Shown here piece after piece: positions 1 through 64,000 of a stretch of 64,000 nucleotides of DNA (position 1 is the first letter of the stretch; every line of letters starts with the position of its first letter). The position numbers and the translations under genes are program-made. The notes beneath the pieces were generated by a model. That model had not been told where the DNA came from. It saw only the letters and a list, made by a program, of their open reading frames with translations, and did no database searches. Origin of the DNA: an uncultured Acetatifactor sp. (lineage in GTDB: Bacteria > Bacillota > Clostridia > Lachnospirales > Lachnospiraceae); the NCBI GenBank assembly GCA_947627535.1, contig CANQWM010000004.1, positions 85,623 through 149,622 of the forward strand. The letters are read 5' to 3'.

Positions 1-117
1 ATAGCTGCAGTACGCTTCCAGCCCCTGCTTCTCAAAAATCTCATTCTCCGCCGTAAGATCGAACAGCGCCCTTGAAGAGACTCCTATCACCATTTTCCTG
101 TCAAGTCCGTGTTCCAT
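1..117 (-). CDS. 5'-nucleotidase, N-terminal fragment (runs off window)
   Basis: Only the first 39 codons are present; the gene continues to the left of the window. The visible N-terminus, with VIGVSSRALFDL near residue 10 followed by an EIFEKQGLEAY segment, resembles the start of the clostridial 5'-nucleotidase family (NT5C1-like), which dephosphorylates nucleoside monophosphates in the cytoplasm. The catalytic centre lies outside the window. The ATG at 117 follows an AGGAGG box 4 nt away, and an internal ATG at residue 9 is an alternative start. The assignment rests on this short stretch only, so the family call is tentative. Confidence 0.5.
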   Translation of the reverse strand, partial: MEHGLDRKMVIGVSSRALFDLTAENEIFEKQGLEAYCSY

Positions 118-244
118 ATTCCCTCCTGTTTCCGCCCGGCCCGCCGGAATGCGGCGGCCCCGGCCTTCGCTCATACTGCCGCCTTCAAAGCCGCAGGTAA
201 AAGGGGTCTGCCCGGACACCGCGCGGGGACACGGAAGGCTCGTT

Positions 245-889
245 CTATCTCAGACGCCGGCACTCATAGTGTTCCAGCGTGAGAAGACAGTTCTTCAGCG
301 ACTCATAGCGGCGTTCCAGGTCTCCCTCGTCCACCTCCACGCCGGTAGCGATGGCCATGGTGGTAATCATGTCGTCGGTGATCCTGTGGTGGAGCGCTGC
401 CAGGATGTTCAGCCGCTGCCCGTACTCGGAAGCGTCCAGGAACTCGGCCACCAGAGGGTCCAGAGCGGCGTTTCCGCCGTCTGTCTCCGCCGCATCCGTC
501 CTGGCGGCGTCCGCCTCTGGCGGATCTTCCGGCGCGGGGCTTTGCATCTCCCCCGGCTCGGGCAAAGCGTCCGGCGCGCCCTCCGTTCCCGGTGCAGCTT
601 CCGGCACGCCCTCCGTTCCCGGCAAAACGTCCGTCTCCTCTCTCTGGCGTCCGGCGTCCGGCCCCTGCAGTTCAAATCGAAACTCCTGCTTCGCCTCCGG
701 ATATTTTTCTCTGTCCACCCGGCTGGTAAACATGGAAAGCGGCCTTGCATAGGTCTTAAAGTCCCCGTAGAGCGCCTGGTAGACCACCAGCGTTTCCCCT
801 GTCTCCGTATGCTCTGCCACCGCTGTTATCTGGTACAGATTCCCTTTAAAATGTTTATAGATCTCCTGTGGTTTCGGAATGAATGACAT
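245..889 (-). CDS. DUF1653 domain protein with acidic low-complexity tail
   Basis: A 214-residue protein. Residues 1-75 match the DUF1653 pattern: an IYKHFKGNLYQI segment, then an ETGETLVVYQALYGD segment, then RPLSMF. This is a small beta-rich fold of unknown function, usually a stand-alone protein of about 70-80 residues. Here it carries about 60 residues of Pro/Glu/Gly/Ala-rich linker with imperfect PGTEG repeats and a further C-terminal segment that I do not recognise. The start is placed at the ATG at 889 because it follows AAAGGAG with good spacing; the frame stays open 21 codons further upstream without a ribosome-binding site. Function is unknown. Confidence 0.75.
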   Translation of the reverse strand: MSFIPKPQEIYKHFKGNLYQITAVAEHTETGETLVVYQALYGDFKTYARPLSMFTSRVDREKYPEAKQEFRFELQGPDAGRQREETDVLPGTEGVPEAAPGTEGAPDALPEPGEMQSPAPEDPPEADAARTDAAETDGGNAALDPLVAEFLDASEYGQRLNILAALHHRITDDMITTMAIATGVEVDEGDLERRYESLKNCLLTLEHYECRRLR

Positions 890-958
890 TTTGGGAGCTC
901 CTTTCGATTCATTAAGAAAAGTATACCCCCATTTGAAAGAAATGTCATGCAAATCCTG

Positions 959-1342
959 TCACTCATCCAAAAGAAATTTGTGGCGGAAGCCGCACCCTTC
1001 TTCCTCGAAATCCAGTTCCGCCAGACGGCGCAGCAGCGCAGCCCTCTCTGTCTCTTCCATGCCGTCTATCCCGCTGTGGTGGACGGTCACGGTATACGCG
1101 CGGCTTCCGTCCTCCTCCACCACCCGCGTCAGCATAACGCCGCTGTTTTTAAATCCTTCGCGTTCCAGCAGCGTCCGGATCTCGCGGGTCAGCTCCCTTT
1201 CCTTGTCCTGATAGTACCGCTCCGTCTTCCCTGCGCCGGCCTCCGTCTCGGAACGGACCGTCACCCCAAAGAAAAGGGCTGCGATCAATACCAAAAGCAC
1301 CGTCACAGCCGCGTATCCCGCCATGCCTGTCTTTTTCTCCAT
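959..1342 (-). CDS. Small membrane-anchored protein of unknown function
   Basis: A 127-residue protein with one predicted transmembrane segment near residues 8-28 (hydrophobic VLLVLIAALFFGVTV core) and a charged C-terminal domain that is probably extracytoplasmic. The soluble part has an amphipathic helix rich in Arg/Glu, then a GFKNSGVMLTRV segment and a YTVTVHHSGI segment that look like beta strands of a small globular domain. I do not recognise the family. It lies in the same direction as the DUF1653 gene (gap 69 bp) and the XRE regulator gene and may be transcribed with one of them. Confidence 0.6.
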   Translation of the reverse strand: MEKKTGMAGYAAVTVLLVLIAALFFGVTVRSETEAGAGKTERYYQDKERELTREIRTLLEREGFKNSGVMLTRVVEEDGSRAYTVTVHHSGIDGMEETERAALLRRLAELDFEEEGCGFRHKFLLDE

Positions 1343-1421
1343 CCTTTTCTCCCGCCTTTCTACTTCAATGGATTTTTGTTACAGGCATATGATATGAAAT
1401 TTAAAGTCCATTAAAACTCTC

Positions 1422-1796
1422 TTATAATGATTTTTTAGAAGCTTTTTTCAATTTTTCCTGCCGGTACAGCAAAAATTCCGCATAGCTCATCAGATGCCCG
1501 ATGGAGCCGGAATCGCAGGAGAGAACAGCGTCTACCACATCCGACAGGGTATAGTCCCGGTTCAGGCGCTGTTCCATTTTCCTTGTGGAGTAACGGCTGG
1601 AGGTACGGTTCAGGAGATAGTCTGTGGTCACGTCATAATAATCCGCCAGCTTGCACAGCGTGTCAAGATCAGGGTAATGGACTCCGTTTTCGTAATTGGA
1701 TATAGTACCGGTGGAAAGGCTTAGATATGCCGCCAGTTCTTTTTGACCAAGATTTCTCTCTTTTCTCAGCTCCATCAGAATCCTTCCCGTTTCCAT
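1422..1796 (-). CDS. XRE-family transcriptional regulator
   Basis: A 124-residue DNA-binding protein. Residues 5-60 form a Cro/CI-type helix-turn-helix: a KERNLGQKELAAYLSLS helix pair, then GTISNYENGVHYPD and a DYYDVTTDYLLNR segment typical of clostridial XRE repressors. The C-terminal 60 residues have no recognised domain. The ATG at 1796 is preferred because AAGGA lies 7 nt upstream; an in-frame GTG at 1817 lacks a ribosome-binding site. A 14-bp perfect palindrome lies upstream and may be its own operator. The target genes are unknown. Confidence 0.85.
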   Translation of the reverse strand: METGRILMELRKERNLGQKELAAYLSLSTGTISNYENGVHYPDLDTLCKLADYYDVTTDYLLNRTSSRYSTRKMEQRLNRDYTLSDVVDAVLSCDSGSIGHLMSYAEFLLYRQEKLKKASKKSL

Positions 1797-1835
1797 ACTG
1801 TTGTCCTTCCCTGCCACTTCAAGCCTAAACCCAAA

Positions 1836-1849
1836 AAGTTTAGAAACTT
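1836..1849. promoter_or_regulatory. Perfect palindrome, possible operator of the XRE regulator
   Basis: AAGTTT-AG-AAACTT is a 14-bp palindrome about 40 bp upstream of the XRE start codon. A partial second half-site (GTTTA) lies next to it. Small palindromes in this position commonly bind the adjacent XRE repressor. The assignment is inference from position and symmetry only. Confidence 0.35.
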
Positions 1850-1949
1850 AAAAGTATTTTACAGCGTTTCTTACGCTTCGTAATGGTTATTTAGAAATAG
1901 CATAAAATCAGTATGAAAACGGAAAATCAATTTATGTCGACTAACAAAT

Positions 1950-1976
1950 GGGAGTCTCCTTTTTCAGAAGACTCCC
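1950..1976 (-). terminator. Hairpin at the 3' end of the epimerase gene
   Basis: An 8-bp stem (GGGAGTCT/AGACTCCC) spans the stop codon of the epimerase gene and is followed on the minus strand by ATTTGTT. The weak U-tract makes this a possible intrinsic terminator rather than a certain one. Confidence 0.45.
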
Positions 1977-2860
1977 GCAAAAGCCCGGTAGGTTCTCATC
2001 ATTCCTTCTTCCGGTGAAAGATAGGAAAGCCCCAGCAGGCGCTTCCCCTTTTCGTTGGAATATCGTTCCGTCTCCCCCGCGGCCACCGGGAAGGGAAGCG
2101 CGATCCCCATAGCCTGCGCCTGCGCCGCGGTCATCTCCCGCACGCCAAGCTCTTTCCCCGCCGCCCGGCGGATGGCCTGAAAGAGACTGTGATAATCCAT
2201 GCTGCCGTCCTGACAGAGATTGAACGCCTGCCCGCAGGCGGCAGGATTTCCCAGGCAGCTTAGGACGGCCTTGGCAGCGTCCTTTACGTAAACGGTCTGG
2301 AAGCTTCCGTCCGCATCCGTGATTTCCGGAAGCCAGTGTTCCTGCACTGCCATCTTAATAAAGAGGGATTCCCTGGGCGCATAATTGTAAGGGCCGTAGA
2401 GGATGGCAGGCCGCAGGGAGGTCCACCGGATCCCTCTCTTTTCGCACTGTCCGCAAAGCTCGCCCTCCAGCGCGATCTTCCCCGCGATATAGGCCCCCGC
2501 CTCTCCCGGCAGCCTCCTTGTCTCAAACGGCGCGTCCTCGTCCGTCAGAAGGCCCGTTCCCCTGCGGTAAACATCCACGGTGCTGATCAGAATATACTGG
2601 GCGGTGCTGCCTGCCATATGCTCCAGGACAAAGGAGATATCCCCTGGCTCATAGGCACAGAAATCCACTATCGCGTCGTACTCCTCTCCGCACTGCGCCC
2701 AGGTATTCTCCTCATGTCTCTCCCCCTTCACCTGTCTTACGCCAAATTCCTCCATGGAATAGGTTCCTCTGTTTACCAGCGTAACCTGGTGTTCCCCGGC
2801 CGCCAGCATCACGAATACCCTTCCGTAAAAATAACTGCCTCCGATGACCAGTACCTTCAC
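1964..2860 (-). CDS. NAD-dependent epimerase/dehydratase family protein
   Basis: A 298-residue extended short-chain dehydrogenase/reductase. The N-terminal Rossmann motif is VIGGSYFYG (residues 4-12), with a YIAGK segment near residue 130 matching the catalytic YxxxK, and a LRPAILYGP segment typical of nucleotide-sugar epimerases. Members act on NDP-sugars or, in some clostridia, on other NAD-dependent substrates; the substrate cannot be read from the sequence. The start at 2860 opens directly into the dinucleotide-binding strand MKVLVIGG. The gene lies downstream of feoB on the same strand, separated by 122 bp. There is no sign that it is part of iron transport. Confidence 0.8.
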   Translation of the reverse strand: MKVLVIGGSYFYGRVFVMLAAGEHQVTLVNRGTYSMEEFGVRQVKGERHEENTWAQCGEEYDAIVDFCAYEPGDISFVLEHMAGSTAQYILISTVDVYRRGTGLLTDEDAPFETRRLPGEAGAYIAGKIALEGELCGQCEKRGIRWTSLRPAILYGPYNYAPRESLFIKMAVQEHWLPEITDADGSFQTVYVKDAAKAVLSCLGNPAACGQAFNLCQDGSMDYHSLFQAIRRAAGKELGVREMTAAQAQAMGIALPFPVAAGETERYSNEKGKRLLGLSYLSPEEGMMRTYRAFAGVF

Positions 2861-2982
2861 CGCCGCACCCTCCCTGCCATATGTTTTCCTGATCTGGTTT
2901 TACGCCGCTGCATTCCAGCTGCACAGACGATCTATTCCTATTTTACCAGATCCCGGGCGGCATTGCCAGCTTCAATCGCATT

Positions 2983-5391
2983 CTAAGCGGCCTTCTTCTT
3001 TTTCAGCTTATCCGTATCAAGTCTCAGGGTTGAACTTTCCTTATAGGGCCTTACTAACAGCCAGCACAGAGCCGCCGCAAGAACGATGGCCGCAATGGTG
3101 CCTGCCGCATTTCCGCTGCCGGAAAAGAGACTGCCCAGCTGATAGAGGATCAGGGAGATAACATAGGCGAAGCCGCACTGATAGCCGATGGCAAACCAGG
3201 TCCATTTCGCGCTGTTCATCTCTCTCCTGATGGCGCCGATCGCCGCAAAGCAGGGCGCGCAGAGCAGATTGAACGCCAGGAAGGAGTACGCCGCGGCCTT
3301 GGTCATGTTTACAAAGTCCAGGACACCAAACACGCCTACCACCTCTTCCTTCGCCACAAGACCCATGATGGTGGCGATTGCCGCTGTAGCGTCGTCAAAT
3401 CCCAGCGGGGCAAAGATCCATTTGATCCCGTTTCCGATCTTTCCAAGAACGCTGTCCCCAAGCGCAAGCTCCGTGCTGAAGCCAAAGCGGCCGTCCACCA
3501 TGCCGAAACAGGATCCGGCCCAGATCACGATAGAGGAAAGCAGGATAATGGTGCCGGCCTTCTTGATAAAGGACCATCCCCTCTCCCACATGCTCCTTAG
3601 AACCGCGCCGGGAGCCGGCCAGTGATAGGCGGGAAGCTCCATGACGAAGGGTGCGGGATCCCCTGCAAACATCTTTGTTTTTTTCAGAATGATGCCGGAG
3701 ATCACAATCGCCGCGACCCCCAGAAAATACGCGCTCACAGCCACCAGGCCGGAGCCTCCGAACAGCGCCGTTGCGATCAGGGAAATGATGGGAAGCTTTG
3801 CGCCGCAGGGAATAAAGGTAGTAGTCATGACTGTCATCTTCCGGTCCCTGTCATTTTCGATGGTCCGGGACGCCATGATCCCCGGAACGCCGCAGCCGCT
3901 GCCGATGAGCATGGGAATAAAGGACTTGCCGGAGAGGCCGAACTTCCGGAAGATCCGGTCCATGATAAACGCCACCCTGGCCATATAGCCGCAGGCCTCC
4001 AGGAAGGCAAGAAAGAGGAACAGCACCAGCATCTGGGGCACAAAGCCCAGCACCGCGCCGACGCCGCCGATGATGCCGTCCAGGATCAGGCTGGAAAGCC
4101 ACTCAGAACAGCCCACAGCCTCCAGCGCATTTCCGACAAGGACAGGGATACCGGGAATCCACACGCCGTAATCCGCGGGATCCGGCGCTTCCTCCAGAAT
4201 CGGGTCCACCATCCCGGATATGTCATAGCCTGCTTCCGCCATGGAATCCTGAAAGGAATCATACGCCTCGCAAAAGCCGCCGTAATCTCCCTCCTCTGCT
4301 GCTCCCAGAAGGTCTTCTGCGCCGATGACTCCCGCTTCCTGCGCCGCCGAAAGAACGTCTGTCATCTCCTCCGTAAACAGCCTGTTCTGGGCAAACTCGC
4401 CGCAGGCTGTGTCATAGGCCGACCCGCCGATGCCAAACAAATGCCACCCGTCGCCGAACACGCCGTCGTTGGCCCAGTCTGTGGCGACGGTTCCCACCGT
4501 GGTCACGGAAATGTAATAGACAAGGAACATGATCACGGCAAAGATGGGAAGCGCCGCCCACCTGTTGGTCACGATCCTGTCGATCCTGTCGGAAACGGAC
4601 TCCTTTTTTGCCTTTCTCCCGGCGCAGCATTCCCTGACCACGCCGGAGATATACACATACCTCTCGTTGGTGATAATGCTTTCGGTATCGTCGTCATACG
4701 CATCTTCCAGCGTCCTGATCTCCTCCGAAACATCCGGGACATGGTCCATGAGAGACGCGATTTTGTCATCCTTCTCCAGAAGCTTTATGGCGAAGAAGCG
4801 TCTCTGTTCCTCCGGCACATCCGATCCCAGCTTCCCTTCGACGGCTCTGATCGTCTCTTCCACTTTTTCCGCAAATGAGTGCACGATCTGGGGCGTCTTC
4901 TTCCGGCGGGCCAGCTCCACGGCCCTTTCCGCCGCCTTTTCGATCCCCGTTCCCTTCAGAGCGGAAATCTCTACCACCTCGCAGCCGAATTTCCGGGAAA
5001 GCTTCTCCGTGTCAATTTTTTCTCCCGTCTTTTTCAGGACGTCTATCATGTTTACCGCCATGATCACCGGGATTCCAAGCTCCATGATCTGGGTGGAAAG
5101 ATACAGATTTCTTTCCAGGTTGGTGCCGTCCACGATATTGAGGATGGCGTCAGGGCGCTCATTGATCAGATAGGTTCTCGCCACGACCTCCTCCAGCGTA
5201 TAGGGGGACAGGGAATAAATACCCGGCAGGTCCATAACCGTCACATCTTTATACCCTTTCAGTTTTCCTTCTTTTTTCTCCACCGTGACGCCGGGCCAGT
5301 TGCCCACAAACTGATTCGCTCCGGTCAGCGCGTTAAATAGCGTCGTCTTTCCGCAGTTCGGATTTCCCGCCAGTGCAATTCTGATCGACAT
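2983..5391 (-). CDS. feoB: Ferrous iron transport protein B
   Basis: A 802-residue inner-membrane Fe(II) transporter. The cytoplasmic G domain is complete: G1 GNPNCGKTT at residues 9-17, a G2 region GVTVEKKEG, G3 DLPGIYSL, G4 NMID and a G5-like EISALKG. It is followed by a helical GDI-like spacer and Gate-type membrane halves with GSGCGVPGIM and PCGAKLPI motifs. An acidic insert of about 100 residues sits between the first transmembrane helix (near residue 290) and the next, a common layout in Lachnospiraceae. The C-terminus ends in a Lys-rich tail. It is third in the feoA-feoA-feoB operon, separated from the nearer feoA by 374 bp of repetitive purine-rich leader. Confidence 0.96.
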   Translation of the reverse strand: MSIRIALAGNPNCGKTTLFNALTGANQFVGNWPGVTVEKKEGKLKGYKDVTVMDLPGIYSLSPYTLEEVVARTYLINERPDAILNIVDGTNLERNLYLSTQIMELGIPVIMAVNMIDVLKKTGEKIDTEKLSRKFGCEVVEISALKGTGIEKAAERAVELARRKKTPQIVHSFAEKVEETIRAVEGKLGSDVPEEQRRFFAIKLLEKDDKIASLMDHVPDVSEEIRTLEDAYDDDTESIITNERYVYISGVVRECCAGRKAKKESVSDRIDRIVTNRWAALPIFAVIMFLVYYISVTTVGTVATDWANDGVFGDGWHLFGIGGSAYDTACGEFAQNRLFTEEMTDVLSAAQEAGVIGAEDLLGAAEEGDYGGFCEAYDSFQDSMAEAGYDISGMVDPILEEAPDPADYGVWIPGIPVLVGNALEAVGCSEWLSSLILDGIIGGVGAVLGFVPQMLVLFLFLAFLEACGYMARVAFIMDRIFRKFGLSGKSFIPMLIGSGCGVPGIMASRTIENDRDRKMTVMTTTFIPCGAKLPIISLIATALFGGSGLVAVSAYFLGVAAIVISGIILKKTKMFAGDPAPFVMELPAYHWPAPGAVLRSMWERGWSFIKKAGTIILLSSIVIWAGSCFGMVDGRFGFSTELALGDSVLGKIGNGIKWIFAPLGFDDATAAIATIMGLVAKEEVVGVFGVLDFVNMTKAAAYSFLAFNLLCAPCFAAIGAIRREMNSAKWTWFAIGYQCGFAYVISLILYQLGSLFSGSGNAAGTIAAIVLAAALCWLLVRPYKESSTLRLDTDKLKKKKAA

Positions 5392-5552
5392 ATTTACCTC
5401 TCATTCCGCCGCAGGTCTCCCCCGTGGGTACACCGCGGCTTTTTCTTGTTCTTATTCTTTTTCTTATTCCTTTTCTTTTTGTTATTCCTTTTCTTTTTGT
5501 TTCAACAGCCGTTTTCTCCCTTTGGGGTTGTTTCGTATGCTGTCTTTGCTTT

Positions 5553-5648
5553 CCTGCGTTTTTATTTCCTTGTGTTTTTATTCTCTTGTGTTTCTATTCT
5601 CTTGCGTTTCTATCCTCTCGTGTTTCTATCCTCTTGTGTTTCTATCCT
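5553..5648 (-). repeat. 16-bp polypurine tandem repeat (6 copies) in the feoA-feoB gap
   Basis: Six consecutive 16-bp units (mRNA-sense consensus AGGATAGAAACACAAG) occupy 5553-5648, within a wider C/T-rich plus-strand stretch from about 5440 to 5665. The mRNA strand is therefore almost pure purine in the long feoB leader. The unit length is not a multiple of three, so a coding explanation is unlikely. Each unit contains an AGGA core resembling a ribosome-binding site. The remaining sequence of this 374-bp gap holds no gene; a DtxR-like dyad lies at 5713-5726. Confidence 0.85.
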
Positions 5649-5712
5649 CTTTTTGTTTTTTGCTTTTCCCGATTCCTTCCCGCCTTCCTTTGTTCGTTAT
5701 AACTATCATTTA

Positions 5713-5726
5713 TTAGTTTTAACTAA
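5713..5726. promoter_or_regulatory. DtxR-type dyad downstream of feoA, upstream of feoB
   Basis: TTAGTT-TT-AACTAA is an inverted repeat with the TTAG/CTAA half-sites typical of DtxR/IdeR-family operators. It resembles the dyad that overlaps the feoA promoter. It could mark a second, internal iron-regulated control point for feoB. This is inference from motif similarity. Confidence 0.4.
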
Positions 5727-5765
5727 CCCACGGCCCTGAAAGAATGCAGATTTGACCGTCGTCTC

Positions 5766-5987
5766 TTATTCCACTTCGATCATCTCTGCATCCGCCCTGC
5801 GCAGGGAAAGCTCATATCCCCTCACGGTGATCTCTACGGGATCTCCCAGAGGAGCGACCTTTCTCACAAAAATCTGTATCCCCTTTGTGATCCCCATGTC
5901 CATGATACGCCGCTTTACCGGCCCTTCCCCGGAAATCCTTTTTACCGTCACCGTCTGCCCGCAGGCAGTTTCCTTTAATGTTTTCAT
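5766..5987 (-). CDS. feoA: Ferrous iron transport protein A (second copy in operon)
   Basis: A 73-residue FeoA: an SH3-like small beta-barrel with the segment RRIMDMGITKGIQIFVRKVAPLGDPVEITVRGYELSLR (written here as a family pattern: RRxxDMGI, then APLGDPVEI, then GYELSLR). FeoA proteins act in the cytoplasm as partners of the FeoB G domain. It lies 32 bp downstream of the first feoA and upstream of feoB. Two consecutive feoA genes before feoB is a frequent arrangement in Clostridia. All expected family positions are present and the length is normal. Confidence 0.92.
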   Translation of the reverse strand: MKTLKETACGQTVTVKRISGEGPVKRRIMDMGITKGIQIFVRKVAPLGDPVEITVRGYELSLRRADAEMIEVE

Positions 5988-6019
5988 CGCGTTCTCCTTT
6001 TTTGCTCTCCGGCCCGTCC

Positions 6020-6229
6020 TCAGACCATGATCTTGTTCGCCATATCGCTGCCGATGGCCACCCTGGACTGCTTTACGTTTACAATGAGATTACCGCCCGC
6101 GCGGGAAATCACCGTCACCACACTTCCCACCACAAAGCCCAGGTTCTCCAGAAACCTGCGGGTATCCTCTCTGCCGCCTACCTTTTTGATCACGTTGCAC
6201 TCGCCCTCCCGGGCCATTGACAATGGCAT
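6020..6229 (-). CDS. feoA: Ferrous iron transport protein A (first copy in operon)
   Basis: A 69-residue FeoA-domain protein. It has the ENLGFVVGSVVTVISRAGGN segment of the family and ends with a VAIGSDMANKIMV strand. The start is put at the ATG at 6229, 8 nt after GGGAGG; the frame remains open 15 codons upstream but would overlap the operator region. It is the first gene of the feo operon and is preceded by a TTGACA-N17-TATACT promoter carrying DtxR-like and Fur-like boxes. It is more divergent than the second feoA, so the two copies are not recent duplicates. Confidence 0.88.
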   Translation of the reverse strand: MPLSMAREGECNVIKKVGGREDTRRFLENLGFVVGSVVTVISRAGGNLIVNVKQSRVAIGSDMANKIMV

Positions 6230-6259
6230 AAGCCAATCCTCCCTTTCTGTCGTTAATTT

Positions 6260-6278
6260 GAAAATGATTTTCATTTTC
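6260..6278. promoter_or_regulatory. Fur-box-like sequence in the feo leader
   Basis: GAAAATGATTTTCATTTTC matches the 19-bp Fur consensus GATAATGATAATCATTATC at about 15 positions and keeps its dyad symmetry. It lies just downstream of the feoA promoter, where a bound repressor would block transcription. No fur gene is in this window. The match is directly visible; binding is inference. Confidence 0.55.
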
Positions 6279-6286
6279 CTTTCATG

Positions 6287-6318
6287 GTTAGTATATTCTA
6301 ACTTTCGGAACCTGTCAA
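6287..6318 (-). promoter_or_regulatory. feo operon promoter with overlapping DtxR-type operator
   Basis: A -35 TTGACA (6318-6313), 17-bp spacer and -10 TATACT (6295-6290) point toward feoA. The dyad GTTAG-N6-CTAAC at 6287-6302 covers the -10 element, as expected for a metal-dependent DtxR-family repressor. The divergent gene at 6432 encodes such a regulator. Promoter and dyad are seen directly; the regulatory pairing is inference. Confidence 0.7.
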
Positions 6319-6356
6319 CAGAAATTTTTAAGCTGCGGACTGAAATTTTTATTGGG

Positions 6357-6385
6357 TTGCACGCAGGCCAAAAACGTACTATACT
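6357..6385 (+). promoter_or_regulatory. Promoter of the DtxR-family regulator
   Basis: TTGCAC (6357-6362), 17-bp spacer, TATACT (6380-6385) on the plus strand. It drives the DtxR-like gene starting at 6432. A small TTTCCC/GGGAAA dyad follows in the leader. Confidence 0.6.
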
Positions 6386-6431
6386 GAAACTAGAATCTTT
6401 CCCTTTGGGAAAAGACAGGGAGATGAAAGAA

Positions 6432-6818
6432 ATGGCAGGAAATGAATCCGCCGAAAACTATCTGGAGACCATATTGATCTTAAGCAGGCGTCTTCCCGTG
6501 GTCCGCTCTGTGGATATTGCGAATGAGCTGGGGTTTCGGAAGCCCAGCGTCAGCGTGGCCATGAAGAATCTGCGGGAGAAAAAGCACATCCGCGTGGACA
6601 GCTCCGGCTTTATCACGCTGACGCCCTCCGGCAGAGAGATCGCGGAAACGATCTATGAGCGCCATCAATTCCTGTCCTGCTGGCTTACAGGACTGGGCGT
6701 GCCGGCGGATACGGCTGTGGAAGATGCCTGCAGGATCGAGCATGTGATCAGCCCGGAAAGCTTTGCGGCCATCAAGGAATTTGTAAGCCGGAATACCGGG
6801 ACCCGCGACGTCAGATAG
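6432..6818 (+). CDS. DtxR/MntR-family metal-dependent repressor
   Basis: A 128-residue regulator. Residues 4-60 form the family's winged helix (ESAENYLETIL, then VRSVDIANELGFRKPSVSVA), followed by the dimerisation/metal-binding helices including HQFLSCWLTGLGV and EDACRIEHVISPE, where the Glu, Cys and His ligands of the family are expected. The C-terminal SH3-like domain of long DtxR proteins is absent, giving MntR-like length. It is divergent from feoAAB and is the likely owner of the dyads there, so iron is the more likely effector than manganese. ATG 6432 has AGGGAG 9 nt upstream; an ATG at 6423 is possible. It overlaps the end of the convergent HAD gene by 8 bp. Confidence 0.88.
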   Translation: MAGNESAENYLETILILSRRLPVVRSVDIANELGFRKPSVSVAMKNLREKKHIRVDSSGFITLTPSGREIAETIYERHQFLSCWLTGLGVPADTAVEDACRIEHVISPESFAAIKEFVSRNTGTRDVR

Positions 6819-7590
6819 CTCCCAGCCATTTCAGCGCGTTCCATACGCCGTCCTCCTTCAGCGGACCGGTGACATAGTCGGCCGCTTCCTTTACGTCCGC
6901 CGTGGCGTTTCCCATGGCGATGCCGATCCCGGCGCACTGCAGCATGGGAATGTCGTTGCTGCTGTCGCCCAGGGCGGCAGTCTGCTCTATGGGGACGCCA
7001 AGCTCCCCTGCCAGTCTTTTCATGGCGCTGGCCTTGGAACATCCCTTCGGCATGATCTCAAAAAATCCCTTTTTCCGGTCCACAAAGTCAAGTCTGTCCC
7101 CAAATTCTTCCGCAAAGGCCCTCACGGCGTCCGCCCGGTCCGCATACACATAAAACTTGTCAAAATGCCCCACCGCATCCCCAAAGCTTCCGTAGCCCGC
7201 GTCCCCAAACCGGCTTATAAATCTCCGGAAGGTCTCTGTCCGAATCCTGTCCGGCCTGTCACAGAAATTATTTTCCCAGCCTTCCAGAACGGCGTCAATG
7301 CCGTAACGGTCCAGGGCTTCTATGATATCCTTCGATTCCTGTACGGAAAAGGTCCTGTGGTACAGCTCCCTGCCGTACAGGGTAATCATAGTGCCGCACC
7401 CCATGAGAAAGGCGTCGAAACCGGCCAGCCTTTCCCGGTCTGGCTCCACAAGCTTTCCGGTCCGCCCGGTATTCACGGCGCAGAGATGCCCGTTTCGCCC
7501 TGCGGCTTCTATGGCTTTGGACGCGCTCTTAGGCATTTCATGGGTTTCCTCGTCGATCAGGGTTCCGTCAATATCAAAAAAGAGGATCAT
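6811..7590 (-). CDS. Cof-type HAD-superfamily hydrolase
   Basis: A 259-residue HAD phosphatase of the Cof (IIB cap) subgroup. Motif I is FDIDGTLID at residues 4-12, with a motif II Thr in a NTGR segment and a C-terminal motif III/IV region KGCSKASAMKRLAGELG and ALGDSSNDIPML. These enzymes dephosphorylate sugar phosphates, pyridoxal phosphate or flavin nucleotides; the substrate is not predictable. The start at 7590 opens directly into motif I but has no strong ribosome-binding site, and a terminator-like hairpin lies only about 10 bp upstream, so the mRNA leader may be very short. Confidence 0.85.
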   Translation of the reverse strand: MILFFDIDGTLIDEETHEMPKSASKAIEAAGRNGHLCAVNTGRTGKLVEPDRERLAGFDAFLMGCGTMITLYGRELYHRTFSVQESKDIIEALDRYGIDAVLEGWENNFCDRPDRIRTETFRRFISRFGDAGYGSFGDAVGHFDKFYVYADRADAVRAFAEEFGDRLDFVDRKKGFFEIMPKGCSKASAMKRLAGELGVPIEQTAALGDSSNDIPMLQCAGIGIAMGNATADVKEAADYVTGPLKEDGVWNALKWLGAI

Positions 7591-7601
7591 ACGCACACAC
7601 A

Positions 7602-7632
7602 AAATGAGGATACAAACCTGATCCGTCTGTAT
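7602..7632 (-). terminator. Hairpin after rplT
   Basis: On the minus strand GGATACA and TGTATCC form a 7-bp stem shortly after the rplT stop codon, followed by TCATTTTG. It probably ends the infC-rpmI-rplT transcript. The U-tract is weak. Confidence 0.45.
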
Positions 7633-7653
7633 CCCCACATTCTCCGTTTTATT

Positions 7654-8010
7654 TTATGCAACCTTGCTCTTTGCCAGCTCCGCCAGGGTCTTAAAACCCT
7701 CCGCGTCGTTGACTGCCAGCTCCGCCAGCATCTTTCTGTTCATGTCCACGCCGGCCAGCTTTAAGCCGTACATAAACTTGCTGTAGGAGAGACCGTTTAA
7801 CCTTGCCGCCGCATTGATTCGGGCGATCCAAAGCTGTCTGAACTGACGCTTTCTCTCCTTTCTTCCTGCGTAGGAGCTTGCCAGCGCCCTCATGACGGAC
7901 TGCTTTGCCACTCTGTACTGCTTGCTTCTGGCGCCTCTGTAGCCCTTGGCCAGCTTTAACACTCTATTATGTTTCTTCTTGGCATTTAAGCCACCCTTTA
8001 TTCTTGCCAT
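7654..8010 (-). CDS. rplT: 50S ribosomal protein L20
   Basis: A 118-residue L20, full length for the family. It has the basic N-terminus [20 protein letters not shown] that binds 23S rRNA, then [20 protein letters not shown], and the [20 protein letters not shown] globular part. L20 is an early assembly protein of the large subunit and in Bacillota also represses its own operon through the infC leader. It is the last gene of infC-rpmI-rplT, 23 bp after rpmI. Confidence 0.98.
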
Positions 8011-8033
8011 GTCTGTCTTTCCTCCTCACCTGA

Positions 8034-8231
8034 TCATAAATAGGGCAGAATCTTCTTCATGTTCTTTACGTTCGTAGCATCGGTAATCGCAGGCTTTCTG
8101 AGATTACGCTTGGTCTTCGTGGTCTTTTTGGTAAGGATATGGCGCTTATATGCCTTATTCCTCTTCAGTTTACCGGTTCCGGTTACCTTAAAACGCTTTG
8201 CAGCTGATCTGCTTGTCTTCATCTTGGGCAT
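8034..8231 (-). CDS. rpmI: 50S ribosomal protein L35
   Basis: A 65-residue L35 with the standard [20 protein letters not shown] start and a Lys/Arg-rich body ([18 protein letters not shown]). It is a small, very basic large-subunit protein buried in 23S rRNA. It lies in the conserved order infC-rpmI-rplT, 43 bp downstream of infC. The length and all conserved segments are normal. Confidence 0.98.
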
Positions 8232-8274
8232 AACTGTTTCCTCCTAAATGATTAATCTATTTTAACCTTGGCGT

Positions 8275-8781
8275 TTACCGCTTTTCAGTTAAAAACATGG
8301 TCATACTTCTGCCTTCCACTTTGGGCGCTTTTTCTATCACAGCGATGTCAGCCAGGCTTTGAGCAAAATCGTCGAGAATATGTTTGCTGGTATTCATATG
8401 TGCCATCTCCCGTCCGCGGAATCGCAGCGTAACCTTCACCTTGTCGCCCTTGGTCAGGAATTTCCTGGCGGCGTTGATCTTGGTGTTCAGGTCGTTGGTA
8501 TCAATGTTTGGGGAAAGACGCAGTTCCTTGATCTCGATGGTCCTCTGCTTCTTTCTGGCTTCCTTCTCCTTCCGGAGCTGTTCGTAACGGAATTTGCCAT
8601 AATCCACAATCCTGCACACAGGCGGCTTTGCCGTGGGCGCGATCTTCACGAGATCCAGTCCCGCCTCCTCCGCCAGCTTCATGGCGTCCCTGGAAGACAT
8701 AATCCCCAGCTGTTCGCCGTTCTCCCCGATCAGACGGATCTCCTTGTCCCTGATCTGCTCGTTAATCATTAAATCGCTAAT
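8275..8781 (-). CDS. infC: Translation initiation factor IF-3 (ATT start codon)
   Basis: A 168-residue IF-3. The N-domain (MINEQIRDKEIRLIGENGEQ) and the C-domain (VTLRFRGREMAHMNTSKHIL) are both complete. It binds the 30S subunit and checks start codons. The start is assigned to the ATT at 8781-8779 because GGAGG lies 9 nt upstream, while the first in-frame ATG (8769) is 21 nt from that box and upstream codons run through the attenuator hairpin. An AUU start is a known autoregulatory feature of infC in several bacteria. The operon has its own TTGACA promoter and a leader of about 215 nt. Confidence 0.95.
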   Translation of the reverse strand: MSDLMINEQIRDKEIRLIGENGEQLGIMSSRDAMKLAEEAGLDLVKIAPTAKPPVCRIVDYGKFRYEQLRKEKEARKKQRTIEIKELRLSPNIDTNDLNTKINAARKFLTKGDKVKVTLRFRGREMAHMNTSKHILDDFAQSLADIAVIEKAPKVEGRSMTMFLTEKR

Positions 8782-8796
8782 GGTCTTGCACCTCCA

Positions 8797-9000
8797 TGAA
8801 AATAAATAAAAACGGACAGCACAGCTATCCGTTTCCTCATCTTTCCGCAGTACGTCCGGCATCCTGCCGCGCAGAACCGTACACGCATCCCGCTCCTTCC
8901 AAAACAGGAACAGGCCTTCAGATTATGAACGCTTACCGGCGCAATTGCCGTAAGGTGAGAGCGGATACTCTGCTTGCTGGCGCGCGTTCCCCGCGCACTT
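8797..9000 (-). ncRNA. infC leader (L20-type attenuator region)
   Basis: The transcript from the infC promoter has a leader of about 215 nt. Just before the infC ribosome-binding site is a 9-bp hairpin at 8812-8832 (arms ACGGATAGC and GCTGTCCGT, 3-nt loop) followed by TTTTTATTTATTTTC, an intrinsic terminator. Upstream are further complementary segments. In Bacillota the infC leader ends in such an attenuator and is bound by L20. The terminator is visible; L20 binding is inferred from family knowledge. Confidence 0.8.
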
Positions 9001-9004
9001 CCAT

Positions 9005-9033
9005 AGATTAACACAGGTTTCTCCGTATGTCAA
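9005..9033 (-). promoter_or_regulatory. infC operon promoter
   Basis: TTGACA (9033-9028), 17-bp spacer, TAATCT (9010-9005) on the minus strand. It lies next to the structured repeat starting at 9052. Confidence 0.7.
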
Positions 9034-9051
9034 CCCTTAATTTTGAACTTT

Positions 9052-9210
9052 AACAGTTCAGCCGGCCGCCGTATTCCACGAAAAATCGTGCTCGCACGAA
9101 TTTTTCGTGGAATACGGCGGCCGAGGGAGCGCCATCTCATGAGCAAAGGCAGGCGCGAAGCGCCGAATAGCGCGACAGCGCGGCTTTGCGAATGGCGCGG
9201 CTGAACTGTT
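9052..9210. repeat. Structured palindromic repeat, copy 1
   Basis: A 159-bp unit bounded by the inverted ends AACAGTTCAGCC (9052-9063) and GGCTGAACTGTT (9199-9210). Inside, 9064-9122 is a near-perfect palindrome with 27-bp arms, and a second GC-rich stem-loop uses GCGCCAT (near 9130) and ATGGCGC (near 9192). It resembles REP/BOX-like or MITE-like dispersed repeats. It contains no gene. Confidence 0.8.
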
Positions 9211-9225
9211 ACAGATTTCTTATCC

Positions 9226-9381
9226 GTTCAGCCGACGGTCATATTCAGCGAAAAATCATGCTCGCATGAATTTTTCGATAAACATGACTGCCGAGAGAGC
9301 GCCATCTCATGAGCAAGGGCAGGCGCGCAGCGCCGAATAGCGCGCCAGCGCGGCTTTGCGAATGGCGCGCGCTGAACTGTT
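9226..9381. repeat. Structured palindromic repeat, copy 2
   Basis: A second copy in direct orientation, about 171 bp downstream of the first, sharing the flanking ACAGATTTCTTATCCG that follows each copy. The second stem-loop is nearly identical to copy 1. The first stem has diverged but keeps pairing near its tip: GTG/CAC of copy 1 is ATG/CAT here. The left terminal repeat is shortened. Confidence 0.8.
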
Positions 9382-9399
9382 ACAGATTTCTTATCCGCG

Positions 9400-9720
9400 T
9401 CACTTCTCCGTAAACGTGGCGCAGGCCGTCTGCCCGCAGTCGCAGGCGCCGCATCCCTTGATGTCCACATGCTCGGCATGGCATTTATAGTTGGTATTAT
9501 AAATACATTTCACAGCCTCACAGTCGATGCTGATGGTCTGGCTGGGATGCACCACAGAGCTTTTAAAGGAATCCATCCCCTCTCTCTGCTGTAAAAAGCT
9601 CTCACAGCAGGTGTCGTCACAGTCATCGGCATGTTTTCCGCCCACCATGATATCCCCTTTACAGCACAGGCGGCTGTCGTTGTAGACGCAGTTCTCCACC
9701 GCGCATTTTAAATCTGCCAT
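9400..9720 (-). CDS. DUF1540 domain protein (Cys-rich, two modules)
   Basis: A 106-residue Cys-rich protein with two DUF1540 modules: residues 4-40 (LKCAVENCVYNDSRLCCKG, then CDDTCCESF) and residues 66-104 (DCEAVKCIYNTNYKCHAEH, then CDCGQTACATF). The conserved Cys pattern suggests metal binding. These short proteins are widespread in spore-forming Clostridia and their role is not established. It lies downstream of thrS on the same strand (105 bp gap containing a GCCGC/GCGGC hairpin). No signal peptide is visible. Confidence 0.88.
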   Translation of the reverse strand: MADLKCAVENCVYNDSRLCCKGDIMVGGKHADDCDDTCCESFLQQREGMDSFKSSVVHPSQTISIDCEAVKCIYNTNYKCHAEHVDIKGCGACDCGQTACATFTEK

Positions 9721-9825
9721 ATCTGCCTCTCTTTCCGCCGCACAAGCGGCACGCCGTTTTTTTGTTCTTCCTGAGTATTCCCCGTTCCCGGCGCACTATT
9801 CCAAAGAGACAGATTTTTTATCTTT

Positions 9826-11790
9826 TTATGCCTTTTCCTCCTGTGGCACCTCTTTCCGGATCTCCTTGGTCCGGATTTCCCTGCAGATCTGGTCGATGAA
9901 CTCATCCAGAGGCTTCTGCCCCTCATCTCCTGCGAACCGGCTGCGGACGGATACCAGATTCTCGTCCTCCTCCTTCTGGCCGACCACCAGCATATAAGGA
10001 AGCTTGTCAAGCCTTGCCTCCCGGATCTTAAAGCCGATCTTTTCAGAGCGGTTGTCTGTGGTGGCGAGAATGCCGTTGTCCTTCAGCTTCGCCTCCACCT
10101 TTGCGGCATACTCCGAATATTTCTCGGAGATAGGAAGGACACGGACCTGTTCCGGACAGAGCCAGGTCGGGAACTTGCCCTCATATTTTTCAATGAGCCA
10201 GGCCAGGGTGCGCTCATAGCATCCCATGGAGGTTCTGTGGATGATATAGGGACGTATCTTGTCTCCGTTCTGGTCGATGTAGTACATGTCGAACTGTTCC
10301 GCCAGCAGAGCGTCCCACTGAATGGTAATCATGGTGTCTTCCTTGCCGTACACATTGCAGGCGTTGATATCCACCTTGGGGCCATAGAACGCGGCTTCTC
10401 CCACATCCTCCACAAAATCGATCCCAAGCTCTTTTAAGATCTGGCGGATGCTTTCTTCCGTCTCTTCCCAGACCTTCGGCTCCCCGATGTATTTCTCCCG
10501 GTTATCCGGGTCCCACTTGGAAAGATGATAGGTCACATCCTCCTCCACGCCCAGCACGGTCAGGCAGTATTTTGCCAGGGCCAGGCAGTCCTTAAACTCC
10601 TGCACCATCTGGTCAGGGCGCACGATCAGATGTCCCTCCGAGATCGTAAACTGACGCACCCGGGTCAGGCCGTGCATCTCGCCGGAATCCTCGTTCCGAA
10701 ACAGCGTGGATGTCTCGCCGTAGCGCAGCGGCAGGTCGCGGTAGGAATGCTGCGTCGCCTTGTACACATAATACTGGAAGGGACAGGTCATGGGCCGCAG
10801 CGCCAGAACCTCCTTGTCCTTCTTCTCGTCCCCCAGCACGAACATGCCGTCCAGATAATGGTCCCAGTGTCCCGAAATCTTATACAGATCGCTTTTCGCC
10901 ATCAAGGGGGTCTTCGTCCGCAGGTAGCCCCGCTTTTCCTCCTCATCCTCGATCCAGCGCTGCATGGTCTGGATGATCTTTGCCCCCTTGGGCATCAGAA
11001 GGGGCAGCCCCTGTCCGATCACATCCACCGTGGTAAAGAGCTCCATCTCCCGTCCCAGCTTGTTGTGGTCCCGGTTCTTTACGTTCTCCCAGTAAGCAAG
11101 GTACTCCTCCAGCTCTTCCTTCCTGCTGAAAGCGGTTCCGTAGATTCTCTGGAGCATGGCGTTCTCGGATTTTCCCCGCCAGTACGCCATGGAGGAGGAA
11201 GTCAGCTTAAATGCCTTGATCCCCTTTACGCTCATCAGGTGAGGCCCGGCGCACAGATCCACAAAGTTTTCACCCTGCCTGTAGAAGGAGATCTCCGCGT
11301 CCTCCGGGAGATCCCGGATCAGCTCCACCTTGTAGGGCTCGCCCCGGTCCTCCATTAATTTAATCGCCTCCTGGCGGGGCAGGGTAAACCGCTCCAGCCT
11401 GGCGCCGGTCTTGATGATCTTTTTCATCTCCGCCTCGAGGTTGTCAAGATCCTCCCTGGAGAAAGGCGCATGGTCAAAATCATAGTAAAAGCCCGTATCT
11501 ATGCTGGGCCCGATGGTAAGCTTTGCATCGGGGAAGAGATTCTTTACCGCTTCCGCCAGCACATGGGACGCCGTATGGCGGATGGTGGCAAGCCCCTCCT
11601 TGTCGTCGGCGGTACATACAGCAAGCTCGCAGTCTTCGGAAATCACCGTTCTCAGGTCCGCCACCTTCCCGTTTACTTTGGCGCAGCAGGCCGCCCGTGC
11701 CAGCCCCTCGCTGATATCCAATGCGATATCATAGATGCTTTTGCTTTCAGCGTACTCCCTCACGGAGCCGTCCTTCAATGTAATCTTCAT
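9826..11790 (-). CDS. thrS: Threonyl-tRNA synthetase
   Basis: A 654-residue class II synthetase of normal length. Order: TGS domain (residues 1-62, MKITLKDGSVREY), the second additional editing domain with HTASHVLAEAV (HxxxH of the editing site), the catalytic core with motif 2 LPLRYGETSTLFRNE and motif 3 GCYERTLAWLIEKYEG, and the anticodon-binding domain at the end. It charges tRNA-Thr in the cytoplasm. The start at 11790 follows AAAGGA by 10 nt; longer frames read into the T-box leader and are not real. Expression is governed by the T-box upstream. Confidence 0.97.
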   Translation of the reverse strand: MKITLKDGSVREYAESKSIYDIALDISEGLARAACCAKVNGKVADLRTVISEDCELAVCTADDKEGLATIRHTASHVLAEAVKNLFPDAKLTIGPSIDTGFYYDFDHAPFSREDLDNLEAEMKKIIKTGARLERFTLPRQEAIKLMEDRGEPYKVELIRDLPEDAEISFYRQGENFVDLCAGPHLMSVKGIKAFKLTSSSMAYWRGKSENAMLQRIYGTAFSRKEELEEYLAYWENVKNRDHNKLGREMELFTTVDVIGQGLPLLMPKGAKIIQTMQRWIEDEEEKRGYLRTKTPLMAKSDLYKISGHWDHYLDGMFVLGDEKKDKEVLALRPMTCPFQYYVYKATQHSYRDLPLRYGETSTLFRNEDSGEMHGLTRVRQFTISEGHLIVRPDQMVQEFKDCLALAKYCLTVLGVEEDVTYHLSKWDPDNREKYIGEPKVWEETEESIRQILKELGIDFVEDVGEAAFYGPKVDINACNVYGKEDTMITIQWDALLAEQFDMYYIDQNGDKIRPYIIHRTSMGCYERTLAWLIEKYEGKFPTWLCPEQVRVLPISEKYSEYAAKVEAKLKDNGILATTDNRSEKIGFKIREARLDKLPYMLVVGQKEEDENLVSVRSRFAGDEGQKPLDEFIDQICREIRTKEIRKEVPQEEKA

Positions 11791-11904
11791 ACGATGCTCA
11801 TCCTTTCTTTTTTGAAATTGAATTGCTTTGCAAGCAGGGCGGCCGGAACTCCTGGCTCCATCGCATCGGCAGACTCGAAACGCTTTGCGTTTCTCGTTCG
11901 CGAT

Positions 11905-12200
11905 GCGCGCAAAAAGTCCCTTGCAACAGAATTCTATTGCAAGGGACGCATTCTTCTGCGCGGTTCCACCCTTGTTGCCAGGCCCCACGGGACATTCCCG
12001 GGCCAGGCCGCCTTCTTTCGCTCGTAACGGGAGCTTCCGGGCTTGATTGGAGCCACTCCGAGATGGTCTTCAGACACCTTCCTGCCAAACCGCTTTCAGC
12101 TCCGTCACCAGATCATAACGGGCGGTTCTCTCTGGGGTTTTCCGGCGTCCTACTGTTCTCTTCCACGTTTTTCTTCCGCTTAACTGCTCTGAACTTATGA
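11905..12200 (-). ncRNA. T-box leader of thrS
   Basis: The leader shows the Stem I motifs AGAGAG and GCTGAAAG, a likely specifier ACC (Thr) at 12067-12065 followed by A, the T-box sequence AAGGGTGGAACCGCG at 11973-11959, and a terminator hairpin at 11916-11947 (arms GTCCCTTGCAA and TTGCAAGGGAC) followed by TTTTT. The UGGA of the bulge would pair with a U discriminator. Uncharged tRNA-Thr should favour read-through into thrS. Confidence 0.93.
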
Positions 12201-12206
12201 TTTCCT

Positions 12207-12235
12207 ATCTTAATACTTTTCAGACGCTTTGTAAA
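12207..12235 (-). promoter_or_regulatory. thrS promoter (overlaps the end of carD)
   Basis: TTTACA (12235-12230), 17-bp spacer, TAAGAT (12212-12207) on the minus strand, overlapping the last codons of carD. The start of transcription near 12200 fits the beginning of the T-box leader. Confidence 0.55.
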
Positions 12236-12777
12236 GCACTTTTTTCTTCGTCCGAACATTCCCTCTCCGCGCACTTTCCGCCTTCCAGCTCTCCGCTGAT
12301 ATATGCGCACACTTCTTCCCGCTCCAGCCCCAGAGCGACAGCCAGCTCCCCGTACAGGCTTTCCTCCGCGAGATGGAAATATCTGGCGTCCACCGCCGTT
12401 ACTTTTCTGCCTGCCTGGATCCGCTTCTGCTTTCTCTGGTAAATGGTCTTGATCACGCGCACCCACTCCTCACAGCTGTTGGCGCGCATCCTTTCCTTAT
12501 AAATCTGTTCCGACAGCTTATCGTTTGCAATATCAAGCAGCGGAAGCTCCGGTATCATCCTGATCAGCTGCTTCGCCTCCTCAAAGCTCAGCACCCTGCG
12601 CATGGATTCCCCTGCGGCGTCCACGGGCACATAAACCGTGCTTCCCGACTGGTATTTCGGCTTCAGGATATAGTATTTTCGTTCCCTGTCCACTCCGGCG
12701 ATATCCAGAGTGTCAATATCTTCCACGACACAGACCCCTTTGCTGCCGCACACAACGTATTCTCCGATCTCAAACAC
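12220..12777 (-). CDS. carD: CarD/CdnL-type transcription regulator
   Basis: A 185-residue protein. Residues 1-65 form the CarD/TRCF RNA-polymerase-interacting domain (FEIGEYVVCGSKGVCVVEDI, then YYILKPKYQSGSTVYVPVD). The rest is the helical DNA-binding domain with KERMRANSCEEWVRVIKTIY. CarD proteins bind the RNA polymerase beta subunit and stabilise open promoter complexes. The start is a GTG at 12777: AAAGGAGG lies 8 nt upstream, and MFEIGEY is the usual family beginning; the longer frame to 12813 includes the ribosome-binding site itself. A TATAAT lies upstream at 12840-12835. Confidence 0.9.
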   Translation of the reverse strand: MFEIGEYVVCGSKGVCVVEDIDTLDIAGVDRERKYYILKPKYQSGSTVYVPVDAAGESMRRVLSFEEAKQLIRMIPELPLLDIANDKLSEQIYKERMRANSCEEWVRVIKTIYQRKQKRIQAGRKVTAVDARYFHLAEESLYGELAVALGLEREEVCAYISGELEGGKCAERECSDEEKSALQSV

Positions 12778-12834
12778 AGACAGTCCCTCCTTTCCCAAAA
12801 CCTTCCGAAACATGTACGATATCCTTTTCCCAAT

Positions 12835-12840
12835 ATTATA
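12835..12840 (-). promoter_or_regulatory. Probable -10 element of the carD promoter
   Basis: A perfect TATAAT on the minus strand, 58 bp upstream of the carD start. No convincing -35 hexamer is seen at 16-18 bp (the best is AGTTTG), so the promoter may depend on an activator or extended contacts. Confidence 0.4.
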
Positions 12841-12867
12841 TCCTTATTTTAACAGAACAAACTGCAA

Positions 12868-13078
12868 AGTGTCAGTAAATTTTATCGTTTTGGATGTTTT
12901 TTGTGAAAACTTCCCATGTCATGGGGGACATATTTTGTGCAATCTTACCAAAGCACGGCGTTTGTGCCCGCGCCTGCTTCCGGCTGGACCGGTTCCGTTC
13001 CCCGCCGGAATGGGACGGCTGCGAAGCAGCGGCGCCGTCTATGCGGGACAGCCCTATGCCCATCCGCCCGGAATACAA
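12868..13078. other. Intergenic stretch without a supported gene
   Basis: Between the carD promoter and the terminator at 13079-13105 I see no supported gene. A 68-codon minus-strand frame exists but has no ribosome-binding site or recognisable protein features. Confidence 0.5.
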
Positions 13079-13105
13079 ATATCCCGCCGGATCCCGGCGG
13101 GATAT
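13079..13105 (-). terminator. Perfect-palindrome terminator after the DUF6033-like gene
   Basis: 12-bp arms ATATCCCGCCGG and CCGGCGGGATAT around a 3-nt loop, followed on the minus strand by TTTGTATT. It lies 33 bp beyond the stop codon of the upstream gene. Confidence 0.75.
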
Positions 13106-13137
13106 GGATAAACTTTTCTTACCGGTCCGGCCTTTGT

Positions 13138-13869
13138 CTACACGGTAAAGTCAAACCTGTGGCCGCTGGGCGTAACCTCCGCGGGCACCTCGTCCCAGTT
13201 GACCTGGCCGATCCGTTCCATGAGCTCTTCCACAGAGGAAGCGTGTACGGTAGTGCGCTTTCCGTGTTCTCTTCCAGCCATGCCTTCCGGGCCTCTCCCC
13301 TGAAGCTCCTCCCATCTCTCCCGGTTCTTTTCCGCTCTCGTCTCCCGGTTCTTTTCCCGCGTCTCCACGCGCTTTTCCTCAATGCGCTCGCGCTGCTTCT
13401 CGCTGACCTTCTCCAGCTCCGCAAAATAGGAAACCTGGCCCCCGTCACCGATGGCGACTCCCATTCTCGTAACCTGCTCTCCCTTTTCGCCAAGCTGGTC
13501 CTTTAGATCGGCCAGCTGTGCGAAAGCATCGTCCAGCGCCTTCCGGTTCTCCTTTTCGACACTCTTATCCGCCGCCATTTTCTCCAGCTCTTCCGGCTTC
13601 AGCAGTACGCTGTATGCCGCGCGGCCCCTGGCCAGAAGGGAGGATGCCTCCTCGTCCGTCTCATAGTCCGCGATAATGAAATCCGCGTTGCCGTAAGCCT
13701 GCTTCAACTCCTTTAAGAGATCTGTGGCCGCATCGCTGAGCTGCACCTTTTTCTGGCCGGCATCCTTCGCCGCGCCGGTTTCGGCCGCGGAAGCCGCCGA
13801 AGTCTTTGCGGTCTGGGGATTGTCATAGTAATTTCTCTGGAATACGCCGTAATTTCCGATTCTGTCCAT
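13138..13869 (-). CDS. DUF6033-like cytoplasmic protein
   Basis: A 243-residue soluble protein. The N-terminus MDRIGNYGVFQRNYY, an Ala-rich linker, and a segment ADFIIADYETDEEASSLLA followed by LKPEELEKMAAD resemble a Lachnospiraceae family annotated as DUF6033; I am only moderately sure of that match. Residues 165-205 are an Arg/Glu-rich heptad-like region, probably a coiled coil. Function unknown. The ATG at 13869 has GGAGG 8 nt upstream; the longer frame adds 48 residues without a ribosome-binding site. It is monocistronic, with a strong terminator downstream. Confidence 0.6.
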   Translation of the reverse strand: MDRIGNYGVFQRNYYDNPQTAKTSAASAAETGAAKDAGQKKVQLSDAATDLLKELKQAYGNADFIIADYETDEEASSLLARGRAAYSVLLKPEELEKMAADKSVEKENRKALDDAFAQLADLKDQLGEKGEQVTRMGVAIGDGGQVSYFAELEKVSEKQRERIEEKRVETREKNRETRAEKNRERWEELQGRGPEGMAGREHGKRTTVHASSVEELMERIGQVNWDEVPAEVTPSGHRFDFTV

Positions 13870-14059
13870 GTTCCTGCCCTCCGTTGCATCCTGTTTTAAA
13901 GTGTAAATCCGTTTACAGCCTTCTTTATTATTATTTCGGACAAAATAAAATAAAATTAACACCTGCCCCGAAAATCTTTTCTGCATGTTCCAGGACGCCG
14001 CCAGGCAGCGCACAGCAGCGTTTTATTCCTGTTCCGTCAGACATCGCGGCGGCAGTGTC

Positions 14060-14950
14060 TTATTCCTGTCCCGCCAGACAGTGCAGAATCTCCAGCCTGC
14101 CGCAGTCCGTCTCAAAATCCAGCAGAATGCTTTTGCTGATATCAATGCGGGAATCCGAATATTCTTTCAGGAAGATATCTCCCCTCCATTGAAACCCTGT
14201 ATAGCTCTCCCGGTTGAGATAGGACAGCGCCTGGGAAGCGAGAATATCCCCCAGCTCTATCAGGGCGGACATCTCGATGGCGTTGGGCCACTCCGTGTTC
14301 CTTATCTCCATCCCGCTGATCTTCCTGTACAGCGCCCGGGCCATCTCATCGGAAAATCCAAAGAGAAACACATAGTTTTTTTCTCCGCTGATGATGATCC
14401 TGACAAAGATTTTCCCTTCCACATAGCCCTTGTAGACGCTTGTGCGCGTACAGTTGACCTGGATCCCGTAAGTATCCGTCAAAAGCTGCACCGTCACCCT
14501 GCGGATCAGGTCGTCCGCCCCGTCGAAGCTCGTTTCAAGGGCGATGGGCCGGTTTCTCACGATCTTCCTGTCGCAGTCGCAGATATGCACCGTCAGCCAG
14601 GTCATCAGCGTTCCCAGCAGCTTTTTTAACGTCTCCTTGGAAAAATCTTTCTGCACCTTCTCCTGATAGGCAAGGACGGTATTTTTAAAATCTCTGTGGA
14701 TCCGCACATGCTGGTCATAGCTGACATAACCGCGCTCCCTCTGCAGCGCCTCCTCCGCCTCAAAATGACGGATGGTGTAAGAGACCAGAAAATCCAGCAG
14801 CACCAGACATTCCCTTTTGTTCGCCGTCTCGTCCCCCGTCATGGCAACCGCGAGAAGCGCTTCCACCCTGCGGAACAGCTCCCTGTGCTGCGCATCTATT
14901 TCCTCGTCGCCGATCCTGTATTCCTCTTTCCAGAGTCTGACCTCTTCCAT
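14060..14950 (-). CDS. Bacteriohemerythrin fused to a CheX-like domain
   Basis: A 296-residue two-domain protein. Residues 1-135 are a bacteriohemerythrin: IDAQHRELF, then YTIRHFEAEEALQ, YDQHVRIHRDF and LTVHICDCD give the full His/Glu/Asp set for a di-iron oxygen site. Residues 150-296 resemble CheX/CheC-type domains, with IELGDILASQALSYL matching the ExxN helix region, although the Asn is Asp here. It could couple oxygen binding to dephosphorylation or scaffolding of a response regulator. It is the last gene of the four-gene signalling operon, 32 bp after the DegV-containing kinase. ATG 14950 is preferred over an upstream TTG because GGAGG is 6 nt away. Confidence 0.8.
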   Translation of the reverse strand: MEEVRLWKEEYRIGDEEIDAQHRELFRRVEALLAVAMTGDETANKRECLVLLDFLVSYTIRHFEAEEALQRERGYVSYDQHVRIHRDFKNTVLAYQEKVQKDFSKETLKKLLGTLMTWLTVHICDCDRKIVRNRPIALETSFDGADDLIRRVTVQLLTDTYGIQVNCTRTSVYKGYVEGKIFVRIIISGEKNYVFLFGFSDEMARALYRKISGMEIRNTEWPNAIEMSALIELGDILASQALSYLNRESYTGFQWRGDIFLKEYSDSRIDISKSILLDFETDCGRLEILHCLAGQE

Positions 14951-14982
14951 AAACAACCTCCCGTAAATTCCTGCCCGTCACG

Positions 14983-17652
14983 CTACCACTGCTTCAGACA
15001 GATCACACCGACGGTGCCAAGGCCGCAGTTACTTATGATGGTAGCGGATGCTTTCTGCAGGAAAACGCGCTCAAAATGCTGATAGCTTTTCAGCTGCTGC
15101 ATGAACTCCTGCTGCTGTTTCACAGAGATTCCCGCATGGGTCAGGAAGCATACCTTGTCATCCAGCTGACTTACGTTGCGCATCTGCATTTTAATATACT
15201 TCAGATAGGCCTTCTCCGGACTTCCCAGGATGAGGGCCTGAAGCTTGATCCTGCTCTGGCTCATATACAGAACGGGATGCAGGGAGAAAATCCTGCAGAG
15301 CGTCATTACCCCCTTGCCGATCTTGCCGTTTTGGTAAAGGGCTTCCGGCCTGGTGACAATAAAGCTGGTGGAAATACGATCCCGGAAATCAGCCAGATCT
15401 TTCAGGATATCGGGGGCGCTCATGTTGCTCTGCGCCATCTTCGCGGCATACAGCACCAGCATCCCCATGCCGCTGGAGAGATGGCCGGAATCCACTACAT
15501 GCACGTTGTCAAAGCCCTTCGCCGCCTCCATGGCCGCCGCGTAGCAGGAGCTGGTGTCCTTTGCCATCGTGATGTGGATCACCTGCTCCGCCTTCTCAAG
15601 GGCATTGGCAAAGAGCGTTTCATACTCCTCCGGGGAAGCGTGTTCAGAGCGCACGGCGCTTCCGCCGTCTAACAGGTAAGGGACAAGGTTGTCGGCCGTA
15701 ACCTCCCTGCCGTCGCAGAATCTTCCCTGATCCGTGTAAATATAATAGTACATGGTCTTGATCTCATACCGGTCCAGCCACTCCTTCGGCAGATCGCATA
15801 CACAGTCCGCGGTAACGGCCACCTTTCTCCTCCGGATACCCATAACCTGCTGGATAACCTCTTCGGACTGCTCCTCCTCTTTGCCGCTGTACTCGATCAG
15901 CTCACTTGGCAGGAACTTTAGCAGCGTCGCTTCCAGAAGCGCACCGTTAATAGGCTTCGCGAGATAACTCTGAAAGCCGCTGTTCTGGTAGATTTCCTCC
16001 GCCCCCGACAGGGCGTTGGCCGTCAGCGCGATGACAGGCACATCCCGGCACAAGCCCTCCTGCTGTCTGCGCAGCCGTTTTAAGGTCTCCACGCCGTCCA
16101 TGCCCGGCATCATATGATCCATAAAGATCACATGATAGAATTTTCCTCTGGTCTTCTCCAGGCACTCCTCCCCGCTGCCGGCGGTGTCCACCTGGACTTT
16201 CGTGCCGCGCAGAAGCTTGGTGGCAACCATCAGGTTCATTTCATTGTCATCCACCACCAGGACTCTCGCGTCCGGCGCCTCAAAGGTCTGTCTGTACTTG
16301 TCGCGGGCGGCGATCTTTTTCTTAATCATAAGGTCCAGAGGCCCTATGGGCTTCTCATCCATGATCTGCTGTTCCACGACCACCGTAAAGGTAGAACCCT
16401 TGGTATAGATGCTGTCCACCGTGATCTTGCCGCCCATCATCTCGATGAGCTGTTTGGAGATGGAAAGTCCCAGACCGGTTCCCTCCACCTTCCGGTTCTT
16501 CTCCGTATCCATCCGCTTGTAGGTTTCAAACAGCTGGTCCATATCGTCTTTTTTAATTCCCATTCCCGTATCGGCCACGGAAATCCTCAGCTTTACGCTG
16601 TTGGCTCCGCTCCGCTCCGCCTTGGCCCGCAGCGTCACGGATCCCCTCTCCGTATATTTCACGGCGTTGGTCAGGATATTGGTCAATACCTGTTTTAACC
16701 GGATCTCATCTCCGTAAAGCATGGACGGGATCTCAGGGGAAATGTCGATCTTAAATTCCAGTTCCTTCTGGTGCGCCCGCACCCAGATAATGTTTACCAG
16801 GTCGCTGAACATGGCGCCTGTCTCGTACCGGGTGGGAACGATCTCCATCTTGCCGGATTCCAGCTTTGACAGATCCAGAATATCGTTAATCAGCGTCAGC
16901 AGCATTTTGCTGGCGTTCTGGATATTGATGGAGTTTTCCGCGATCTCATCCGAGATATCCTCCCGGAGCGTCATTTCGTTCAGGCCGATAATGGTATTGA
17001 TGGGCGTGCGGATCTCATGGCTCATATTGGCGAAGAAGGCGCTCTGGGAACGGCTGATCTCCTCGATCTGCTCCTTCTGCTCTTCCGTGACCTTGACTTC
17101 TCTCTCATACACGGCGTTCTGCATCTTGATCAGCATACCGATCAGCACGGAGGCGAGGACCAGCGCGGCGGCACAGTCAAAATAAACATACCCGCTGCCG
17201 TTGATGGGCAGGATCCAGTCCGGGAACAGGTAACCCAGCACAAAGGTCACACAGATCGCGAGAAGGGAATACACGGTCAGCGCCAACAGCTTTTTTCCCC
17301 GAAACATCAGAAATACCAGGGTCACGCCTACCAGAAACCAGACAGACGCGCCGCTCTGCGCACCGCCGTTTAAGAAAAAGATGACCGGAAATACCACTCC
17401 GTTTGCCAGGAGGACGAAGAGCAAGGCAAAAGCCTCAAACTTCCTGTATTTCACCGAGCTTCGAAGCCCCAGCACCATAAGCACCAGCAGAACCAGAAGA
17501 GGCAGGAGCACAACGGGGGACTGGCCCTGAATAATGCTGGTGAAGATATTAAAGACCACCGCCGTCATCCCCAGCATTACGATCAATCTGAACAATCGCT
17601 CCCGCAGGCTGATGTCTTCATCCAGCTGCCTGCGGATCCATTTTTTCAACAT
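14983..17652 (-). CDS. Hybrid histidine kinase with receiver and C-terminal DegV domain
   Basis: An 889-residue membrane protein. About six transmembrane helices (residues 20-177), then a HisKA domain with ANMSHEIRTP (His212), N-box NILTNAVKY near 328, G1 DTGMGI near 361 and G2 GTGLGLSI near 391. A receiver domain (residues 463-582) has VVDDN, phospho-acceptor Asp512 in FMDHMMPGMDG, and the KP pair near 566. From about 609 to the end is a DegV-like fatty-acid-binding domain: TADCVCDLP, SEHASPEEY, ITMAKDTSSCY, VDSGHLSSGMG, YQNGKIGKG and a final GLGTVG. DegV proteins such as FakB bind fatty acids. The fusion suggests lipid sensing by this kinase. It begins 6 bp after the preceding kinase gene. 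Confidence 0.88.
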   Translation of the reverse strand: MLKKWIRRQLDEDISLRERLFRLIVMLGMTAVVFNIFTSIIQGQSPVVLLPLLVLLVLMVLGLRSSVKYRKFEAFALLFVLLANGVVFPVIFFLNGGAQSGASVWFLVGVTLVFLMFRGKKLLALTVYSLLAICVTFVLGYLFPDWILPINGSGYVYFDCAAALVLASVLIGMLIKMQNAVYEREVKVTEEQKEQIEEISRSQSAFFANMSHEIRTPINTIIGLNEMTLREDISDEIAENSINIQNASKMLLTLINDILDLSKLESGKMEIVPTRYETGAMFSDLVNIIWVRAHQKELEFKIDISPEIPSMLYGDEIRLKQVLTNILTNAVKYTERGSVTLRAKAERSGANSVKLRISVADTGMGIKKDDMDQLFETYKRMDTEKNRKVEGTGLGLSISKQLIEMMGGKITVDSIYTKGSTFTVVVEQQIMDEKPIGPLDLMIKKKIAARDKYRQTFEAPDARVLVVDDNEMNLMVATKLLRGTKVQVDTAGSGEECLEKTRGKFYHVIFMDHMMPGMDGVETLKRLRRQQEGLCRDVPVIALTANALSGAEEIYQNSGFQSYLAKPINGALLEATLLKFLPSELIEYSGKEEEQSEEVIQQVMGIRRRKVAVTADCVCDLPKEWLDRYEIKTMYYYIYTDQGRFCDGREVTADNLVPYLLDGGSAVRSEHASPEEYETLFANALEKAEQVIHITMAKDTSSCYAAAMEAAKGFDNVHVVDSGHLSSGMGMLVLYAAKMAQSNMSAPDILKDLADFRDRISTSFIVTRPEALYQNGKIGKGVMTLCRIFSLHPVLYMSQSRIKLQALILGSPEKAYLKYIKMQMRNVSQLDDKVCFLTHAGISVKQQQEFMQQLKSYQHFERVFLQKASATIISNCGLGTVGVICLKQW

Positions 17653-17658
17653 AGCGCT

Positions 17659-20478
17659 TTACCCCAGCCTTTCTCTGATACCAGCCAACCTGTCCTCTGC
17701 TCCCATAAAATCAAACTTTGCCGCCGCTGCCCGCACAGGCTCCAGCAGCTCCTGCAGGGGCTGGCCCTCCCAGGCGTATTCCCTAAGCTTCGCAAAGATC
17801 TCCTCCACCGCTTCGCTCTCGAAGGTTTCCAGCGCCTCCTGCATTTCTTTCAAAAGGGCTTCCAGCTGTCCGCCGTCAATCTTGGTCAGCCCCTCTCCCG
17901 GCGCATCCGCACCGGACACGGCCGGGCCGGATTCCCCGCCGTCTTCCGCGGACGGCTCAGGCGCCTTTGTCCCGGCGCTGATCCTGGGGTCTTCTCCCAG
18001 TACGTCAAGCACTCTCTCATATTCGTCCATCATTTCCTGGTGGTGGTCAAAAATATAAGATTCCTCCCCGCTCTTGCCGGCCCGCTCCAGCTCCTTCGCC
18101 ATATCCGAAAGCTTTGCCGCGCCGATTCCAAGGGAAGTGCTCTTTACCGCATGTACCAGAATGGAATAATTCTTCCAATCCCTGTTCTCATAAAAGCCCT
18201 GGATCTCCTTCTTCTTTTCAAGCCCCGAGGTGTAGTAGATCTGCACCACTTCCAGATAATCCTGAACCCTTCCGCCGCAGTAGGTAATGCCCTGCTTTAC
18301 ATCGATACCGTCGAAGGCAACCTGGGGCTCTTCCGTCTCCTTCCGGAGGGCTCTCCCCGGGCTTTTCTTTTCCGAAAGCTTCGCCGCTTCCTCCGCGCTG
18401 AGCTTCGTAATCTTCTGCTGGGGAATGTAGCGCAGCAGGACTCTCTCCAGCACGGAAAGCTCAATGGGCTTCGCCACAAAGTCCTGGAACCCTTCCGCGA
18501 GGAACATCTCCCTTGCGCCGCCGATGGCGTTCGCCGTCAGCGCGATAATGGGAACCGTCTGGAAATACTTTCCGGGCTTCTGGCGGATCCTGTGCATGGT
18601 CTCCACACCGTCCATCTCCGGCATCATATGATCCATGAATACAAAGTCGTAATCCATGGTTTCGATCTTTTTCAGGGCCTCCTTGCCGCTGTATGCCGCA
18701 AATACCTTGATCTGATACGGGCGCAGCAGGCCCTCCACCACCTTTACGTTCATCATATTGTCGTCCACGACCAGAATACTGGACGCGGGCGCAATAAACC
18801 GGCTGCCGCTCCTTCCGCTCTGGCTAAGGCTCTGCGTCACATGCTCGCCGTTTAAGACGGCCGCCATGGCCACGGCGTAGAAGGGCTTGTAGATCCGTAA
18901 AAGCCTTCCCGAGACCTCCTCGTCGTTCTCCCGATCCAGCACCAGCACCACCGGAATCCGCTCCGCAAGCTGGTCGAACCACTCCTTGTCCTCGCAGTAT
19001 TCCTCCCAGCAGATAAACACATGGGAGTATCTGGTGTTTTCCAGACGCCGCTTTAATTCCGCCAGGTTGCGGCACTGCTTAAAGCGGAAGCCCAGCTGAT
19101 CCACCATGTACCGGATGCAGTCCTCATAGCCGTCCCTGGTGGCGGCATAGGAATATTTCTCCATGTTAATATAGGAAACAACGTTGATGGACTCCGGATT
19201 TTTCAGGGAGATAATCGCGGTATCGTCCACCACCTTCTGGGGCACCACAAACTGAAATTCGCTTCCCTGTCCCGGCGTGCTGGTCACGGTGATAAACCCG
19301 CCCATCTTCCGGACGATGGCCTGGGAAATGGCAAGGCCCAGACCCACGCCGCCCTCCTGGCGGTTGCGCTTGGTATCCACCTGGTTAAAGCTGGAAAACA
19401 GCTTTTCCAGCTCCGCGTCGTTCATGCCGATACCCGTATCCTTCACGTTTACAATCAGATTGACGCCGTACTCCTCCCTGCGCGCGGAAAGCGTAACGGT
19501 CACACAGCCCTCCTGGGTAAATTTCACCGCGTTTCCCACCAGGTTCATAATGACCCTGCGCAGCTTCTGTTCGTCCCCCATCATGCCGCTGGGGATGTTG
19601 GCGTCGCAGGAGACGATCAGCTCGATGTGCTTCCCGTTTAGCTGGGCGTTGGTCATGTTCATTACGTCGTTCAGCGTGGACGTAATGTTGTAGGGCTCCT
19701 CCACCAGATCCATCTTGCCTGACTCCAGCTCGGAAAAATCCAGGATATCGCTGACGATGGACAGAAGATTCCGCCCTGCCGTCTGAATGTCGAACACCTC
19801 ACCCCGCACGGCGGGCTCCAGATCCTCCCGCAGCAGCATCTCGCTCATGCCGCAGACCGTGTTGATGGGGGTCCGGATCTCGTGGGAGACATTGGCCATA
19901 AAGTCATTCTTGCTCTGCTCCACCCGCTTCAGCGCTGCGGCGCTGTCCGCCAGCTGCTTCCCCGTCTCCAGCTGACGCCGGATCAGATACCAGGTCACAT
20001 ATTCCACCAGATACACGGAAGCAATTTTCAGAACGGCCCCGAAGAGGCCGCCGCCCGTCCCCGCAAAGGGAATGTCCCGCAGGATCACGCCATGGTAGAA
20101 CAAAAGAAAGGTGGATCCGCCCGCGGATATGAAAACGATCTCGGGAATACAGTAGATGCCCAGCAGCACGATCATGCCGGCCATGGTAGAAAGAAGATCA
20201 AAATAGTCTTTTGCGTGAACGCCATATAAGACGAAGTTAATCCACGCCATAAACGTGACGAGAAACGCGCGGAAACGGTAGTCCTTCACTTTTTTGAGGA
20301 AAGCGCCCCAGCAGAATGCCATGCCGCAAAGGATGACCGGCGCGATCCACTGTCCCCAGGAGTCCACAAGCGACGTCACCGACATGGCAATGGAATAGAC
20401 GGTATATACGATCAGAATGATCTGTTCCACATTTTTCTGACTCTCCGGACGATTCTCTCGTGTCATGCTCCCTCTCAT
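17659..20478 (-). CDS. Hybrid histidine kinase with receiver and HPt domains
   Basis: A 939-residue membrane kinase. Several transmembrane helices occupy residues 20-165, followed by HisKA (MANVSHEIRTP, His199), a HATPase with NLVGNAVKFT, DTGIGM and GVGLGLAI motifs, a degenerate receiver-like segment (INVVSYINM to VAMAAVLNG) lacking the acidic pocket, a complete receiver (VVDDNMMN, FMDHMMPEMDG, KPI) and an HPt domain with HAVKSTSLGIGA. This makes a full intramolecular phosphorelay. A Pro/Gly/Glu-rich linker precedes a C-terminal helical segment. The start at 20478 lacks a strong ribosome-binding site; an ATG at residue 5 is an alternative. It lies between the HD-GYP and DegV-kinase genes. Confidence 0.87.
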   Translation of the reverse strand: MRGSMTRENRPESQKNVEQIILIVYTVYSIAMSVTSLVDSWGQWIAPVILCGMAFCWGAFLKKVKDYRFRAFLVTFMAWINFVLYGVHAKDYFDLLSTMAGMIVLLGIYCIPEIVFISAGGSTFLLFYHGVILRDIPFAGTGGGLFGAVLKIASVYLVEYVTWYLIRRQLETGKQLADSAAALKRVEQSKNDFMANVSHEIRTPINTVCGMSEMLLREDLEPAVRGEVFDIQTAGRNLLSIVSDILDFSELESGKMDLVEEPYNITSTLNDVMNMTNAQLNGKHIELIVSCDANIPSGMMGDEQKLRRVIMNLVGNAVKFTQEGCVTVTLSARREEYGVNLIVNVKDTGIGMNDAELEKLFSSFNQVDTKRNRQEGGVGLGLAISQAIVRKMGGFITVTSTPGQGSEFQFVVPQKVVDDTAIISLKNPESINVVSYINMEKYSYAATRDGYEDCIRYMVDQLGFRFKQCRNLAELKRRLENTRYSHVFICWEEYCEDKEWFDQLAERIPVVLVLDRENDEEVSGRLLRIYKPFYAVAMAAVLNGEHVTQSLSQSGRSGSRFIAPASSILVVDDNMMNVKVVEGLLRPYQIKVFAAYSGKEALKKIETMDYDFVFMDHMMPEMDGVETMHRIRQKPGKYFQTVPIIALTANAIGGAREMFLAEGFQDFVAKPIELSVLERVLLRYIPQQKITKLSAEEAAKLSEKKSPGRALRKETEEPQVAFDGIDVKQGITYCGGRVQDYLEVVQIYYTSGLEKKKEIQGFYENRDWKNYSILVHAVKSTSLGIGAAKLSDMAKELERAGKSGEESYIFDHHQEMMDEYERVLDVLGEDPRISAGTKAPEPSAEDGGESGPAVSGADAPGEGLTKIDGGQLEALLKEMQEALETFESEAVEEIFAKLREYAWEGQPLQELLEPVRAAAAKFDFMGAEDRLAGIRERLG

Positions 20479-20516
20479 TCTGCCGCCGGGCGGCCGCTCA
20501 TCCCGTCAGGATCCGC

Positions 20517-21590
20517 CTACCATCCTCTGGTGGCAAGATGCTCCCGCAGCGGGGCGTCAAAGCTTAAGAAAACATCAGTGATCACAGGATCGAACTGGGT
20601 TCCCTTTCCCTCTTCCAGTATCTGATATATTTTTTCCAGGGGCCGCATGGCCGGCTTGTAACAGCGCTCCTCATACAAAGCGTCAAACACATCCGCAAGC
20701 GCCATGATCCTGGCGCCCAGAGGAATCTCCTCCCCCTTCAGTCCCCTTGGATATCCCTTTCCGTCCCAGCGCTCGTGATGACACATGGCCACATCCTTTG
20801 CCAGACGGATATAATCCTCTTCCTCCACGTCCCCGATAATCTCATCCAGAATTGCGCTGCTGCAGGAGGTATGATCCTTCATCCGGTTGTACTCCTCCTC
20901 CGTGAGCCTGCCGGGCTTCTGAAGAATGCTGTCCGGCACCTGGATCTTTCCCACATCGTGCAGCGGAGCCGCCTTACAGAGCTTTTCTATGTAATCCCTG
21001 GTGAGAATATCCGGGAAAAGTCCCCTGCGCTCCAGCTCCTCCGCGATCATCCGCACATAGGTCTGGGTGTTTTTCACATGCTTCCCCGTGCTGCCGTCCC
21101 GGCTCTCGATCAGGTTCGCCATCCCCATGATCACGTGTTCCTGAATGTCACTGATCCGCCGCAGGGCTCCCGTCAGCTGTTCCGCCTGCTCCTCCACCAT
21201 TTTTTCCAGACTGTTCCGATACCGCTCCAGCTCCAGCGTCCTCTTGACCCGGCTGGTCAAAACCTCCGGGAGAAAGGGCTTTCCCACAAAGTCAACGGCC
21301 CCCGCCTGAAAACACCGCACCTCTGTGTCCTCATTCTTGTCCGCAGTCAGAAAAATGACCGAGATGGAGCGCCACTGGGGGTTCTCCTTCATTCTGGCCA
21401 CCAATTCAAAACCATCCATTTCCGGCATATTGATATCCACCAGGACAAGATCCGGCCTGTTGTGCTCCAGATAACGACAGGCCGCCTCGCCGGAGTTGGC
21501 CGCGGCGATCCTGAATTCGTTCCCCAGAATCTTCTTTGCCAGCATCAGGTTTGCAGTATCGTCGTCTACGACCAGAATGACTTCGCTCAT
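20517..21590 (-). CDS. Response regulator with HD-GYP cyclic-di-GMP phosphodiesterase domain
   Basis: A 357-residue protein. Residues 3-125 are a receiver (VVDDDTANLMLAKKIL, phospho-acceptor Asp in VLVDINMPEMDG, Thr in FLTAD, Lys in GKPF). A short coiled linker leads to the HD-GYP domain with HDVGK, HTSCSSAILDEI, and HHERWDGKGYPRGLKGEEIP, including the GYP signature, so catalysis is expected: hydrolysis of cyclic-di-GMP. It is the first gene of the signalling operon and the natural output of one of the two kinases that follow. ATG 21590 follows AAGGAAAG; the longer frame starts with TTG and has no ribosome-binding site. Confidence 0.93.
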   Translation of the reverse strand: MSEVILVVDDDTANLMLAKKILGNEFRIAAANSGEAACRYLEHNRPDLVLVDINMPEMDGFELVARMKENPQWRSISVIFLTADKNEDTEVRCFQAGAVDFVGKPFLPEVLTSRVKRTLELERYRNSLEKMVEEQAEQLTGALRRISDIQEHVIMGMANLIESRDGSTGKHVKNTQTYVRMIAEELERRGLFPDILTRDYIEKLCKAAPLHDVGKIQVPDSILQKPGRLTEEEYNRMKDHTSCSSAILDEIIGDVEEEDYIRLAKDVAMCHHERWDGKGYPRGLKGEEIPLGARIMALADVFDALYEERCYKPAMRPLEKIYQILEEGKGTQFDPVITDVFLSFDAPLREHLATRGW

Positions 21591-21658
21591 TTTCTCTTTC
21601 CTTATCCCCAACTTATCCCCAAAATGTAAAACCTGTCCCTAAAAATCCGTACATTTCC

Positions 21659-21687
21659 ATTTTAAAGAAAACGACAGGGTTTGTCAA
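21659..21687 (-). promoter_or_regulatory. Promoter of the HD-GYP/kinase operon
   Basis: TTGACA (21687-21682), 17-bp spacer, TAAAAT (21664-21659) on the minus strand, about 70 bp upstream of the HD-GYP start. Confidence 0.65.
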
Positions 21688-21717
21688 CAAATCAAATGAT
21701 GTCACGCGGCAGGAACG

Positions 21718-22797
21718 TCACGCGCTTTCGTTCATCTTCAGAAGCCTTGCCGCCTGATCCGCGGCCGTACACCCGTCTATGATCTCCTGAATATCCCCGT
21801 TCAGGATCTTATCCAGCCGGTACAGAGTCAGGCCGATCCGGTGATCCGTAACGCGGCCCTGGGGAAAATTGTAGGTCCGGATCTTTTCCGAGCGGTCCCC
21901 TGTGCCAATCTGGCTGCGGCGCAGCTTTGCCTCCTCGTCATGGCGCTGCTGCTGTTCCAGGTCGTAAAGCTTTGCCTTCAGCAGCGCGAATGCCTTCGCC
22001 TTGTTCTGTATCTGGGATTTTTCCGTCTGGCTGTAGACCACGATCCCGGTGGGATAGTGGGTCAGCCGCACTGCGGAATCCGTAGTGTTCACGCACTGTC
22101 CGCCGTTTCCGGAGGCCCGCATCACGTCGATTCGGATATCCTTTTCGTCGATGACCACATCGATGTCCTCATCCACCTCCGGCATCACGGCGACGCTGAC
22201 GGTGGACGTGTGGATCCGTCCGCCGCTCTCCGTCTCCGGCACACGCTGTACGCGGTGCACACCGCTCTCATACTTCATCTTGGAATACGCGCCCTGTCCG
22301 GTAATCATGAACTGCACTTCCTTCATGCCGCCGATTCCGATTTCATCGGCGTTGAGCAGTTCCACCTTCCAACGTTTGCTCTCCGCATAATGTACGTACA
22401 TCCGGTAAATTTCGGCGGCAAAGAGCGCCGCCTCGTCTCCTCCCGCCCCCGCGCGGATCTCCACGATCACATTCTTATCGTCGTTGGGATCCCTGGGAAG
22501 AAGAAGAATCTTGAGCTGCTGTTCCAATTCCTCCACGCGCTGTCTGCTCTCGCTCAGCGTCTCCTTGAGCAGTTCGCGCATCTCTTCGTCGTTTTCCTCC
22601 TCCAGCATGGCAAGAGAATCCTGTACCTCCTGTCTGCTCTTCTTATATTCCTTATATGTCTCCACCACAGGGGTTAAGTCGCTCTGTTCCTTCATCAGCT
22701 TTCGGAAACGCTCCTGATTCCCCGTAACAGAGGGTTCGTTCAGTTCCCCCATGATCTCTTCAAACCGTATCAACAAATCTTCCAGTCTGTCAAACAT
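21718..22797 (-). CDS. prfA: Peptide chain release factor 1
   Basis: A 359-residue class I release factor, full length. The catalytic loop is [18 protein letters not shown] with the GGQ tripeptide that triggers peptidyl-tRNA hydrolysis. An N-terminal helical domain and a stop-codon recognition region are present. It acts on UAA and UAG in the ribosomal A site. It follows prmC, whose product methylates the GGQ glutamine, with a 26-bp gap; this order is conserved in Bacillota. Confidence 0.98.
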
Positions 22798-22823
22798 ACC
22801 TTCCTCACATTCTACCGCTTCGG

Positions 22824-23693
22824 CTAAAGCATACTCCTGATACCGGACACCACCCGGTCCAGTCCGGCGTAGTCCTTCATCACCCGCACCTCCAGGAATC
22901 CCGCCTGTTCCATCATCTCCGACACAGCCTTCCCCTGGTCATGGCCGATCTCAAAAAACAGCATACCGCCCTTTTTTAAATGTTCCCCGGTTCCCGCAAG
23001 GATCCTCCTGTAAAACAGCAGCCCGTCCCCGCCTCCGTCCAGCGCAGGCCGCGGCTCGTGATCCCGCACCTCCGGCATCAGCGTTTCAATAACGCCGGAG
23101 GGAATATAGGGCGGGTTGGAGACAATGACGTCAAACCGTCCCTCCACCTGCTGGTACAGGTCGCTTTTCACAAACCGGAGCCTGCTTTCCCCGCCTTCAC
23201 CCGGCCGGAGACATTCCGGGACCAGTCTCTTCGCGTTTTCCTCCGCCACAAGGAGCGCCTGGGGGGAGAGATCCGCCCCCAGCCCCTGACAGTCGTTGGT
23301 GTATCGCAGAAGACTGATCAGGATACACCCGGACCCTGTGCCAAGGTCCAGGATCGTCATGCCGTCGTGCAGATTCTTAAGGACCTCCTCCACCAGGATC
23401 TCCGTATCCTGCCTTGGGATCAGCACCTGTTCGTTTACCAGAAAATCAAGCCCCATAAACCCCTGTGTCCCCGTCAGATGCTGCAGGGGGATATGGCTCC
23501 CGCGCTTTTCCAGCAGCTCCAGATACCGGCCTTTTTCATCCTCCTCCACGGAACGTTCTCCGTGGAGAAGCAGTGCGTTCCTGTCTGTCCCGCAGACATA
23601 CTCCAGCAGCAGGCGGGCGTCAAGGGCCGCCTCCTGGATTCCGGCGGCGCAGAGTCTCTCCTTCCCCGTAAGATAAAGCTCCCGGTATGTCAT
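22824..23693 (-). CDS. prmC: Release factor glutamine methyltransferase
   Basis: A 289-residue SAM-dependent methyltransferase. The N-terminal helical domain binds the release factor. The catalytic domain has motif [16 protein letters not shown] near residue 115 and NPPY (in VSNPPYIPS), which holds the target glutamine. It modifies the GGQ of RF1/RF2 in the cytoplasm. It overlaps the upstream DUF1385 gene by 4 bp and precedes prfA, so the three are almost certainly co-transcribed. Confidence 0.97.
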
Positions 23694-24709
23694 GATTCTT
23701 CTGCGTCCCCCGCCGGAGCAGCCCCCTCCCCGGTCATGCCGGCATCGCTTTGGGAGGTCTGCTGCGTTTCTTCCTGAAGTTCCTCCAGCCTGTATCCGAA
23801 GTTTTCATGGAGAAACGCCTTCCAGTCAAAGACCGCTTCCACGGCGGCGATGGCGACCTCCACCATGCTCCTGTCCGGTTCCTTCGTGGTCAGCCGCTGG
23901 ATCCACATGCCGGGCGCGGAAATAATGCGCACCAGAATATTGTTGCTGCGGCCCGCCAGACGGATGATCTCATAGGAGATTCCTGCGACCACAGGCAGCA
24001 GCAGCACTCTCAGAAGGATCCTGAGAGGCACACTGTCGGTCCGGATAAAGAAAAACAGGATGATGCTCACAAACATGACGAAAAACAGAAAGCTGGTGCC
24101 GCATCTTTTATGGATTCTGGAGCTGCGCATTACATTCCGCACTGTAAGCGGCCTGCCCCTCTCGATACAGTTGATACATTTATGCTCCGCGCCGTGATAC
24201 CGGAAAAGGCGCCTGATATCACCCATCATGCTGATTGCACAGACGTACAGGATAAAGATCAGGATCCGTATGACCCCCTCGATGATGGCCAGCAGGGAAG
24301 CATTCCGCACAAAGCTTCTGCACAGCGAAGACAGCCAGTAGGGGAGGATCACAAAAATCCCCACCGCCAGCACTACCGAAAACACCGTCACAAGGGCGGT
24401 GGCGATCTTCTCCCCACTGCTCTCCTTCCGGTTTCCCTCCTCGTCCTCATCGTAAAAAGAGGCAGAGTAATTCAGGCATTTCATACCGAGCACCAGGGAG
24501 TCCACAAAATTAAAAACACCCCTGAAAAACGGCAGGTTTTTCAGCCTGCTCCCGGAAAGCACACCCTGGTGGTTCTCCAGCTCCACCGCGATCCCGCCGT
24601 CCGGCTTTCTCACGGCCACGGCATACTTCTCCTGGTTTTTCATCATAATACCCTCCAGCACGGCCTGTCCGCCGATGCCGGAATATCTGCTGCGCTTTTT
24701 TCTGTCCAT
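23690..24709 (-). CDS. DUF1385 membrane protein
   Basis: A 339-residue protein with the DUF1385 signature YSGIGGQAVLEGIMM at the N-terminus and an AEHKCINCIERG segment in the middle. Four or five transmembrane helices lie between residues 105 and 255. In Bacillota this family sits between rpmE and prmC, exactly as here. Its role is unknown; the conserved His/Cys cluster suggests metal binding. It overlaps prmC by 4 bp, which implies translational coupling. The C-terminal 30 residues are Gln/Glu-rich and probably disordered. Confidence 0.92.
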   Translation of the reverse strand: MDRKKRSRYSGIGGQAVLEGIMMKNQEKYAVAVRKPDGGIAVELENHQGVLSGSRLKNLPFFRGVFNFVDSLVLGMKCLNYSASFYDEDEEGNRKESSGEKIATALVTVFSVVLAVGIFVILPYWLSSLCRSFVRNASLLAIIEGVIRILIFILYVCAISMMGDIRRLFRYHGAEHKCINCIERGRPLTVRNVMRSSRIHKRCGTSFLFFVMFVSIILFFFIRTDSVPLRILLRVLLLPVVAGISYEIIRLAGRSNNILVRIISAPGMWIQRLTTKEPDRSMVEVAIAAVEAVFDWKAFLHENFGYRLEELQEETQQTSQSDAGMTGEGAAPAGDAEES

Positions 24710-24731
24710 ACATCCTCCTTGTAACTACCAA

Positions 24732-24762
24732 AAAAGGGTGAGCCGATCTGCCTCACCCTTTT
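24732..24762 (-). terminator. rpmE terminator
   Basis: 11-bp arms AAAAGGGTGAG / CTCACCCTTTT around a 9-nt loop, followed on the minus strand by a run of T ending in GG. It lies directly after the rpmE stop codon and could also act weakly in the other direction. Confidence 0.85.
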
Positions 24763-24773
24763 CCCTGCATTTC

Positions 24774-24974
24774 CTATTGTACGCCGTATTTCTTGTTGAA
24801 CTTTTCAATACGTCCGTCGGCCCTTGCCGTCTTCTGCTGTCCGGTATAGAATGAATGGCATTTGGAGCAAACCTCAACGTGAAGCTCGGGCTTTGTGGAA
24901 CCGGTCACGAAGGTATTGCCGCAGTTGCAGGTTACGGTTGCCTGATAGTACTGGGGATGGATTCCTTCTTTCAT
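24774..24974 (-). CDS. rpmE: 50S ribosomal protein L31 (zinc-binding form)
   Basis: A 66-residue L31 of the Cys-containing type: [10 protein letters not shown] and [10 protein letters not shown] supply the four Cys of the zinc ribbon. It is a peripheral large-subunit protein that forms an inter-subunit bridge. It has its own promoter at 25053-25081, behind rho, and a strong terminator, so it is transcribed alone or with read-through into DUF1385-prmC-prfA. Confidence 0.98.
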
Positions 24975-25052
24975 TTTTTCACCTCTCTATATCATCGCAT
25001 GCATGTTTTCGTTCTCATCCGCACTGCTTATGGAACCACAAACAGCTTAATT

Positions 25053-25081
25053 ATTGTAGCACAGGCTTTGTATACTGGCAA
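25053..25081 (-). promoter_or_regulatory. rpmE promoter
   Basis: TTGCCA (25081-25076), 17-bp spacer, TACAAT (25058-25053) on the minus strand, directly behind the rho stop codon. Confidence 0.65.
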
Positions 25082-25089
25082 GACCTAAT

Positions 25090-26754
25090 TTAAATAAATT
25101 TATTCTTTTTTACCATCTGGACAAATTCATTGTTGCTGCGGGTGCGGGCGAACATATCCAGGATCCTGTCGGTGGCTTCATCCGGCTTCAGTCCGTTCAG
25201 AGCCCGCCGCATGATATTGATCGCCTCCAGCTCCTCGCTGCTTAAGAGCAGGTCCTCCCGTCTCGTTCCGGATTTTGCAAGGTCGATGGCAGGGAAAATA
25301 CGTTTTTCGGAAAGCTTCCGGTCAAGGATCATCTCCATGTTGCCGGTCCCTTTAAACTCCTCGTACACCACATCGTCCATCTTGCTGCCCGTGTCCACAA
25401 GAGCCGTTGCGAGGATGGTAAGGCTGCCGCCCTCCCGCATGTTCCGCGCGGCGCCGAAAAATCTCTTCGGCATATGCAGCGCCGCCGGGTCAAGGCCGCC
25501 GGAAAGCGTCCGCCCGCTGGGGGGAACAACAAGGTTGTAGGCCCTGGCCAGACGTGTGATGCTGTCCAGCAGGATCACCACGTCCTTCTTGTGCTCCACC
25601 AGCCGCTTTGCCCGCTCAATCACCATCTCGGAAACTCTCTTGTGATGTTCGGGCAGCTCGTCAAAGGTGGAATAAATGACCTCCACGTTCCTGCCGCTGA
25701 TGGCTTCCTTTATGTCCGTGACCTCCTCGGGACGCTCGTCGATAAGAAGGATCAGCATATGCATTTCAGGATTGGTGCGCAGGATCGACTTTGCCACCTC
25801 CTTTAACAGGGTGGTCTTTCCTGCCTTTGGCGGCGATACGATCATGCCACGCTGGCCCTTTCCCACAGGGCTGACCAGATCCATCGCCCGCATGGCCACG
25901 CTGCATCCCGGGATCTCCAGCCGGATCCGTTCATTGGGGAAGATGGGCGTCATATCCTCAAAAGCCGTGCGCTTTGCGGATTCCTCCACGGTATATCCGT
26001 TGATGGTGCGGATAAACAGCAGGGCGCTGAACTTTTCCTGCTGGGTCTTGATCCTCTTGTTTCCTCTGAGAATATCGCCCGTCTTCAGACCGAAACGGCG
26101 GATCTGGCTGGGCGCCACATAGACATCGTTCTCACCGGGCAGATAGTTTTCACAGCGGATAAAACCATAGCCGTCCGGCATGACCTCCAGGATCCCGCTG
26201 GCCTCCTCCCCGCTGTCAAGCTCCCTGGGATATGTCTTTTCATCGTACACTTCCGGTGTGCGGGTTCTCACCGCAGGCGAAGCGGCCCCCTCCGCCGGGG
26301 CGCCATCCGTTCTGGAGCCACTCTCCGCTCTGGGGGCGTCATCCGGCCTGGATGGGCTTTCCGTCCTGGGGGTGCCGTCCGTCCTGGACGCATCCTCCGG
26401 TTTCAAAGCCGCGCCTTCCGCCCGATATACCGTTTCGTTTCGCACGGCGTTTCCCCTGCGCTGGCCGCCCGGGCGCTGGCCCCTTCCGGCCGTGCCGTAA
26501 GACGCGGACTTCCTTGACGCACCGGCTGCTCCGGGGGCGCCGTCTTCACCGGACTGCCGGGCTGTCTGAGTCTCGGGGGCGGGAGCGCTTGTCTTCTTTG
26601 CATTCTCCTGTTCCAGCTTCTTCAGCCGTTCGTCCTCCGCAAGCATGGCTTCCACAAGTTCCGCCTTTTTCATTGTCGACGTGCCCTTGAGGCCACGCAC
26701 CTTCGCCAGCTCCTTTAATTGCAGCAGCGCCAGTGATTCATACTTTTCTCTCAT
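25090..26754 (-). CDS. rho: Transcription termination factor Rho with long disordered insert
   Basis: A 554-residue Rho; the E. coli protein is about 420. Order: N-terminal SAP-like helical domain ([25 protein letters not shown], family pattern), then about 120 residues rich in Ala, Pro, Arg, Ser, Gly and Asp with repeated RTDG/SRTDG units, then the OB-fold ([14 protein letters not shown]), the P-loop [13 protein letters not shown] and Walker [11 protein letters not shown], and the Q and R loops. The hexamer terminates transcription and unwinds RNA-DNA hybrids. Such inserts occur in Rho of several Bacillota and Actinobacteria and can add RNA binding or phase separation. Confidence 0.97.
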
Positions 26755-26998
26755 ACATTCCTCCTGATTTTGAAAACAGCTTCGTTCTTCCTTAAACTGA
26801 AACGGGAATTACAACAAGACCTTTCTTTGATGTGCTTTCCTGATTCAATGACGGGACATGTCATCCCTGCCCCTTATTATAATACAATTTTCTAAAAATA
26901 GGAAGTCCCAAATTACAGATTATTTTGTTGTTTTTGAACCTCAACTATGTTATTCTGATTTCGTACATTCTCAGTACATTTACGAAGGGACGGCGTTT

Positions 26999-28057
26999 AT
27001 GAAAACAATTCTTAAATGGCCCGGCGGCAAGGAAAAAGAACTTCCCGTCATCAGAAAATTCACTCCCGCCTACACCGGGCGCTTTATTGAGCCGTTCGTA
27101 GGCGGCGGTGCGGTGTTCTTCGATACGGACGCCGAAAAATGCTGCATCAACGACAAATCCACCGAGCTGATCAACTTATATACCTGTGCCAGGGAAAGGG
27201 ACGCCGACCTGATCCGATATCTGCGGCTGGAGACAGAGGAGTTTCGTTCATTGAGCGCTTTCGTTGACGGACATACCGATGAGATCTTACAGCTCTACCA
27301 TGGAGAGATTGCCGTGGATGATTTTATCGCCGGGCACAATGCTTTTTTCTCCTCGCTGGCCGAAGGATACGAAAAAATCTTTCTCGGAGAGCTTAAGAAA
27401 AATCTCGCCGGAAAAATCTCGCGTTCCAAAAAGCTGGAACAGGAAAACGGAGCCATTTCAGACAGCGACAGGCTGGATAATATGGAATCCGCCATAAAAT
27501 CGGCGTATTACATGTATATCAGATATCTGTTAAACCACATGTCCGGGCAGAGCCGCGGACGCCAGGCCGCCGTATTTTTCTTCATCCGGGAATACTGCTA
27601 CTCCTCCATGTTCCGCTACAATAAGAACGGGGAATTTAACGTTCCCTATGGCGGCATATCCTATAACCGAAAGGATTTTCAAAAAAAGGCGGACTATCTG
27701 TTATCCGACGAAATGACAAAAAAACTGAAAAGCGCCGAAATCTTCTGCGAGGATTTTGAAGTTTTCCTGGACGGATTGCATGTGAGCGGGGATGACTATA
27801 TCTTCCTTGATCCGCCTTACGATACAGACTTCTCCACTTACGCTCAAAACAAGTTCGGCCGCGAGGAGCAGACGCGGCTCTGCCAGTGTTTAAAACGCAC
27901 CCCTGCCAAGATACTGCTCATCATAAAGAACACAGATTTCATCTATGATCTTTATAAGAAGGATTTCCATATCACAAGCTTTGACAAAAAATATATGGTC
28001 AGCTTCATGAACAGAAACGACCGTGCCGCCGAACATCTTGTCATCACGAACTATTAG
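26999..28057 (+). CDS. D12-class DNA adenine methyltransferase (Dam/DpnM-like)
   Basis: A 352-residue N6-adenine methyltransferase. Motif I is LKWPGGKEKELPVI with the FVGGGAVFFD strand near residue 30, and the catalytic motif IV is DPPY (IFLDPPYDTDF) near residue 265, the order typical of the D12/Dam family. It probably protects the recognition sequence of the adjacent endonuclease. The ATG at 26999 is 8 nt after AAGGGA; longer frames have no ribosome-binding site. It converges on the second methyltransferase gene, overlapping it by 4 bp. GATC specificity is possible from the family but not demonstrated. Confidence 0.87.
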   Translation: MKTILKWPGGKEKELPVIRKFTPAYTGRFIEPFVGGGAVFFDTDAEKCCINDKSTELINLYTCARERDADLIRYLRLETEEFRSLSAFVDGHTDEILQLYHGEIAVDDFIAGHNAFFSSLAEGYEKIFLGELKKNLAGKISRSKKLEQENGAISDSDRLDNMESAIKSAYYMYIRYLLNHMSGQSRGRQAAVFFFIREYCYSSMFRYNKNGEFNVPYGGISYNRKDFQKKADYLLSDEMTKKLKSAEIFCEDFEVFLDGLHVSGDDYIFLDPPYDTDFSTYAQNKFGREEQTRLCQCLKRTPAKILLIIKNTDFIYDLYKKDFHITSFDKKYMVSFMNRNDRAAEHLVITNY

Positions 28058-28767
28058 GTCTCCATCGTCTCTATTCTGCGTTTGGCCGCCTCAAAAAAGA
28101 CGGGGTCGATCTCACAGCCAATAAAATTTCTGTTGAGCTGCCTGGCCGCCGCCGCGGTAGAACCGACGCCCATAAAGGGATCAAAGACCATGTCGCCCTC
28201 GCTGCTGGCCGTTGCTATTAAGTGGCGAAGCAGCTTTAAGGGCTTCTGAGACGGATGCCTGGGTTCCTTCAGGCGTTCCTTTCCCATACATATAGGACAC
28301 TCAAAAAAATTATGCATCTCATTCTGGGTGGTGAAATTCCACTTATGTTTCTTATTCCATAAACACACAATCATCTCACAGCTGTTCAGGAATCCATTCT
28401 TAAAGATCTTCGGCATGGGATTCGTTTTATGCCAGATGAAATACTGAAATGTATCAAATTCAGGGTCAAAGGCCTCGTGCCATTTCCCGATCAAATTATA
28501 GCTTGTAAAAATAAAAATGTTTCCGTCCGGCTTTAAGATCCGTTTGAAATCTTCCACAAAATCAAAAGGGTCTATTTCCTTTAAATCCCATTCCCCGAGA
28601 TCGTTGTTGACCGCGCTTCTGCCCGGCAGCGGAATATTCCCCGTGGAGTACTGCGCAATATTATAGGGCGGGTCGGTAAGGATCAGGTTGACGGATTTAT
28701 CCGGAATGCCTTTTATATATTCCAGGCAGTCGCCGTTTACAAGTGAACAGCTAGTTCCCGTTTGCAA
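28054..28767 (-). CDS. Beta-class DNA methyltransferase (DpnA-like)
   Basis: A 237-residue site-specific methyltransferase. The catalytic DPPYNIAQ lies at residues 32-39 and the SAM-binding FDPFMGVGSTAAAA near 195, the motif order of the beta class (N6-adenine or N4-cytosine). A QKPLKLL segment before motif I is also typical. It overlaps the endonuclease gene by 17 bp and is translated after it. With the D12-type enzyme on the other strand it forms a two-methylase/one-nuclease arrangement like the DpnII locus, in which DpnA can also act on single-stranded DNA. The target site is unknown. Confidence 0.87.
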   Translation of the reverse strand: MQTGTSCSLVNGDCLEYIKGIPDKSVNLILTDPPYNIAQYSTGNIPLPGRSAVNNDLGEWDLKEIDPFDFVEDFKRILKPDGNIFIFTSYNLIGKWHEAFDPEFDTFQYFIWHKTNPMPKIFKNGFLNSCEMIVCLWNKKHKWNFTTQNEMHNFFECPICMGKERLKEPRHPSQKPLKLLRHLIATASSEGDMVFDPFMGVGSTAAAARQLNRNFIGCEIDPVFFEAAKRRIETMET

Positions 28768-29608
28768 TGATATCCCTCACTCTCGCTTTTACAAATGCGT
28801 CGGCATACAACGCAATAAATTCATCGTAGGAAACCTCGGCCAGAGGTAAAACTTCCTCCCAGAAATGACGGCCAACCACCTTGTGCGCCCCATCCAGCAG
28901 GCCGAAGATAGCGCCGTCAGGATCGCTGCCCTCACCCCTGTTGTTATAGCAGGTTGCGAACTTTGAAACATTGTTCCCAAACATGGAAAAAACCTTTTCA
29001 AGGCGCATCACTTCATTTCTGTTTTCAACCTTATTCTTTGTATCAAGATTTCCGCCGGCTTTTATCTCATATGTGTGCGCATTCTCATCCGGGTCCAGAT
29101 AAAACAGGTCCATCGGCATCTTTCCACCCTGGCCGTGAATGATCCCTTTGATTTCCTGAATTTTTTCCTGAATTTCCGCACCCCCAAACCGATATACCTT
29201 TCCGTCCAGGCGCTCCGGCGACGCACTGAGACTGCGCCTGCAGGAAACGCTCAGACGATCTTCCGCCCGGCCGCCCCAATACAGGCACTGGGTCATTCCA
29301 TTCTCAACAGGATAAGACAGCGTCTCAACCGTCAGCCCTTCTGTATTTTCGTCCATGACCACGATATTGGGGACATTGACAAACCCATAGGTATATCTTG
29401 CGCAGTAGAAAGCTATCTTCTGCAGTCTTGTCCCCAGCTGGGAATCCAGACTTCTGCCCACAGCCATATATTTTTCTTCCCTGCCCTCAAACAGGCTGAA
29501 GGGATTATGCGCCCTGTTAGCAATGTTATCCGCGGATTTTCTCGCTACATTTTTTGCCATATCGCCCAGTTGACCGACCATAAAAAGACTTAAATCATCC
29601 CTGAACAT
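28751..29608 (-). CDS. Probable type II restriction endonuclease
   Basis: A 285-residue protein with no family I can name with confidence. Its position between two methyltransferase genes and overlap with one of them argue for an endonuclease. A candidate PD-(D/E)XK centre is visible near residues 165-185: PMDLFYLDPDENAHTYEIKAGG, read as Asp, then Glu-Ile-Lys (shown here as key residues D, E, K). The C-terminal part has a GRHFWEEVLPL segment. It is unlike the DpnII nuclease in sequence as far as I can judge. The ATG at 29608 is preceded by GGAGG at 11 nt. Specificity cannot be read from the sequence. Confidence 0.65.
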   Translation of the reverse strand: MFRDDLSLFMVGQLGDMAKNVARKSADNIANRAHNPFSLFEGREEKYMAVGRSLDSQLGTRLQKIAFYCARYTYGFVNVPNIVVMDENTEGLTVETLSYPVENGMTQCLYWGGRAEDRLSVSCRRSLSASPERLDGKVYRFGGAEIQEKIQEIKGIIHGQGGKMPMDLFYLDPDENAHTYEIKAGGNLDTKNKVENRNEVMRLEKVFSMFGNNVSKFATCYNNRGEGSDPDGAIFGLLDGAHKVVGRHFWEEVLPLAEVSYDEFIALYADAFVKARVRDIIANGN

Positions 29609-29691
29609 TCCTCAATATTCCTCCACGATCTCAAAGTATTTCCGACGCTTTTCCTGTGCGTCCTCCTCCAAAAGCGCAGCCCGCAGGAAGC

Positions 29692-30843
29692 TTAACACCC
29701 GAACAGCTCCGCCGTCTTCTGCATTCTCTCCGCCACAGGAACGCCGAATGGACATCTGGCTTCACAGGCCCGGCACTGTATACATTCGGAAGCCGTATGC
29801 TCCAGCATCTTATAATGGGAGCTGACCGTCGCAGGCACCTTGGGCTGCATCGCCGCCAGATCGTAAAATTTGTTGACCATGGCAATGTCCAGCTTTGCCG
29901 GGCACGGTTTACAGTGTCCGCAGTAGGTACATTCCCCTCTGTAGGAATGCAGCGGCGCACTCGCGAGCACGGAAGCATAATCCTTCTCCGCCTCCGCGGC
30001 GCATTCATACCCCACGGCCTCATCCACCTGTTCCCTGGTGTCAAATCCGCATAATATGGAGGATACTCCGGGCCGCGTGAGCGCGTAATGAATACACTGC
30101 ACCGGCGTAAGGCTTACCCCGAACGGCGAGCGCTCTCTGTCAAACAGCCTTCCCCCTGCAAACCCCTTCATAACCGTGATCCCCACGTTGTTTTCTTCGC
30201 ACAGCCTGTACAGCTGCGCTCTGTCAGCGTCAATGCCGGCAAGCTCCTGATCGTATTGATACCCTTCCGAGAGCAGATTGTCCAGATCCTCATCGGCGGG
30301 CAGCATGTCGAAGGCAGGGTTGACGCTGAAAAGGATCATCTCTATGTACCCGGACTGCACGGCCAGCTTCGCGGTTTTCGGATTATGAGAGCTCATCCCG
30401 ATATGGCGGATCGTTCCCTTTGCCTTCAGTTCCTTTACATAATCCAAAAACGCAGAGTCCTGAAGCGCCTTCCATTCCTCCTCCGAATCCACGTAATGAA
30501 TCATTCCGATGTCAATGTAATCTGTCTGCAGTCTCTGGAGCAGATCTTCAAATGCAGGCTTCACATACTTCATATCTCTGGTGCGCACATACTGGCCGTT
30601 CTGCCAGACCGAGCCCAGATGCCCCTGCACATACCACCTTTCCCTGCTGCCCCGCATCGCCTCCCCGATGATATCCCTGGATTTCGGATCCGGCATCCAG
30701 CAGTCGATGATGTTGATCCCCTGCTCCCCCGCATACCGAAGAAGCGCTGTGGATTCCTCTTTCGGATGACGCTCCAGCCACTCGCCGCCGAAGCCTATTT
30801 CACTGACAAGAAGCCCTGTCTTTCCAAGCAGTCGCTTTTTCAT
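29692..30843 (-). CDS. Aldo/keto reductase with C-terminal 4Fe-4S ferredoxin domain
   Basis: A 383-residue oxidoreductase. Residues 1-280 form the AKR barrel, with GKTGLLVSEIGFGGEW at the start, a catalytic Asp near 45 (IIDCWMPD), a Tyr in DIGMIHYVD and GMSSHNPKTAK. Residues 300-375 carry two Cys clusters, CTYCGHCKPCP and CIQCRACEARCPFG, typical of the ferredoxin-type AKRs of Clostridia. It likely reduces aldehydes or ketones and may exchange electrons with ferredoxin. The start is the ATG at 30843, 7 nt from GGAGG. It is followed by the restriction locus after an 83-bp gap. Confidence 0.9.
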   Translation of the reverse strand: MKKRLLGKTGLLVSEIGFGGEWLERHPKEESTALLRYAGEQGINIIDCWMPDPKSRDIIGEAMRGSRERWYVQGHLGSVWQNGQYVRTRDMKYVKPAFEDLLQRLQTDYIDIGMIHYVDSEEEWKALQDSAFLDYVKELKAKGTIRHIGMSSHNPKTAKLAVQSGYIEMILFSVNPAFDMLPADEDLDNLLSEGYQYDQELAGIDADRAQLYRLCEENNVGITVMKGFAGGRLFDRERSPFGVSLTPVQCIHYALTRPGVSSILCGFDTREQVDEAVGYECAAEAEKDYASVLASAPLHSYRGECTYCGHCKPCPAKLDIAMVNKFYDLAAMQPKVPATVSSHYKMLEHTASECIQCRACEARCPFGVPVAERMQKTAELFGC

Positions 30844-30904
30844 ATTCATACCTCCGAAATACTGCTGCTATTACGCAAAAATCATGTTTCCGTTTGGGGC
30901 TCCA

Positions 30905-33586
30905 TCATTTCCCCTGCAGCTTCTCCAGCCTTGCGTCCACCTGTTCCATCATCCGGGTATATTTCTCCAGCTTCTCTCTCTCTTCGGCGATCTTGGTCTC
31001 CGGCGCCTTGGAGATAAATTTTTCATTGGACAGCATCCCGTTTACGCGCTTCAGCTCTCCTTCCAGACGGTTCTTCTCCTTCTCAAGGCGCTGAATCTCC
31101 TGCGCGATATCTACCAGCTCCGCAAAAGGAATGTACAGCGTGGCCCCCGGGATCACCACGGATACCGCATCCTGATCCACCTTGTCCGGCATCTTCTCCC
31201 CGGCCCCGTCCACGATGGTAACGTCGCTGGCATTCGCCAGAGAGGCAAAGAACAGCCTGCCTTCGGTAAAGGTCCGCAGGATCTCCTGATCCTCGCTGAC
31301 GACAAAGACTGCCGCCTTCCGGCCCGGTGCGACATTCATCTCACTTCGCACATTCCGGATGCCGCGAACTGCCGCCTTGATGGTCTCAATGTCATTTTCC
31401 TCCTTCGCAAAGCAGCGCGCCTCGGTATATTCCGGCCAGCGGCTGATCATAATGCTTTCCTCCTCGCTCTGGAGCGTACAGAAAATTTCCTCGGTGATAA
31501 AGGGCATATAAGGATGCAGCAGCTTCAGGGCGTCGATCAGAACCGTTTTTAAGGTCCAGAGCGCCGCGTTCTGGCTGGCGGCATCGTCCGTGCTGTACAG
31601 ACGCGGCTTCACCATCTCGATATACCAGTCGCAGAATTCGTCCCAGATAAAGTCATAGACCTTCTGCACTGCGATTCCCAGCTCAAAATTCTCCATGTTG
31701 TCGGTGACATCCTTCACCAGCATATTCAGTCTGGACAGGATCCATTTGTCCACCGGCTGCAGAGCGGACGCGGCGGGCTCGGTCACCTGCTTTCCGTCCA
31801 TGTTCATCAGGATGAAGCGGGAAGCGTTCCACACCTTGTTGGCAAAGTTCCTGCTGTTTTCCACTCTCTCGTAATAGAAACGCATATCGTTTCCGGGTGC
31901 GTTCCCCGTAATCAGCGTCAGACGCAGGGCGTCCGCGCCGTACTTGTCGATGATCTCCAGCGGATCAATGCCGTTCCCCAGAGATTTTGACATCTTTCTT
32001 CCCTGGCTGTCCCTTACAAGGCCATGGAAGAGCACCGTCTTAAACGGCTTCTCTCCCATCTGTTCATATCCGGAAAAGATCATCCGGATAACCCAAAAGA
32101 AGATAATGTCATAGCCCGTGACCAGCACGTCTGTAGGATAAAAATACTGAAGATCCTCGGTCTTATCCGGCCATCCCAGAGTCTCAAAGGGCCAGAGCGC
32201 GGAAGAAAACCAGGTGTCCAGCGTGTCGGGATCCTGGGTCAGGTGCACGCAGCCGCACTTCGGACACGCCTTCGGCATTTCCGCCGCCACCGTGACTTCC
32301 CCGCAGTCCGCACAGTAATATGCCGGGATCCTGTGGCCCCACCAGAGCTGTCGGCTGATACACCAGTCCCTGATATTGTCGGTCCAGTTGAAATACGTCT
32401 TTTCCATCCGCTCCGGAATCAGTCTGATCTCGCCCTTTTTCACCGCTTCTACAGCGGGCTTGATCAGTTCGTCCATCTTTACGAACCACTGCTCCTTCAC
32501 AAGAGGTTCCACCGTGGTCTTGCAGCGGTCGTGGGTGCCGACGTTATGGGAATAATCCTCAATCTTTACCAGAAGTCCCAGACGGTCCAGTTCCTCCACG
32601 ATGGCCTTCCTCGCCTCGTAACGGTCCATCCCCGCATATCTGCCGCCGTTTTCGTTGATGGTGGCGTCGTCGTTCATCACGTTGATCACAGGGAGGTTAT
32701 GACGCTTTCCCACCTCAAAGTCGTTGGGGTCATGGGCGGGGGTGATCTTTACCACACCGGTCCCAAATTCCCTGTCCACATACGTATCCGTGACAATGGG
32801 AATCACCCGGTTCATGATCGGCAGCATCACGCTCTTTCCCACGAGATGACTGTAACGCTCATCCTCGGGATGAATCGCCACCGCGGTATCGCCCAGCATG
32901 GTTTCGGGGCGGGTCGTGGCGAAGGTCAGAAATTCCGTATCGCTGGGTGTGCCGTCCTCCTTCATCACAGGGTACTTGATATGCCAGAGATGGCCGGCCT
33001 GTTCCTGATACTCCACCTCCGCGTCGGAGATAGAGGTATTACAGACAGGGCACCAGTTTATGATGCGGGAGCCCTTGTAGATATAGCCTTTCTCATGCAT
33101 TTTTACAAAGACTTCCGTCACGGCCCGGTTGCAGCCTTCGTCCATGGTGAAGCGTTCCCTGTCCCAGTCACAGGAAGAGCCCATCTTTTTTAACTGGGAG
33201 ATAATGCGGCCGCCGTACTCTTTTTTCCATGCCCATGCTCTCTCCAGAAACTTTTCCCTGCCAAGGTCGTGCTTATCGATCCCTTCCTCTTTCAGTTTCT
33301 CAATGATCCTGACTTCGGTAGCGATAGAAGCATGGTCCGTTCCGGGCTGCCAGAGGGCGTTATACCCCTGCATCCTCTTAAAGCGGATCAGAATATCCTG
33401 CATGGTATTGTCCAGCGCGTGGCCCATGTGAAGCTGTCCCGTGATGTTTGGGGGCGGGATCACAATAGTAAAGGGTTTTCTGGAAGGATCCACCTGGGCG
33501 TGAAAGTATTTTTTGTCCAGCCATTTCTGGTAAATGCGGTCCTCCAGTCCTTTAGGATCGTAGGTTTTTGCCAGTTCTCTGCTCAT
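30905..33586 (-). CDS. valS: Valyl-tRNA synthetase
   Basis: An 893-residue class I synthetase of normal length. HMGHALD is the HIGH motif near residue 50 and MSKSLGN is the KMSKS motif near 530. The CP1 editing domain contains the [14 protein letters not shown] pattern. The C-terminal coiled coil ([20 protein letters not shown] type) binds tRNA-Val. The start at 33586 is 10 nt from GGAG; longer frames run into the T-box leader. Expression is controlled by that leader and a promoter at 34036-34065. Confidence 0.97.
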
Positions 33587-33684
33587 CGTCTGATTGCTCC
33601 TTTCCGTTTTCGGGTATCGTTTATGCCCTAAGATCTGATGCAGAACAGTGGTATTGCGCGTGTTCCCCTTTTTATCGGCCGGCA

Positions 33685-34029
33685 ATCGAAAACACCCTTT
33701 GCCGATCTTACTGCATCGGCAAAGGGCGTCATAAACGCTGTACCACCTTTGTTCCCGGTTCCTTTCACAGGGAACCGTCTCGGGGACTTCCTGCAAAGTC
33801 CTATCCGGTAACGGGGATAAAACGGGAGAGCTTACGGTCCGGCAGACGTATTCCCAGACCGATCCCTGATCGGCCGGCGTTTTGCCAGCTTTGAGCCCTC
33901 CGGCTCGGAAGCCACCTTCCGCATTCCTTCCTTCAAACGGCCTCTCAGCGCCTTCCGGCAGCCGTCCTCTCTGGCAAGGGGCCATGCGTACTCCTCTTCG
34001 TCACAGCCTTTGAAAATTGTTGTTTCCAT
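33685..34029 (-). ncRNA. T-box leader of valS
   Basis: Stem I motifs AGAGAG and GCTGAGAG are followed by a GGAAGGTGGC segment that may hold the specifier GTG (Val); I cannot place it without folding. The T-box sequence AAAGGTGGTACAGCG is at 33750-33736. The terminator hairpin at 33695-33726 has 12-bp arms CCCTTTGCCGAT / ATCGGCAAAGGG, then TGTTTTCG. Uncharged tRNA-Val should allow read-through into valS. Confidence 0.9.
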
Positions 34030-34035
34030 GGTTGC

Positions 34036-34065
34036 ATATTAGTCTATCCAGCATGGAGTTGTCAA
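34036..34065 (-). promoter_or_regulatory. valS promoter
   Basis: TTGACA (34065-34060), 18-bp spacer, TAATAT (34041-34036) on the minus strand, placing the transcription start at the head of the T-box leader. The stretch from 34066 to 34234 holds no gene that I can support. Confidence 0.65.
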
Positions 34066-34234
34066 GAGTTTTCTGGAAAATTTTATACCGCACCGTGTCC
34101 ACGGCGTTCTGCGCAGCCAGCGCGTTGGGGAAAGGACATTCACCCGTGAAGTACAGCGGGAAGCCGCGCTCCCGATTTTGCCTTTCTGTGCCAATTTCAG
34201 ACCGGTGCGGCAGCATAAGGCCAACAGTTCCCGA

Positions 34235-34915
34235 TCACGGCCCTTTTTCTCCATACCCGCTCCTAAACTGGATACAGTGAAAATGCCTTCCATAGTGAAA
34301 CGCATAACGGTCATATTCCTGTTTATCCGGCACAAAAACATACGCCGGATAAGCTGCGACATGCCGGCTTTTCAGAGATGTGAAAAATTCTCTGCTGCCC
34401 TGATAATAAAAACGTCCTTTTCTGAAACAGACGATAAACGGCATGTTCTCCGATTGATGCAATGTCCCCTTGTCCACGTCATCGATGAGACGCAGAGGCA
34501 TGTTTATCAGCCCGTCGCATATCCATTCTTCCGGATAAGACTGCTCTCCATACAGCTTTTTCATATAACAGATACGCAGCCATTCCTCAGCAAGTCCCGC
34601 CTGATTGTACTGAAGCGCATTTTCCAGCGTCGGCAAAAAGGAAAGTCTGCTCTGGTTCATACCGTATACAATTTTACGGATCGAGTCTACGGACAAAAAA
34701 TATTGCTCCGAGAGTTCCCCGACGCCTTTTCCATTTCTGTACTCGTCGTAAATGCGCTGATTCCGTTTCCGCAGTTTTTGTCTTGCGCCGGAGAGACTCC
34801 CCCATGCCATCGGTTCTTCTTTTTGCGGAATGTACAATAATCTTCCTGCGGCATACTTTTGGATTTCGTTGACCAAATCCGGCGGCAGAATGTTATTTGC
34901 GTTTTCGTATTTCAT
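34235..34915 (-). CDS. CD3324-family protein with helix-turn-helix, extended C-terminus
   Basis: A 226-residue protein. Residues 1-90 match the clostridial CD3324 family: MKYENANNILPPDLVNEIQKY, then LYIPQKEEPMAWGSLSG (each given here as a family pattern), then a Mor/C-like helix-turn-helix GELSEQYFLSVDSIRKIVY. The family normally ends there. Here about 130 more residues follow with no recognised domain, including an EEWLRICYMKKLYG segment and Phe/Tyr-rich strands. It is probably a transcription regulator fused to a sensing or effector part. The start overlaps the stop of the upstream kinase-like gene by 4 bp, so the two are coupled. Confidence 0.8.
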   Translation of the reverse strand: MKYENANNILPPDLVNEIQKYAAGRLLYIPQKEEPMAWGSLSGARQKLRKRNQRIYDEYRNGKGVGELSEQYFLSVDSIRKIVYGMNQSRLSFLPTLENALQYNQAGLAEEWLRICYMKKLYGEQSYPEEWICDGLINMPLRLIDDVDKGTLHQSENMPFIVCFRKGRFYYQGSREFFTSLKSRHVAAYPAYVFVPDKQEYDRYAFHYGRHFHCIQFRSGYGEKGP

Positions 34916-35625
34916 GCTTTCACCTGCAGATTCTCTATGCGTTTCTCCAATTTGCCGATGGACTCCATGATCGTTTTGCAGGACGTATCATCCTGTATGG
35001 ATGCGTGCCAGCGCAGCCCATCCAATCCCTTGTAATACGCCATACACAGAAAACGCTCCCTGAAATTTTCTGCTTCAATTCCCCGTTCCCGTAAATATGG
35101 CGCTAATTTTTCCGGGATCAGGAAATACGGACGGTGGAGATCCATGCAGGCGAAATCCAGCAGCCAATCCGTAACCGCCGCTCTGCTCCAGTCCATAAAT
35201 CCGACCGAATGGTCCATAATGACCATATTCCCAAAAAACAGGCTGTTGTTTGTAAAATAGCGCTGTTCTTCACAATATCTGCTGTAATAGAGCATTTTTT
35301 CATAGTATGTGTCAAAAAATTCTTTCGTCATCAGGGAGGTGTCGAAGAGCTCTCTCCAGTTTTTCCAATAGTTTTCTTTGTCATCGGCAAAGGTTTCCGT
35401 GATAAATTCATGGAAAGAAGCATATTCCGGCTGCTGGTTCTCTGTCAGTTCTCCAAACCCCCGGAGCGAGGAAATATCCGCTTTCTGAATTTCCATTACG
35501 CTGTCAAAAAACTGAAGATATATTTTGTCAAATTCCTCAATCCAAATTTCCTCGGCATTTCTTCCAATGGGGTTTAGCGAAATGCTCTCCGGTAACCACT
35601 GTCTTAATAATTTATCTCTGTTCAT
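34912..35625 (-). CDS. Truncated aminoglycoside-phosphotransferase-like protein, probably inactive
   Basis: A 237-residue protein resembling the C-lobe of APH/choline-kinase-fold phosphotransferases. The family's HGDxxxxN catalytic loop aligns with FTNNSLFFGNMV, so the catalytic Asp is replaced by Asn and the His and Gly are lost, while the following metal-binding Asp is kept in GFMDWSRA. The N-lobe is missing or very short (the family is about 290-300 residues). AAGGAG precedes the ATG at 35625. It may be a pseudokinase or a decaying gene. The overlap with the CD3324 gene suggests that the pair works together. Confidence 0.7.
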   Translation of the reverse strand: MNRDKLLRQWLPESISLNPIGRNAEEIWIEEFDKIYLQFFDSVMEIQKADISSLRGFGELTENQQPEYASFHEFITETFADDKENYWKNWRELFDTSLMTKEFFDTYYEKMLYYSRYCEEQRYFTNNSLFFGNMVIMDHSVGFMDWSRAAVTDWLLDFACMDLHRPYFLIPEKLAPYLRERGIEAENFRERFLCMAYYKGLDGLRWHASIQDDTSCKTIMESIGKLEKRIENLQVKA

Positions 35626-35842
35626 GGTCTTCTCCTTTTATTCTCATTTTCTTCAGGCGCGCTCCCGATAGCAATACTATACAGGATTCCGGTTTATGAA
35701 AAAAGAGAAAAAATGAGTATACTCTGATTTTACCCCAAACCACGTCCAGAGGACCTGTCTGCGCTCATCCGCGCTGACTATTTTTGGCCCGTTTGATTCG
35801 GTATCGCAAATCCGCTCCGCGCTTTCAGCCCTTTCCGGATTC

Positions 35843-35917
35843 ACGTTTTGCGGCATACTTGCGGAAGCATTTTTCACGTTTTGCAATGGAATTGTGCCAT
35901 ATTTTCGCACGTTATGC
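35843..35917. repeat. Three 33-bp spaced repeats behind a strong promoter
   Basis: ACGTTTTGC at 35843 and 35876 and ACGTTATGC at 35909 are exactly 33 bp apart, within three degenerate 33-bp units. Read on the minus strand they would encode 11-residue repeats beginning Asn-Val and ending Pro-Gln, but the only start would be a TTG inside the promoter, so translation is doubtful. The rest of the 35626-35963 gap holds no supported gene. Confidence 0.6.
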
Positions 35918-35918
35918 A

Positions 35919-35946
35919 ATTATACAATTTTCAAAGTCTTTTACAA
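35919..35946 (-). promoter_or_regulatory. Promoter driving the 33-bp repeat transcript
   Basis: TTGTAA (35946-35941), 16-bp spacer, perfect TATAAT (35924-35919) on the minus strand. Transcription would start at about 35912 and run through the repeats away from the AlbA_2 gene and toward the kinase-like gene at 35625, for which it could also be the promoter. Confidence 0.55.
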
Positions 35947-35963
35947 TCTTTAAACATACACAC

Positions 35964-37298
35964 TTATTTCAGCACTTCCCATTTGGCTTCACGCTTCGAT
36001 CCGACTCTGCGGATATATCCCTTTTCTCTCAATGAATCCAACGCTCTCTGCACTGTCCTGACAGTTTTTGATATTTTTTCTGCAATTTCATTCCTTGAAG
36101 AATCTGGTTTTTGTCTTAAAATAGCAAGCACCGACATTTCTGTTCCATTCAAAGTGACATCTAAAGTGACATTGTAAATGTCACTTTTATACTGAGGTCT
36201 GTATAGGATGAACTTAAATCCATGTTCCAGCATTTCGTAGGAATATCGAATTTCTGCATCTCTGCACAAACTGTCCACTCTTTTAAATCCACTGCCAAAT
36301 TGTTCAATAGATTTATTTAAATATAAAATTTTTGAAATTATGGCATTCCGTATTGCGGATTCTTTGTTTCCTTTTATGTATTCCTCCGGTTTGTAATTGC
36401 TCGCATATTCCCCGGGACTATAAAATGTTATCATTCCCGGATGGATGCATATCTCATGATTTGTATGTTCATTATAAACTGCGTGAGCAAAGCTGTTAGA
36501 AAGCACCTCTCTGATCACGGCAACCGGAATTTCCGGAATCTCTTCTCTTTGGGTTCCGATTATTTCACTCCTCCATTTCATATTCTGAAGGACATAATTT
36601 TCAGCAATATCAAGTAAATTATAAATATTGTCCTCAAAATGCTTCATATCAATAAATGTAAGCTTTTCATCTGTAGCGAATACAGCAGCTTTTAGTGTAA
36701 CCGGCTGAGTATTGCCAAATAAATATTCTCCGGCATGGTTTAGGTTATCTCCATTAAGCAGGCCATACCTTTTGAGAATCATCGGGCAGGTATATCTTCC
36801 ATCCGGCATACGTCCCGCTAAAACCGCTTTTTGCCAAAAGGATTTTACGGCAGTCCTGTCAATCTGTTTTACAGTGGCTGAAGATGCAGTTTTCTCCCAT
36901 TTTTCTTTATACTCATTTGATACAAAAAAATTCTTTAGTTCTTCCGGTGTAACCTCACGGTCTTCGTCCGCCGTTCTTAAATAATAACGTCCTGCTGCGG
37001 AATATGGCGTATTATCTCCATTAAATTCAACCTTGATCAGATGTTTTCCACACATCTCTACTTCTTCAACAACAGGATATATCTGTGGTCTTATATTTTC
37101 ATAAACAGTCCTTGAAACATCACGAAGCGATGACTCTGAAACATCTTGGCCACAGACATCGCCGTTTGGCTTCACGCCAAAATAAAGCGTTCCCACCCCA
37201 TGTTTATTTAAAATGGAGGATATAGAGATCATTGCTTCTTTCATTTCTCCGGTTGTTTTTTTAAATTCAAGCGTTTCTGTTTCTTTCCCCAAATTCAT
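35964..37298 (-). CDS. AlbA_2/Schlafen-type ATP-binding transcription regulator
   Basis: A 444-residue regulator. Residues 1-130 form the AlbA_2 (Schlafen-like) domain: ETETLEFKKTTGEMKEAM at the start, GVGTLYFGVKPNGDVCGQD in the middle. A GHKL-type ATPase region follows (IREVLSNSFAHAVYNEHTN and IEQFGSGFKRVD), and the last 70 residues form a winged helix (SRNEIAEKISKTVRTVQRAL). Such proteins act as DNA-binding regulators, often near mobile or defence genes. ATG 37298 follows AGAGGT; 19 upstream codons overlap the promoter. A palindrome like the one at its promoter recurs inside the gene at 36165-36185. Confidence 0.82.
   Translation of the reverse strand: MNLGKETETLEFKKTTGEMKEAMISISSILNKHGVGTLYFGVKPNGDVCGQDVSESSLRDVSRTVYENIRPQIYPVVEEVEMCGKHLIKVEFNGDNTPYSAAGRYYLRTADEDREVTPEELKNFFVSNEYKEKWEKTASSATVKQIDRTAVKSFWQKAVLAGRMPDGRYTCPMILKRYGLLNGDNLNHAGEYLFGNTQPVTLKAAVFATDEKLTFIDMKHFEDNIYNLLDIAENYVLQNMKWRSEIIGTQREEIPEIPVAVIREVLSNSFAHAVYNEHTNHEICIHPGMITFYSPGEYASNYKPEEYIKGNKESAIRNAIISKILYLNKSIEQFGSGFKRVDSLCRDAEIRYSYEMLEHGFKFILYRPQYKSDIYNVTLDVTLNGTEMSVLAILRQKPDSSRNEIAEKISKTVRTVQRALDSLREKGYIRRVGSKREAKWEVLK
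36165..36185. promoter_or_regulatory. Internal palindrome matching the AlbA_2 promoter motif
   Basis: AGTGACATT-GTA-AATGTCACT has perfect 9-bp arms and lies within the AlbA_2 coding region. The AlbA_2 promoter contains the related AGTGACATTTTTGTCATT at 37339-37356. Two similar dyads may be operator sites for the gene's own product. This is inference. Confidence 0.4.
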
Positions 37299-37326
37299 CT
37301 GTGTACCTCTTTTTCTAAGTGACTTT

Positions 37327-37355
37327 ATTATACTATGAAGTGACATTTTTGTCAT
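37327..37355 (-). promoter_or_regulatory. AlbA_2 gene promoter with overlapping dyad
   Basis: ATGACA (37355-37350), 17-bp spacer, TATAAT (37332-37327) on the minus strand. The dyad AGTGACATTTTTGTCATT (37339-37356) overlaps the -35 region and spacer, as expected for an autorepressor. Confidence 0.6.
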
Positions 37356-37465
37356 TAAAAATTTTCACTCACAAAATATTTCTTTGTCACAAAACAAACA
37401 ACAGCTCTCCGAAAATAGAGAATTGCCATCATGGGATTGATTATTCCGAGGTAGTATTCTTGAAA

Positions 37466-38140
37466 CTATTCAATATATTTGATGATATCCAGTGGTTCTT
37501 CTGCCACAGAAAAATCAGCTATATTTTCACGCTTGTAGGGATGTTGATTCGTGTACCATTTTGCCTGAATTGCCTTCATTCCAACAGCTTTTGCTCCCGC
37601 AAGTTCATTGCTTCCTCCATCACCCACAAATACACACTCGTTGAAAGCAACTCCTAATCGCCTGGCGGCTTCTTCATAGATACAGGGATCCGGCTTCTTC
37701 ATATGTACTTCAAAAGATAATATTATTTCATCAAAATATTTTTATATTTCCGATTCTTTTAGTACTTTCACCTCGTCTGCAGAACAATTACTAACAATCG
37801 CAGTTTTTAACCCCATCGCTTTCAAATTCCTCAACAGCTGAAATATATCCGGAAGCACATATTCAAAGCATGCTGATTTTGTTTTTATTCTTTTATCAAC
37901 AACACTGGACAGCATCAAATTATCGATACATTTTCCACAGCTTTTACAAACATATAATATGGAATCTTCAAAGTTGATTTCTCCCACATATCGTTCCTGC
38001 TCTTTTTCATCCCAGTACATATCAAAAATTTCTCTTTCTACGCCTAAATCGGCGCTCATATCATTTTTAGTATACTTTTTATGACCCCATTCCGTAATTA
38101 GCGTTTCATACAGATCAAAAATAACCGCTTTGTGTTTCAT
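37466..38140 (-). pseudogene. HAD-family hydrolase broken by an in-frame stop
   Basis: The frame encodes a HAD hydrolase: IFDLYETLI at residue 7 (motif I), KTAIVSNCSADE (motif II) and, after the break, KKPDPCIYEEAARRLG and FVGDGGSNELAGAK (motifs III and IV). A TAA at 37744-37742 interrupts it between the two halves without a frame change, so one substitution would restore a protein of about 224 residues. GGGAGG precedes the ATG at 38140. In the HAD superfamily both halves are needed for activity. It lies in the AT-rich accessory zone. Confidence 0.85.
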
Positions 38141-38240
38141 ATATCCTCCCTGTTATGAAGTTACGATACCCTTCCTTTCGGATCTTCTGCATATAATTTC
38201 GCATATCCTGTTGCAACTTGTCAAAGGTTTTTAATCAAAA

Positions 38241-38279
38241 AAGACCATTCTACCGAATTATTTTCAGTAAAATGGTCTT
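38241..38279 (-). terminator. Strong terminator after the Rpn-family gene
   Basis: Outer 9-bp arms AAGACCATT / AATGGTCTT extend to about 16 paired positions with two G-U pairs, followed on the minus strand by TTTTTGATT. It lies 30 bp beyond the Rpn stop codon. Confidence 0.85.
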
Positions 38280-38309
38280 ATCCCTACCTCGCTATTTTAT
38301 TTGCGAATA

Positions 38310-39125
38310 TTATGCGCTTTTCTTCTCTGCAAGTTCCTTAATTTTCTCCAAAGATAACCCCGAATATTGCGCAATATCTTCAAAAGAAAGTTTGCCACCC
38401 TTAATCATCTCAAGAGCATTTTCAATCCTTGTAGCCAACTCGGTCTCGTCCCTCATTTTCTCCATAACCCGGCACATAACTTCCACCCCTTTCTCATCTT
38501 CTTTAAAGAACCGCATTTTCGCTGCTAATTGTGAAAAATACATATCGTCTGCTTTGATGCAGGAAAAGTCGTGCATCAGCTTTTCAAGTTGTGTTTTGTT
38601 CCCCTGCTTTGCCCCGTTCACATAAATAGTATGCGCACCGTCATTAACCGGAATGTACTCTCCATCAATCAAAATATATCTTTCTATCGGATAAATCGCT
38701 TTATCTTTTCCGATCACATCCGTTTCAGTAATAAAAATCACATAAGTTTCCGGCAATTCCTCTGGCTTCTGCCCCGGTTTTAGAATAGACGCATCTAAAA
38801 GGCTGCTGTTATATCTCGCTCTCTTAAATCCCGTCCCACGGTCATCACGCTGAATTTCAATATCCGCCTCGGCTCCGTTATCCTCTATTGCATGGACATC
38901 AAGCCTCGCGGAACGCCCATTCAGATTCTTCAACTCGTGCTGTGCATGGACACTTTGCACTTTTAATCCCGGCTTATCCAAAATAATCCGTAAAACAAAC
39001 TCTGTATCCTCAATATTATCTCTGAAAAAAGCAGACAAAAAATCATCGTCCATCAAGCGGAAGCCTCTTAGTCTCTGCAAATCCTGTTCATGCAGAACTG
39101 CACGCTGTTCTTCTGTCATAGACAA
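38310..39125 (-). CDS. Rpn-family recombination-promoting nuclease / putative transposase
   Basis: A 271-residue PD-(D/E)XK nuclease-like protein. The N-terminal half carries the family pattern DDDFLSAFF, then RSARLDVHAIEDNGAEADIEIQ with the catalytic Asp and Glu-x-Gln, then KRARYNSSLLDASIL. The C-terminus has the Rpn/PDDEXK_2 helical tail (IARIENALEMIKG-like, then FEDIAQYSGLSLEKIKELA). Rpn proteins are DNA nucleases that raise recombination frequency. The start is taken as the TTG at 39125 because GGAGG is 8 nt upstream; the ATG at 39119 is the alternative. A strong terminator follows. Confidence 0.82.
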   Translation of the reverse strand: MSMTEEQRAVLHEQDLQRLRGFRLMDDDFLSAFFRDNIEDTEFVLRIILDKPGLKVQSVHAQHELKNLNGRSARLDVHAIEDNGAEADIEIQRDDRGTGFKRARYNSSLLDASILKPGQKPEELPETYVIFITETDVIGKDKAIYPIERYILIDGEYIPVNDGAHTIYVNGAKQGNKTQLEKLMHDFSCIKADDMYFSQLAAKMRFFKEDEKGVEVMCRVMEKMRDETELATRIENALEMIKGGKLSFEDIAQYSGLSLEKIKELAEKKSA

Positions 39126-39297
39126 GAATACCACCTCCTTACAGCTCTTAAGAATATTATACAGAGAATATCCCCCTTTTTCAATCAAAATTATGTTGTT
39201 GATTATGCTACCTCGTTAACCTGCTCAAAGCGAGATAAGAAATAAGTTTGCACAATAAGGCAAAACTGGGCAAAAATAGCCTATAAGGAGAAACTTT

Positions 39298-39363
39298 ATG
39301 AAATTTACAAAAATCCCCTTGCGCAAGGTATTGCTTGTGACGCTGCGTAATGAAGTAGAATGA
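39298..39363 (+). other. Possible 21-codon leader peptide overlapping the merR promoter
   Basis: AAGGAG precedes an ATG at 39298 that opens a short basic peptide, MKFTKIPLRKVLLVTLRNEV plus Glu, ending with TGA at 39363. The frame runs across the -35, spacer and -10 of the MerR-type promoter. It may be a real leader peptide from an upstream start, a relic of a longer gene, or chance. Confidence 0.3.
39331..39361 (+). promoter_or_regulatory. MerR-type promoter with 19-bp spacer and dyad
   Basis: TTGCTT (39331-39336), 19-bp spacer, TAGAAT (39356-39361). The spacer contains ACGC-T-GCGT. A 19-bp spacer with a central dyad is the hallmark of MerR-activated promoters, and the next gene encodes a MerR protein, so autoregulation of the whole merR-ABC unit is likely. 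Confidence 0.75.
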
Positions 39364-39385
39364 AGGGCGAAAGGAGGTAAAAGCT

Positions 39386-40105
39386 ATGTCAAAATACACG
39401 ACAGGAGAAATGGCGAAGCTCTGCGGCGTATCTGTCCGAACCGTTCAGTATTACGATACCCGCGGTATATTGACGCCCAGCGAACTCTCCGAGGGAGGCA
39501 GACGGCTTTATTCGGAAGATGACCTCAAGCGAATGAAGATCATCTGCTTTCTCCGTGACGCCGGGCTCTCCATAAACAGCATTGGAGAACTGCTCAGCGA
39601 GGCCGATCCCGGAAATGTGATCTCTGTTCTTTTGGAGCAGCAGGAGCAGGCACTTTCTGAGGAAATCAAAGAACGGCAGTCGAAGCTCGAAGTGCTTAGC
39701 GGGATCCGGCGGGCGTTAAAAAGTGTTTCCAATTTTTCCATCGAATCTATCGGTGATATAGCTTATCAGTTGGAAAACAAAAAGGAAATGAAACGCTTTC
39801 ATGCTATCCTGTTAATCACAGGAATCCCCTTTAGTATCTTTCAGTGGGGCTCGATCATCCTCTGGATCATGACGGGGATATGGTGGCCTTTCGTCCTCTA
39901 TGGTCTGTTGGTCATTCCCTATGGGATCTGGGTGACAAGGTACTATTTTTCAAGGGTAGCATATATCTGTCCCCAGTGTCACGAGGTATTTAAACCCAAT
40001 TTGAAAGAGGCGTTTTGGGCGAGACATACCCCAACCCTGAGAAAGCTCACCTGCACGCACTGTGGGTATAAGGGCTTCTGTGTAGAAACTTTTAGAAAGG
40101 ATTAA
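39386..40105 (+). CDS. MerR-family regulator with membrane segment and zinc ribbon
   Basis: A 239-residue protein. Residues 1-70 are a MerR winged helix (TTGEMAKLCGVSVRTVQYYD, then RRLYSEDDLKRMKIICFLRDAG), followed by the antiparallel dimerisation helix. Unusually, residues 140-185 hold two hydrophobic segments (AILLITGIPFSIFQW, ILWIMTGIWWPFVLYGLL), then a CPQCHEVF...CTHCGYKG zinc ribbon at the end. This suggests a membrane-tethered regulator that senses envelope or metal stress. GGAGG lies 10 nt before ATG 39386. It heads a unit with a PLDc_N protein and an ABC exporter. Confidence 0.87.
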   Translation: MSKYTTGEMAKLCGVSVRTVQYYDTRGILTPSELSEGGRRLYSEDDLKRMKIICFLRDAGLSINSIGELLSEADPGNVISVLLEQQEQALSEEIKERQSKLEVLSGIRRALKSVSNFSIESIGDIAYQLENKKEMKRFHAILLITGIPFSIFQWGSIILWIMTGIWWPFVLYGLLVIPYGIWVTRYYFSRVAYICPQCHEVFKPNLKEAFWARHTPTLRKLTCTHCGYKGFCVETFRKD

Positions 40106-40112
40106 AAATAAA

Positions 40113-40316
40113 ATGGAAAAAATTATAGAATTTCTCCCTTTCATCATCCCGCTTGCAATCGTGCAGTTTGCCCTTCTTTGTTACACGCTGTACCATATTC
40201 TGACCCACAAAACATACAAAAGAGGAACCCGCACTTTATGGCTTGTGGTGGCAATCATCGGCATGGAGTTTATCGGCCCGATCCTGTACTTCCTGTTTGG
40301 AAAAGAGGACATTTAG
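40113..40316 (+). CDS. PLDc_N-domain small membrane protein
   Basis: A 67-residue protein with two transmembrane helices (residues 7-30 and 44-62) and the PLDc_N pattern: LWLVVAIIGMEFIGPILYFLFGK. This domain usually stands alone in Bacillota or precedes cardiolipin synthases. It is often located next to bacteriocin-immunity or antimicrobial-peptide ABC transporters. It lies 7 bp after merR and 1 bp before the ATPase gene, so it belongs to the same transcript. Its role is unknown; it may help the exporter. Confidence 0.82.
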   Translation: MEKIIEFLPFIIPLAIVQFALLCYTLYHILTHKTYKRGTRTLWLVVAIIGMEFIGPILYFLFGKEDI

Positions 40317-40317
40317 C

Positions 40318-41214
40318 ATGGAAATACTGGCAATACGGGATTTGAAAAAGAGTTTTGGCAGTAAAGAAGTACTGCGCGGGCTTGACCTGTCCGTGCCGGA
40401 GCATAGTATCTTTGGTTTTATCGGCAGAAACGGCGCAGGGAAAACAACTACGATGAAAACGATCCTTGGGCTTCTGCAAACGGACAGCGGGCAGATTTAC
40501 GTTATGGGAGAAAAGGTGCATTTCGGGCAGACGCGCACAAACCGGCACATCGGCTATCTGCCCGATGTGCCAGAATATTATCCATATATGACGCCCCTTG
40601 AATATCTGCATTTTTGCGGAGAAATCAGCGGAATGGATAAAACTGATCTTGTGACGAGAAGTAATGAGCTGTTAGAGCTGGTAGGTCTTGGGCAGGAGCG
40701 GCACCGTATCAAAGGATTTTCAAGGGGCATGAAACAGCGGCTGGGGATTGCGCAGGCGCTGCTGAACCGACCAAAGCTTCTCATCTGCGATGAACCTACA
40801 TCAGCTCTTGATCCTGTCGGCCGCAAAGAAATACTGGATATACTTCTTGCGGCAAAGGAACAGACTACAATCCTTTTTTCCACGCACATTCTTTCCGATG
40901 TGGAGCGTATCTGCACCGAAGCCGCATTTCTGGACAATGGCAGAATCGCCATGCAGGGAACGATTGCAGAATTAAGAAGTATGCGGCCATCGGACGGATT
41001 TATCATCGAAACGGAGCAAAAAGAAACTGCCAGCACATTGATAAAAGCATTTGGCGACCTCAAGGCCACAGAACGAAATTCGCTTACTTTTCATGGAAGC
41101 AAGGAGCGTTTCTTTGACATTATGCGCTATATTGCCGAGAACAGAATACCTGTACAGAGGATCGAGCGAATCGAACCGACGCTTGAATCGCTTTTTTTGG
41201 AGGTGACGAAATGA
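40318..41214 (+). CDS. ABC transporter ATP-binding protein
   Basis: A 298-residue ATPase of the bacteriocin/lantibiotic-resistance exporter type. Walker A is GRNGAGKTT near residue 37, signature SRGMKQRLGIA near 135, Walker B LLICDEPTSALDP near 150, and the switch His in FSTHILSD. The C-terminal 80 residues match the extension seen in BcrA-like ATPases. It starts 1 bp after the PLDc_N gene and overlaps the permease start by 4 bp (ATGA), so the two subunits are made together. A longer upstream frame is not supported. The substrate is unknown. Confidence 0.93.
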   Translation: MEILAIRDLKKSFGSKEVLRGLDLSVPEHSIFGFIGRNGAGKTTTMKTILGLLQTDSGQIYVMGEKVHFGQTRTNRHIGYLPDVPEYYPYMTPLEYLHFCGEISGMDKTDLVTRSNELLELVGLGQERHRIKGFSRGMKQRLGIAQALLNRPKLLICDEPTSALDPVGRKEILDILLAAKEQTTILFSTHILSDVERICTEAAFLDNGRIAMQGTIAELRSMRPSDGFIIETEQKETASTLIKAFGDLKATERNSLTFHGSKERFFDIMRYIAENRIPVQRIERIEPTLESLFLEVTK

Positions 41215-41981
41215 AGACGCTGTTTGCGCTTATGAAAAAGGAATATCTGGAAACCGCACGGACGGGCAAGCTTATAATCCTTGTGCTGTTGTTTTCCCTG
41301 TTCGGCGTAATGAATCCTGCAATCGCAAAACTGACGCCGTGGATGATGGAAATGTTTTCTGACTCTTTAGCGGAAAGCGGATTGACCGTCACAAATGTTC
41401 AAGTGGATGCGTTTGCCTCATGGACGCAATTTTTTAAGAATATTCCGATGGCGTTGATCGCCTTTGTGCTGATTTTTAGCGACAGTTTTACAAAGGAATA
41501 CAAATCCGGGACATTACTGCTCGCACTCACAAAGGGTCTGTCAAGATATAAGGTCGTACTGGCGAAAACCGTACTGCTTTTATTCCTGTGGACATTGGGC
41601 TATGGACTTTGCTTTGCGGTTACCTGCGGCTATACTGCTTATTTTTGGGACAACGGACAGACAGATCATTTACTTTTGGCGGCAGCCATGTGGTGGTTGT
41701 TTGGCGTGTGGATCCTCAGCCTCATCGTCTTATTTTCGTCACTACTGCAAAATAATACCAGCGTTACCTTGTGTACCGGCGGAATGGCTGCGTTTGCTTA
41801 TCTGTTGAGCGTTATGCCAAAAGTAAAAACATATTCGCCCGTCCTGCTCATGAAAACTAATTTCCTGCTGTCCGGAGTGGAAGAAGCCGAAGCGTATATG
41901 GAAGCAATCGTTACAGCTGCCGTGTCCACAGTGATATTCATTACCATCAGCATTCTTAATATGAACAAAAGGCAAGTGTAA
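41211..41981 (+). CDS. ABC-2-type transporter permease
   Basis: A 256-residue integral membrane protein with six predicted helices (about residues 20-40, 72-92, 107-130, 142-168, 176-197, 230-250). It has the ABC-2 feature of a cytoplasmic N-terminus (LMKKEYLETARTGK) followed by a large first loop, and a DSFTKEYKSGTLLLALTKG segment typical of the family. It forms the channel for the ATPase upstream. The regulator, PLDc_N protein, ATPase and permease together look like a resistance or export module induced through MerR. Confidence 0.92.
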   Translation: MKTLFALMKKEYLETARTGKLIILVLLFSLFGVMNPAIAKLTPWMMEMFSDSLAESGLTVTNVQVDAFASWTQFFKNIPMALIAFVLIFSDSFTKEYKSGTLLLALTKGLSRYKVVLAKTVLLLFLWTLGYGLCFAVTCGYTAYFWDNGQTDHLLLAAAMWWLFGVWILSLIVLFSSLLQNNTSVTLCTGGMAAFAYLLSVMPKVKTYSPVLLMKTNFLLSGVEEAEAYMEAIVTAAVSTVIFITISILNMNKRQV

Positions 41982-41989
41982 CAGAGGAA

Positions 41990-42186
41990 AATTCGATCTG
42001 ACCCCGCAGAAAGAATACCAGCTTTGCGCCTATGACCGATATTTTGCGGGGATTTTGCAGAGGAGGAAGCCGAGATTACGCAGCTCTATAACCTGTTAAA
42101 AGGCACAGTGCTGTACCGCCGGACAAGCCTTTTTGAACTGCTAAAACGGTATTTGAAGGGGCGATCTTATGACCGTGAAAACAGAT
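41990..42186 (+). pseudogene. Possible gene remnant behind the permease
   Basis: An open segment, in two frames, reads like a protein end: FDLTPQKEYQLCAYDRYFAG, then after a frame change EEEAEITQLYNLLKG, LYRRTSLFELLKRYL and a stop. Codon use is natural but no start or family is recognised. It may be the relic of a gene that ended next to the ABC module, or chance. Confidence 0.3.
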
Positions 42187-42212
42187 AATCCCAGCGGCCA
42201 TGACAAACGCTT

Positions 42213-42947
42213 CTATAGATTAGCTTTTCCTTTTGCTTCTTCGTACAACGCCAGAAATCTGCCACGGTCTTGCCGATACAGTTTTTCAAGCATATGTGGG
42301 AAGTTATCGTCTTGCCATTCGAGATCACGGAACACATTTGGAATGTAGTGGTACAGTTCCTCGGCAATCCGTTTTGCCTGCCCAATATCGTTTACGTCAC
42401 AATCCAGCATTCTTTCCCGCGTAAAGATAATCAGACGGGCATAATATGGCCCTCCCTTATAGCCTGTCTGGGCGCCAATCCACAGAATCCGATCACAGGG
42501 AATCGCCCTTATTTTTTCCATGCTGTATCCGATCAGCAGCAGGTAGGAGGGAGTCAGCAAAACCCGCGTGTCATGCTTTATGGGGGTATTATAATCCCGT
42601 GTCCCCTCATACAGAATTTTTCCCTCGGCCACTTCCCGGTTGATGATCTCCGCCGCCTTCTTGGGCGTCGTTTCCTCTAAAGGAAGCAGCAGATTTTTTC
42701 CATTTTTTGCTGGCCGCATGGTGAGGATCAGGGTTAGAAGGGTAGAAACCAGCATGATTCCCATTCCGCCAAGTAACACGGCGGCGATCAGTTTCGTCCT
42801 CTCATCGCTGAAATCAAAAAGTTCGTCGCCCACCCCAAAATAAATGATCGCAAAGGCTGCGATAAAAATTGCGATAAGAATCAACTGCAGCCGACGCAAT
42901 TTCTTATTTGCCGATATCGATTCTTTTTCCAAAAAATTTTGGGTCAT
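42213..42947 (-). CDS. Membrane protein of unknown function
   Basis: A 244-residue protein with two transmembrane helices near residues 20-42 (LQLILIAIFIAAFAIIYFGV) and 55-78, then a soluble domain of about 160 residues. The latter contains ALLTPSYLLLIGYS-like strands and a GGPYYARLIIFTRERMLDCDV segment that may form a PH-like beta fold, ending in a charged helix. I do not recognise the family. It faces the ABC permease tail-to-tail with 231 bp between. A MTQNFLEKES start is plausible. Confidence 0.6.
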   Translation of the reverse strand: MTQNFLEKESISANKKLRRLQLILIAIFIAAFAIIYFGVGDELFDFSDERTKLIAAVLLGGMGIMLVSTLLTLILTMRPAKNGKNLLLPLEETTPKKAAEIINREVAEGKILYEGTRDYNTPIKHDTRVLLTPSYLLLIGYSMEKIRAIPCDRILWIGAQTGYKGGPYYARLIIFTRERMLDCDVNDIGQAKRIAEELYHYIPNVFRDLEWQDDNFPHMLEKLYRQDRGRFLALYEEAKGKANL

Positions 42948-43033
42948 AAAAATTTCCCTTTCTGCCGGACGTCTATAACCTTTAGCTGTGCTGTTGTTCC
43001 TACATTAAGCTGTCGCTCTGTGCTATTCACCAG

Positions 43034-43113
43034 CCACTACTTCAAGTGGTGGTTTGATTTGGCCCCCCTAGGGGCCTTTATTACTTGCACGCCTGAAAGG
43101 CGGGTGCTGCAAG
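43034..43113. repeat. Cluster of stem-loops, possible IS200/IS605-type or MITE relic
   Basis: Three consecutive hairpins lie in this otherwise gene-free gap (42948-43298): CCACTAC/GTGGTGG at 43034-43052, GGCCCC/GGGGCC at 43061-43076 followed by TTTATTACTT, and CTTGCA/TGCAAG with an inner CGCCT/AGGCG at 43084-43113. Dense subterminal hairpins are typical of IS200/IS605 ends. No transposase is nearby. The second hairpin could also be a terminator on the plus strand. Confidence 0.4.
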
Positions 43114-43298
43114 CTTTGTTACTGGCCGCTGTTGAGTGCTTTTGCTTATTGAGTATTATTTATAATCTTGTCACGTCAAGCCTCTTCCCAAATGGTGCAG
43201 CAATGATGCAGCAAACCATGAAACAAATATGACCTAATATATATTCCAACACCTCATCCAATTCTCTTATAGAATATAATTTTTATAACATTAAAGCC

Positions 43299-43937
43299 TT
43301 ATCCCTCGCTGGCGCAGATTCTTTTAATACACCACGTCTGCATAAAACCAATTATCCCTTCATCATTGCCAGTTTCGCAAAACTCTATTAACATAGCCCT
43401 AAATTCTTCCAGTTTTTCAATCGGAATCTGAAAAATGCCTATATTGTTCTGGATCAATACTTTATTAGCAATAAGCTGTGCCACACGTTTATTTCCGTCA
43501 ATGAACATCTGTGCTCTCGCAACATAACAAAAAAATTTTAAGGCTTTCAACTCAACATCTTCTATTTGTTCAATGCTTTCCAGCGTGTCTATAATAACTC
43601 CCGTGTGAGGCATTTCCGGTTCCCATGAAGTACCACCTATCTGTACTGGTATTGTTCGGATTTCACCTGCATAATGAAATAACAGTTCTCCGACAATTTT
43701 ATTATATTCTCTGAGCAGCATGAGATTATTGTCACAATCCAGATGATCCAGCAAAAATTGCCACGCTCTTTTCATGTTTATGATAAACAAAACTTCTTCT
43801 GTCTTTGTTGTGGTTGTCACATTGGCCAATATAGCCTCTGTTTTAGGAAAAGTCGTTCCCAATCCTTCAAGATTAGCGCTCTTCCATATACTGTCCACTA
43901 ACAGTCTTTTCGCCATTTCTATCGCTGAATCCCGCAT
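43299..43937 (-). CDS. Fic-family protein with Gln in place of the catalytic His
   Basis: A 212-residue Fic/Doc-like protein. The core motif reads QMFIDGNKRVAQ, near residue 160, against the consensus HxFx(D/E)GN(G/K)R: the catalytic His is Gln, while the Asp, Gly, Asn and Arg are kept. Fic proteins transfer AMP or phosphate to targets and need the His as base, so this copy may be inactive, a decoy, or use another mechanism. Related gut Firmicutes sequences with Gln are possible and should be compared. AAGGAG precedes ATG 43937. Its promoter appears to lie in the duplicated unit at 44085-44113. Confidence 0.82.
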   Translation of the reverse strand: MRDSAIEMAKRLLVDSIWKSANLEGLGTTFPKTEAILANVTTTTKTEEVLFIINMKRAWQFLLDHLDCDNNLMLLREYNKIVGELLFHYAGEIRTIPVQIGGTSWEPEMPHTGVIIDTLESIEQIEDVELKALKFFCYVARAQMFIDGNKRVAQLIANKVLIQNNIGIFQIPIEKLEEFRAMLIEFCETGNDEGIIGFMQTWCIKRICASEG

Positions 43938-44023
43938 TGTCTCTCCTTAAACCTGACTACATATACCAATTCCCATTGAAACTTCTGGCATGACGGTGGA
44001 ACACTGCCATGCAAAACCATCTA

Positions 44024-44145
44024 TGGCCCTTTATTAACAGCCAAATCATCACCGAAAGAATATCCATAAATGGTTTCTGCTAATACTTTATGCAAAAAGC
44101 TGTGCAATGTCAAGACAGACTTTCATCCGTCAAGATCCGCCCCAT
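44024..44145 (-). repeat. Promoter-containing direct repeat, copy A (upstream of fic)
   Basis: A 122-bp block that recurs at 44319-44441 with one substitution and one inserted base. It carries TTGACA (44113-44108), 17-bp spacer, TAAAGT (44090-44085) on the minus strand, pointing to the Fic gene. Confidence 0.85.
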
Positions 44146-44160
44146 GGCAAATAAAAAAAC

Positions 44161-44206
44161 ATCAAAAAAGCAACCGCACCAGCCAAAGTTAGGTTGCTTT
44201 TTTGAT
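44161..44206. terminator. Strong bidirectional terminator
   Basis: 15-bp arms ATCAAAAAAGCAACC / GGTTGCTTTTTTGAT with a 16-nt loop and T-rich sequence on both sides. It lies between the two direct repeats and would end transcripts started at either upstream promoter (44261-44289 or 44381-44409). Confidence 0.9.
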
Positions 44207-44254
44207 AAGCATATAACTGAGACGAACCGTTGCTTTACGGTAACACCTTTTCTG
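44161..44254 (-). ncRNA. Candidate small RNA between duplicated promoter units
   Basis: A promoter with TTGACG (44289-44284), 17-bp spacer, TAAGAT (44266-44261) would start a transcript near 44254 that ends at the terminator hairpin, about 95 nt long. It contains a small ACCGT/ACGGT stem and no credible reading frame that ends before the terminator. Promoter and terminator are directly visible; the RNA itself is inference. Confidence 0.45.
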
Positions 44255-44260
44255 TAAATT

Positions 44261-44289
44261 ATCTTAGCACTTACCAGCATTTCCGTCAA
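44261..44289 (-). promoter_or_regulatory. Promoter of the candidate small RNA
   Basis: TTGACG (44289-44284), 17-bp spacer, TAAGAT (44266-44261) on the minus strand. It lies outside the duplicated block, about 55 bp before the terminator hairpin. Confidence 0.55.
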
Positions 44290-44318
44290 CAATTTTTTCA
44301 CACGAATTAACGCCCCTG

Positions 44319-44441
44319 TGGCCCTTTATTAACAGCCAAATCATCACCCGAAAGAATATCCATAAATGGTTTCTGCTAATACTTTATGCAAAAAGCTGTG
44401 CAATGTCAAGACAGACTTTCATCCGTCAAGACCCGCCCCAT
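44319..44441 (-). repeat. Promoter-containing direct repeat, copy B
   Basis: The second 123-bp copy, 295 bp away from copy A, with TTGACA (44409-44404) and TAAAGT (44386-44381) intact. Transcripts from it would meet the terminator at 44161-44206 before reaching the Fic gene. Confidence 0.85.
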
Positions 44442-44447
44442 AGCGAA

Positions 44448-44489
44448 GAAGACAGCATGGAAAACATTTCTGTCTTCCATGCTGTCTTC
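44448..44489. terminator. Long inverted repeat after the flagellin gene
   Basis: 15-bp arms GAAGACAGCATGGAA / TTCCATGCTGTCTTC with a 12-nt loop, 83 bp beyond the flagellin stop codon. No real U-tract follows, so it may protect the 3' end of the mRNA or act as an imperfect terminator. Confidence 0.5.
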
Positions 44490-44571
44490 CGCTCTGGCCG
44501 GTTTCGTCCGGCCGTATTGCATGACTGTTTTCAAATGACTGCCTTACCCTTTGCTTTTACAATGAACCCGA

Positions 44572-46062
44572 TCAGCCAAGTAAGGACAGAACACCCTGGT
44601 TTGCCTGATTTGCCTGAGCCAACATTGCCTGGCCTGCCTGGGACAGGATATTGTTGTTGGAGTACTTCACCATCTCAGTAGCCATATCGGTATCACGGAT
44701 CTGGCTCTCTGCGGAGGTAGTGTTCTCAACGACGTTATCCAGGTTGTTGATGGTGTGCTCCAGTCTGTTCTGAACTGCACCGAGTGCGGAACGCTGAGTG
44801 GAAACCTTCTGGATGGCTTCCTTGATGGTGTCGATCGCGCTTAATGCGTTGGTGTCATCCACACCGTCCACCTTCAGGCCATTTACGCCAAGTCCCTTTG
44901 CGCTCATGGTGTCGATGTTCATGGTGATCTGGTTGTTGCTGGTAGCGTCTGCGCCTACATGGAGGGATACCGTGAGGGCGGCAGTCAGATCCTGAAGGGC
45001 TGCAACATCAGCTGCATCAGCACTGACTTTGTTGCCTACTGCATCGTATAACTGCGGTGCACCGGTTTTTGTTGCAACAGTCACAGTGCCATCGTCACCT
45101 GTCGAAGCAACAAAGTAATTACTCAGAGCATTTGCGGAAATTGCGTTGCCATCCCTGTCATAATACTTAGCCTGCTCTTTGTCAGACTCCACCGCCGTGA
45201 TGTCGGTTGCAATTACGGTCGCAGAGGCACTCTGTCCCACATGATCTTCATCTGCAGTCATGTCAGTAGGGCCGCCGGTTGCAGTAAGACTAGCTAAAGG
45301 ATTACCTTCTTTATCCCTAATTTCAAATGTTCCGGCTGTTTTGTCCTTAACAACTACGTCAAATTTCTCTGCTGCTGAACCAAGCAATTCCATTTCATAA
45401 ACTGCTTCATATTCATCAGTTTTACCAGCTTTCAGCGCTATACTCTTTGTAATCTTGACACCTTGATCACGGAACGCCATCAAAAGCTCGTTCATATCAT
45501 CCTGCAGACCGGCTTCGGTAGGTGCAGCGATGGTAAGATCGGAAATCGTCAGTTTAGTGCTGTCGTCTGTACTGAACTTTGCCGTTCCATTCTGCCCCGC
45601 TGCAAAATTCTTGTAGCTGTAGGTATACCCCTTCTCCAGATCCTTATCGCCCTTCAGCAGATAAGTCTCGTTGAACTTGGTGGTCTCAGCCACACGGTCA
45701 ATCTCGGTGGTCAGCTGGTCGATCTCGTTCTGGATGTAGCTGCGGTCGTTCTCGGAGTTGGTGCCGTTTGCTGCCTTCACTGCCAGCTCGTTCATTCTCT
45801 GCAGCATATCCTGAACTTCGTTCAGTGCGCCCTCTGCAGTCTGTACTGCGCTGATGCCGTCCTGCGCGTTGGCGGATGCCTGAGTCAGACCTCTGATCTG
45901 CTTCCGCATCTTCTCACTGATGGACAGGCCTGCCGCGTCGTCAGCCGCACGGTTGATCTTGTAGCCGGAAGAAAGCTTCTCGGTGGACTTTGCCTGTGAA
46001 GAACTGGTCAGACCCAGCATTCTGTTGGAGTTCATTGCTGTTAAGTTGTGTTGTACTACCAT
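44572..46062 (-). CDS. fliC: Flagellin
   Basis: A 496-residue flagellin. The conserved N-terminal D0/D1 (VVQHNLTAMNSNRMLG, then STEKLSSGYKINRAADDAAG) and C-terminal D1/D0 (AIQKVSTQRSALGAVQNRLE, then NILSQAGQAMLAQANQ) flank a variable central region of about 230 residues. LQRMNELAVKAANGTN corresponds to the region recognised by TLR5 in other flagellins. It is secreted by the flagellar export system and polymerises into the filament. GGGAGG lies just before the ATG. It follows csrA after 157 bp that contain hairpins but no clear terminator or strong promoter, so transcription from upstream of csrA is likely. Confidence 0.97.
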   Translation of the reverse strand: MVVQHNLTAMNSNRMLGLTSSSQAKSTEKLSSGYKINRAADDAAGLSISEKMRKQIRGLTQASANAQDGISAVQTAEGALNEVQDMLQRMNELAVKAANGTNSENDRSYIQNEIDQLTTEIDRVAETTKFNETYLLKGDKDLEKGYTYSYKNFAAGQNGTAKFSTDDSTKLTISDLTIAAPTEAGLQDDMNELLMAFRDQGVKITKSIALKAGKTDEYEAVYEMELLGSAAEKFDVVVKDKTAGTFEIRDKEGNPLASLTATGGPTDMTADEDHVGQSASATVIATDITAVESDKEQAKYYDRDGNAISANALSNYFVASTGDDGTVTVATKTGAPQLYDAVGNKVSADAADVAALQDLTAALTVSLHVGADATSNNQITMNIDTMSAKGLGVNGLKVDGVDDTNALSAIDTIKEAIQKVSTQRSALGAVQNRLEHTINNLDNVVENTTSAESQIRDTDMATEMVKYSNNNILSQAGQAMLAQANQANQGVLSLLG

Positions 46063-46083
46063 AGTGTACCTCCCTTTACGTTC

Positions 46084-46121
46084 CGCTCCGAATCCGTTCG
46101 GAGCGTTTGGGCCTTTGGCCC
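46084..46121 (-). promoter_or_regulatory. Flagellin 5' leader hairpins with CsrA-type loop
   Basis: The hairpin CGCTCCGA / TCGGAGCG (46105-46084 on the minus strand) presents ACGGAT in its loop, matching the CsrA core ANGGA. A second hairpin GGGCC-AAA-GGCCC (46121-46109) lies just upstream, and the ribosome-binding region contains GGGAGG. In Bacillus subtilis CsrA represses flagellin translation by binding two such sites. The neighbouring gene is csrA. The sequence match is direct; the regulation is inference. Confidence 0.6.
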
Positions 46122-46219
46122 GTGCTTTGTTTTTGGTTGCTATTCAGTTTTTATGAATAAAGGACCGCCCCCAGGATAGCAGCCCCATATTCCGTTTTTG
46201 ACAGGGCTCTTCCGCCCTC

Positions 46220-46495
46220 TTACCTTGCGGCCTTCGCCGCCCCCGCTTTCTTCTTATCCTCCCGGATAATGCGGATGATCTCCTGCTGCGCCGCGTCGGA
46301 CACCGGCGTCTTTTTCTTATAGGGAGAGGGTGGAACGGCTCCCGCTTTCTCCGCCACCGCGCTGCGGACGATGTTGACCTCTCTCGGCGCGTCTATCATC
46401 AGGTGGATGTTGTTTCCCGTTCCGCCTACGAAGACGATCTTTACGTTTTCTCCCACCATGAGATACTCGCCCGGTCTTACGGATAGATTCAGCAT
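46220..46495 (-). CDS. csrA: Carbon storage/flagellin translation regulator CsrA
   Basis: A 91-residue RNA-binding protein. Residues 1-55 show the CsrA fold: LNLSVRPGEYLMVGENVKI, then IHLMIDAPREVNIVRSAV, with the RNA-contacting Arg in the APREVNI strand. The family usually has 60-75 residues; this one has an extra Lys/Ala-rich tail of about 25 residues. It dimerises and binds GGA loops in leaders. It starts 45 bp left of the left inverted repeat of the recombinase cassette, with GGGAGG ahead of the ATG and no other obvious promoter, and it precedes flagellin. Confidence 0.95.
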   Translation of the reverse strand: MLNLSVRPGEYLMVGENVKIVFVGGTGNNIHLMIDAPREVNIVRSAVAEKAGAVPPSPYKKKTPVSDAAQQEIIRIIREDKKKAGAAKAAR

Positions 46496-46540
46496 TTTTT
46501 ACCTCCCTGTTTTCTCCGGCTTCTGCCTTGAATCCTGCCG

Positions 46541-46573
46541 CACAACATTTTTCTGAGAAATGTTGTGTTATTT
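46541..46573 (+). repeat. Left inverted repeat / probable recombination site
   Basis: The site 46541-46567 has 10-bp arms CACAACATTT and AAATGTTGTG around the 7-bp core TTCTGAG, and TTATTT continues inward. The 33 bp are repeated as a perfect inverted copy at 47423-47455, where the core reads CTCAGAA. The arm-core-arm form fits tyrosine recombinase targets. Confidence 0.8.
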
Positions 46574-46673
46574 TTTCGGAGAAAAGGGGAAACCGCCGCT
46601 TTTTTTCGTAAAATGAGATTTCAGGGGGACAAAGCCCTCCATACAAAGGCCGACAGGCAGAAGGAGACAAAAC

Positions 46674-47252
46674 ATGAGCGTAACACAACCGATCCGAACA
46701 AAAGAAGACTTAAAGAAGTTAGAAAATTTTTATCCGGACATTACTCCGGTGAGCCAGCGGAATCATCTGCTGATCCTGATGGGGCTGAACACCGCGCTGC
46801 GGATCACGGATATCCTGAACATGAAATGGAACGCCGTATATGACTTTTCCAACCAGAAGCTGAAGACACATGTGGAACTGACGGAACAAAAGACGGGAAA
46901 GCACACCCGGATCGTTCTGAACGCGATCCTGCAGGACGCGCTGATAAACTGGATGGCGGTGAAACAGCCTGCTCCCGAAGATCCCATCTTTGAAAGCGCG
47001 CGGAGCAAAAATCCTCTGGACCGGCATCAAGCCTACCGCATTATACGCAGAGCCGCCTCCGGCTGCGGACTCTGCGACCACATCGGCTGCCATTCCCTGC
47101 GAAAAACATTCGGCTATCACGCCTGGAAACAGGGCGTTCCGCCTGCGGTGCTGATGGATATTTACAACCATTCTTCCTATCAGGTCACCACCCGCTATCT
47201 TTGCATCGACCAGGATGACAGGGACAACGTATTCCGACAGATTCTGCTGTAA
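46674..47252 (+). CDS. Small tyrosine recombinase (invertase-like, FimB-sized)
   Basis: A 192-residue recombinase made only of the catalytic domain, without the N-terminal core-binding domain of most integrases. All catalytic residues are visible: Arg in NTALRITDIL, Lys in QKTGKHTR, His and Arg in CHSLRKTFG, His in IYNHSSY, and Tyr in TTRYLCI. Its size equals that of FimB and FimE, which invert the fim promoter in E. coli. It sits entirely within the inverted repeats at 46541-46573 and 47423-47455, so it would flip together with its own gene. AGGAG precedes ATG 46674. Confidence 0.88.
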   Translation: MSVTQPIRTKEDLKKLENFYPDITPVSQRNHLLILMGLNTALRITDILNMKWNAVYDFSNQKLKTHVELTEQKTGKHTRIVLNAILQDALINWMAVKQPAPEDPIFESARSKNPLDRHQAYRIIRRAASGCGLCDHIGCHSLRKTFGYHAWKQGVPPAVLMDIYNHSSYQVTTRYLCIDQDDRDNVFRQILL

Positions 47253-47372
47253 GATCCCCGCGGTGTCTCTTGCTAATTCCGCAGGAAGCGCCGGAAAACG
47301 ACCTGATAAAAACCGTAGAAAGGAATTATAACTGTCCATGCCAAACTGCTAAAAAAATCTGCTTCAGGGGGT

Positions 47373-47398
47373 TAAGAAAAAGAAAATGCGTCCGATAT
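47373..47398 (+). promoter_or_regulatory. Sigma-D (SigD/FliA-type) promoter motif in invertible segment
   Basis: TAAG (47373-47376), 15-bp spacer, CCGATAT (47392-47398), compared with the TAAA-N15-CCGATAT consensus used by the flagellar sigma factor of Bacillota. It points right, away from csrA-flagellin, and is only 25 bp from the right inverted repeat. No gene lies downstream in that direction before a terminator-like hairpin. Confidence 0.75.
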
Positions 47399-47422
47399 AA
47401 TAAATGTAAGCAAGGGAAACAC

Positions 47423-47455
47423 AAATAACACAACATTTCTCAGAAAAATGTTGTG
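47423..47455 (-). repeat. Right inverted repeat / probable recombination site
   Basis: Perfect inverse copy of the left repeat: arms CACAACATTT and AAATGTTGTG, core CTCAGAA, inward extension AAATAA. On the plus strand it is followed by TTATTTTTATTT, so it can also work as a terminator for rightward transcripts. Confidence 0.8.
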
Positions 47456-47533
47456 TTATTTTTATTTCCCCATTTTGGGGTAAATTATTCATCTTTTTGT
47501 TTTTTTCACAGGCTGCGAACCAAATGCCCCGGG

Positions 47534-48412
47534 TCAAATGTCCCGCGTTCTGCCCCGGAAACCTGATTTCCTTCCGATTTCCGCGTTCCCGTCAATGACG
47601 CCGTTCTCCAGCAGCCATTTCGCCACCCCGTCCTGTTCATTGGAAGCGATCACCCCTGTCGCGGCCGCCTTCAATTCTTCCACCGCGTTTTCTACGGCAT
47701 AACACTCGTCGGAGATCCGAAACATGGGAATGTCGTTTACGGCGTCGCCGAAGGTGATGACACGGCCGCAGCCCAGAAGTGCTTTAAGCCGCCGGATGGC
47801 ATTGGCCTTTGTAGCCTCTGCGGGCATGATCTCGCAGAAATATTCCGGCTGGTAAAGTTCCTTCTGCAGGAAGCTGATATAGCGGTCGTCATTCTTTACT
47901 GCTTCCTGCAGCGGCAGGAGCTCGTCCTGCCTGCCGACCCCAAGAAAATAAAAGATTTCCCCGTCATACAGTCCCCTGCCGTCCATAAGAGGGCGAAGCC
48001 TCCTGTCCCCCTTCCTGCGGCTCAGATAGTTTTCCCTGCCCGGGTTTTGCCGGGTAACATCCCAGGAGAGCCGTTCTCTGCCATCAATGATAGAATACAC
48101 CAACGGAGAAATATCCAGCTTTTCCATAAGCTCCTGAATCCTTTCCACTTCCTTGGGCGTAAAACAGTTTTTCTCCAGAATCTCCCCTGTGTCCGGTCTT
48201 ATGAGAAAAACCCCGTTATAGGTAATGACAGGCGTCTGAAGGTCGAGTCCTTCCATGACTTTGGAAGCGGAGGACAGGCTTCTGGCGGTAGCGTAGGTAA
48301 AAAGCAGGCCGGAGCTTACAAGAGACTGAACGGTCCGGCGGCCAAACCCGCTCAGCCTGCCTTCTCTGTTCAGAAAGGTGCCGTCCAAATCCGTGACGTA
48401 CAGCGTCTTCAT
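47534..48412 (-). CDS. Cof-type HAD-superfamily phosphatase
   Basis: A 292-residue Cof-like phosphatase. Motif I is VTDLDGTFLN (residues 6-15), motif II is YATARS with its Thr, and the C-terminal motif is ITFGDAVNDIPMFRISD, followed by the usual NAVEELK. These cytoplasmic enzymes cleave small phosphorylated metabolites and are often present in many copies. GGAGG lies 9 nt ahead of ATG 48412. It is tail-on to the right inverted repeat of the cassette and separated from the GH3 gene by a strong terminator, so it is probably a single-gene unit. Confidence 0.88.
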   Translation of the reverse strand: MKTLYVTDLDGTFLNREGRLSGFGRRTVQSLVSSGLLFTYATARSLSSASKVMEGLDLQTPVITYNGVFLIRPDTGEILEKNCFTPKEVERIQELMEKLDISPLVYSIIDGRERLSWDVTRQNPGRENYLSRRKGDRRLRPLMDGRGLYDGEIFYFLGVGRQDELLPLQEAVKNDDRYISFLQKELYQPEYFCEIMPAEATKANAIRRLKALLGCGRVITFGDAVNDIPMFRISDECYAVENAVEELKAAATGVIASNEQDGVAKWLLENGVIDGNAEIGRKSGFRGRTRDI

Positions 48413-48476
48413 CTGTGTATTCCTCCATGACAGACTTTTCCTAAACTCTGGTTTTCTTTGTGATGGTTTCCGTTAA

Positions 48477-48514
48477 AACGGCGGGCGGAAAGCCTGCGCT
48501 CCCCGCCCGCCGTT
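48477..48514 (-). terminator. Terminator of the esterase-GH115-GH3 operon
   Basis: 12-bp arms AACGGCGGGCGG / CCGCCCGCCGTT with a 14-nt loop, followed on the minus strand by TTTTAACGG. It lies 10 bp beyond the GH3 stop codon. Confidence 0.85.
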
Positions 48515-48523
48515 TCCCGGTTC

Positions 48524-50653
48524 TTACAGCTTTACCGTAAATTCCGTACATTCTTTCCCGGTCAGCGCTTTCGTCCTCTCGTCGGGCTGTCCGAAGCCCA
48601 CGCTGACGGCAAAGGAGGAAGTGTCTATCAGCTTCTCGCCGCGGTCGCTGATGACGGTAAACGCATCTTTGTCCACCGGGACGGCAACCGTTTTGCTCTC
48701 CCCCGGCGCAAGAGAAACTCTCGCAAAACCGCAGAGCTTTCCGTTCGGCACCGCATTGGCGGAGTCCGCTTTGATATAGACTTGCAAAACCTCTTCCTGA
48801 GGGATAGCGCCGTTGTTGACCAGCTGCGCTTCCACGGTGAACGCCTCCGGCTTCACCGTTATCTGTCCGCCCCCCGCCACATTCTGTCCGCAGCAGGAAA
48901 CGCCCTTCAGCCGGACGTCGCCGTAAGTCAGCCCGTATCCGAAGGGATAAAGAGGCGTCTCGGTCAGGTATCTGTAGGTCCTTCCCTTCATGGAATAATC
49001 CTCAAATGCGGGGAGCGCCTCCGTGTCGTTGTAAAAGGTGACGGGCAGCTTTCCGGAAGGAGAGATCTTGCCGAACAGGATATCCGCGATCACCTTTCCC
49101 CCTCTTGCACCCGGATACCATGCCTGAACCACCGCGGCACAGTGCTCCTGGGCATACCGAAGATCCATGGCGCTTCCGGTCATGTTGACAAGAATCACGG
49201 GCTTTCCGGTCTCCGTTACCGCTTCCAGCAGCTGTCTCTGGGACTCGGGCAGGAGCAGGTCATTCTTATCGCCGGAAGCATAGCTGTTGCCGGTATCGCC
49301 CTCTTCGCCCTCCAGCGTCTCATCCAGGCCGACACAAAGGATCACAACGTCGCTGTGTCTCGCCACGATCTTTGCCTCGCTTAAACGGTCCGGACCGGCG
49401 GACAGTCCCTCCACTCTGTCTTTAAACAGGTGGCTTCCCTCGGAGTAATACACTCTCACATCCTCGCCCATGGCGTCCTGGATTCCCTCCAGAACGGTAA
49501 TATAGCGGGATGCGGTGCCGTGATAATTTCCCATCAGAGCCGCGCGGCTGTTGGCGTTTGGCCCTACCACGCCTATGGCCTTCAGCTTTTCCTTCTTTAA
49601 CGGAAGGATCCCGTCGTTTTTCAGCAGCACAACGGATTCCGCCGCCGCGCGCTCCGCAAGAGCCAGATGCTCCCTGCATTCTACCTTGTCAAGTCCGATC
49701 TCATCATACTCGGTGCCATCGAAGAGTCCCAGCAGGAATCTGGTGGTAAACAGTCTCTCCGCCGCCTTCGTGATATCCTCCTCCGTGATCAGCCCCTGTT
49801 CGTACGCCTTTAACAGATGGAGATAGGTGTTGCCGCAGTTTACGTCGCAGCCCGCCTTTAACGCCATGGCCGCCGATTCCTCCGCCGTGTCCGTCACCAT
49901 GTGCTGGGTGTGGAAATCCCGGATCGCCCAGCAGTCGGAAACAAAATGGCCCTGGAACTTCCACTCGCCCCTTAAGATCTTCTCCATCAGCGTGGTGCTG
50001 CCGCAGCAGGGCTCGCCGTTGGTCCTGTTGTATGCGCCCATGACGGCCTCCACGTCCGCTTCCTTCACCAGCTTTTCAAAGGCGGGCAGGTAGGTTTCCC
50101 GCATGTCCTTCTCCGACGCCTTTGCGTCGAACTTATGGCGCAGGGCTTCCGGCCCGGAATGCACCGCGAAATGCTTTGCGCAGGCCGCGGATTTCAAATA
50201 CTCCCCGTCTCCCTGCAGGCCCTCCACAAACGCCTTGCCCAGCTCTCCGGTCAGGTAAGGATCCTCGCCGTAGGTCTCATGCCCTCTGCCCCATCTGGGA
50301 TCCCGGAAGATGTTCACATTGGGGGACCAGAAGGTCAAACCCTTGTAAATATCTCTGTCGCCCTGTCTGCTGTACTCATTATACTTTGCTCTGCCCTCTG
50401 TGGAGATTACGTCTCCGGCTTCCTTCATCAGCTCGGTATCGAAGGCTGCCGCCATGCCGATGGCCTGAGGAAACACCGTAGCCACGCCGGCTCTTGCCAC
50501 GCCGTGGAGTGCCTCGTTCCACCAGTTATAGGCGGGTACGCCCAGTCTTGGGATGGCGGGGGCGTCGTATTTCAGCTGCTCGGCCTTTTCCTCCAGAGTC
50601 ATCTTTGCCACCAGCTCCTTCGCCTTTCGCGCCGCTTCTGCTCTGTCTCTCAT
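48524..50653 (-). CDS. GH3 glycosidase, probably beta-xylosidase
   Basis: A 709-residue GH3 enzyme without signal peptide. The N-terminal barrel begins YNWWNEALHGVARAG, typical of beta-xylosidase/alpha-arabinofuranosidase members, and the catalytic Asp lies in HFVSDCWAIRD near residue 245. The second alpha/beta sandwich domain (residues 340-560) and a fibronectin-III-like C-terminus (GGGQITVKPEAFTV region) complete the usual architecture. It would release xylose from imported xylo-oligosaccharides in the cytoplasm. AGAGGAGG precedes the ATG. It is the last gene after the GH115 and esterase genes, with a 292-bp gap. Confidence 0.93.
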   Translation of the reverse strand: MRDRAEAARKAKELVAKMTLEEKAEQLKYDAPAIPRLGVPAYNWWNEALHGVARAGVATVFPQAIGMAAAFDTELMKEAGDVISTEGRAKYNEYSRQGDRDIYKGLTFWSPNVNIFRDPRWGRGHETYGEDPYLTGELGKAFVEGLQGDGEYLKSAACAKHFAVHSGPEALRHKFDAKASEKDMRETYLPAFEKLVKEADVEAVMGAYNRTNGEPCCGSTTLMEKILRGEWKFQGHFVSDCWAIRDFHTQHMVTDTAEESAAMALKAGCDVNCGNTYLHLLKAYEQGLITEEDITKAAERLFTTRFLLGLFDGTEYDEIGLDKVECREHLALAERAAAESVVLLKNDGILPLKKEKLKAIGVVGPNANSRAALMGNYHGTASRYITVLEGIQDAMGEDVRVYYSEGSHLFKDRVEGLSAGPDRLSEAKIVARHSDVVILCVGLDETLEGEEGDTGNSYASGDKNDLLLPESQRQLLEAVTETGKPVILVNMTGSAMDLRYAQEHCAAVVQAWYPGARGGKVIADILFGKISPSGKLPVTFYNDTEALPAFEDYSMKGRTYRYLTETPLYPFGYGLTYGDVRLKGVSCCGQNVAGGGQITVKPEAFTVEAQLVNNGAIPQEEVLQVYIKADSANAVPNGKLCGFARVSLAPGESKTVAVPVDKDAFTVISDRGEKLIDTSSFAVSVGFGQPDERTKALTGKECTEFTVKL

Positions 50654-50778
50654 GTCTGAACCTCCTCTTTTCTTTCTCTCTGCTTTTCTTTCTGTTCTGC
50701 TTTTCTTTCTGTTCTGCTTTTTGTCTCTTCTGTTTTCTGTCTTTTCCGGTTTTTTTGTCTTTTCCGAATTTTTGCCGG

Positions 50779-50850
50779 TTTTCCTGTCCTTCCCGGTTTT
50801 CCTGTCCTTCCCGGCTTTCCTGTCCTTCCCGGCTTTCCTGTCCCTTCCGG
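50779..50850 (-). repeat. 18-bp polypurine tandem repeat (4 copies) between GH115 and GH3
   Basis: Four units of TTTTCCTGTCCTTCCCGG on the plus strand (purine-rich in the mRNA) occupy 50779-50850. A second, 17-bp array lies nearer the GH3 gene (about 50675-50725, with unit TCTGCTTTTCTTTCTGT). The gap holds no gene. Similar polypurine arrays precede feoB and the GH13 gene. Confidence 0.8.
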
Positions 50851-50945
50851 TTTCTCTTCCGTTATTTTATTTTTCCTTCTTGCTGTCTCTTCCCTTTCCT
50901 CTTCTATCCGTCACTTTTCTCCGCTTTCCTGTTTCCGCTCCGGCC

Positions 50946-53837
50946 TCAGCCGATGCGCATACTCTCCTGCGGTCCCAGATAGGATTTGGGAAGCGTCATG
51001 TCCGCCGGATAGATCCGGATCCGCTCCAGCACGACTCCCGCTTCCAGTGCGCCCACGGTAAGCTGCCGGACGCCCTCCTCAAAGTGCATGACCGCGGAAA
51101 CCGTCCGGATCTGGTCCAGAACGCCCTGACACCATCCCGCGTCCCTGTTTTCTCCCGCCTTGAACTGTTCATCCACCAGCTTCAGCGTCTGCATTCCCGT
51201 CCGTCCATCGCCAACGGTCAACCGCATGGCCCGCCCGTTCACCGGCGAATTGGTGGGTGCGGCAAGAAGCTCTACCCGATAGTCTCCCGTCTGCGGGATC
51301 AGGAACTGATAAGTCAGCTCCGGCCGTTCTTCCTTCTCCGTAAAGTCCGCGGTGCAGGGAGATACCTTCACGCCGACGCCGTAACGCCCGTAACCCTTTA
51401 TCACCTGATACGCTCCCCGGCCGGTGTCCTTTTTCGCCATATAATGATCGGCGTCCATAACCGTAACGCCGTTTGCCGGCAGGAAGGTTCCCACAGGCAG
51501 ATTCCCTCGCTCCGGCGCGGAGGCCGTGACCTCCACCGCCACGCAGGTCTCCCCGTCGTCGATCAGAAGTCTCGCCTGCTGCGTCTCCTCCGGCAGCTTC
51601 TCCCGCAGGCAGCGAAGCTCCACCGTCTGCAGCGTTTCCACCTCCCCCGATTCAGGACAGACCTCCAGCCACTCCGGCATCTGCCCGCTTTCCGGCCTTA
51701 CCCGGAACCGGAAGAATCCCACGCCGTCGTTTGCCACCTCAATATCGACCCTGTCACAGCCCGCCCACTGGAAATCGGGGACTCTGATCACGGAAGGCCC
51801 TCCATAGCTCTTTACAAAAACCTCTTCGCTGTCTGCTCTGGAGACGCTCATCCTCGGCTTCTGTACGGGTTCCATCAGACATACATAAGGATATCTGCAT
51901 CCGTCCTCGTTCCAGCGCGTAAACCCGATATGCGCCGCAAGCTGCATGCCGTCCCATTTTCCGCCTTTAAATCTGCCGAATTCCTCCGCCAGCTCTCTGT
52001 CCCTGATGATGGTATTCTGTCCCTGAAAGATCAGCTGGTTTGCCACCGACCGACCCTGAAGCGCATAACGGCGGTTTTTTGCCGCGATCAGATGCATCTT
52101 CAGCAGGTTCATGCTGGCCGTTGCGGAAAAATGCACCATACTGTACCAGGCGTCCTTTTCTTCCGCCGGCAGTTTCCCGTACACTTCTTCGGACAGCTTC
52201 TCCACATCCTCCGCCCGCTTCAGCATCCGGTCCGCCTCCTGATAATGGCAGGGATGATAAATGTCTGCATTCAGCGATTCCGGCCGGCGGAGATGGTTGA
52301 TGTCTATGTACTCCGTAAACACCCTTGCAATCTTTTCCTGAAGGCCGGCATCCGCCAGCGGAAAGCACTTCGACGCCCAGAGCGCGGTAAACTCCCGATA
52401 ACTCTCCGGGTTGGATATCCCCCATTTTTCATAGTCATAGGCAAGGGCCATAAAATAGGTCAGGGGCACCTCATGGAATTTCAGATCTCCCACGTTCACG
52501 ATCCAAAGATCCCGCACGCCGTACTCATACGCCGTGCACATCTGTTCCCAGGTCTTTGACAGAGGGGTGGAATCCACCCATTCATAGGAAATGGGGCCGC
52601 CGTGATAGTCGAAATGATAGTACATGCCGAATCCGCCGGGCCGGTTGCGCCAGGAGACTTCCGGCAATGTTCTCATATGGCCGAAATTGTCCTCGCAGAG
52701 CATACAGATCACGCCGTCCAGCTCTTCCCAGTCCTTGAGTCCCAGCGTATTTTCGTCCCCGTAAAAGTAAGCTTCCACTTCCTTATAAAGAGCGAGCATC
52801 TGGGGCACCTTGGAAAGATCCGGATTGACATACTTCCGGATCAGCTCCCGCTGTTTTCGGATAATATCCTTCAGAAGCTCCACATTCTCCTGTACCGTTG
52901 CGTTTTCTCCCAGCATGGAGGTATCCCGCTCCCCCCGCATGCCGATGGTGATGATGTTCTCATATTTTCCGCTCCGCTTCAGGCTGTCCTCCCAGTAGTT
53001 CAAAAGCCCCTGTTCGTTGGTATAAAAATTCCATTCGTTCCCGTAGCGCGTCCCTTCGCCCCGGACCTTGTCCCACTCCTCGCTGGCGCGAAGACAGGGC
53101 TCATGGTGGGAATAACCCATGACGACGCCGTAGATGTCCGCCAGCTCTTCATTCCTGCTGCCGGGACCGTCCAGAGGGAAGGAAGCCGACCACATGGCGG
53201 GCCAGAGATAATTTCCCTTCATCCGCAGGAGAAATTCAAATACATGGCGGTACGCATCGGCGTTAAAGCCCCCGAAATGATCGTTGACCCAGTTGCCGAA
53301 GCAGGGCCACTCGTCGTTGATAAAGAATCCCCTATACCGGACGCTGGGCTCCTTTGACGTCGTCTGAATGTCCTCTTTGATAACAGACTGCGCTGCTTTT
53401 GCAGGCGCCGCGTCTCCCCAGTAGACCAGGGGCGTCACCCCCAGATACTCGGACAGCGTAAACATACCATAGATGGTTCCCCTCTTATCGCTTCCACAGA
53501 TCACAAGCGCTCCCTTTACGCCGGGAAAAGGCTGTTCCACCAGTGCGATCCGAAATACCTCCCGCTTTCCCGACAGCTCCGACGCGGAAAACCTTCCTTC
53601 CGCTTCCAGCCGTTCCAGCAGGGGGCTTTTCCCCAGCGTGGCACAGAAGATCACGCCCTCCGCCGGTCTATCCGCGCCGTCCTCAAGGCATTTTTCCGTC
53701 ACGATCTCCGGTTTCCGGTCCGTCACCAGACAGATATCCTCCGCCACCGCGTCCGCGATAAGTCTTACGCCCTCAAAGGCCGTACTCTCAACAAGTATGG
53801 GCAGACCTTTGCCGCCCTCCACAAGCTTAAGCTCCAT
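50946..53837 (-). CDS. GH115 xylan alpha-1,2-glucuronidase
   Basis: A 963-residue GH115 enzyme, a usual length for the family. Family segments include RYRGFFINDEWPCFGNWVND near residue 165, FEFLLRMKGNYLWPAMW near 210, MGYSHHEPCLRASEEWDK near 245, and a GGFGMYYHFDYHGGPISYEW pattern near 415. It removes glucuronic or 4-O-methylglucuronic acid from xylan and its fragments. No signal peptide is visible, so it probably acts on imported oligosaccharides. GGGG precedes the ATG. It is 78 bp downstream of the SGNH esterase and upstream of GH3 in one operon. Confidence 0.93.
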   Translation of the reverse strand: MELKLVEGGKGLPILVESTAFEGVRLIADAVAEDICLVTDRKPEIVTEKCLEDGADRPAEGVIFCATLGKSPLLERLEAEGRFSASELSGKREVFRIALVEQPFPGVKGALVICGSDKRGTIYGMFTLSEYLGVTPLVYWGDAAPAKAAQSVIKEDIQTTSKEPSVRYRGFFINDEWPCFGNWVNDHFGGFNADAYRHVFEFLLRMKGNYLWPAMWSASFPLDGPGSRNEELADIYGVVMGYSHHEPCLRASEEWDKVRGEGTRYGNEWNFYTNEQGLLNYWEDSLKRSGKYENIITIGMRGERDTSMLGENATVQENVELLKDIIRKQRELIRKYVNPDLSKVPQMLALYKEVEAYFYGDENTLGLKDWEELDGVICMLCEDNFGHMRTLPEVSWRNRPGGFGMYYHFDYHGGPISYEWVDSTPLSKTWEQMCTAYEYGVRDLWIVNVGDLKFHEVPLTYFMALAYDYEKWGISNPESYREFTALWASKCFPLADAGLQEKIARVFTEYIDINHLRRPESLNADIYHPCHYQEADRMLKRAEDVEKLSEEVYGKLPAEEKDAWYSMVHFSATASMNLLKMHLIAAKNRRYALQGRSVANQLIFQGQNTIIRDRELAEEFGRFKGGKWDGMQLAAHIGFTRWNEDGCRYPYVCLMEPVQKPRMSVSRADSEEVFVKSYGGPSVIRVPDFQWAGCDRVDIEVANDGVGFFRFRVRPESGQMPEWLEVCPESGEVETLQTVELRCLREKLPEETQQARLLIDDGETCVAVEVTASAPERGNLPVGTFLPANGVTVMDADHYMAKKDTGRGAYQVIKGYGRYGVGVKVSPCTADFTEKEERPELTYQFLIPQTGDYRVELLAAPTNSPVNGRAMRLTVGDGRTGMQTLKLVDEQFKAGENRDAGWCQGVLDQIRTVSAVMHFEEGVRQLTVGALEAGVVLERIRIYPADMTLPKSYLGPQESMRIG

Positions 53838-53915
53838 AACACCCCTTTCCGCTGCACCCCCGCAGCCTCCGTATTCTGTTTTTGTCCTTCCCCATACCGC
53901 CCTGGGACGTATTTC

Positions 53916-55613
53916 TTATACGTACCCGAATCCAAGTATGGTAAACTGCTTTTCCTCGTCCCCCGGCTGCATTCTGACCTCCAGTCGGTGTTCCTTCTTT
54001 TCCGCTCCGCGCAGGCAGATCAGGGAATTGCAGTGATTCCATCCCACCTCCCGGGGATTGATACTGCGCACCTTCTCTCCGTCCACAAAGATATCCGCCA
54101 CGCCGGTCTTCGGATCCGCGGAATCCTTTTCCACGATCATCAGCGCGCTGCAGACAATGTCCATGACAAACGGCCTGCTGCCGCCTTCGTGCTTCCAGTT
54201 GTCCGGAAACTGGGGCGTCTGTTTCAGATCCAGATTCCGTTCCACCGCCTGCAGTTCTGTATCCGTCCCGGAGAAATCGCCGCAGTCGATCCTTACCCCT
54301 TCCGGCACATTCTTCCGGTCCAGAAGCTTTACGTCCGCGAACTCCCTTCCAAAGGGCGCTTCGATCCCGCGAAGGTCCGGCTCCGTCACATCCCCCGGCA
54401 TGCCGTCCACCGTCCGAAACAGCTGTACAAGGCAGTCCGCCATCACGGTATGGCCAAGGTTGCTGGGGTGATATACGTCGTAAAAGAACTGGGCCTTGCT
54501 GAAAACCCTGCCCTGTCCGGGCTTTTTGTAGAACTGCTCCACCACGCAGTCCTTCACACTGACCATGGGAAGATGATAAGCGTATCCTGCCTTCCCAAGC
54601 CGGTCCTGAAGGTTCCAGTCGTCCGTGAACACGGCGAACAGGAGCACCACGGCGGGCTGGCTTTCCGAATACCAGATCTTGTTGATCAGGCTGTCGTAGC
54701 ACTCGCCCTTGGTCTCGTCTCCCTCGTCGTTCACGGCGAATTCCACCACGACCACATCCGGCTTTTCTTTTCCCCCGCCGCAGACGTCCCGCTCATAGCG
54801 CACCACGCCAAGCTCCGAAGAAGTTCCGCCCACGCCGGCTTTTATATAATGAATGTTTTCTTCCGTTCCCCTGCCTGCCAGACTGCAGAAGCCCTGGAAC
54901 GCTTTGTAGGCGTAACACTGGGTATGGATGGGGATGGCCCCCGCTCCCTGGGTGATGGAGCCCCCGATAAAGGCCACGGTCACATCCTCGCCCTTTTTCG
55001 CCCGCTCTATCGCTCTCTTCAGCCGCAGCGTGTTTCCCGTCTGCATCAGGGATTTTTCCAGCATCCGCTTATATTCCGGGCATTCCAGATCGATCTCGCC
55101 TTCCTCCTCCGGCTCCGGCGCATCAAAGCCGTCCTGCAGATACAGCCGCACGGAAACTCTGGCCAGCTCGCCGGCCTTCTGAAACAAAAAGCGGATCTGT
55201 CCCGGCACTCTGTCGTCATCGGACCATTCCACCTCGTCCAGCCGGATGACCTTCTCCCTGCCGTCCGCGGGAATCGTTGCGCAGAACGTGGTACCGGACC
55301 GATACGGATCCCGCTTCCCGTACATCTGCATGGCAAATTCCACGTTTTCTCCGGGCGTATCGGTCTCCGCCGTCACGCCTATGGAATACACGAGACGCCG
55401 GAAGCCTTCCGAGGTGGGAAGCAGTCCCAGAATCTCTTCGTCCGTGATCGAACCTGTGATCCGCGCAAAACTTACCATCCGGGAATCGTCCAGATAAATC
55501 GTCTGGAGTCCTCTGCCGTCCGGCTGGGGCGAACCCGCAACCTCTTTATTTCTCATAATGTAGAAACTTTTCCGCTTTTTCTCCGGATCTTTCGGAGCCT
55601 TGGGTCCTGCCAT
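53916..55613 (-). CDS. SGNH/GDSL-family carbohydrate esterase
   Basis: A 565-residue protein. A jelly-roll-like N-terminal domain (residues 1-165) precedes an SGNH hydrolase core: block I FIGGSITQGAGA with the Ser near 195, block II GVGGTSS, block III VEFAVNDEGD with the Asn, and block V DVYHPSNLGH with Asp and His. A C-terminal beta-domain completes it. In operon with GH115 and GH3 it most likely deacetylates xylo-oligosaccharides in the cytoplasm, as no signal peptide is seen. The ATG at 55613 is 5-6 nt after GGAGG; the longer frame begins ahead of that box. It is the first gene of the operon. Confidence 0.85.
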   Translation of the reverse strand: MAGPKAPKDPEKKRKSFYIMRNKEVAGSPQPDGRGLQTIYLDDSRMVSFARITGSITDEEILGLLPTSEGFRRLVYSIGVTAETDTPGENVEFAMQMYGKRDPYRSGTTFCATIPADGREKVIRLDEVEWSDDDRVPGQIRFLFQKAGELARVSVRLYLQDGFDAPEPEEEGEIDLECPEYKRMLEKSLMQTGNTLRLKRAIERAKKGEDVTVAFIGGSITQGAGAIPIHTQCYAYKAFQGFCSLAGRGTEENIHYIKAGVGGTSSELGVVRYERDVCGGGKEKPDVVVVEFAVNDEGDETKGECYDSLINKIWYSESQPAVVLLFAVFTDDWNLQDRLGKAGYAYHLPMVSVKDCVVEQFYKKPGQGRVFSKAQFFYDVYHPSNLGHTVMADCLVQLFRTVDGMPGDVTEPDLRGIEAPFGREFADVKLLDRKNVPEGVRIDCGDFSGTDTELQAVERNLDLKQTPQFPDNWKHEGGSRPFVMDIVCSALMIVEKDSADPKTGVADIFVDGEKVRSINPREVGWNHCNSLICLRGAEKKEHRLEVRMQPGDEEKQFTILGFGYV

Positions 55614-55779
55614 ATTTTCCTCCGTTTCCGCCCTTTTGGGCATACGATGTCCATTTTCTATAGTTTACAATATTTTCCGTCCGGATGGCTCCTTAAACCT
55701 TGTGAAATCCTGCGCATATTTTGCTATTTTGTATCGGGACACGGCTCTTAACTGGCATGGCAAAAAAGTTTTGTTCTGG

Positions 55780-55978
55780 ACCTTTTAATCAATCCAGTTC
55801 TGCGTTACACTATCTCTGACATCCGGCCGGAACAGTCGTATCCCGATTTCTGTCCAGGGCGGGCAGGTGTGCAGGCAAGGCAGGCTTTGCCGCCCCGGCT
55901 TACCGGCATGGGGAATCGGAAGGAAATTAAAATAGGAAGGAACCGCCGACGGACACGGCGGAAAAGAGGACAACAATT
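55780..55978 (+). other. Structured leader ahead of the ECF S component (no gene)
   Basis: In the 365-bp gap 55614-55978 no gene is seen. The complementary segments CCGATT (55843-55848) and AATCGG (55914-55919) could form a closing stem around about 65 nt containing two smaller stems (GGCAGGCTTTGCCG and CCCCGG/CCGGCATGGGG areas). Such a fold could be an aptamer for the ligand of the transporter. I do not recognise a known riboswitch class. Confidence 0.3.
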
Positions 55979-56890
55979 ATGGAAAAAAGAGAAAAGAAAT
56001 ATGGCCTGCTGATCATAGGTGCGCTTCTTCTTGCGGCAGGCATCATCCTGGCGGTGGTCACCCATAACACCAGCTACCGCGACTCCGTAAAAACCGGAGA
56101 AGAACTGAAGGAACTCACAACACAGATAAGCGCCGTGCAGGACGGGGACGCCGAAGGGGATCTGGACGCTTTAAACGCCCGGTCGGCCCAGCTGTCTGAC
56201 CAAAAGCTTCGTCAGGAACGCCCGTATTCTTACTGCCTGACCCTTGTGTTTTTTGCGCTTCTCCTGACAGGAAAGGGAATCTGCAACGCCGTCTTCGGCG
56301 TGCCAGAGGCCAGGCCCCGCACCGTCCGGCAGCTTGCCATGGCGGGACTTCTGGCGGCGTTATGCTATATCGGATTCGCCTTTTTCAAGATTGACATTCC
56401 GGTGGGCACGGAAAAAACCGCTTTTCATTTCGGAAATGTTTTCTGTGTGCTGGCGGCCCTTCTGCTGGGCGGGTACTGGGGCGGCCTTGCAGGCGCCGTG
56501 GGCATGACCATCGGCGACCTGACTACCTCCTATGTGACCAGCGCCCCGAAAACCTTTCTGCTCAAGCTGCTGATCGGCCTGATCGTGGGGCTTGTGGCGC
56601 ACAGGCTTCTGAAACTCAGCCGCAGCCACTCCGCAAAGTATGTGACCGGCGCGACCATCGCGGCCAGCGCCTGCGGCATGATATTCAACGTGATCGCGGA
56701 CCCCATCGTGGGATATTTCTATAAGACTTATCTGCTGGGCGTTCCCCAGGACATCGCCTCCACGCTTGCAAAGCTGGCGGCTGTGACCACAGCAGTCAAC
56801 GCCGTGATCGCCGTGATCGCTTCCACGGTGTTTTATCTGGCGCTTCGCCCCGCCCTGCGGAAGGCCGGACTGTTCCCGGAAGATGTATAA
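55979..56890 (+). CDS. ECF transporter S component with extra N-terminal membrane region
   Basis: A 303-residue membrane protein. The last 180 residues match ECF S components: LAMAGLLAALCYIGF, VFCVLAALLLGGYWGGLAGAVGMTIGDL, and an ALRPALRKAG end, with about six helices. The N-terminal 100 residues are additional: one helix (GLLIIGALLLAAGIILAVV), a charged loop and a second helix. S components bind a vitamin or similar nutrient and work with a shared EcfAA'T energy unit that is not in this window. The substrate is unknown. It is transcribed alone on the plus strand. Confidence 0.85.
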   Translation: MEKREKKYGLLIIGALLLAAGIILAVVTHNTSYRDSVKTGEELKELTTQISAVQDGDAEGDLDALNARSAQLSDQKLRQERPYSYCLTLVFFALLLTGKGICNAVFGVPEARPRTVRQLAMAGLLAALCYIGFAFFKIDIPVGTEKTAFHFGNVFCVLAALLLGGYWGGLAGAVGMTIGDLTTSYVTSAPKTFLLKLLIGLIVGLVAHRLLKLSRSHSAKYVTGATIAASACGMIFNVIADPIVGYFYKTYLLGVPQDIASTLAKLAAVTTAVNAVIAVIASTVFYLALRPALRKAGLFPEDV

Positions 56891-56904
56891 ACAGCACCTG
56901 TTAT

Positions 56905-57858
56905 TTATTTCTGAAACCGGATCGTAACATTGCCCATGGAACAATCAATCCGCATGTCCTTGGATGCGTCGTTCTGGATGGTCTGTTTCACTGCCAGTCC
57001 GTCAAAGTCCTGCTCTCCCAGATCCAGATTGCCGGCAGACACGTTCAGCTCGTAATTAAAGTCCTGACGGCTGCCGGCAAGGGTCAGCTCGAGATTTCCC
57101 ATGGAGCATACCAGATCCGCGTCCTCCCGGAGAGAACCGCTCCCCACCAGTTCTCCCATACCGATCTCCGCGTGAAAGGCGCCCACGTTCATCTCCGGAA
57201 GTTTTGCCTGCCCCGCTCCCACACTGATCTCCAGCTTGTCGGCAGCCAGCTCCCCAGCCGTGATCTGTCCGGCGCCCACCTCCAGATTTACCTCGCCAGC
57301 CTTCAGATGGTCCGCCTGGATCTGTCCGGCGCCGAGTTCTATATCCACCTGTTCAAAATATCGCCCCTCCGGAATGTAGAGAGTCAGACCGCCCTCGCTT
57401 TTTCCGAACGTCAGCCCCGGCACATCGGAATTGACCGCTTTTAAAAAGAGAACGCCCTCCGACACATAGCACTGAAACCGCTCCACATCCTCCGCCGTCA
57501 GAGAAAACGCTCCGTCCGCAGACGGCGCCGTCCGGAAAGAATAGCCCCCTATCTCGATTCGCAGCTTCTTCACGTCTTTGTCAGGGATGGCAGCGGTCGT
57601 ATCCCCTTCCATCAAAGGATAGTCCTCATCGTAGATGTTCGATGTATCCAGCTCATACATCCAGTCTTCTTTCCAGTAAATTCCAAAAGGTATTCCCCGA
57701 TCGCCCAGATCAAGATGCAGTCTGCCGCCGGTTACGCGTTCCACCGCCTCGGAGATCCTTTCTCTCCCTCCGACGGTACTTGCCATAACGGCCAGCGCCG
57801 CTCCAAAAAGCAGCAAAATCACCGCCAGGATCGCACAGACCTTCAAAAATTTCTTCAT
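56905..57858 (-). CDS. DUF4097-type beta-repeat membrane protein
   Basis: A 317-residue protein with one N-terminal transmembrane helix (FLKVCAILAVILLLFGAALA) and a large extracytoplasmic right-handed beta-repeat domain. Repeats such as VDIELGAGQIQA, VNLEVGAGQITA and LEISVGAGQAKL recur about every 20 residues, typical of DUF4097/DUF4098 proteins. The role of the family is unknown; it is linked to envelope stress sensing through PadR neighbours. The ATG at 57858 is preferred because GGGGGAAG precedes it and it starts the helix; the longer frame is not needed. It is the third gene of padR-DUF1700-DUF4097. Confidence 0.87.
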   Translation of the reverse strand: MKKFLKVCAILAVILLLFGAALAVMASTVGGRERISEAVERVTGGRLHLDLGDRGIPFGIYWKEDWMYELDTSNIYDEDYPLMEGDTTAAIPDKDVKKLRIEIGGYSFRTAPSADGAFSLTAEDVERFQCYVSEGVLFLKAVNSDVPGLTFGKSEGGLTLYIPEGRYFEQVDIELGAGQIQADHLKAGEVNLEVGAGQITAGELAADKLEISVGAGQAKLPEMNVGAFHAEIGMGELVGSGSLREDADLVCSMGNLELTLAGSRQDFNYELNVSAGNLDLGEQDFDGLAVKQTIQNDASKDMRIDCSMGNVTIRFQK

Positions 57859-57875
57859 GAATGCTTCCCCCTTCT

Positions 57876-58580
57876 CTAATGCGCCTTTTTGCGGAACAGA
57901 CCCGCGATTCCTCTGCAGACAGCCGGTGTGGCCACACAGCCCAGGACGACGGCCAATATCAGGAACAGAATGCCGATTCCGCCGCAGACCATGCCCGCCC
58001 CGACGACGCCGGCCCCCGCCAGCGCATCCGACGGAATGCATACAACACCCACCGCCAGAAGGACGAACATCACCAGTATCAGAGCGGCCGCCACTGCGCC
58101 GAAGCTTATGACAATGGCAAACCACGCCGCCGCAACACCCAGAAATACGCCGAACAGCCCCAGCGCCAGACCCAGAAGCACCGGCGAAGCACAGACAAAG
58201 AGAAGGATAAGAAGAAGGATCCCCCAGACAGGCATCTCTTTTTTACCGGAGCCCTTTTTCCCCTCTGCCGGGCCGGCCTCCGACGTCTTTTGTCCCTCAT
58301 CCGGCGCATCCTGCCTTTCCTTCCGCGCCTTCCCGTATTCCACCAGCGCCCGGTCGGACGGCCTGCTGTCCCCATTCCCGCCGTCCTGCTCCTGCAGGGA
58401 GCGCCTGATATTTTCCGCCACTGTTTCCGGGCTGCCCAGCGCTTCGATGACTTCCCTTTCCTTTTCCGCTCCCGCGTCGTCAAAATAATCATTGTAATAC
58501 TGCAGGGCCTCCTCCCGCTCCCCGGGAGACACATTCTGGAGCAGCTGTTCCAGCTGCCCGATAAATTCTGTTCTGTTCAT
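57876..58580 (-). CDS. DUF1700 membrane protein
   Basis: A 234-residue protein. Residues 1-60 are the DUF1700 helical module (MNRTEFIGQLEQLL, REEALQYYNDYFDDAG, ALGSPETVAENIRR), then a charged linker and four or five transmembrane helices between residues 115 and 225. The family pairs with PadR regulators and DUF4097 proteins in Bacillota; the function is not known, but co-regulation with envelope stress systems is common. It begins 1 bp after the padR stop codon and ends 17 bp before the DUF4097 gene, so the three genes form one transcript. Confidence 0.88.
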   Translation of the reverse strand: MNRTEFIGQLEQLLQNVSPGEREEALQYYNDYFDDAGAEKEREVIEALGSPETVAENIRRSLQEQDGGNGDSRPSDRALVEYGKARKERQDAPDEGQKTSEAGPAEGKKGSGKKEMPVWGILLLILLFVCASPVLLGLALGLFGVFLGVAAAWFAIVISFGAVAAALILVMFVLLAVGVVCIPSDALAGAGVVGAGMVCGGIGILFLILAVVLGCVATPAVCRGIAGLFRKKAH

Positions 58581-58581
58581 T

Positions 58582-58953
58582 TTACTTTTCCCCGCACTCA
58601 GTGCCATCCTTTCCTGTGTTGGTTCCGGAAGACAGGTCGATCCTGCCCTCAAACAGCCCGGTGATCCGTTCCGCATACTGCCGCCATTCGCTCTCGTACA
58701 GCTTAAGCTGGGCCCATCCTCTGCTGGTCACCTTGTAATACCGACGGTTCCTGCCTGCGCATTCCATGTCGTAAACCTCGAGACATTCCTCCTTCTGAAG
58801 TCTGCGCAGCACCGGGTACAGCGTGGATTCCGACAGTTCAATGACCTGGCGGACCTCCTGGGTGATCTTATAGCCGTATGTCCCTTCCGGCTCCTTCGAC
58901 ACAACGGCAAGCACGATGGCATCCAGCAGGGCGGCTCCCGCATGAAATATCAT
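58582..58953 (-). CDS. PadR-family transcriptional regulator
   Basis: A 123-residue winged-helix repressor. The pattern LLDAIVLAVVSKEPEGTYGYKITQ leads to the recognition helix ELSESTLYPVLRRLQKEECL and the GRNRRYYKVTSRGWAQL wing, as in PadR. The C-terminal helix is short. GGAGG lies 10 nt ahead of ATG 58953; the longer frame starts within the operators and is rejected. It heads the DUF1700-DUF4097 operon, and two near-identical dyads cover its promoter, so autorepression is likely. Confidence 0.92.
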   Translation of the reverse strand: MIFHAGAALLDAIVLAVVSKEPEGTYGYKITQEVRQVIELSESTLYPVLRRLQKEECLEVYDMECAGRNRRYYKVTSRGWAQLKLYESEWRQYAERITGLFEGRIDLSSGTNTGKDGTECGEK

Positions 58954-58978
58954 CTTGCCAGCTCCTCCTGTTCGCATA

Positions 58979-59043
58979 ATATTATACGCCGTATAATATT
59001 GCCTGTTTTGCATATTATACGGCGTATAGTATTTAGTGTCAAT
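58979..59043 (-). promoter_or_regulatory. padR promoter with two PadR-type dyads
   Basis: A perfect promoter, TTGACA (59043-59038), 17-bp spacer, TATAAT (59020-59015). Dyad 1 (59013-59033, half-sites ATATTATACG) overlaps the spacer and -10. Dyad 2 (58979-59001) is a perfect 23-bp palindrome with the same half-site. Their centres are 33 bp apart, three helical turns. This fits repression by a PadR dimer pair. Confidence 0.85.
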
Positions 59044-59056
59044 AGCAAATTTTTAT

Positions 59057-60370
59057 TTACCGCTCCATCTTCCAGAAACGGGCGCTGTATCCCGGCAGCA
59101 CCGATCCGCCGCCAAAGTCATGCTTTTCTCCGCTGATCAGATCCACGGCCGTTCCGCAGCCCGCGTCAAAATGGGCGGTAAAATCCTCTCCGTCCGCGTT
59201 AATGGCTACCAGCACCCGCTCTCCTTCTGTCTTTCTCTCAAAGATACACTGCCTGTTGGTCAGAAGCACCGAACGGAAGCCTCCGTAATTCAAAGCCTGT
59301 GACTGTCTCTTCGCCCTGGCGAGACGGCTGATCCACTCTGTCAGATCATTCCAGACCGGTTTGTCAAACGCAGGGCGCAGGGCGGGATCCCCCTGGTTCT
59401 TTTCCGCCTTCTCTCCCCACTCGCTTCCGTAATAGACGCAGGGAATACCGGGCATGCCAAACATCAGGGCATAGATCAGCGGAAGATGCTTCTCGTTGGA
59501 AAGAATGCTGGCCACCCGGGTCACATCGTGATTGTCCACGAAAGATAACAGGTGCTTTCCCTTGTACAGCGTCCAGTTTTCCGGCCCGAACTGGCGAAGC
59601 AGGGAATGGTTAATCTCAAACAGGTTCATGCTGTTGAAGCTGCTGTACAATCCCTTATAACACTCATAGTTGGTGGCGGAGTGAAGCATCTGGTCGTTCA
59701 TCAGCCTGTTGTAATCCCCGTGGAGCATTTCTCCCACCAGGAAGAAATCCGGTTTCAGATTTTGGGTAAAATCGCGCAGCCTGCGGACAAATCCCTCGTC
59801 CAGGCAGTATGCCACATCCAGCCGCAGTCCGTCGATATCAAACGCATCCACCCAGCTCTTTACGCTGTCCAGAAGGTAGCGGACCACCTCTTCCTTATGT
59901 AGGTTCAGCTTTACCAGGTCATAATTTCCCTCCCAGCCTTCGTACCAGAGCCCGTCATTATAAGGGGAGTTGCCGCCGAATTCTATGCGGCCAAACCAGT
60001 CCACATAGGGAGATCTCTCCCGGTTTTGGAGCACATCCTGAAAGGGCCCGAAGCCCCGGCCGACATGGTTGAACACACCGTCCAGCACTACCCGGATGCC
60101 GTTCTTGTGCAGCGCGTCGCAGACCTGCTTAAAATCCTCATTTGTCCCCAGTCGTACATCCAGCTTTCTGTAATCTCTTGTATTGTAGCCGTGGGTATCC
60201 GACTCAAACAAAGGGGAAAAATAGATGGCGTTGATCCCAAGCCTTACCATGTGGGGGATCCAGTCCATCACTTTCAGGATCCTGTGCTCCAGGATCCCAT
60301 CGTTCTCAAAGGGCGCTCCGCAGAAGCCCAGGGGATAAATCTGATAAAATACACTTTCATAAGCCCACAT
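59057..60370 (-). CDS. GH13 alpha-amylase family glycosidase
   Basis: A 437-residue GH13 enzyme without signal peptide. The barrel motifs are clear: region I DGVFNHVG near residue 108, region II GLRLDVA (nucleophile Asp near 185), region III FLVGEML (acid/base Glu near 212) and region IV FVDNHDVTR near 285. The C-terminal domain is short. It probably acts on maltodextrins or other alpha-glucans inside the cell. The ATG at 60370 is 9 nt after GAGG; the GTG five codons upstream lacks a spaced box. A polypurine stretch precedes the gene in the leader. Confidence 0.9.
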   Translation of the reverse strand: MWAYESVFYQIYPLGFCGAPFENDGILEHRILKVMDWIPHMVRLGINAIYFSPLFESDTHGYNTRDYRKLDVRLGTNEDFKQVCDALHKNGIRVVLDGVFNHVGRGFGPFQDVLQNRERSPYVDWFGRIEFGGNSPYNDGLWYEGWEGNYDLVKLNLHKEEVVRYLLDSVKSWVDAFDIDGLRLDVAYCLDEGFVRRLRDFTQNLKPDFFLVGEMLHGDYNRLMNDQMLHSATNYECYKGLYSSFNSMNLFEINHSLLRQFGPENWTLYKGKHLLSFVDNHDVTRVASILSNEKHLPLIYALMFGMPGIPCVYYGSEWGEKAEKNQGDPALRPAFDKPVWNDLTEWISRLARAKRQSQALNYGGFRSVLLTNRQCIFERKTEGERVLVAINADGEDFTAHFDAGCGTAVDLISGEKHDFGGGSVLPGYSARFWKMER

Positions 60371-60424
60371 CTTTTGATTCCTCACTTTCTTCTCGCTTTC
60401 TGCTTTCTTCTCTTTTCACTTTCT

Positions 60425-60440
60425 TCCGTCTTAAGACGGA
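60425..60440. promoter_or_regulatory. Perfect 16-bp palindrome upstream of the GH13 gene
   Basis: TCCGTCTT-AAGACGGA lies in the gap between the nuclease-helicase and the GH13 gene, 55 bp before the GH13 start. It could be an operator. No loop is available, so a terminator role is less likely. A polypurine tract (mRNA sense) fills 60386-60424. Confidence 0.4.
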
Positions 60441-60648
60441 CTTTCCCTGTTTCGCATTGACCAATCCAGTACCATGCAATTTAACTTGCAGCCAGAGGAA
60501 CACTCTGTAACCGGATACCAATGTCGGTTTTTTGTGGTTTACCGCTGGAAATTCACCAAATCCACAGAGTTATCCACATATACACACCTGTCATTTTACC
60601 ATTTTTTCAATGTCATTTCCATATTTTTCGGCGTCATTTCATGCAAAA

Positions 60649-63267
60649 TTACAGCCAGGAGTTCCAAAAACGTTCCACCCGTTTGGAAACCGTATCCACC
60701 GTCACGGTTTCAAAGGTCTCCCATTCCCTGGGAAACAGCTTCCGGTAGGCGGGCTGCAGGAACCTTTCGTCCAGAAGGGCCACGATCCCCACATCCTCCA
60801 CCGTCCTGATCACGCGGCCCGCGGCCTGCAGCACCTTGTTCAGCCCCGGGTAACGGTAAGCGTAGTCAAAACCGTTCTCGCCGTCGCCGTCAAAGTATTC
60901 TTTCAGGATCTCACGCTCAAAGCATACCTGGGGCAGACCGGTCCCGACGATGACAGCTCCGATCAGGCTGTCGTGCTTTAAGTCGATCCCCTCTCCGAAA
61001 ATGCCGCCCAACACACAAAACCCAATAAGCATCCTGTCCGGAAGATCTAAATTGTCTTCTCTCTGAAATCTGGCAAGGAACGCTTCCCGGTCCGACTCGC
61101 TCATATACTCGCTCTGAAGCAGGCACTCCCTGTCCTCCCCGGCATAACGCTCCGTATATTTTTCATAAATCGTGCGCAGGAAAGCGTAAGACGGACAGAA
61201 CACCATATAATTTCCGTGCCTGTTTTTTACGATCTCTTCAATATAGCGAGCAATCGTCCCATATTCTTCCTCCGAGCGCCTTTTGTACCTGCTGGTCACA
61301 TCATTTGCGATAAAGAGGGCCCTTCTCTCCGGGTCAAACACGGACCTGGCGTACACCTCATAGTCCTCCTGGTCTCCTCCCAGAAGCTTCTTATAATATT
61401 GGACGGGCAGCAGCGTCGCAGAAAACAAAATAGCGCTCCTGCCGCGCATCATACAGTTTTTCAGATTCTCCCGGGGATTGACGCAGAACAGCTTCAGCAG
61501 AAAGCCCCCGTCGTCCTCCCGCAGGACATATTTCACATAATTCTCATCCGCCAGCTCGTACATTTCCAGGAAATGCCGGACTTCAAAAAAGAAGTCCAGA
61601 AGCAGCTCCCGCACCGGGAGTTTTTCTTCCTCCTGTTCCGACAGATAATCGTCCAGAGCGGAATAAAACCGCATCAGCGCCTGCACGAAGCCGTCGATCT
61701 CCTCTACCACAAGGCCGTTTTCGCATTCCCTCTTCATGGCCAGCATTTCCTTGCCGCACCGTTTCAGATGATAGATCAGCTTATCCGCATATCCCTGCCG
61801 GACAAGAACGCTCTTCGCCCCGTGGCTTCCGCCAAAGGGCAGCGGCTGTTCCTTCTCCGCATTCTGATGTGTATCACAGTCAGATATCTCTGACGTCACC
61901 GTCATAATCTGTGTCATATCAAGTTCCAGCTGCCCGGAAACCCCAGATTTCCTTTTCTTTTCCGCCATTTCCGACATAACTGTCTGTTTAATTTCCCTGA
62001 CTAAGGTGTCGATCTGTTCCTGATACAGGACGGCACTGTACATTTCCCTTCCTCTCTCCAGAAGGTTATGGGCCTCGTCAATGAGGAAAATATAATCCCC
62101 GCCCGTTCCGTCTCCAAAGAAACGCTTCAGAGATACATCCGGATCAAAAAGGTAATTATAGTCACAGATCACGGCGTCCGCATACAGGCTCATGTCCAGA
62201 CACAATTCAAAGGGACAGACGTTGTAGCGCTTCGCATAGCGTTCGATCTGCTCCCGGCTGAAGCTCTCCTGACTGGTAAGAAGATCAAACATGGCATCGT
62301 TTACCCTGTCATAATGTCCCTTTGCATAGGGGCAGGAATCCGGGTTGCACTCCGTCTGCTCCGCAAAACAGATTTTTTCTTTGGCCGTCAGGACAACACT
62401 TTTCAAATGAAGGCCTTTCTGACGCAGGATCCCCAGCGTATCGTCCGCCACCGTTCGGGTGATCGTCTTTGCTGTAAGGTAAAAAAGCTTTTCCCCCATC
62501 CCTTTTCCCATGGCCTGTATGGCGGGATAGAGAGTGGAAACAGTCTTTCCGACACCGGTGGGTGCCTCGAGGAACAGCTTTCTCCCATGGTAAATCGTTC
62601 TGTAGACGTTGGCCGCAAGCTCCTTCTGCCCTTCCCTGTAAGGAAAAGGAAACGCCAGCCCCTCTATGGATTCCCTGCGGAGCCGTTTCCATTCCCAGGT
62701 ATAATCCGACCACCTGCGATAAGCGCAGATCAATTCCTGAAACCATTCCTCCAGCTGCCCGATGGAAAAATCCTCGTAAAAATACCGGATCTCCTCTGTG
62801 GGAATATAACAGTAAGTGAGCCGCACACGCACTTCCTTCAGCCCCTCCCTGACTCCGTACATATAGGCATAACACTTTGCCTGCGCCAGGTGCAGCGGCA
62901 TGGGCGCCTTCATTCTGGCCATCTCCCGGTAAGTTCCCTTGATCTCGTCAATGACGGCGGTTCCCTCCTGGCGGAAAATGCCGTCCGCTCTTCCTTCCAC
63001 AATCAGCACATAATTTTCTCCCGGCAGGGCGTACCGCAGCGTCACCTCCGCCTGGTACTCCGCCCCCATCCGGCGCTGGATCATTCTGTGGATCCTTCCG
63101 CCCTCCTGCATGGCGTTGTCCGGGGAGGTCTGAATTCGGTTGTCAATGTCTCCATAACGCAGAATAAATTCCACCAGATTTCTGACGGAAATACGGATCT
63201 CTTCTTTTTCTACCGTTTTTTCTGCTGTTTTTTCTGTTTTATTCCCTTCTTCCCGAGACTGCGCCAT
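60649..63267 (-). CDS. DinG/XPD-type helicase with N-terminal PD-(D/E)XK nuclease domain
   Basis: An 872-residue enzyme. Residues 15-130 resemble a Cas4/RecB-type nuclease: VEGRADGIF then VIDEIKG gives the Asp and Glu-x-Lys. The helicase core has Walker A EAPTGVGKTVSTLYP, four Fe-S Cys in CFAEQTECNPDSCPYAKG and CPFELC, DEAH (IDEAHNLLE), and the C-terminal helicase motifs including QAAGRVIRT. XPD-like enzymes unwind DNA 5'-3'. The nuclease-helicase combination suggests a DNA repair role. The start is set at 63267; an ATG at 63279 and longer frames overlap the upstream terminator. Confidence 0.85.
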   Translation of the reverse strand: MAQSREEGNKTEKTAEKTVEKEEIRISVRNLVEFILRYGDIDNRIQTSPDNAMQEGGRIHRMIQRRMGAEYQAEVTLRYALPGENYVLIVEGRADGIFRQEGTAVIDEIKGTYREMARMKAPMPLHLAQAKCYAYMYGVREGLKEVRVRLTYCYIPTEEIRYFYEDFSIGQLEEWFQELICAYRRWSDYTWEWKRLRRESIEGLAFPFPYREGQKELAANVYRTIYHGRKLFLEAPTGVGKTVSTLYPAIQAMGKGMGEKLFYLTAKTITRTVADDTLGILRQKGLHLKSVVLTAKEKICFAEQTECNPDSCPYAKGHYDRVNDAMFDLLTSQESFSREQIERYAKRYNVCPFELCLDMSLYADAVICDYNYLFDPDVSLKRFFGDGTGGDYIFLIDEAHNLLERGREMYSAVLYQEQIDTLVREIKQTVMSEMAEKKRKSGVSGQLELDMTQIMTVTSEISDCDTHQNAEKEQPLPFGGSHGAKSVLVRQGYADKLIYHLKRCGKEMLAMKRECENGLVVEEIDGFVQALMRFYSALDDYLSEQEEEKLPVRELLLDFFFEVRHFLEMYELADENYVKYVLREDDGGFLLKLFCVNPRENLKNCMMRGRSAILFSATLLPVQYYKKLLGGDQEDYEVYARSVFDPERRALFIANDVTSRYKRRSEEEYGTIARYIEEIVKNRHGNYMVFCPSYAFLRTIYEKYTERYAGEDRECLLQSEYMSESDREAFLARFQREDNLDLPDRMLIGFCVLGGIFGEGIDLKHDSLIGAVIVGTGLPQVCFEREILKEYFDGDGENGFDYAYRYPGLNKVLQAAGRVIRTVEDVGIVALLDERFLQPAYRKLFPREWETFETVTVDTVSKRVERFWNSWL

Positions 63268-63348
63268 GCTTCCTGTCATCCTCCGCGGTACGCCAGTATA
63301 GATCTGTACGGAACCATCCCAAACCCATTGTTTTTCTAAAAACACAAA

Positions 63349-63388
63349 ACTCCCCACGAAAGATAGTAATCTATCTTCCACGGGGAGT
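63349..63388 (-). terminator. Strong terminator after the HPr-like gene
   Basis: A stem of about 18 bp (outer arms ACTCCCC / GGGGAGT, inner AAGATAG / CTATCTT, one mismatch) with a 4-nt loop, followed on the minus strand by TTTTGTGTTTTTAG. It lies 60 bp beyond the HPr-like stop codon and ahead of the helicase gene. Confidence 0.88.
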
Positions 63389-63448
63389 CAATATTTTCGT
63401 ACACGCACCCCTCCGGGCGCTCCGCACGTATTTTGCAGGATCCACAAA

Positions 63449-63673
63449 CTAGCAGGCGCGGGCAAGCTTATTTAAAAGCTCTTCCAGTTCTGCGTTATAG
63501 CCTTCATAAGACACAGTAAGCGGACTCCTGAAATCCAGTCCATACACTCCCAAGAACGATTTGGCATCCACTACATACCTGTTGTAGGAAATGTCAATGT
63601 CGAAATCACAACGGGATGTTACTTCCACAAAGTGCTGGACCTCATCTGGTGTTAACTGAATCGTCTTTACCAT
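63449..63673 (-). CDS. HPr-like protein lacking the phosphorylatable His
   Basis: A 74-residue protein of HPr fold. The region that holds the active-site His15 in PtsH (GIHARPA) reads FVEVTSRCDFDIDI and has no His. The Ser46 region is kept in VDAKSFLGVYGLD. The length and strand order fit the family, so it is more like Crh, which has regulatory roles through the Ser site and no PTS transfer. The ATG at 63673 is 6 nt after GGAAGG, better than an upstream TTG. It is single and strongly terminated. Confidence 0.82.
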   Translation of the reverse strand: MVKTIQLTPDEVQHFVEVTSRCDFDIDISYNRYVVDAKSFLGVYGLDFRSPLTVSYEGYNAELEELLNKLARAC

Positions 63674-63735
63674 TTCCAACCTTCCTTTCCGGCAACCTAA
63701 AAGTTCCTTTGAGATATTCTGTTCTATAATGTATT

Positions 63736-63763
63736 ATTATATTCAAATTCCGCCTGTTGTAAA
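63736..63763 (-). promoter_or_regulatory. Promoter of the HPr-like gene
   Basis: TTTACA (63763-63758), 16-bp spacer, TATAAT (63741-63736) on the minus strand, about 60 bp ahead of the start codon. Confidence 0.65.
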
Positions 63764-63779
63764 TTGTTTTCCTCACTAA

Positions 63780-64000
63780 AAAAAGAGTGGATTTGGCAAA
63801 TTTTTTTGTTTATTTTGCAGACTTTTGTCCCCCTGGGTTTTGAAACTCCGTCATATATTCCCGGAAACGCAGGGGAAGCAGTTTCCCCTGAAGCTGCAGG
63901 TTTCTCCGCTCCTGAATCTCAATGCCCGTCTTTGGTAGTTAACGCCAGATTTTTTAGGAGCAAAACCAACATAGAGCTCTTACAAATGCCCATATATTCG
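63780..64000. other. Window end without a supported gene
   Basis: A minus-strand frame without a start in this window reads like a protein tail (LPKTGIEIQERRNLQLQGKL, then PLRFREYMTEF, then a stop near 63805), but it is blocked upstream by TAA. It may be the end of a gene with a frameshift, or chance. No other gene is seen here. Confidence 0.3.

Follow-up and report, generated by a model that had tools for sequence, protein, structure and literature searches.

The window, that is, the whole stretch of 64,000 nucleotides analysed here from an uncultured Acetatifactor sp., contains a 0.9-kb segment (46541-47455) bounded by 33-nt inverted repeats that are 100% complementary and lie 849 nt apart. 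A tyrosine recombinase gene and a flagellar promoter-like sequence are located inside the segment, and a csrA paralogue and a flagellin gene lie outside its left end. The features of the locus are as follows:

44572-46062, minus strand: flagellin of 496 aa (Flagellin_N, Flagellin_C), predicted to be the second gene of the switched operon
46084-46105, minus strand: hairpin cgctccgaaCGGAttcggagcg in the flagellin leader, with its loop 34 nt ahead of the ATG; candidate CsrA-binding site
46220-46495, minus strand: csrA paralogue of 91 aa (PF02599; L4 and R44 conserved), predicted to be the first gene of the switched operon
46541-46573, plus strand: left inverted repeat and predicted recombination site on the csrA side (arm, core TTCTGAG, arm, then TTATTT); outward U-tract absent
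46674-47252, plus strand: tyrosine recombinase of 192 aa, catalytic domain only; R43, K73/K76, H140, R143, H166 and Y175 present
47373-47398, plus strand: sigma-D-like promoter TAAG-N15-CCGATAT, pointing away from csrA (OFF)
47423-47455, minus strand: right inverted repeat and predicted recombination site, with the same core inverted
47423-47461, reading right: terminator-like hairpin over the right site
47456-47470, plus strand: U-rich outer flank of the right site, a predicted dead end for the promoter as now oriented

The gene downstream of the flagellin (43299-43937, minus strand) is presumably of the Fic type (GNKR-like motif), and no Rfam family matched between 43500 and 48600 of the window.

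The site within each repeat was found to be CACAACATTT-TTCTGAG-AAATGTTGTG, in which 10-bp palindromic arms enclose a 7-bp core that is reversed between the copies. The initial annotation of this DNA had described perfect 33-bp inverted repeats with a reversed asymmetric 7-bp core, and its coordinates and sequence were correct to the base. It had also placed a U-tract on the right outer flank and none on the left, which agrees with the outward sequences, TTATTTTTATTT beyond the right site and CGGCAGGATTC beyond the left site. An excision element was rejected, as the cores are inverted and not direct. A hairpin fold and a match to a terminator pattern were found for both repeats. The hairpin score was -8.7 at both window sites; the family trend is towards a weaker csrA-side hairpin, but the csrA-side hairpin of the window is not weakened because both arms are identical. 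When the 2.85-Mb draft genome was scanned with up to two mismatches, the site pattern occurred at four places, two for each of two homologous recombinases, and the reversed-pattern control gave 0 matches in the same genome.

The promoter ends 24 bp from the 33-bp repeat and 30 bp from the 27-bp arm-core-arm site. By arithmetic, with the transcription start assumed to lie 7 nt past the -10 element, inversion would move the promoter to 46598-46623 and give a leader of about 96 nt ahead of the csrA ATG; the positions and arithmetic first proposed for this element hold. Its motif is close to the Butyrivibrio sigma-28 pattern TAAA-N16-17-MCGATAa given in PMC3720852. The FliA/sigma-D gene found in the same genome exceeds the family cut-off. 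Additionally, a sigma-70-like match, TTAAGA-18-TATAAT at 47372-47401, overlaps the flagellar promoter, and some sigma-A transcription from this promoter is therefore possible.

PF00589 matched the recombinase with an E-value of 2.5e-23 over residues 9-176 of 192 aa, which leaves no room for an N-terminal domain, and the catalytic-domain-only tyrosine recombinase that had been proposed between the repeats was thereby confirmed. R43, K73, K76, H140 and R143 were kept in 97/97 homologues, and H166 and Y175 in 96/97. A profile built from 34 members of the recombinase family matched the solved XerA, XerD and XerH chains, and a PDB chain search with the single recombinase sequence gave no match; the fold is thus assigned from sequence profiles. 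FimB and FimE of E. coli are also short catalytic-domain-only tyrosine invertases that flip a promoter, and their genes lie outside the invertible element. The recombinase studied here is similar to them in its short, catalytic-domain-only form and in profile similarity, but it is encoded inside the segment and its scores of 37.9 and 43.7 bits lie below the FimB/FimE family cut-offs of 221 and 222 (NF007370, NF007371).

For comparison with relatives, the best 80 of 148 relatives from a scan of genome collections were taken, and further loci came from genome searches and direct retrieval. We analysed 97 non-duplicate recombinase loci, including the window, with more than 43% identity over more than 140 aligned residues; six duplicate loci (L002, L005, L006, L007, L008 and L063) were left out of the counts, and near-copies such as the window and L031-L033 remain among the 97. 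The cassette family was found mainly in Lachnospiraceae, with relatives mostly from Acetatifactor, Eubacterium and other Lachnospiraceae. A csrA gene was located within 0.8 kb of the recombinase at 82 of the 97 loci and a flagellin alone at three; at the other 12, neither was present in the available stretch (some contigs were short), and the family is therefore not tied to flagellin alone.

Paired sites were accepted for 75 of the 97 loci and 22 loci were dropped. Of these pairs, 74 have csrA and a scorable orientation, and eight of the 82 csrA-linked loci had no paired-site solution. The 75 pairs comprise the 72 from a relaxed pair finder, minus L112, whose automatic pair was dropped as an artefact of a longer duplication, plus L040, L041, L053 and L067. 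The inner length of the cassettes was 752 bp on average (range 665-1194). The relaxed finder solved 72/97 own pairs, compared with 103/2000 mismatched left/right combinations (about 5%). The cores were fully identical in 67 of the accepted pairs and had one mismatch in eight; the core matches of the finder themselves prove nothing, because it demanded a match at all but one base. In a core-blind test, the sites were located by a matrix with zero-scoring core positions, and both sites had to exceed 14 bits. This test revealed that the 7-bp core was identical in inverted order in 60/61 loci, with one mismatch in L050, as opposed to 86/3660 (2.35%) across loci. Manual grouping of the loci gave nine genomes with at least two scored cassettes, and the cores differed within each of them. 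Since no more than 2.35% of cross-locus pairs have the same core, chance suffices to explain these differences, and we do not claim selection for insulation.

A sigma-D-like match with at most one mismatch was located 12-35 bp inside one site, pointing outward, in 74/74 loci, which had been picked by their sites and not by their promoter; matches at both ends were found in 0 loci, and shuffled cassettes would be expected to give 0.2 in total. In seven of these loci, promoter and recombinase are divergently oriented; the seven have GTAACACA-like arms, form one tree group (SH-aLRT 96) and comprise two ON and five OFF cassettes. With respect to csrA, the promoter was OFF at 69 loci, including the window, and ON at five (L041, L045, L064, L084 and L109). 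The ON loci were scattered and unclustered on the recombinase tree, nested among OFF loci at separate places, and the orientation has therefore changed repeatedly. In particular, the recombinase genes of L109 (ON) and L102 (OFF) are 83.5% identical in DNA, but the flanks around them have changed places.

When the ON cassette was inverted at its core in silico, the colinear score increased in 5/5 ON/OFF comparisons: from 649 to 846 for L109/L102, 423 to 750 for L064/L009, 662 to 1120 for L041/L066, 754 to 1194 for L041/L053 and 526 to 733 for L045/L100. These comparisons took in four of the five ON loci, with L041 used twice and L084 left out. In 2/2 OFF/OFF controls, the flip lowered the score (1892 to 1159 and 532 to 373). 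The gains in the former and the losses in the latter therefore demonstrate an inversion difference at these sites between species, which is the level of comparison here, as each species is represented by one genome in the collections. The mirrored arrangement that the initial annotation had proposed to look for in relatives is thus present, with five ON and 69 OFF loci, swapped flanks and gains upon flipping. From these comparisons, we infer inversion within a strain. Given both orientations among related bacteria, the segment likely lets them turn a surface flagellin on and off; the 69:5 bias towards OFF would also fit rare or one-way switching. One assembly, JAMPGX, has three scored cassettes (L109, L038 and L090), one ON and two OFF, and a fourth (L090 at 6001) that was left unscored; the one ON and two OFF cassettes are compatible with a single active flagellin at a time.

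We also found that the two outer flanks differ consistently. In 73 of 74 loci, the 9 nt outward of the far site contained more T residues than the 9 nt outward of the csrA-side site, with a tie in the remaining one; the same was true of 54/54 loci after the recombinases were thinned at 80% identity. The far-side hairpin was more stable in 58 loci, less stable in six and tied in 10, including the window (43, 6 and 5 after thinning). The T excess follows the csrA side and not the orientation of the cassette, and it holds in 5/5 ON loci. On a plain reading, the fixed far site would act as a terminator and the csrA-side site would be read through; the low csrA-side T count may be due in part to the purine-rich leader ahead of csrA. 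The T excess was absent where flagellins flank both sides, with 4 and 4 T in L004 and 4 and 3 T in L063/L112. In L063 (4286-8371), which is the same place as L112, the cassette is enclosed by two divergent flagellins with homologous genes behind them, as an inverted duplication, and U-tracts are absent from both flanks here and in L004; the two flagellins of L063 are 79.4% identical overall and 91/68/90% identical in their N-terminal, middle and C-terminal parts. Divergent flagellins also lie on both sides of the cassette in L004. These loci have the apparent form of an either/or flagellin switch.

With paired sites, matched cores, catalytic residues, a promoter of fixed position and direction, a far-side U-tract and both orientations among species in place, we consider it highly probable that segment 46541-47455 is a self-encoded invertible promoter cassette that switches csrA-flagellin and is presently OFF. 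The initial reading as an autonomous flagellin switch captured OFF remains the best one, on the strength of mirrored relatives and matched cores, with flipping in the strain as its inferred part. The adjacent recombinase would recombine the two flanking sites at the 7-bp core, and each flip would move the sigma-D-like promoter between the terminator-like dead end (predicted OFF) and the csrA-flagellin operon (ON), so that transcription would follow orientation. An alternative flagellin would thereby be used phase-variably, in addition to the resident one on contig C36. In the ON state, the CsrA paralogue would be made from the same transcript as the flagellin and would bind the GGA-loop hairpins in flagellin mRNA leaders, either lowering the resident flagellin, in an FljA-like role, or matching the CsrA dose to the extra flagellin mRNA.

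To place the cassette among the flagellin genes of the same genome, we compared the five Flagellin_N matches. The weakest, on contig C12, is probably FlgL, and the C20 gene, which shares only 70/140 N-terminal residues, is taken to be a more distant flagellin. The C4, C9 and C36 flagellins share 132-135/140 N-terminal and 85-86/90 C-terminal residues and only 34-43% of the aligned residues in the middle, and near-identical ends with a divergent middle are as expected for exchangeable surface variants. The resident C36 flagellin has a sigma-D-like TAAA-N15-GTCGATAT upstream and a leader hairpin cgcaaaAGGAtttgcg with a GGA loop, and the site-pattern scan of the draft genome (up to two mismatches) found no recombination site there. 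Because three flagellins have near-identical ends and one of them, C36, is preceded by a sigma-D-like promoter of its own and lacks such a site, the cassette probably switches an alternative flagellin rather than motility as such.

The second recombinase of the genome, 66% identical to that of the window, is located on contig C9 (C9:75908-76480, L111). Its surroundings are the same, with csrA, flagellin, paired sites and an outward promoter directed away from csrA (OFF), and its CsrA protein is identical to that of the window; the cores of the two cassettes differ (TTCTGAG vs CTGTCTA). In a near genome, the csrA genes of L031 and L037 are 98.9% alike in DNA. As they are more alike mutually than either is to the copies of the window genome, we regard this as a sign of csrA homogenisation between cassettes.

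The genome also has a canonical csrA on contig C12, next to a FliW-like ORF. The CsrA paralogue of the window scored 65.8 bits with PF02599 against a cut-off of 27, and it reached neither of the CsrA equivalog cut-offs (37.7 and 33.7 bits against 73 and 70.1 for NF002469 and TIGR00202). Cassette-linked paralogues are mostly longer, commonly 91-92 aa, than the canonical C12 copy (72 aa). R44, an RNA-contact residue, is present in 82/82 cassette-linked copies. A GGA-loop hairpin was found in 73/78 scored flagellin leaders, compared with 10.5 expected from single-base shuffles; this set counts duplicate loci and includes a few matches far from the start codon or overlapping the ribosome-binding site.

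In B. subtilis, the ratio of CsrA dimer to hag transcript is near 1:1, and extra csrA in a merodiploid lowered the hag transcript 3-fold (PMC6529632). From these data, the switched csrA could act as a repressor of the resident flagellin or offset the additional mRNA; either role is a prediction for the present genome. The CsrA paralogue may thus be a dose compensator and not a repressor of other flagellins, in which case every additional flagellin mRNA would come with its own CsrA to keep the Hag-FliW-CsrA balance, with flagellins added and not exchanged, a reading that we regard as doubtful but well worth weighing. The GGA-loop hairpins in the leader of the switched flagellin itself and in the resident C36 leader fit such a role, whereas the 3-fold effect in the merodiploid favours net repression (PMC6529632). 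The locus is similar to the B. subtilis Hag-FliW-CsrA system in the control of flagellin by CsrA through the leader (PMC6529632), and the genome has the usual csrA (C12) as well; it differs in having a second, diverged csrA of about 91 aa in the predicted switched operon.

It is unlikely that the cassette, with its design intact, is effectively locked OFF in this lineage by a silent or strongly biased recombinase, as a relic or a very rare switch. The OFF state of 69/74 scored assemblies, among them records not labelled MAG (L060, L071, L096 and L105), is in line with such a state, but the window has repeats without a mismatch in 33 bp and a recombinase with all its catalytic residues, and the ON loci are nested among OFF loci at separate tree places. 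Considerably less probable still is that the promoter serves another RNA, outward or antisense, and that csrA-flagellin has its own promoter, so that inversion would exert no control over flagellin. The overlapping sigma-70-like match could be read in this way; however, the csrA ATG is only 45 nt from the left site and no sigma-70-like site was found in these 45 nt, the outward path ends at a terminator-like hairpin with a U-tract, and the recombinase is paired with csrA at 82/97 loci. That the repeats are merely two bidirectional terminators, as their hairpin folds and matches to the terminator pattern might suggest, is rejected with near certainty because the cores, an asymmetric element needless for terminators, match within pairs (60/61, against 2.35% across loci) and vary between loci, and flipping improves colinearity.

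We compared the predicted switch with known systems. In Salmonella, hin and a promoter are carried on an invertible segment, one orientation of which expresses an alternative flagellin and a regulator, and the opposite orientation leaves the operon silent while another flagellin is used; inversion by Hin uses Fis and HU (PMC9368917). Hin is a serine recombinase that acts at hix (PMC11868660). The layout of the present locus resembles that of hin-fljBA, in that the segment carries both the recombinase gene and the promoter, with the flagellin operon outside it. The initial annotation had thought the carriage of both on one flipping segment unusual, a view that the Salmonella hin precedent does not support (PMC9368917). 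In contrast to hin-fljBA, the recombinase here is a tyrosine recombinase (PF00589), the sites have palindromic arms and locus-specific cores, a CsrA paralogue precedes the flagellin in place of FljA, and the far site doubles as a terminator-like element. The flg switch of Clostridioides difficile spans 154 bp, has 21-bp repeats and lies upstream of the flgB operon; its recombinase RecV is shared with the cwpV switch, and control is exerted after transcription initiation (PMC5386303). It is similar to the present locus in its tyrosine recombinase, inverted repeats, flagellar phase variation and origin from a gut clostridial relative, but the present segment is about 0.9 kb long, carries recombinase and promoter inside and is located before csrA-flagellin. 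As in invertons, matched-core inverted repeats flank a promoter and both orientations occur, here between species.

Among the matches listed in PubMed Central, no published description of these cassettes was found; genome-wide inverton tables may list some of the sites. PMC3720852 deals with csrA and the promoters of flagellin genes in Roseburia and Eubacterium, and its available text has 0 occurrences of recombinase or integrase. PMC7278147 mentions that Eubacterium rectale has copies of csrA and of flagellin genes that lie outside operons, and its available text has 0 occurrences of recombinase or inversion.

At somewhat short of an even chance, we propose that gut Lachnospiraceae independently evolved a Hin-fljBA-type exchange: self-flipping flagellin modules, each with its own recombinase and core, in which the far site would be the terminator and the CsrA paralogue would silence translation of the resident flagellin. 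Some loci would then be either/or switches between two divergent flagellins, and several modules per genome would provide combinatorial antigenic variation. Such a system would be a convergent counterpart of the Salmonella switch, based on another class of recombinase and on a regulator that binds RNA. Gut flagellins, including those of Lachnospiraceae, have been studied as immune antigens. If many flagellin genes sit behind switches that are mostly OFF in assemblies, the presence of a gene would not equal the presence of the antigen, and flagellin exposure could shift within a host without a change of species. Given the conserved site rule and the ON/OFF geometry, existing long-read metagenomes could serve to test the model.

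The breadth of the family was estimated from an even draw of 299 genomes of the same bacterial family, in which a close recombinase (E 1e-20 or better) was present in 29, own genome included. One locus was taken from each of the other 28 genomes. A csrA gene adjoined the recombinase at 12 of the 28 loci; 10 of the 12 had paired sites, and eight of these 10 had a strict promoter, all of them OFF (8/8), the other two having none. The far-side T excess was present in 10/10. Paired sites were also present in L149 and in L144, the contig of which stops 165 bp upstream; neither csrA nor a strict promoter was seen in these two loci. The remaining 14/28 loci had neither csrA nor a pair; at least three loci of this draw (L132, L133 and L134) repeat earlier ones.

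Several relatives depart from the common arrangement. L059, L073 and L092 (6001-6579) contain close recombinases with no csrA or flagellin match and no paired sites, and the genes adjoining them presumably belong to an ATP synthase operon. An additional ORF of 336-369 aa separates the recombinase from a distant candidate right repeat in L046 (6823-7872), L061 (6542-7651) and L090 (6649-7659), as if it had been inserted into the cassette. Finally, in L020 (about 1327-2144), from another family of the same order, a 21-nt inverted repeat AATTTGTTTAAAATGTTACAT around the recombinase resembles a half-site.
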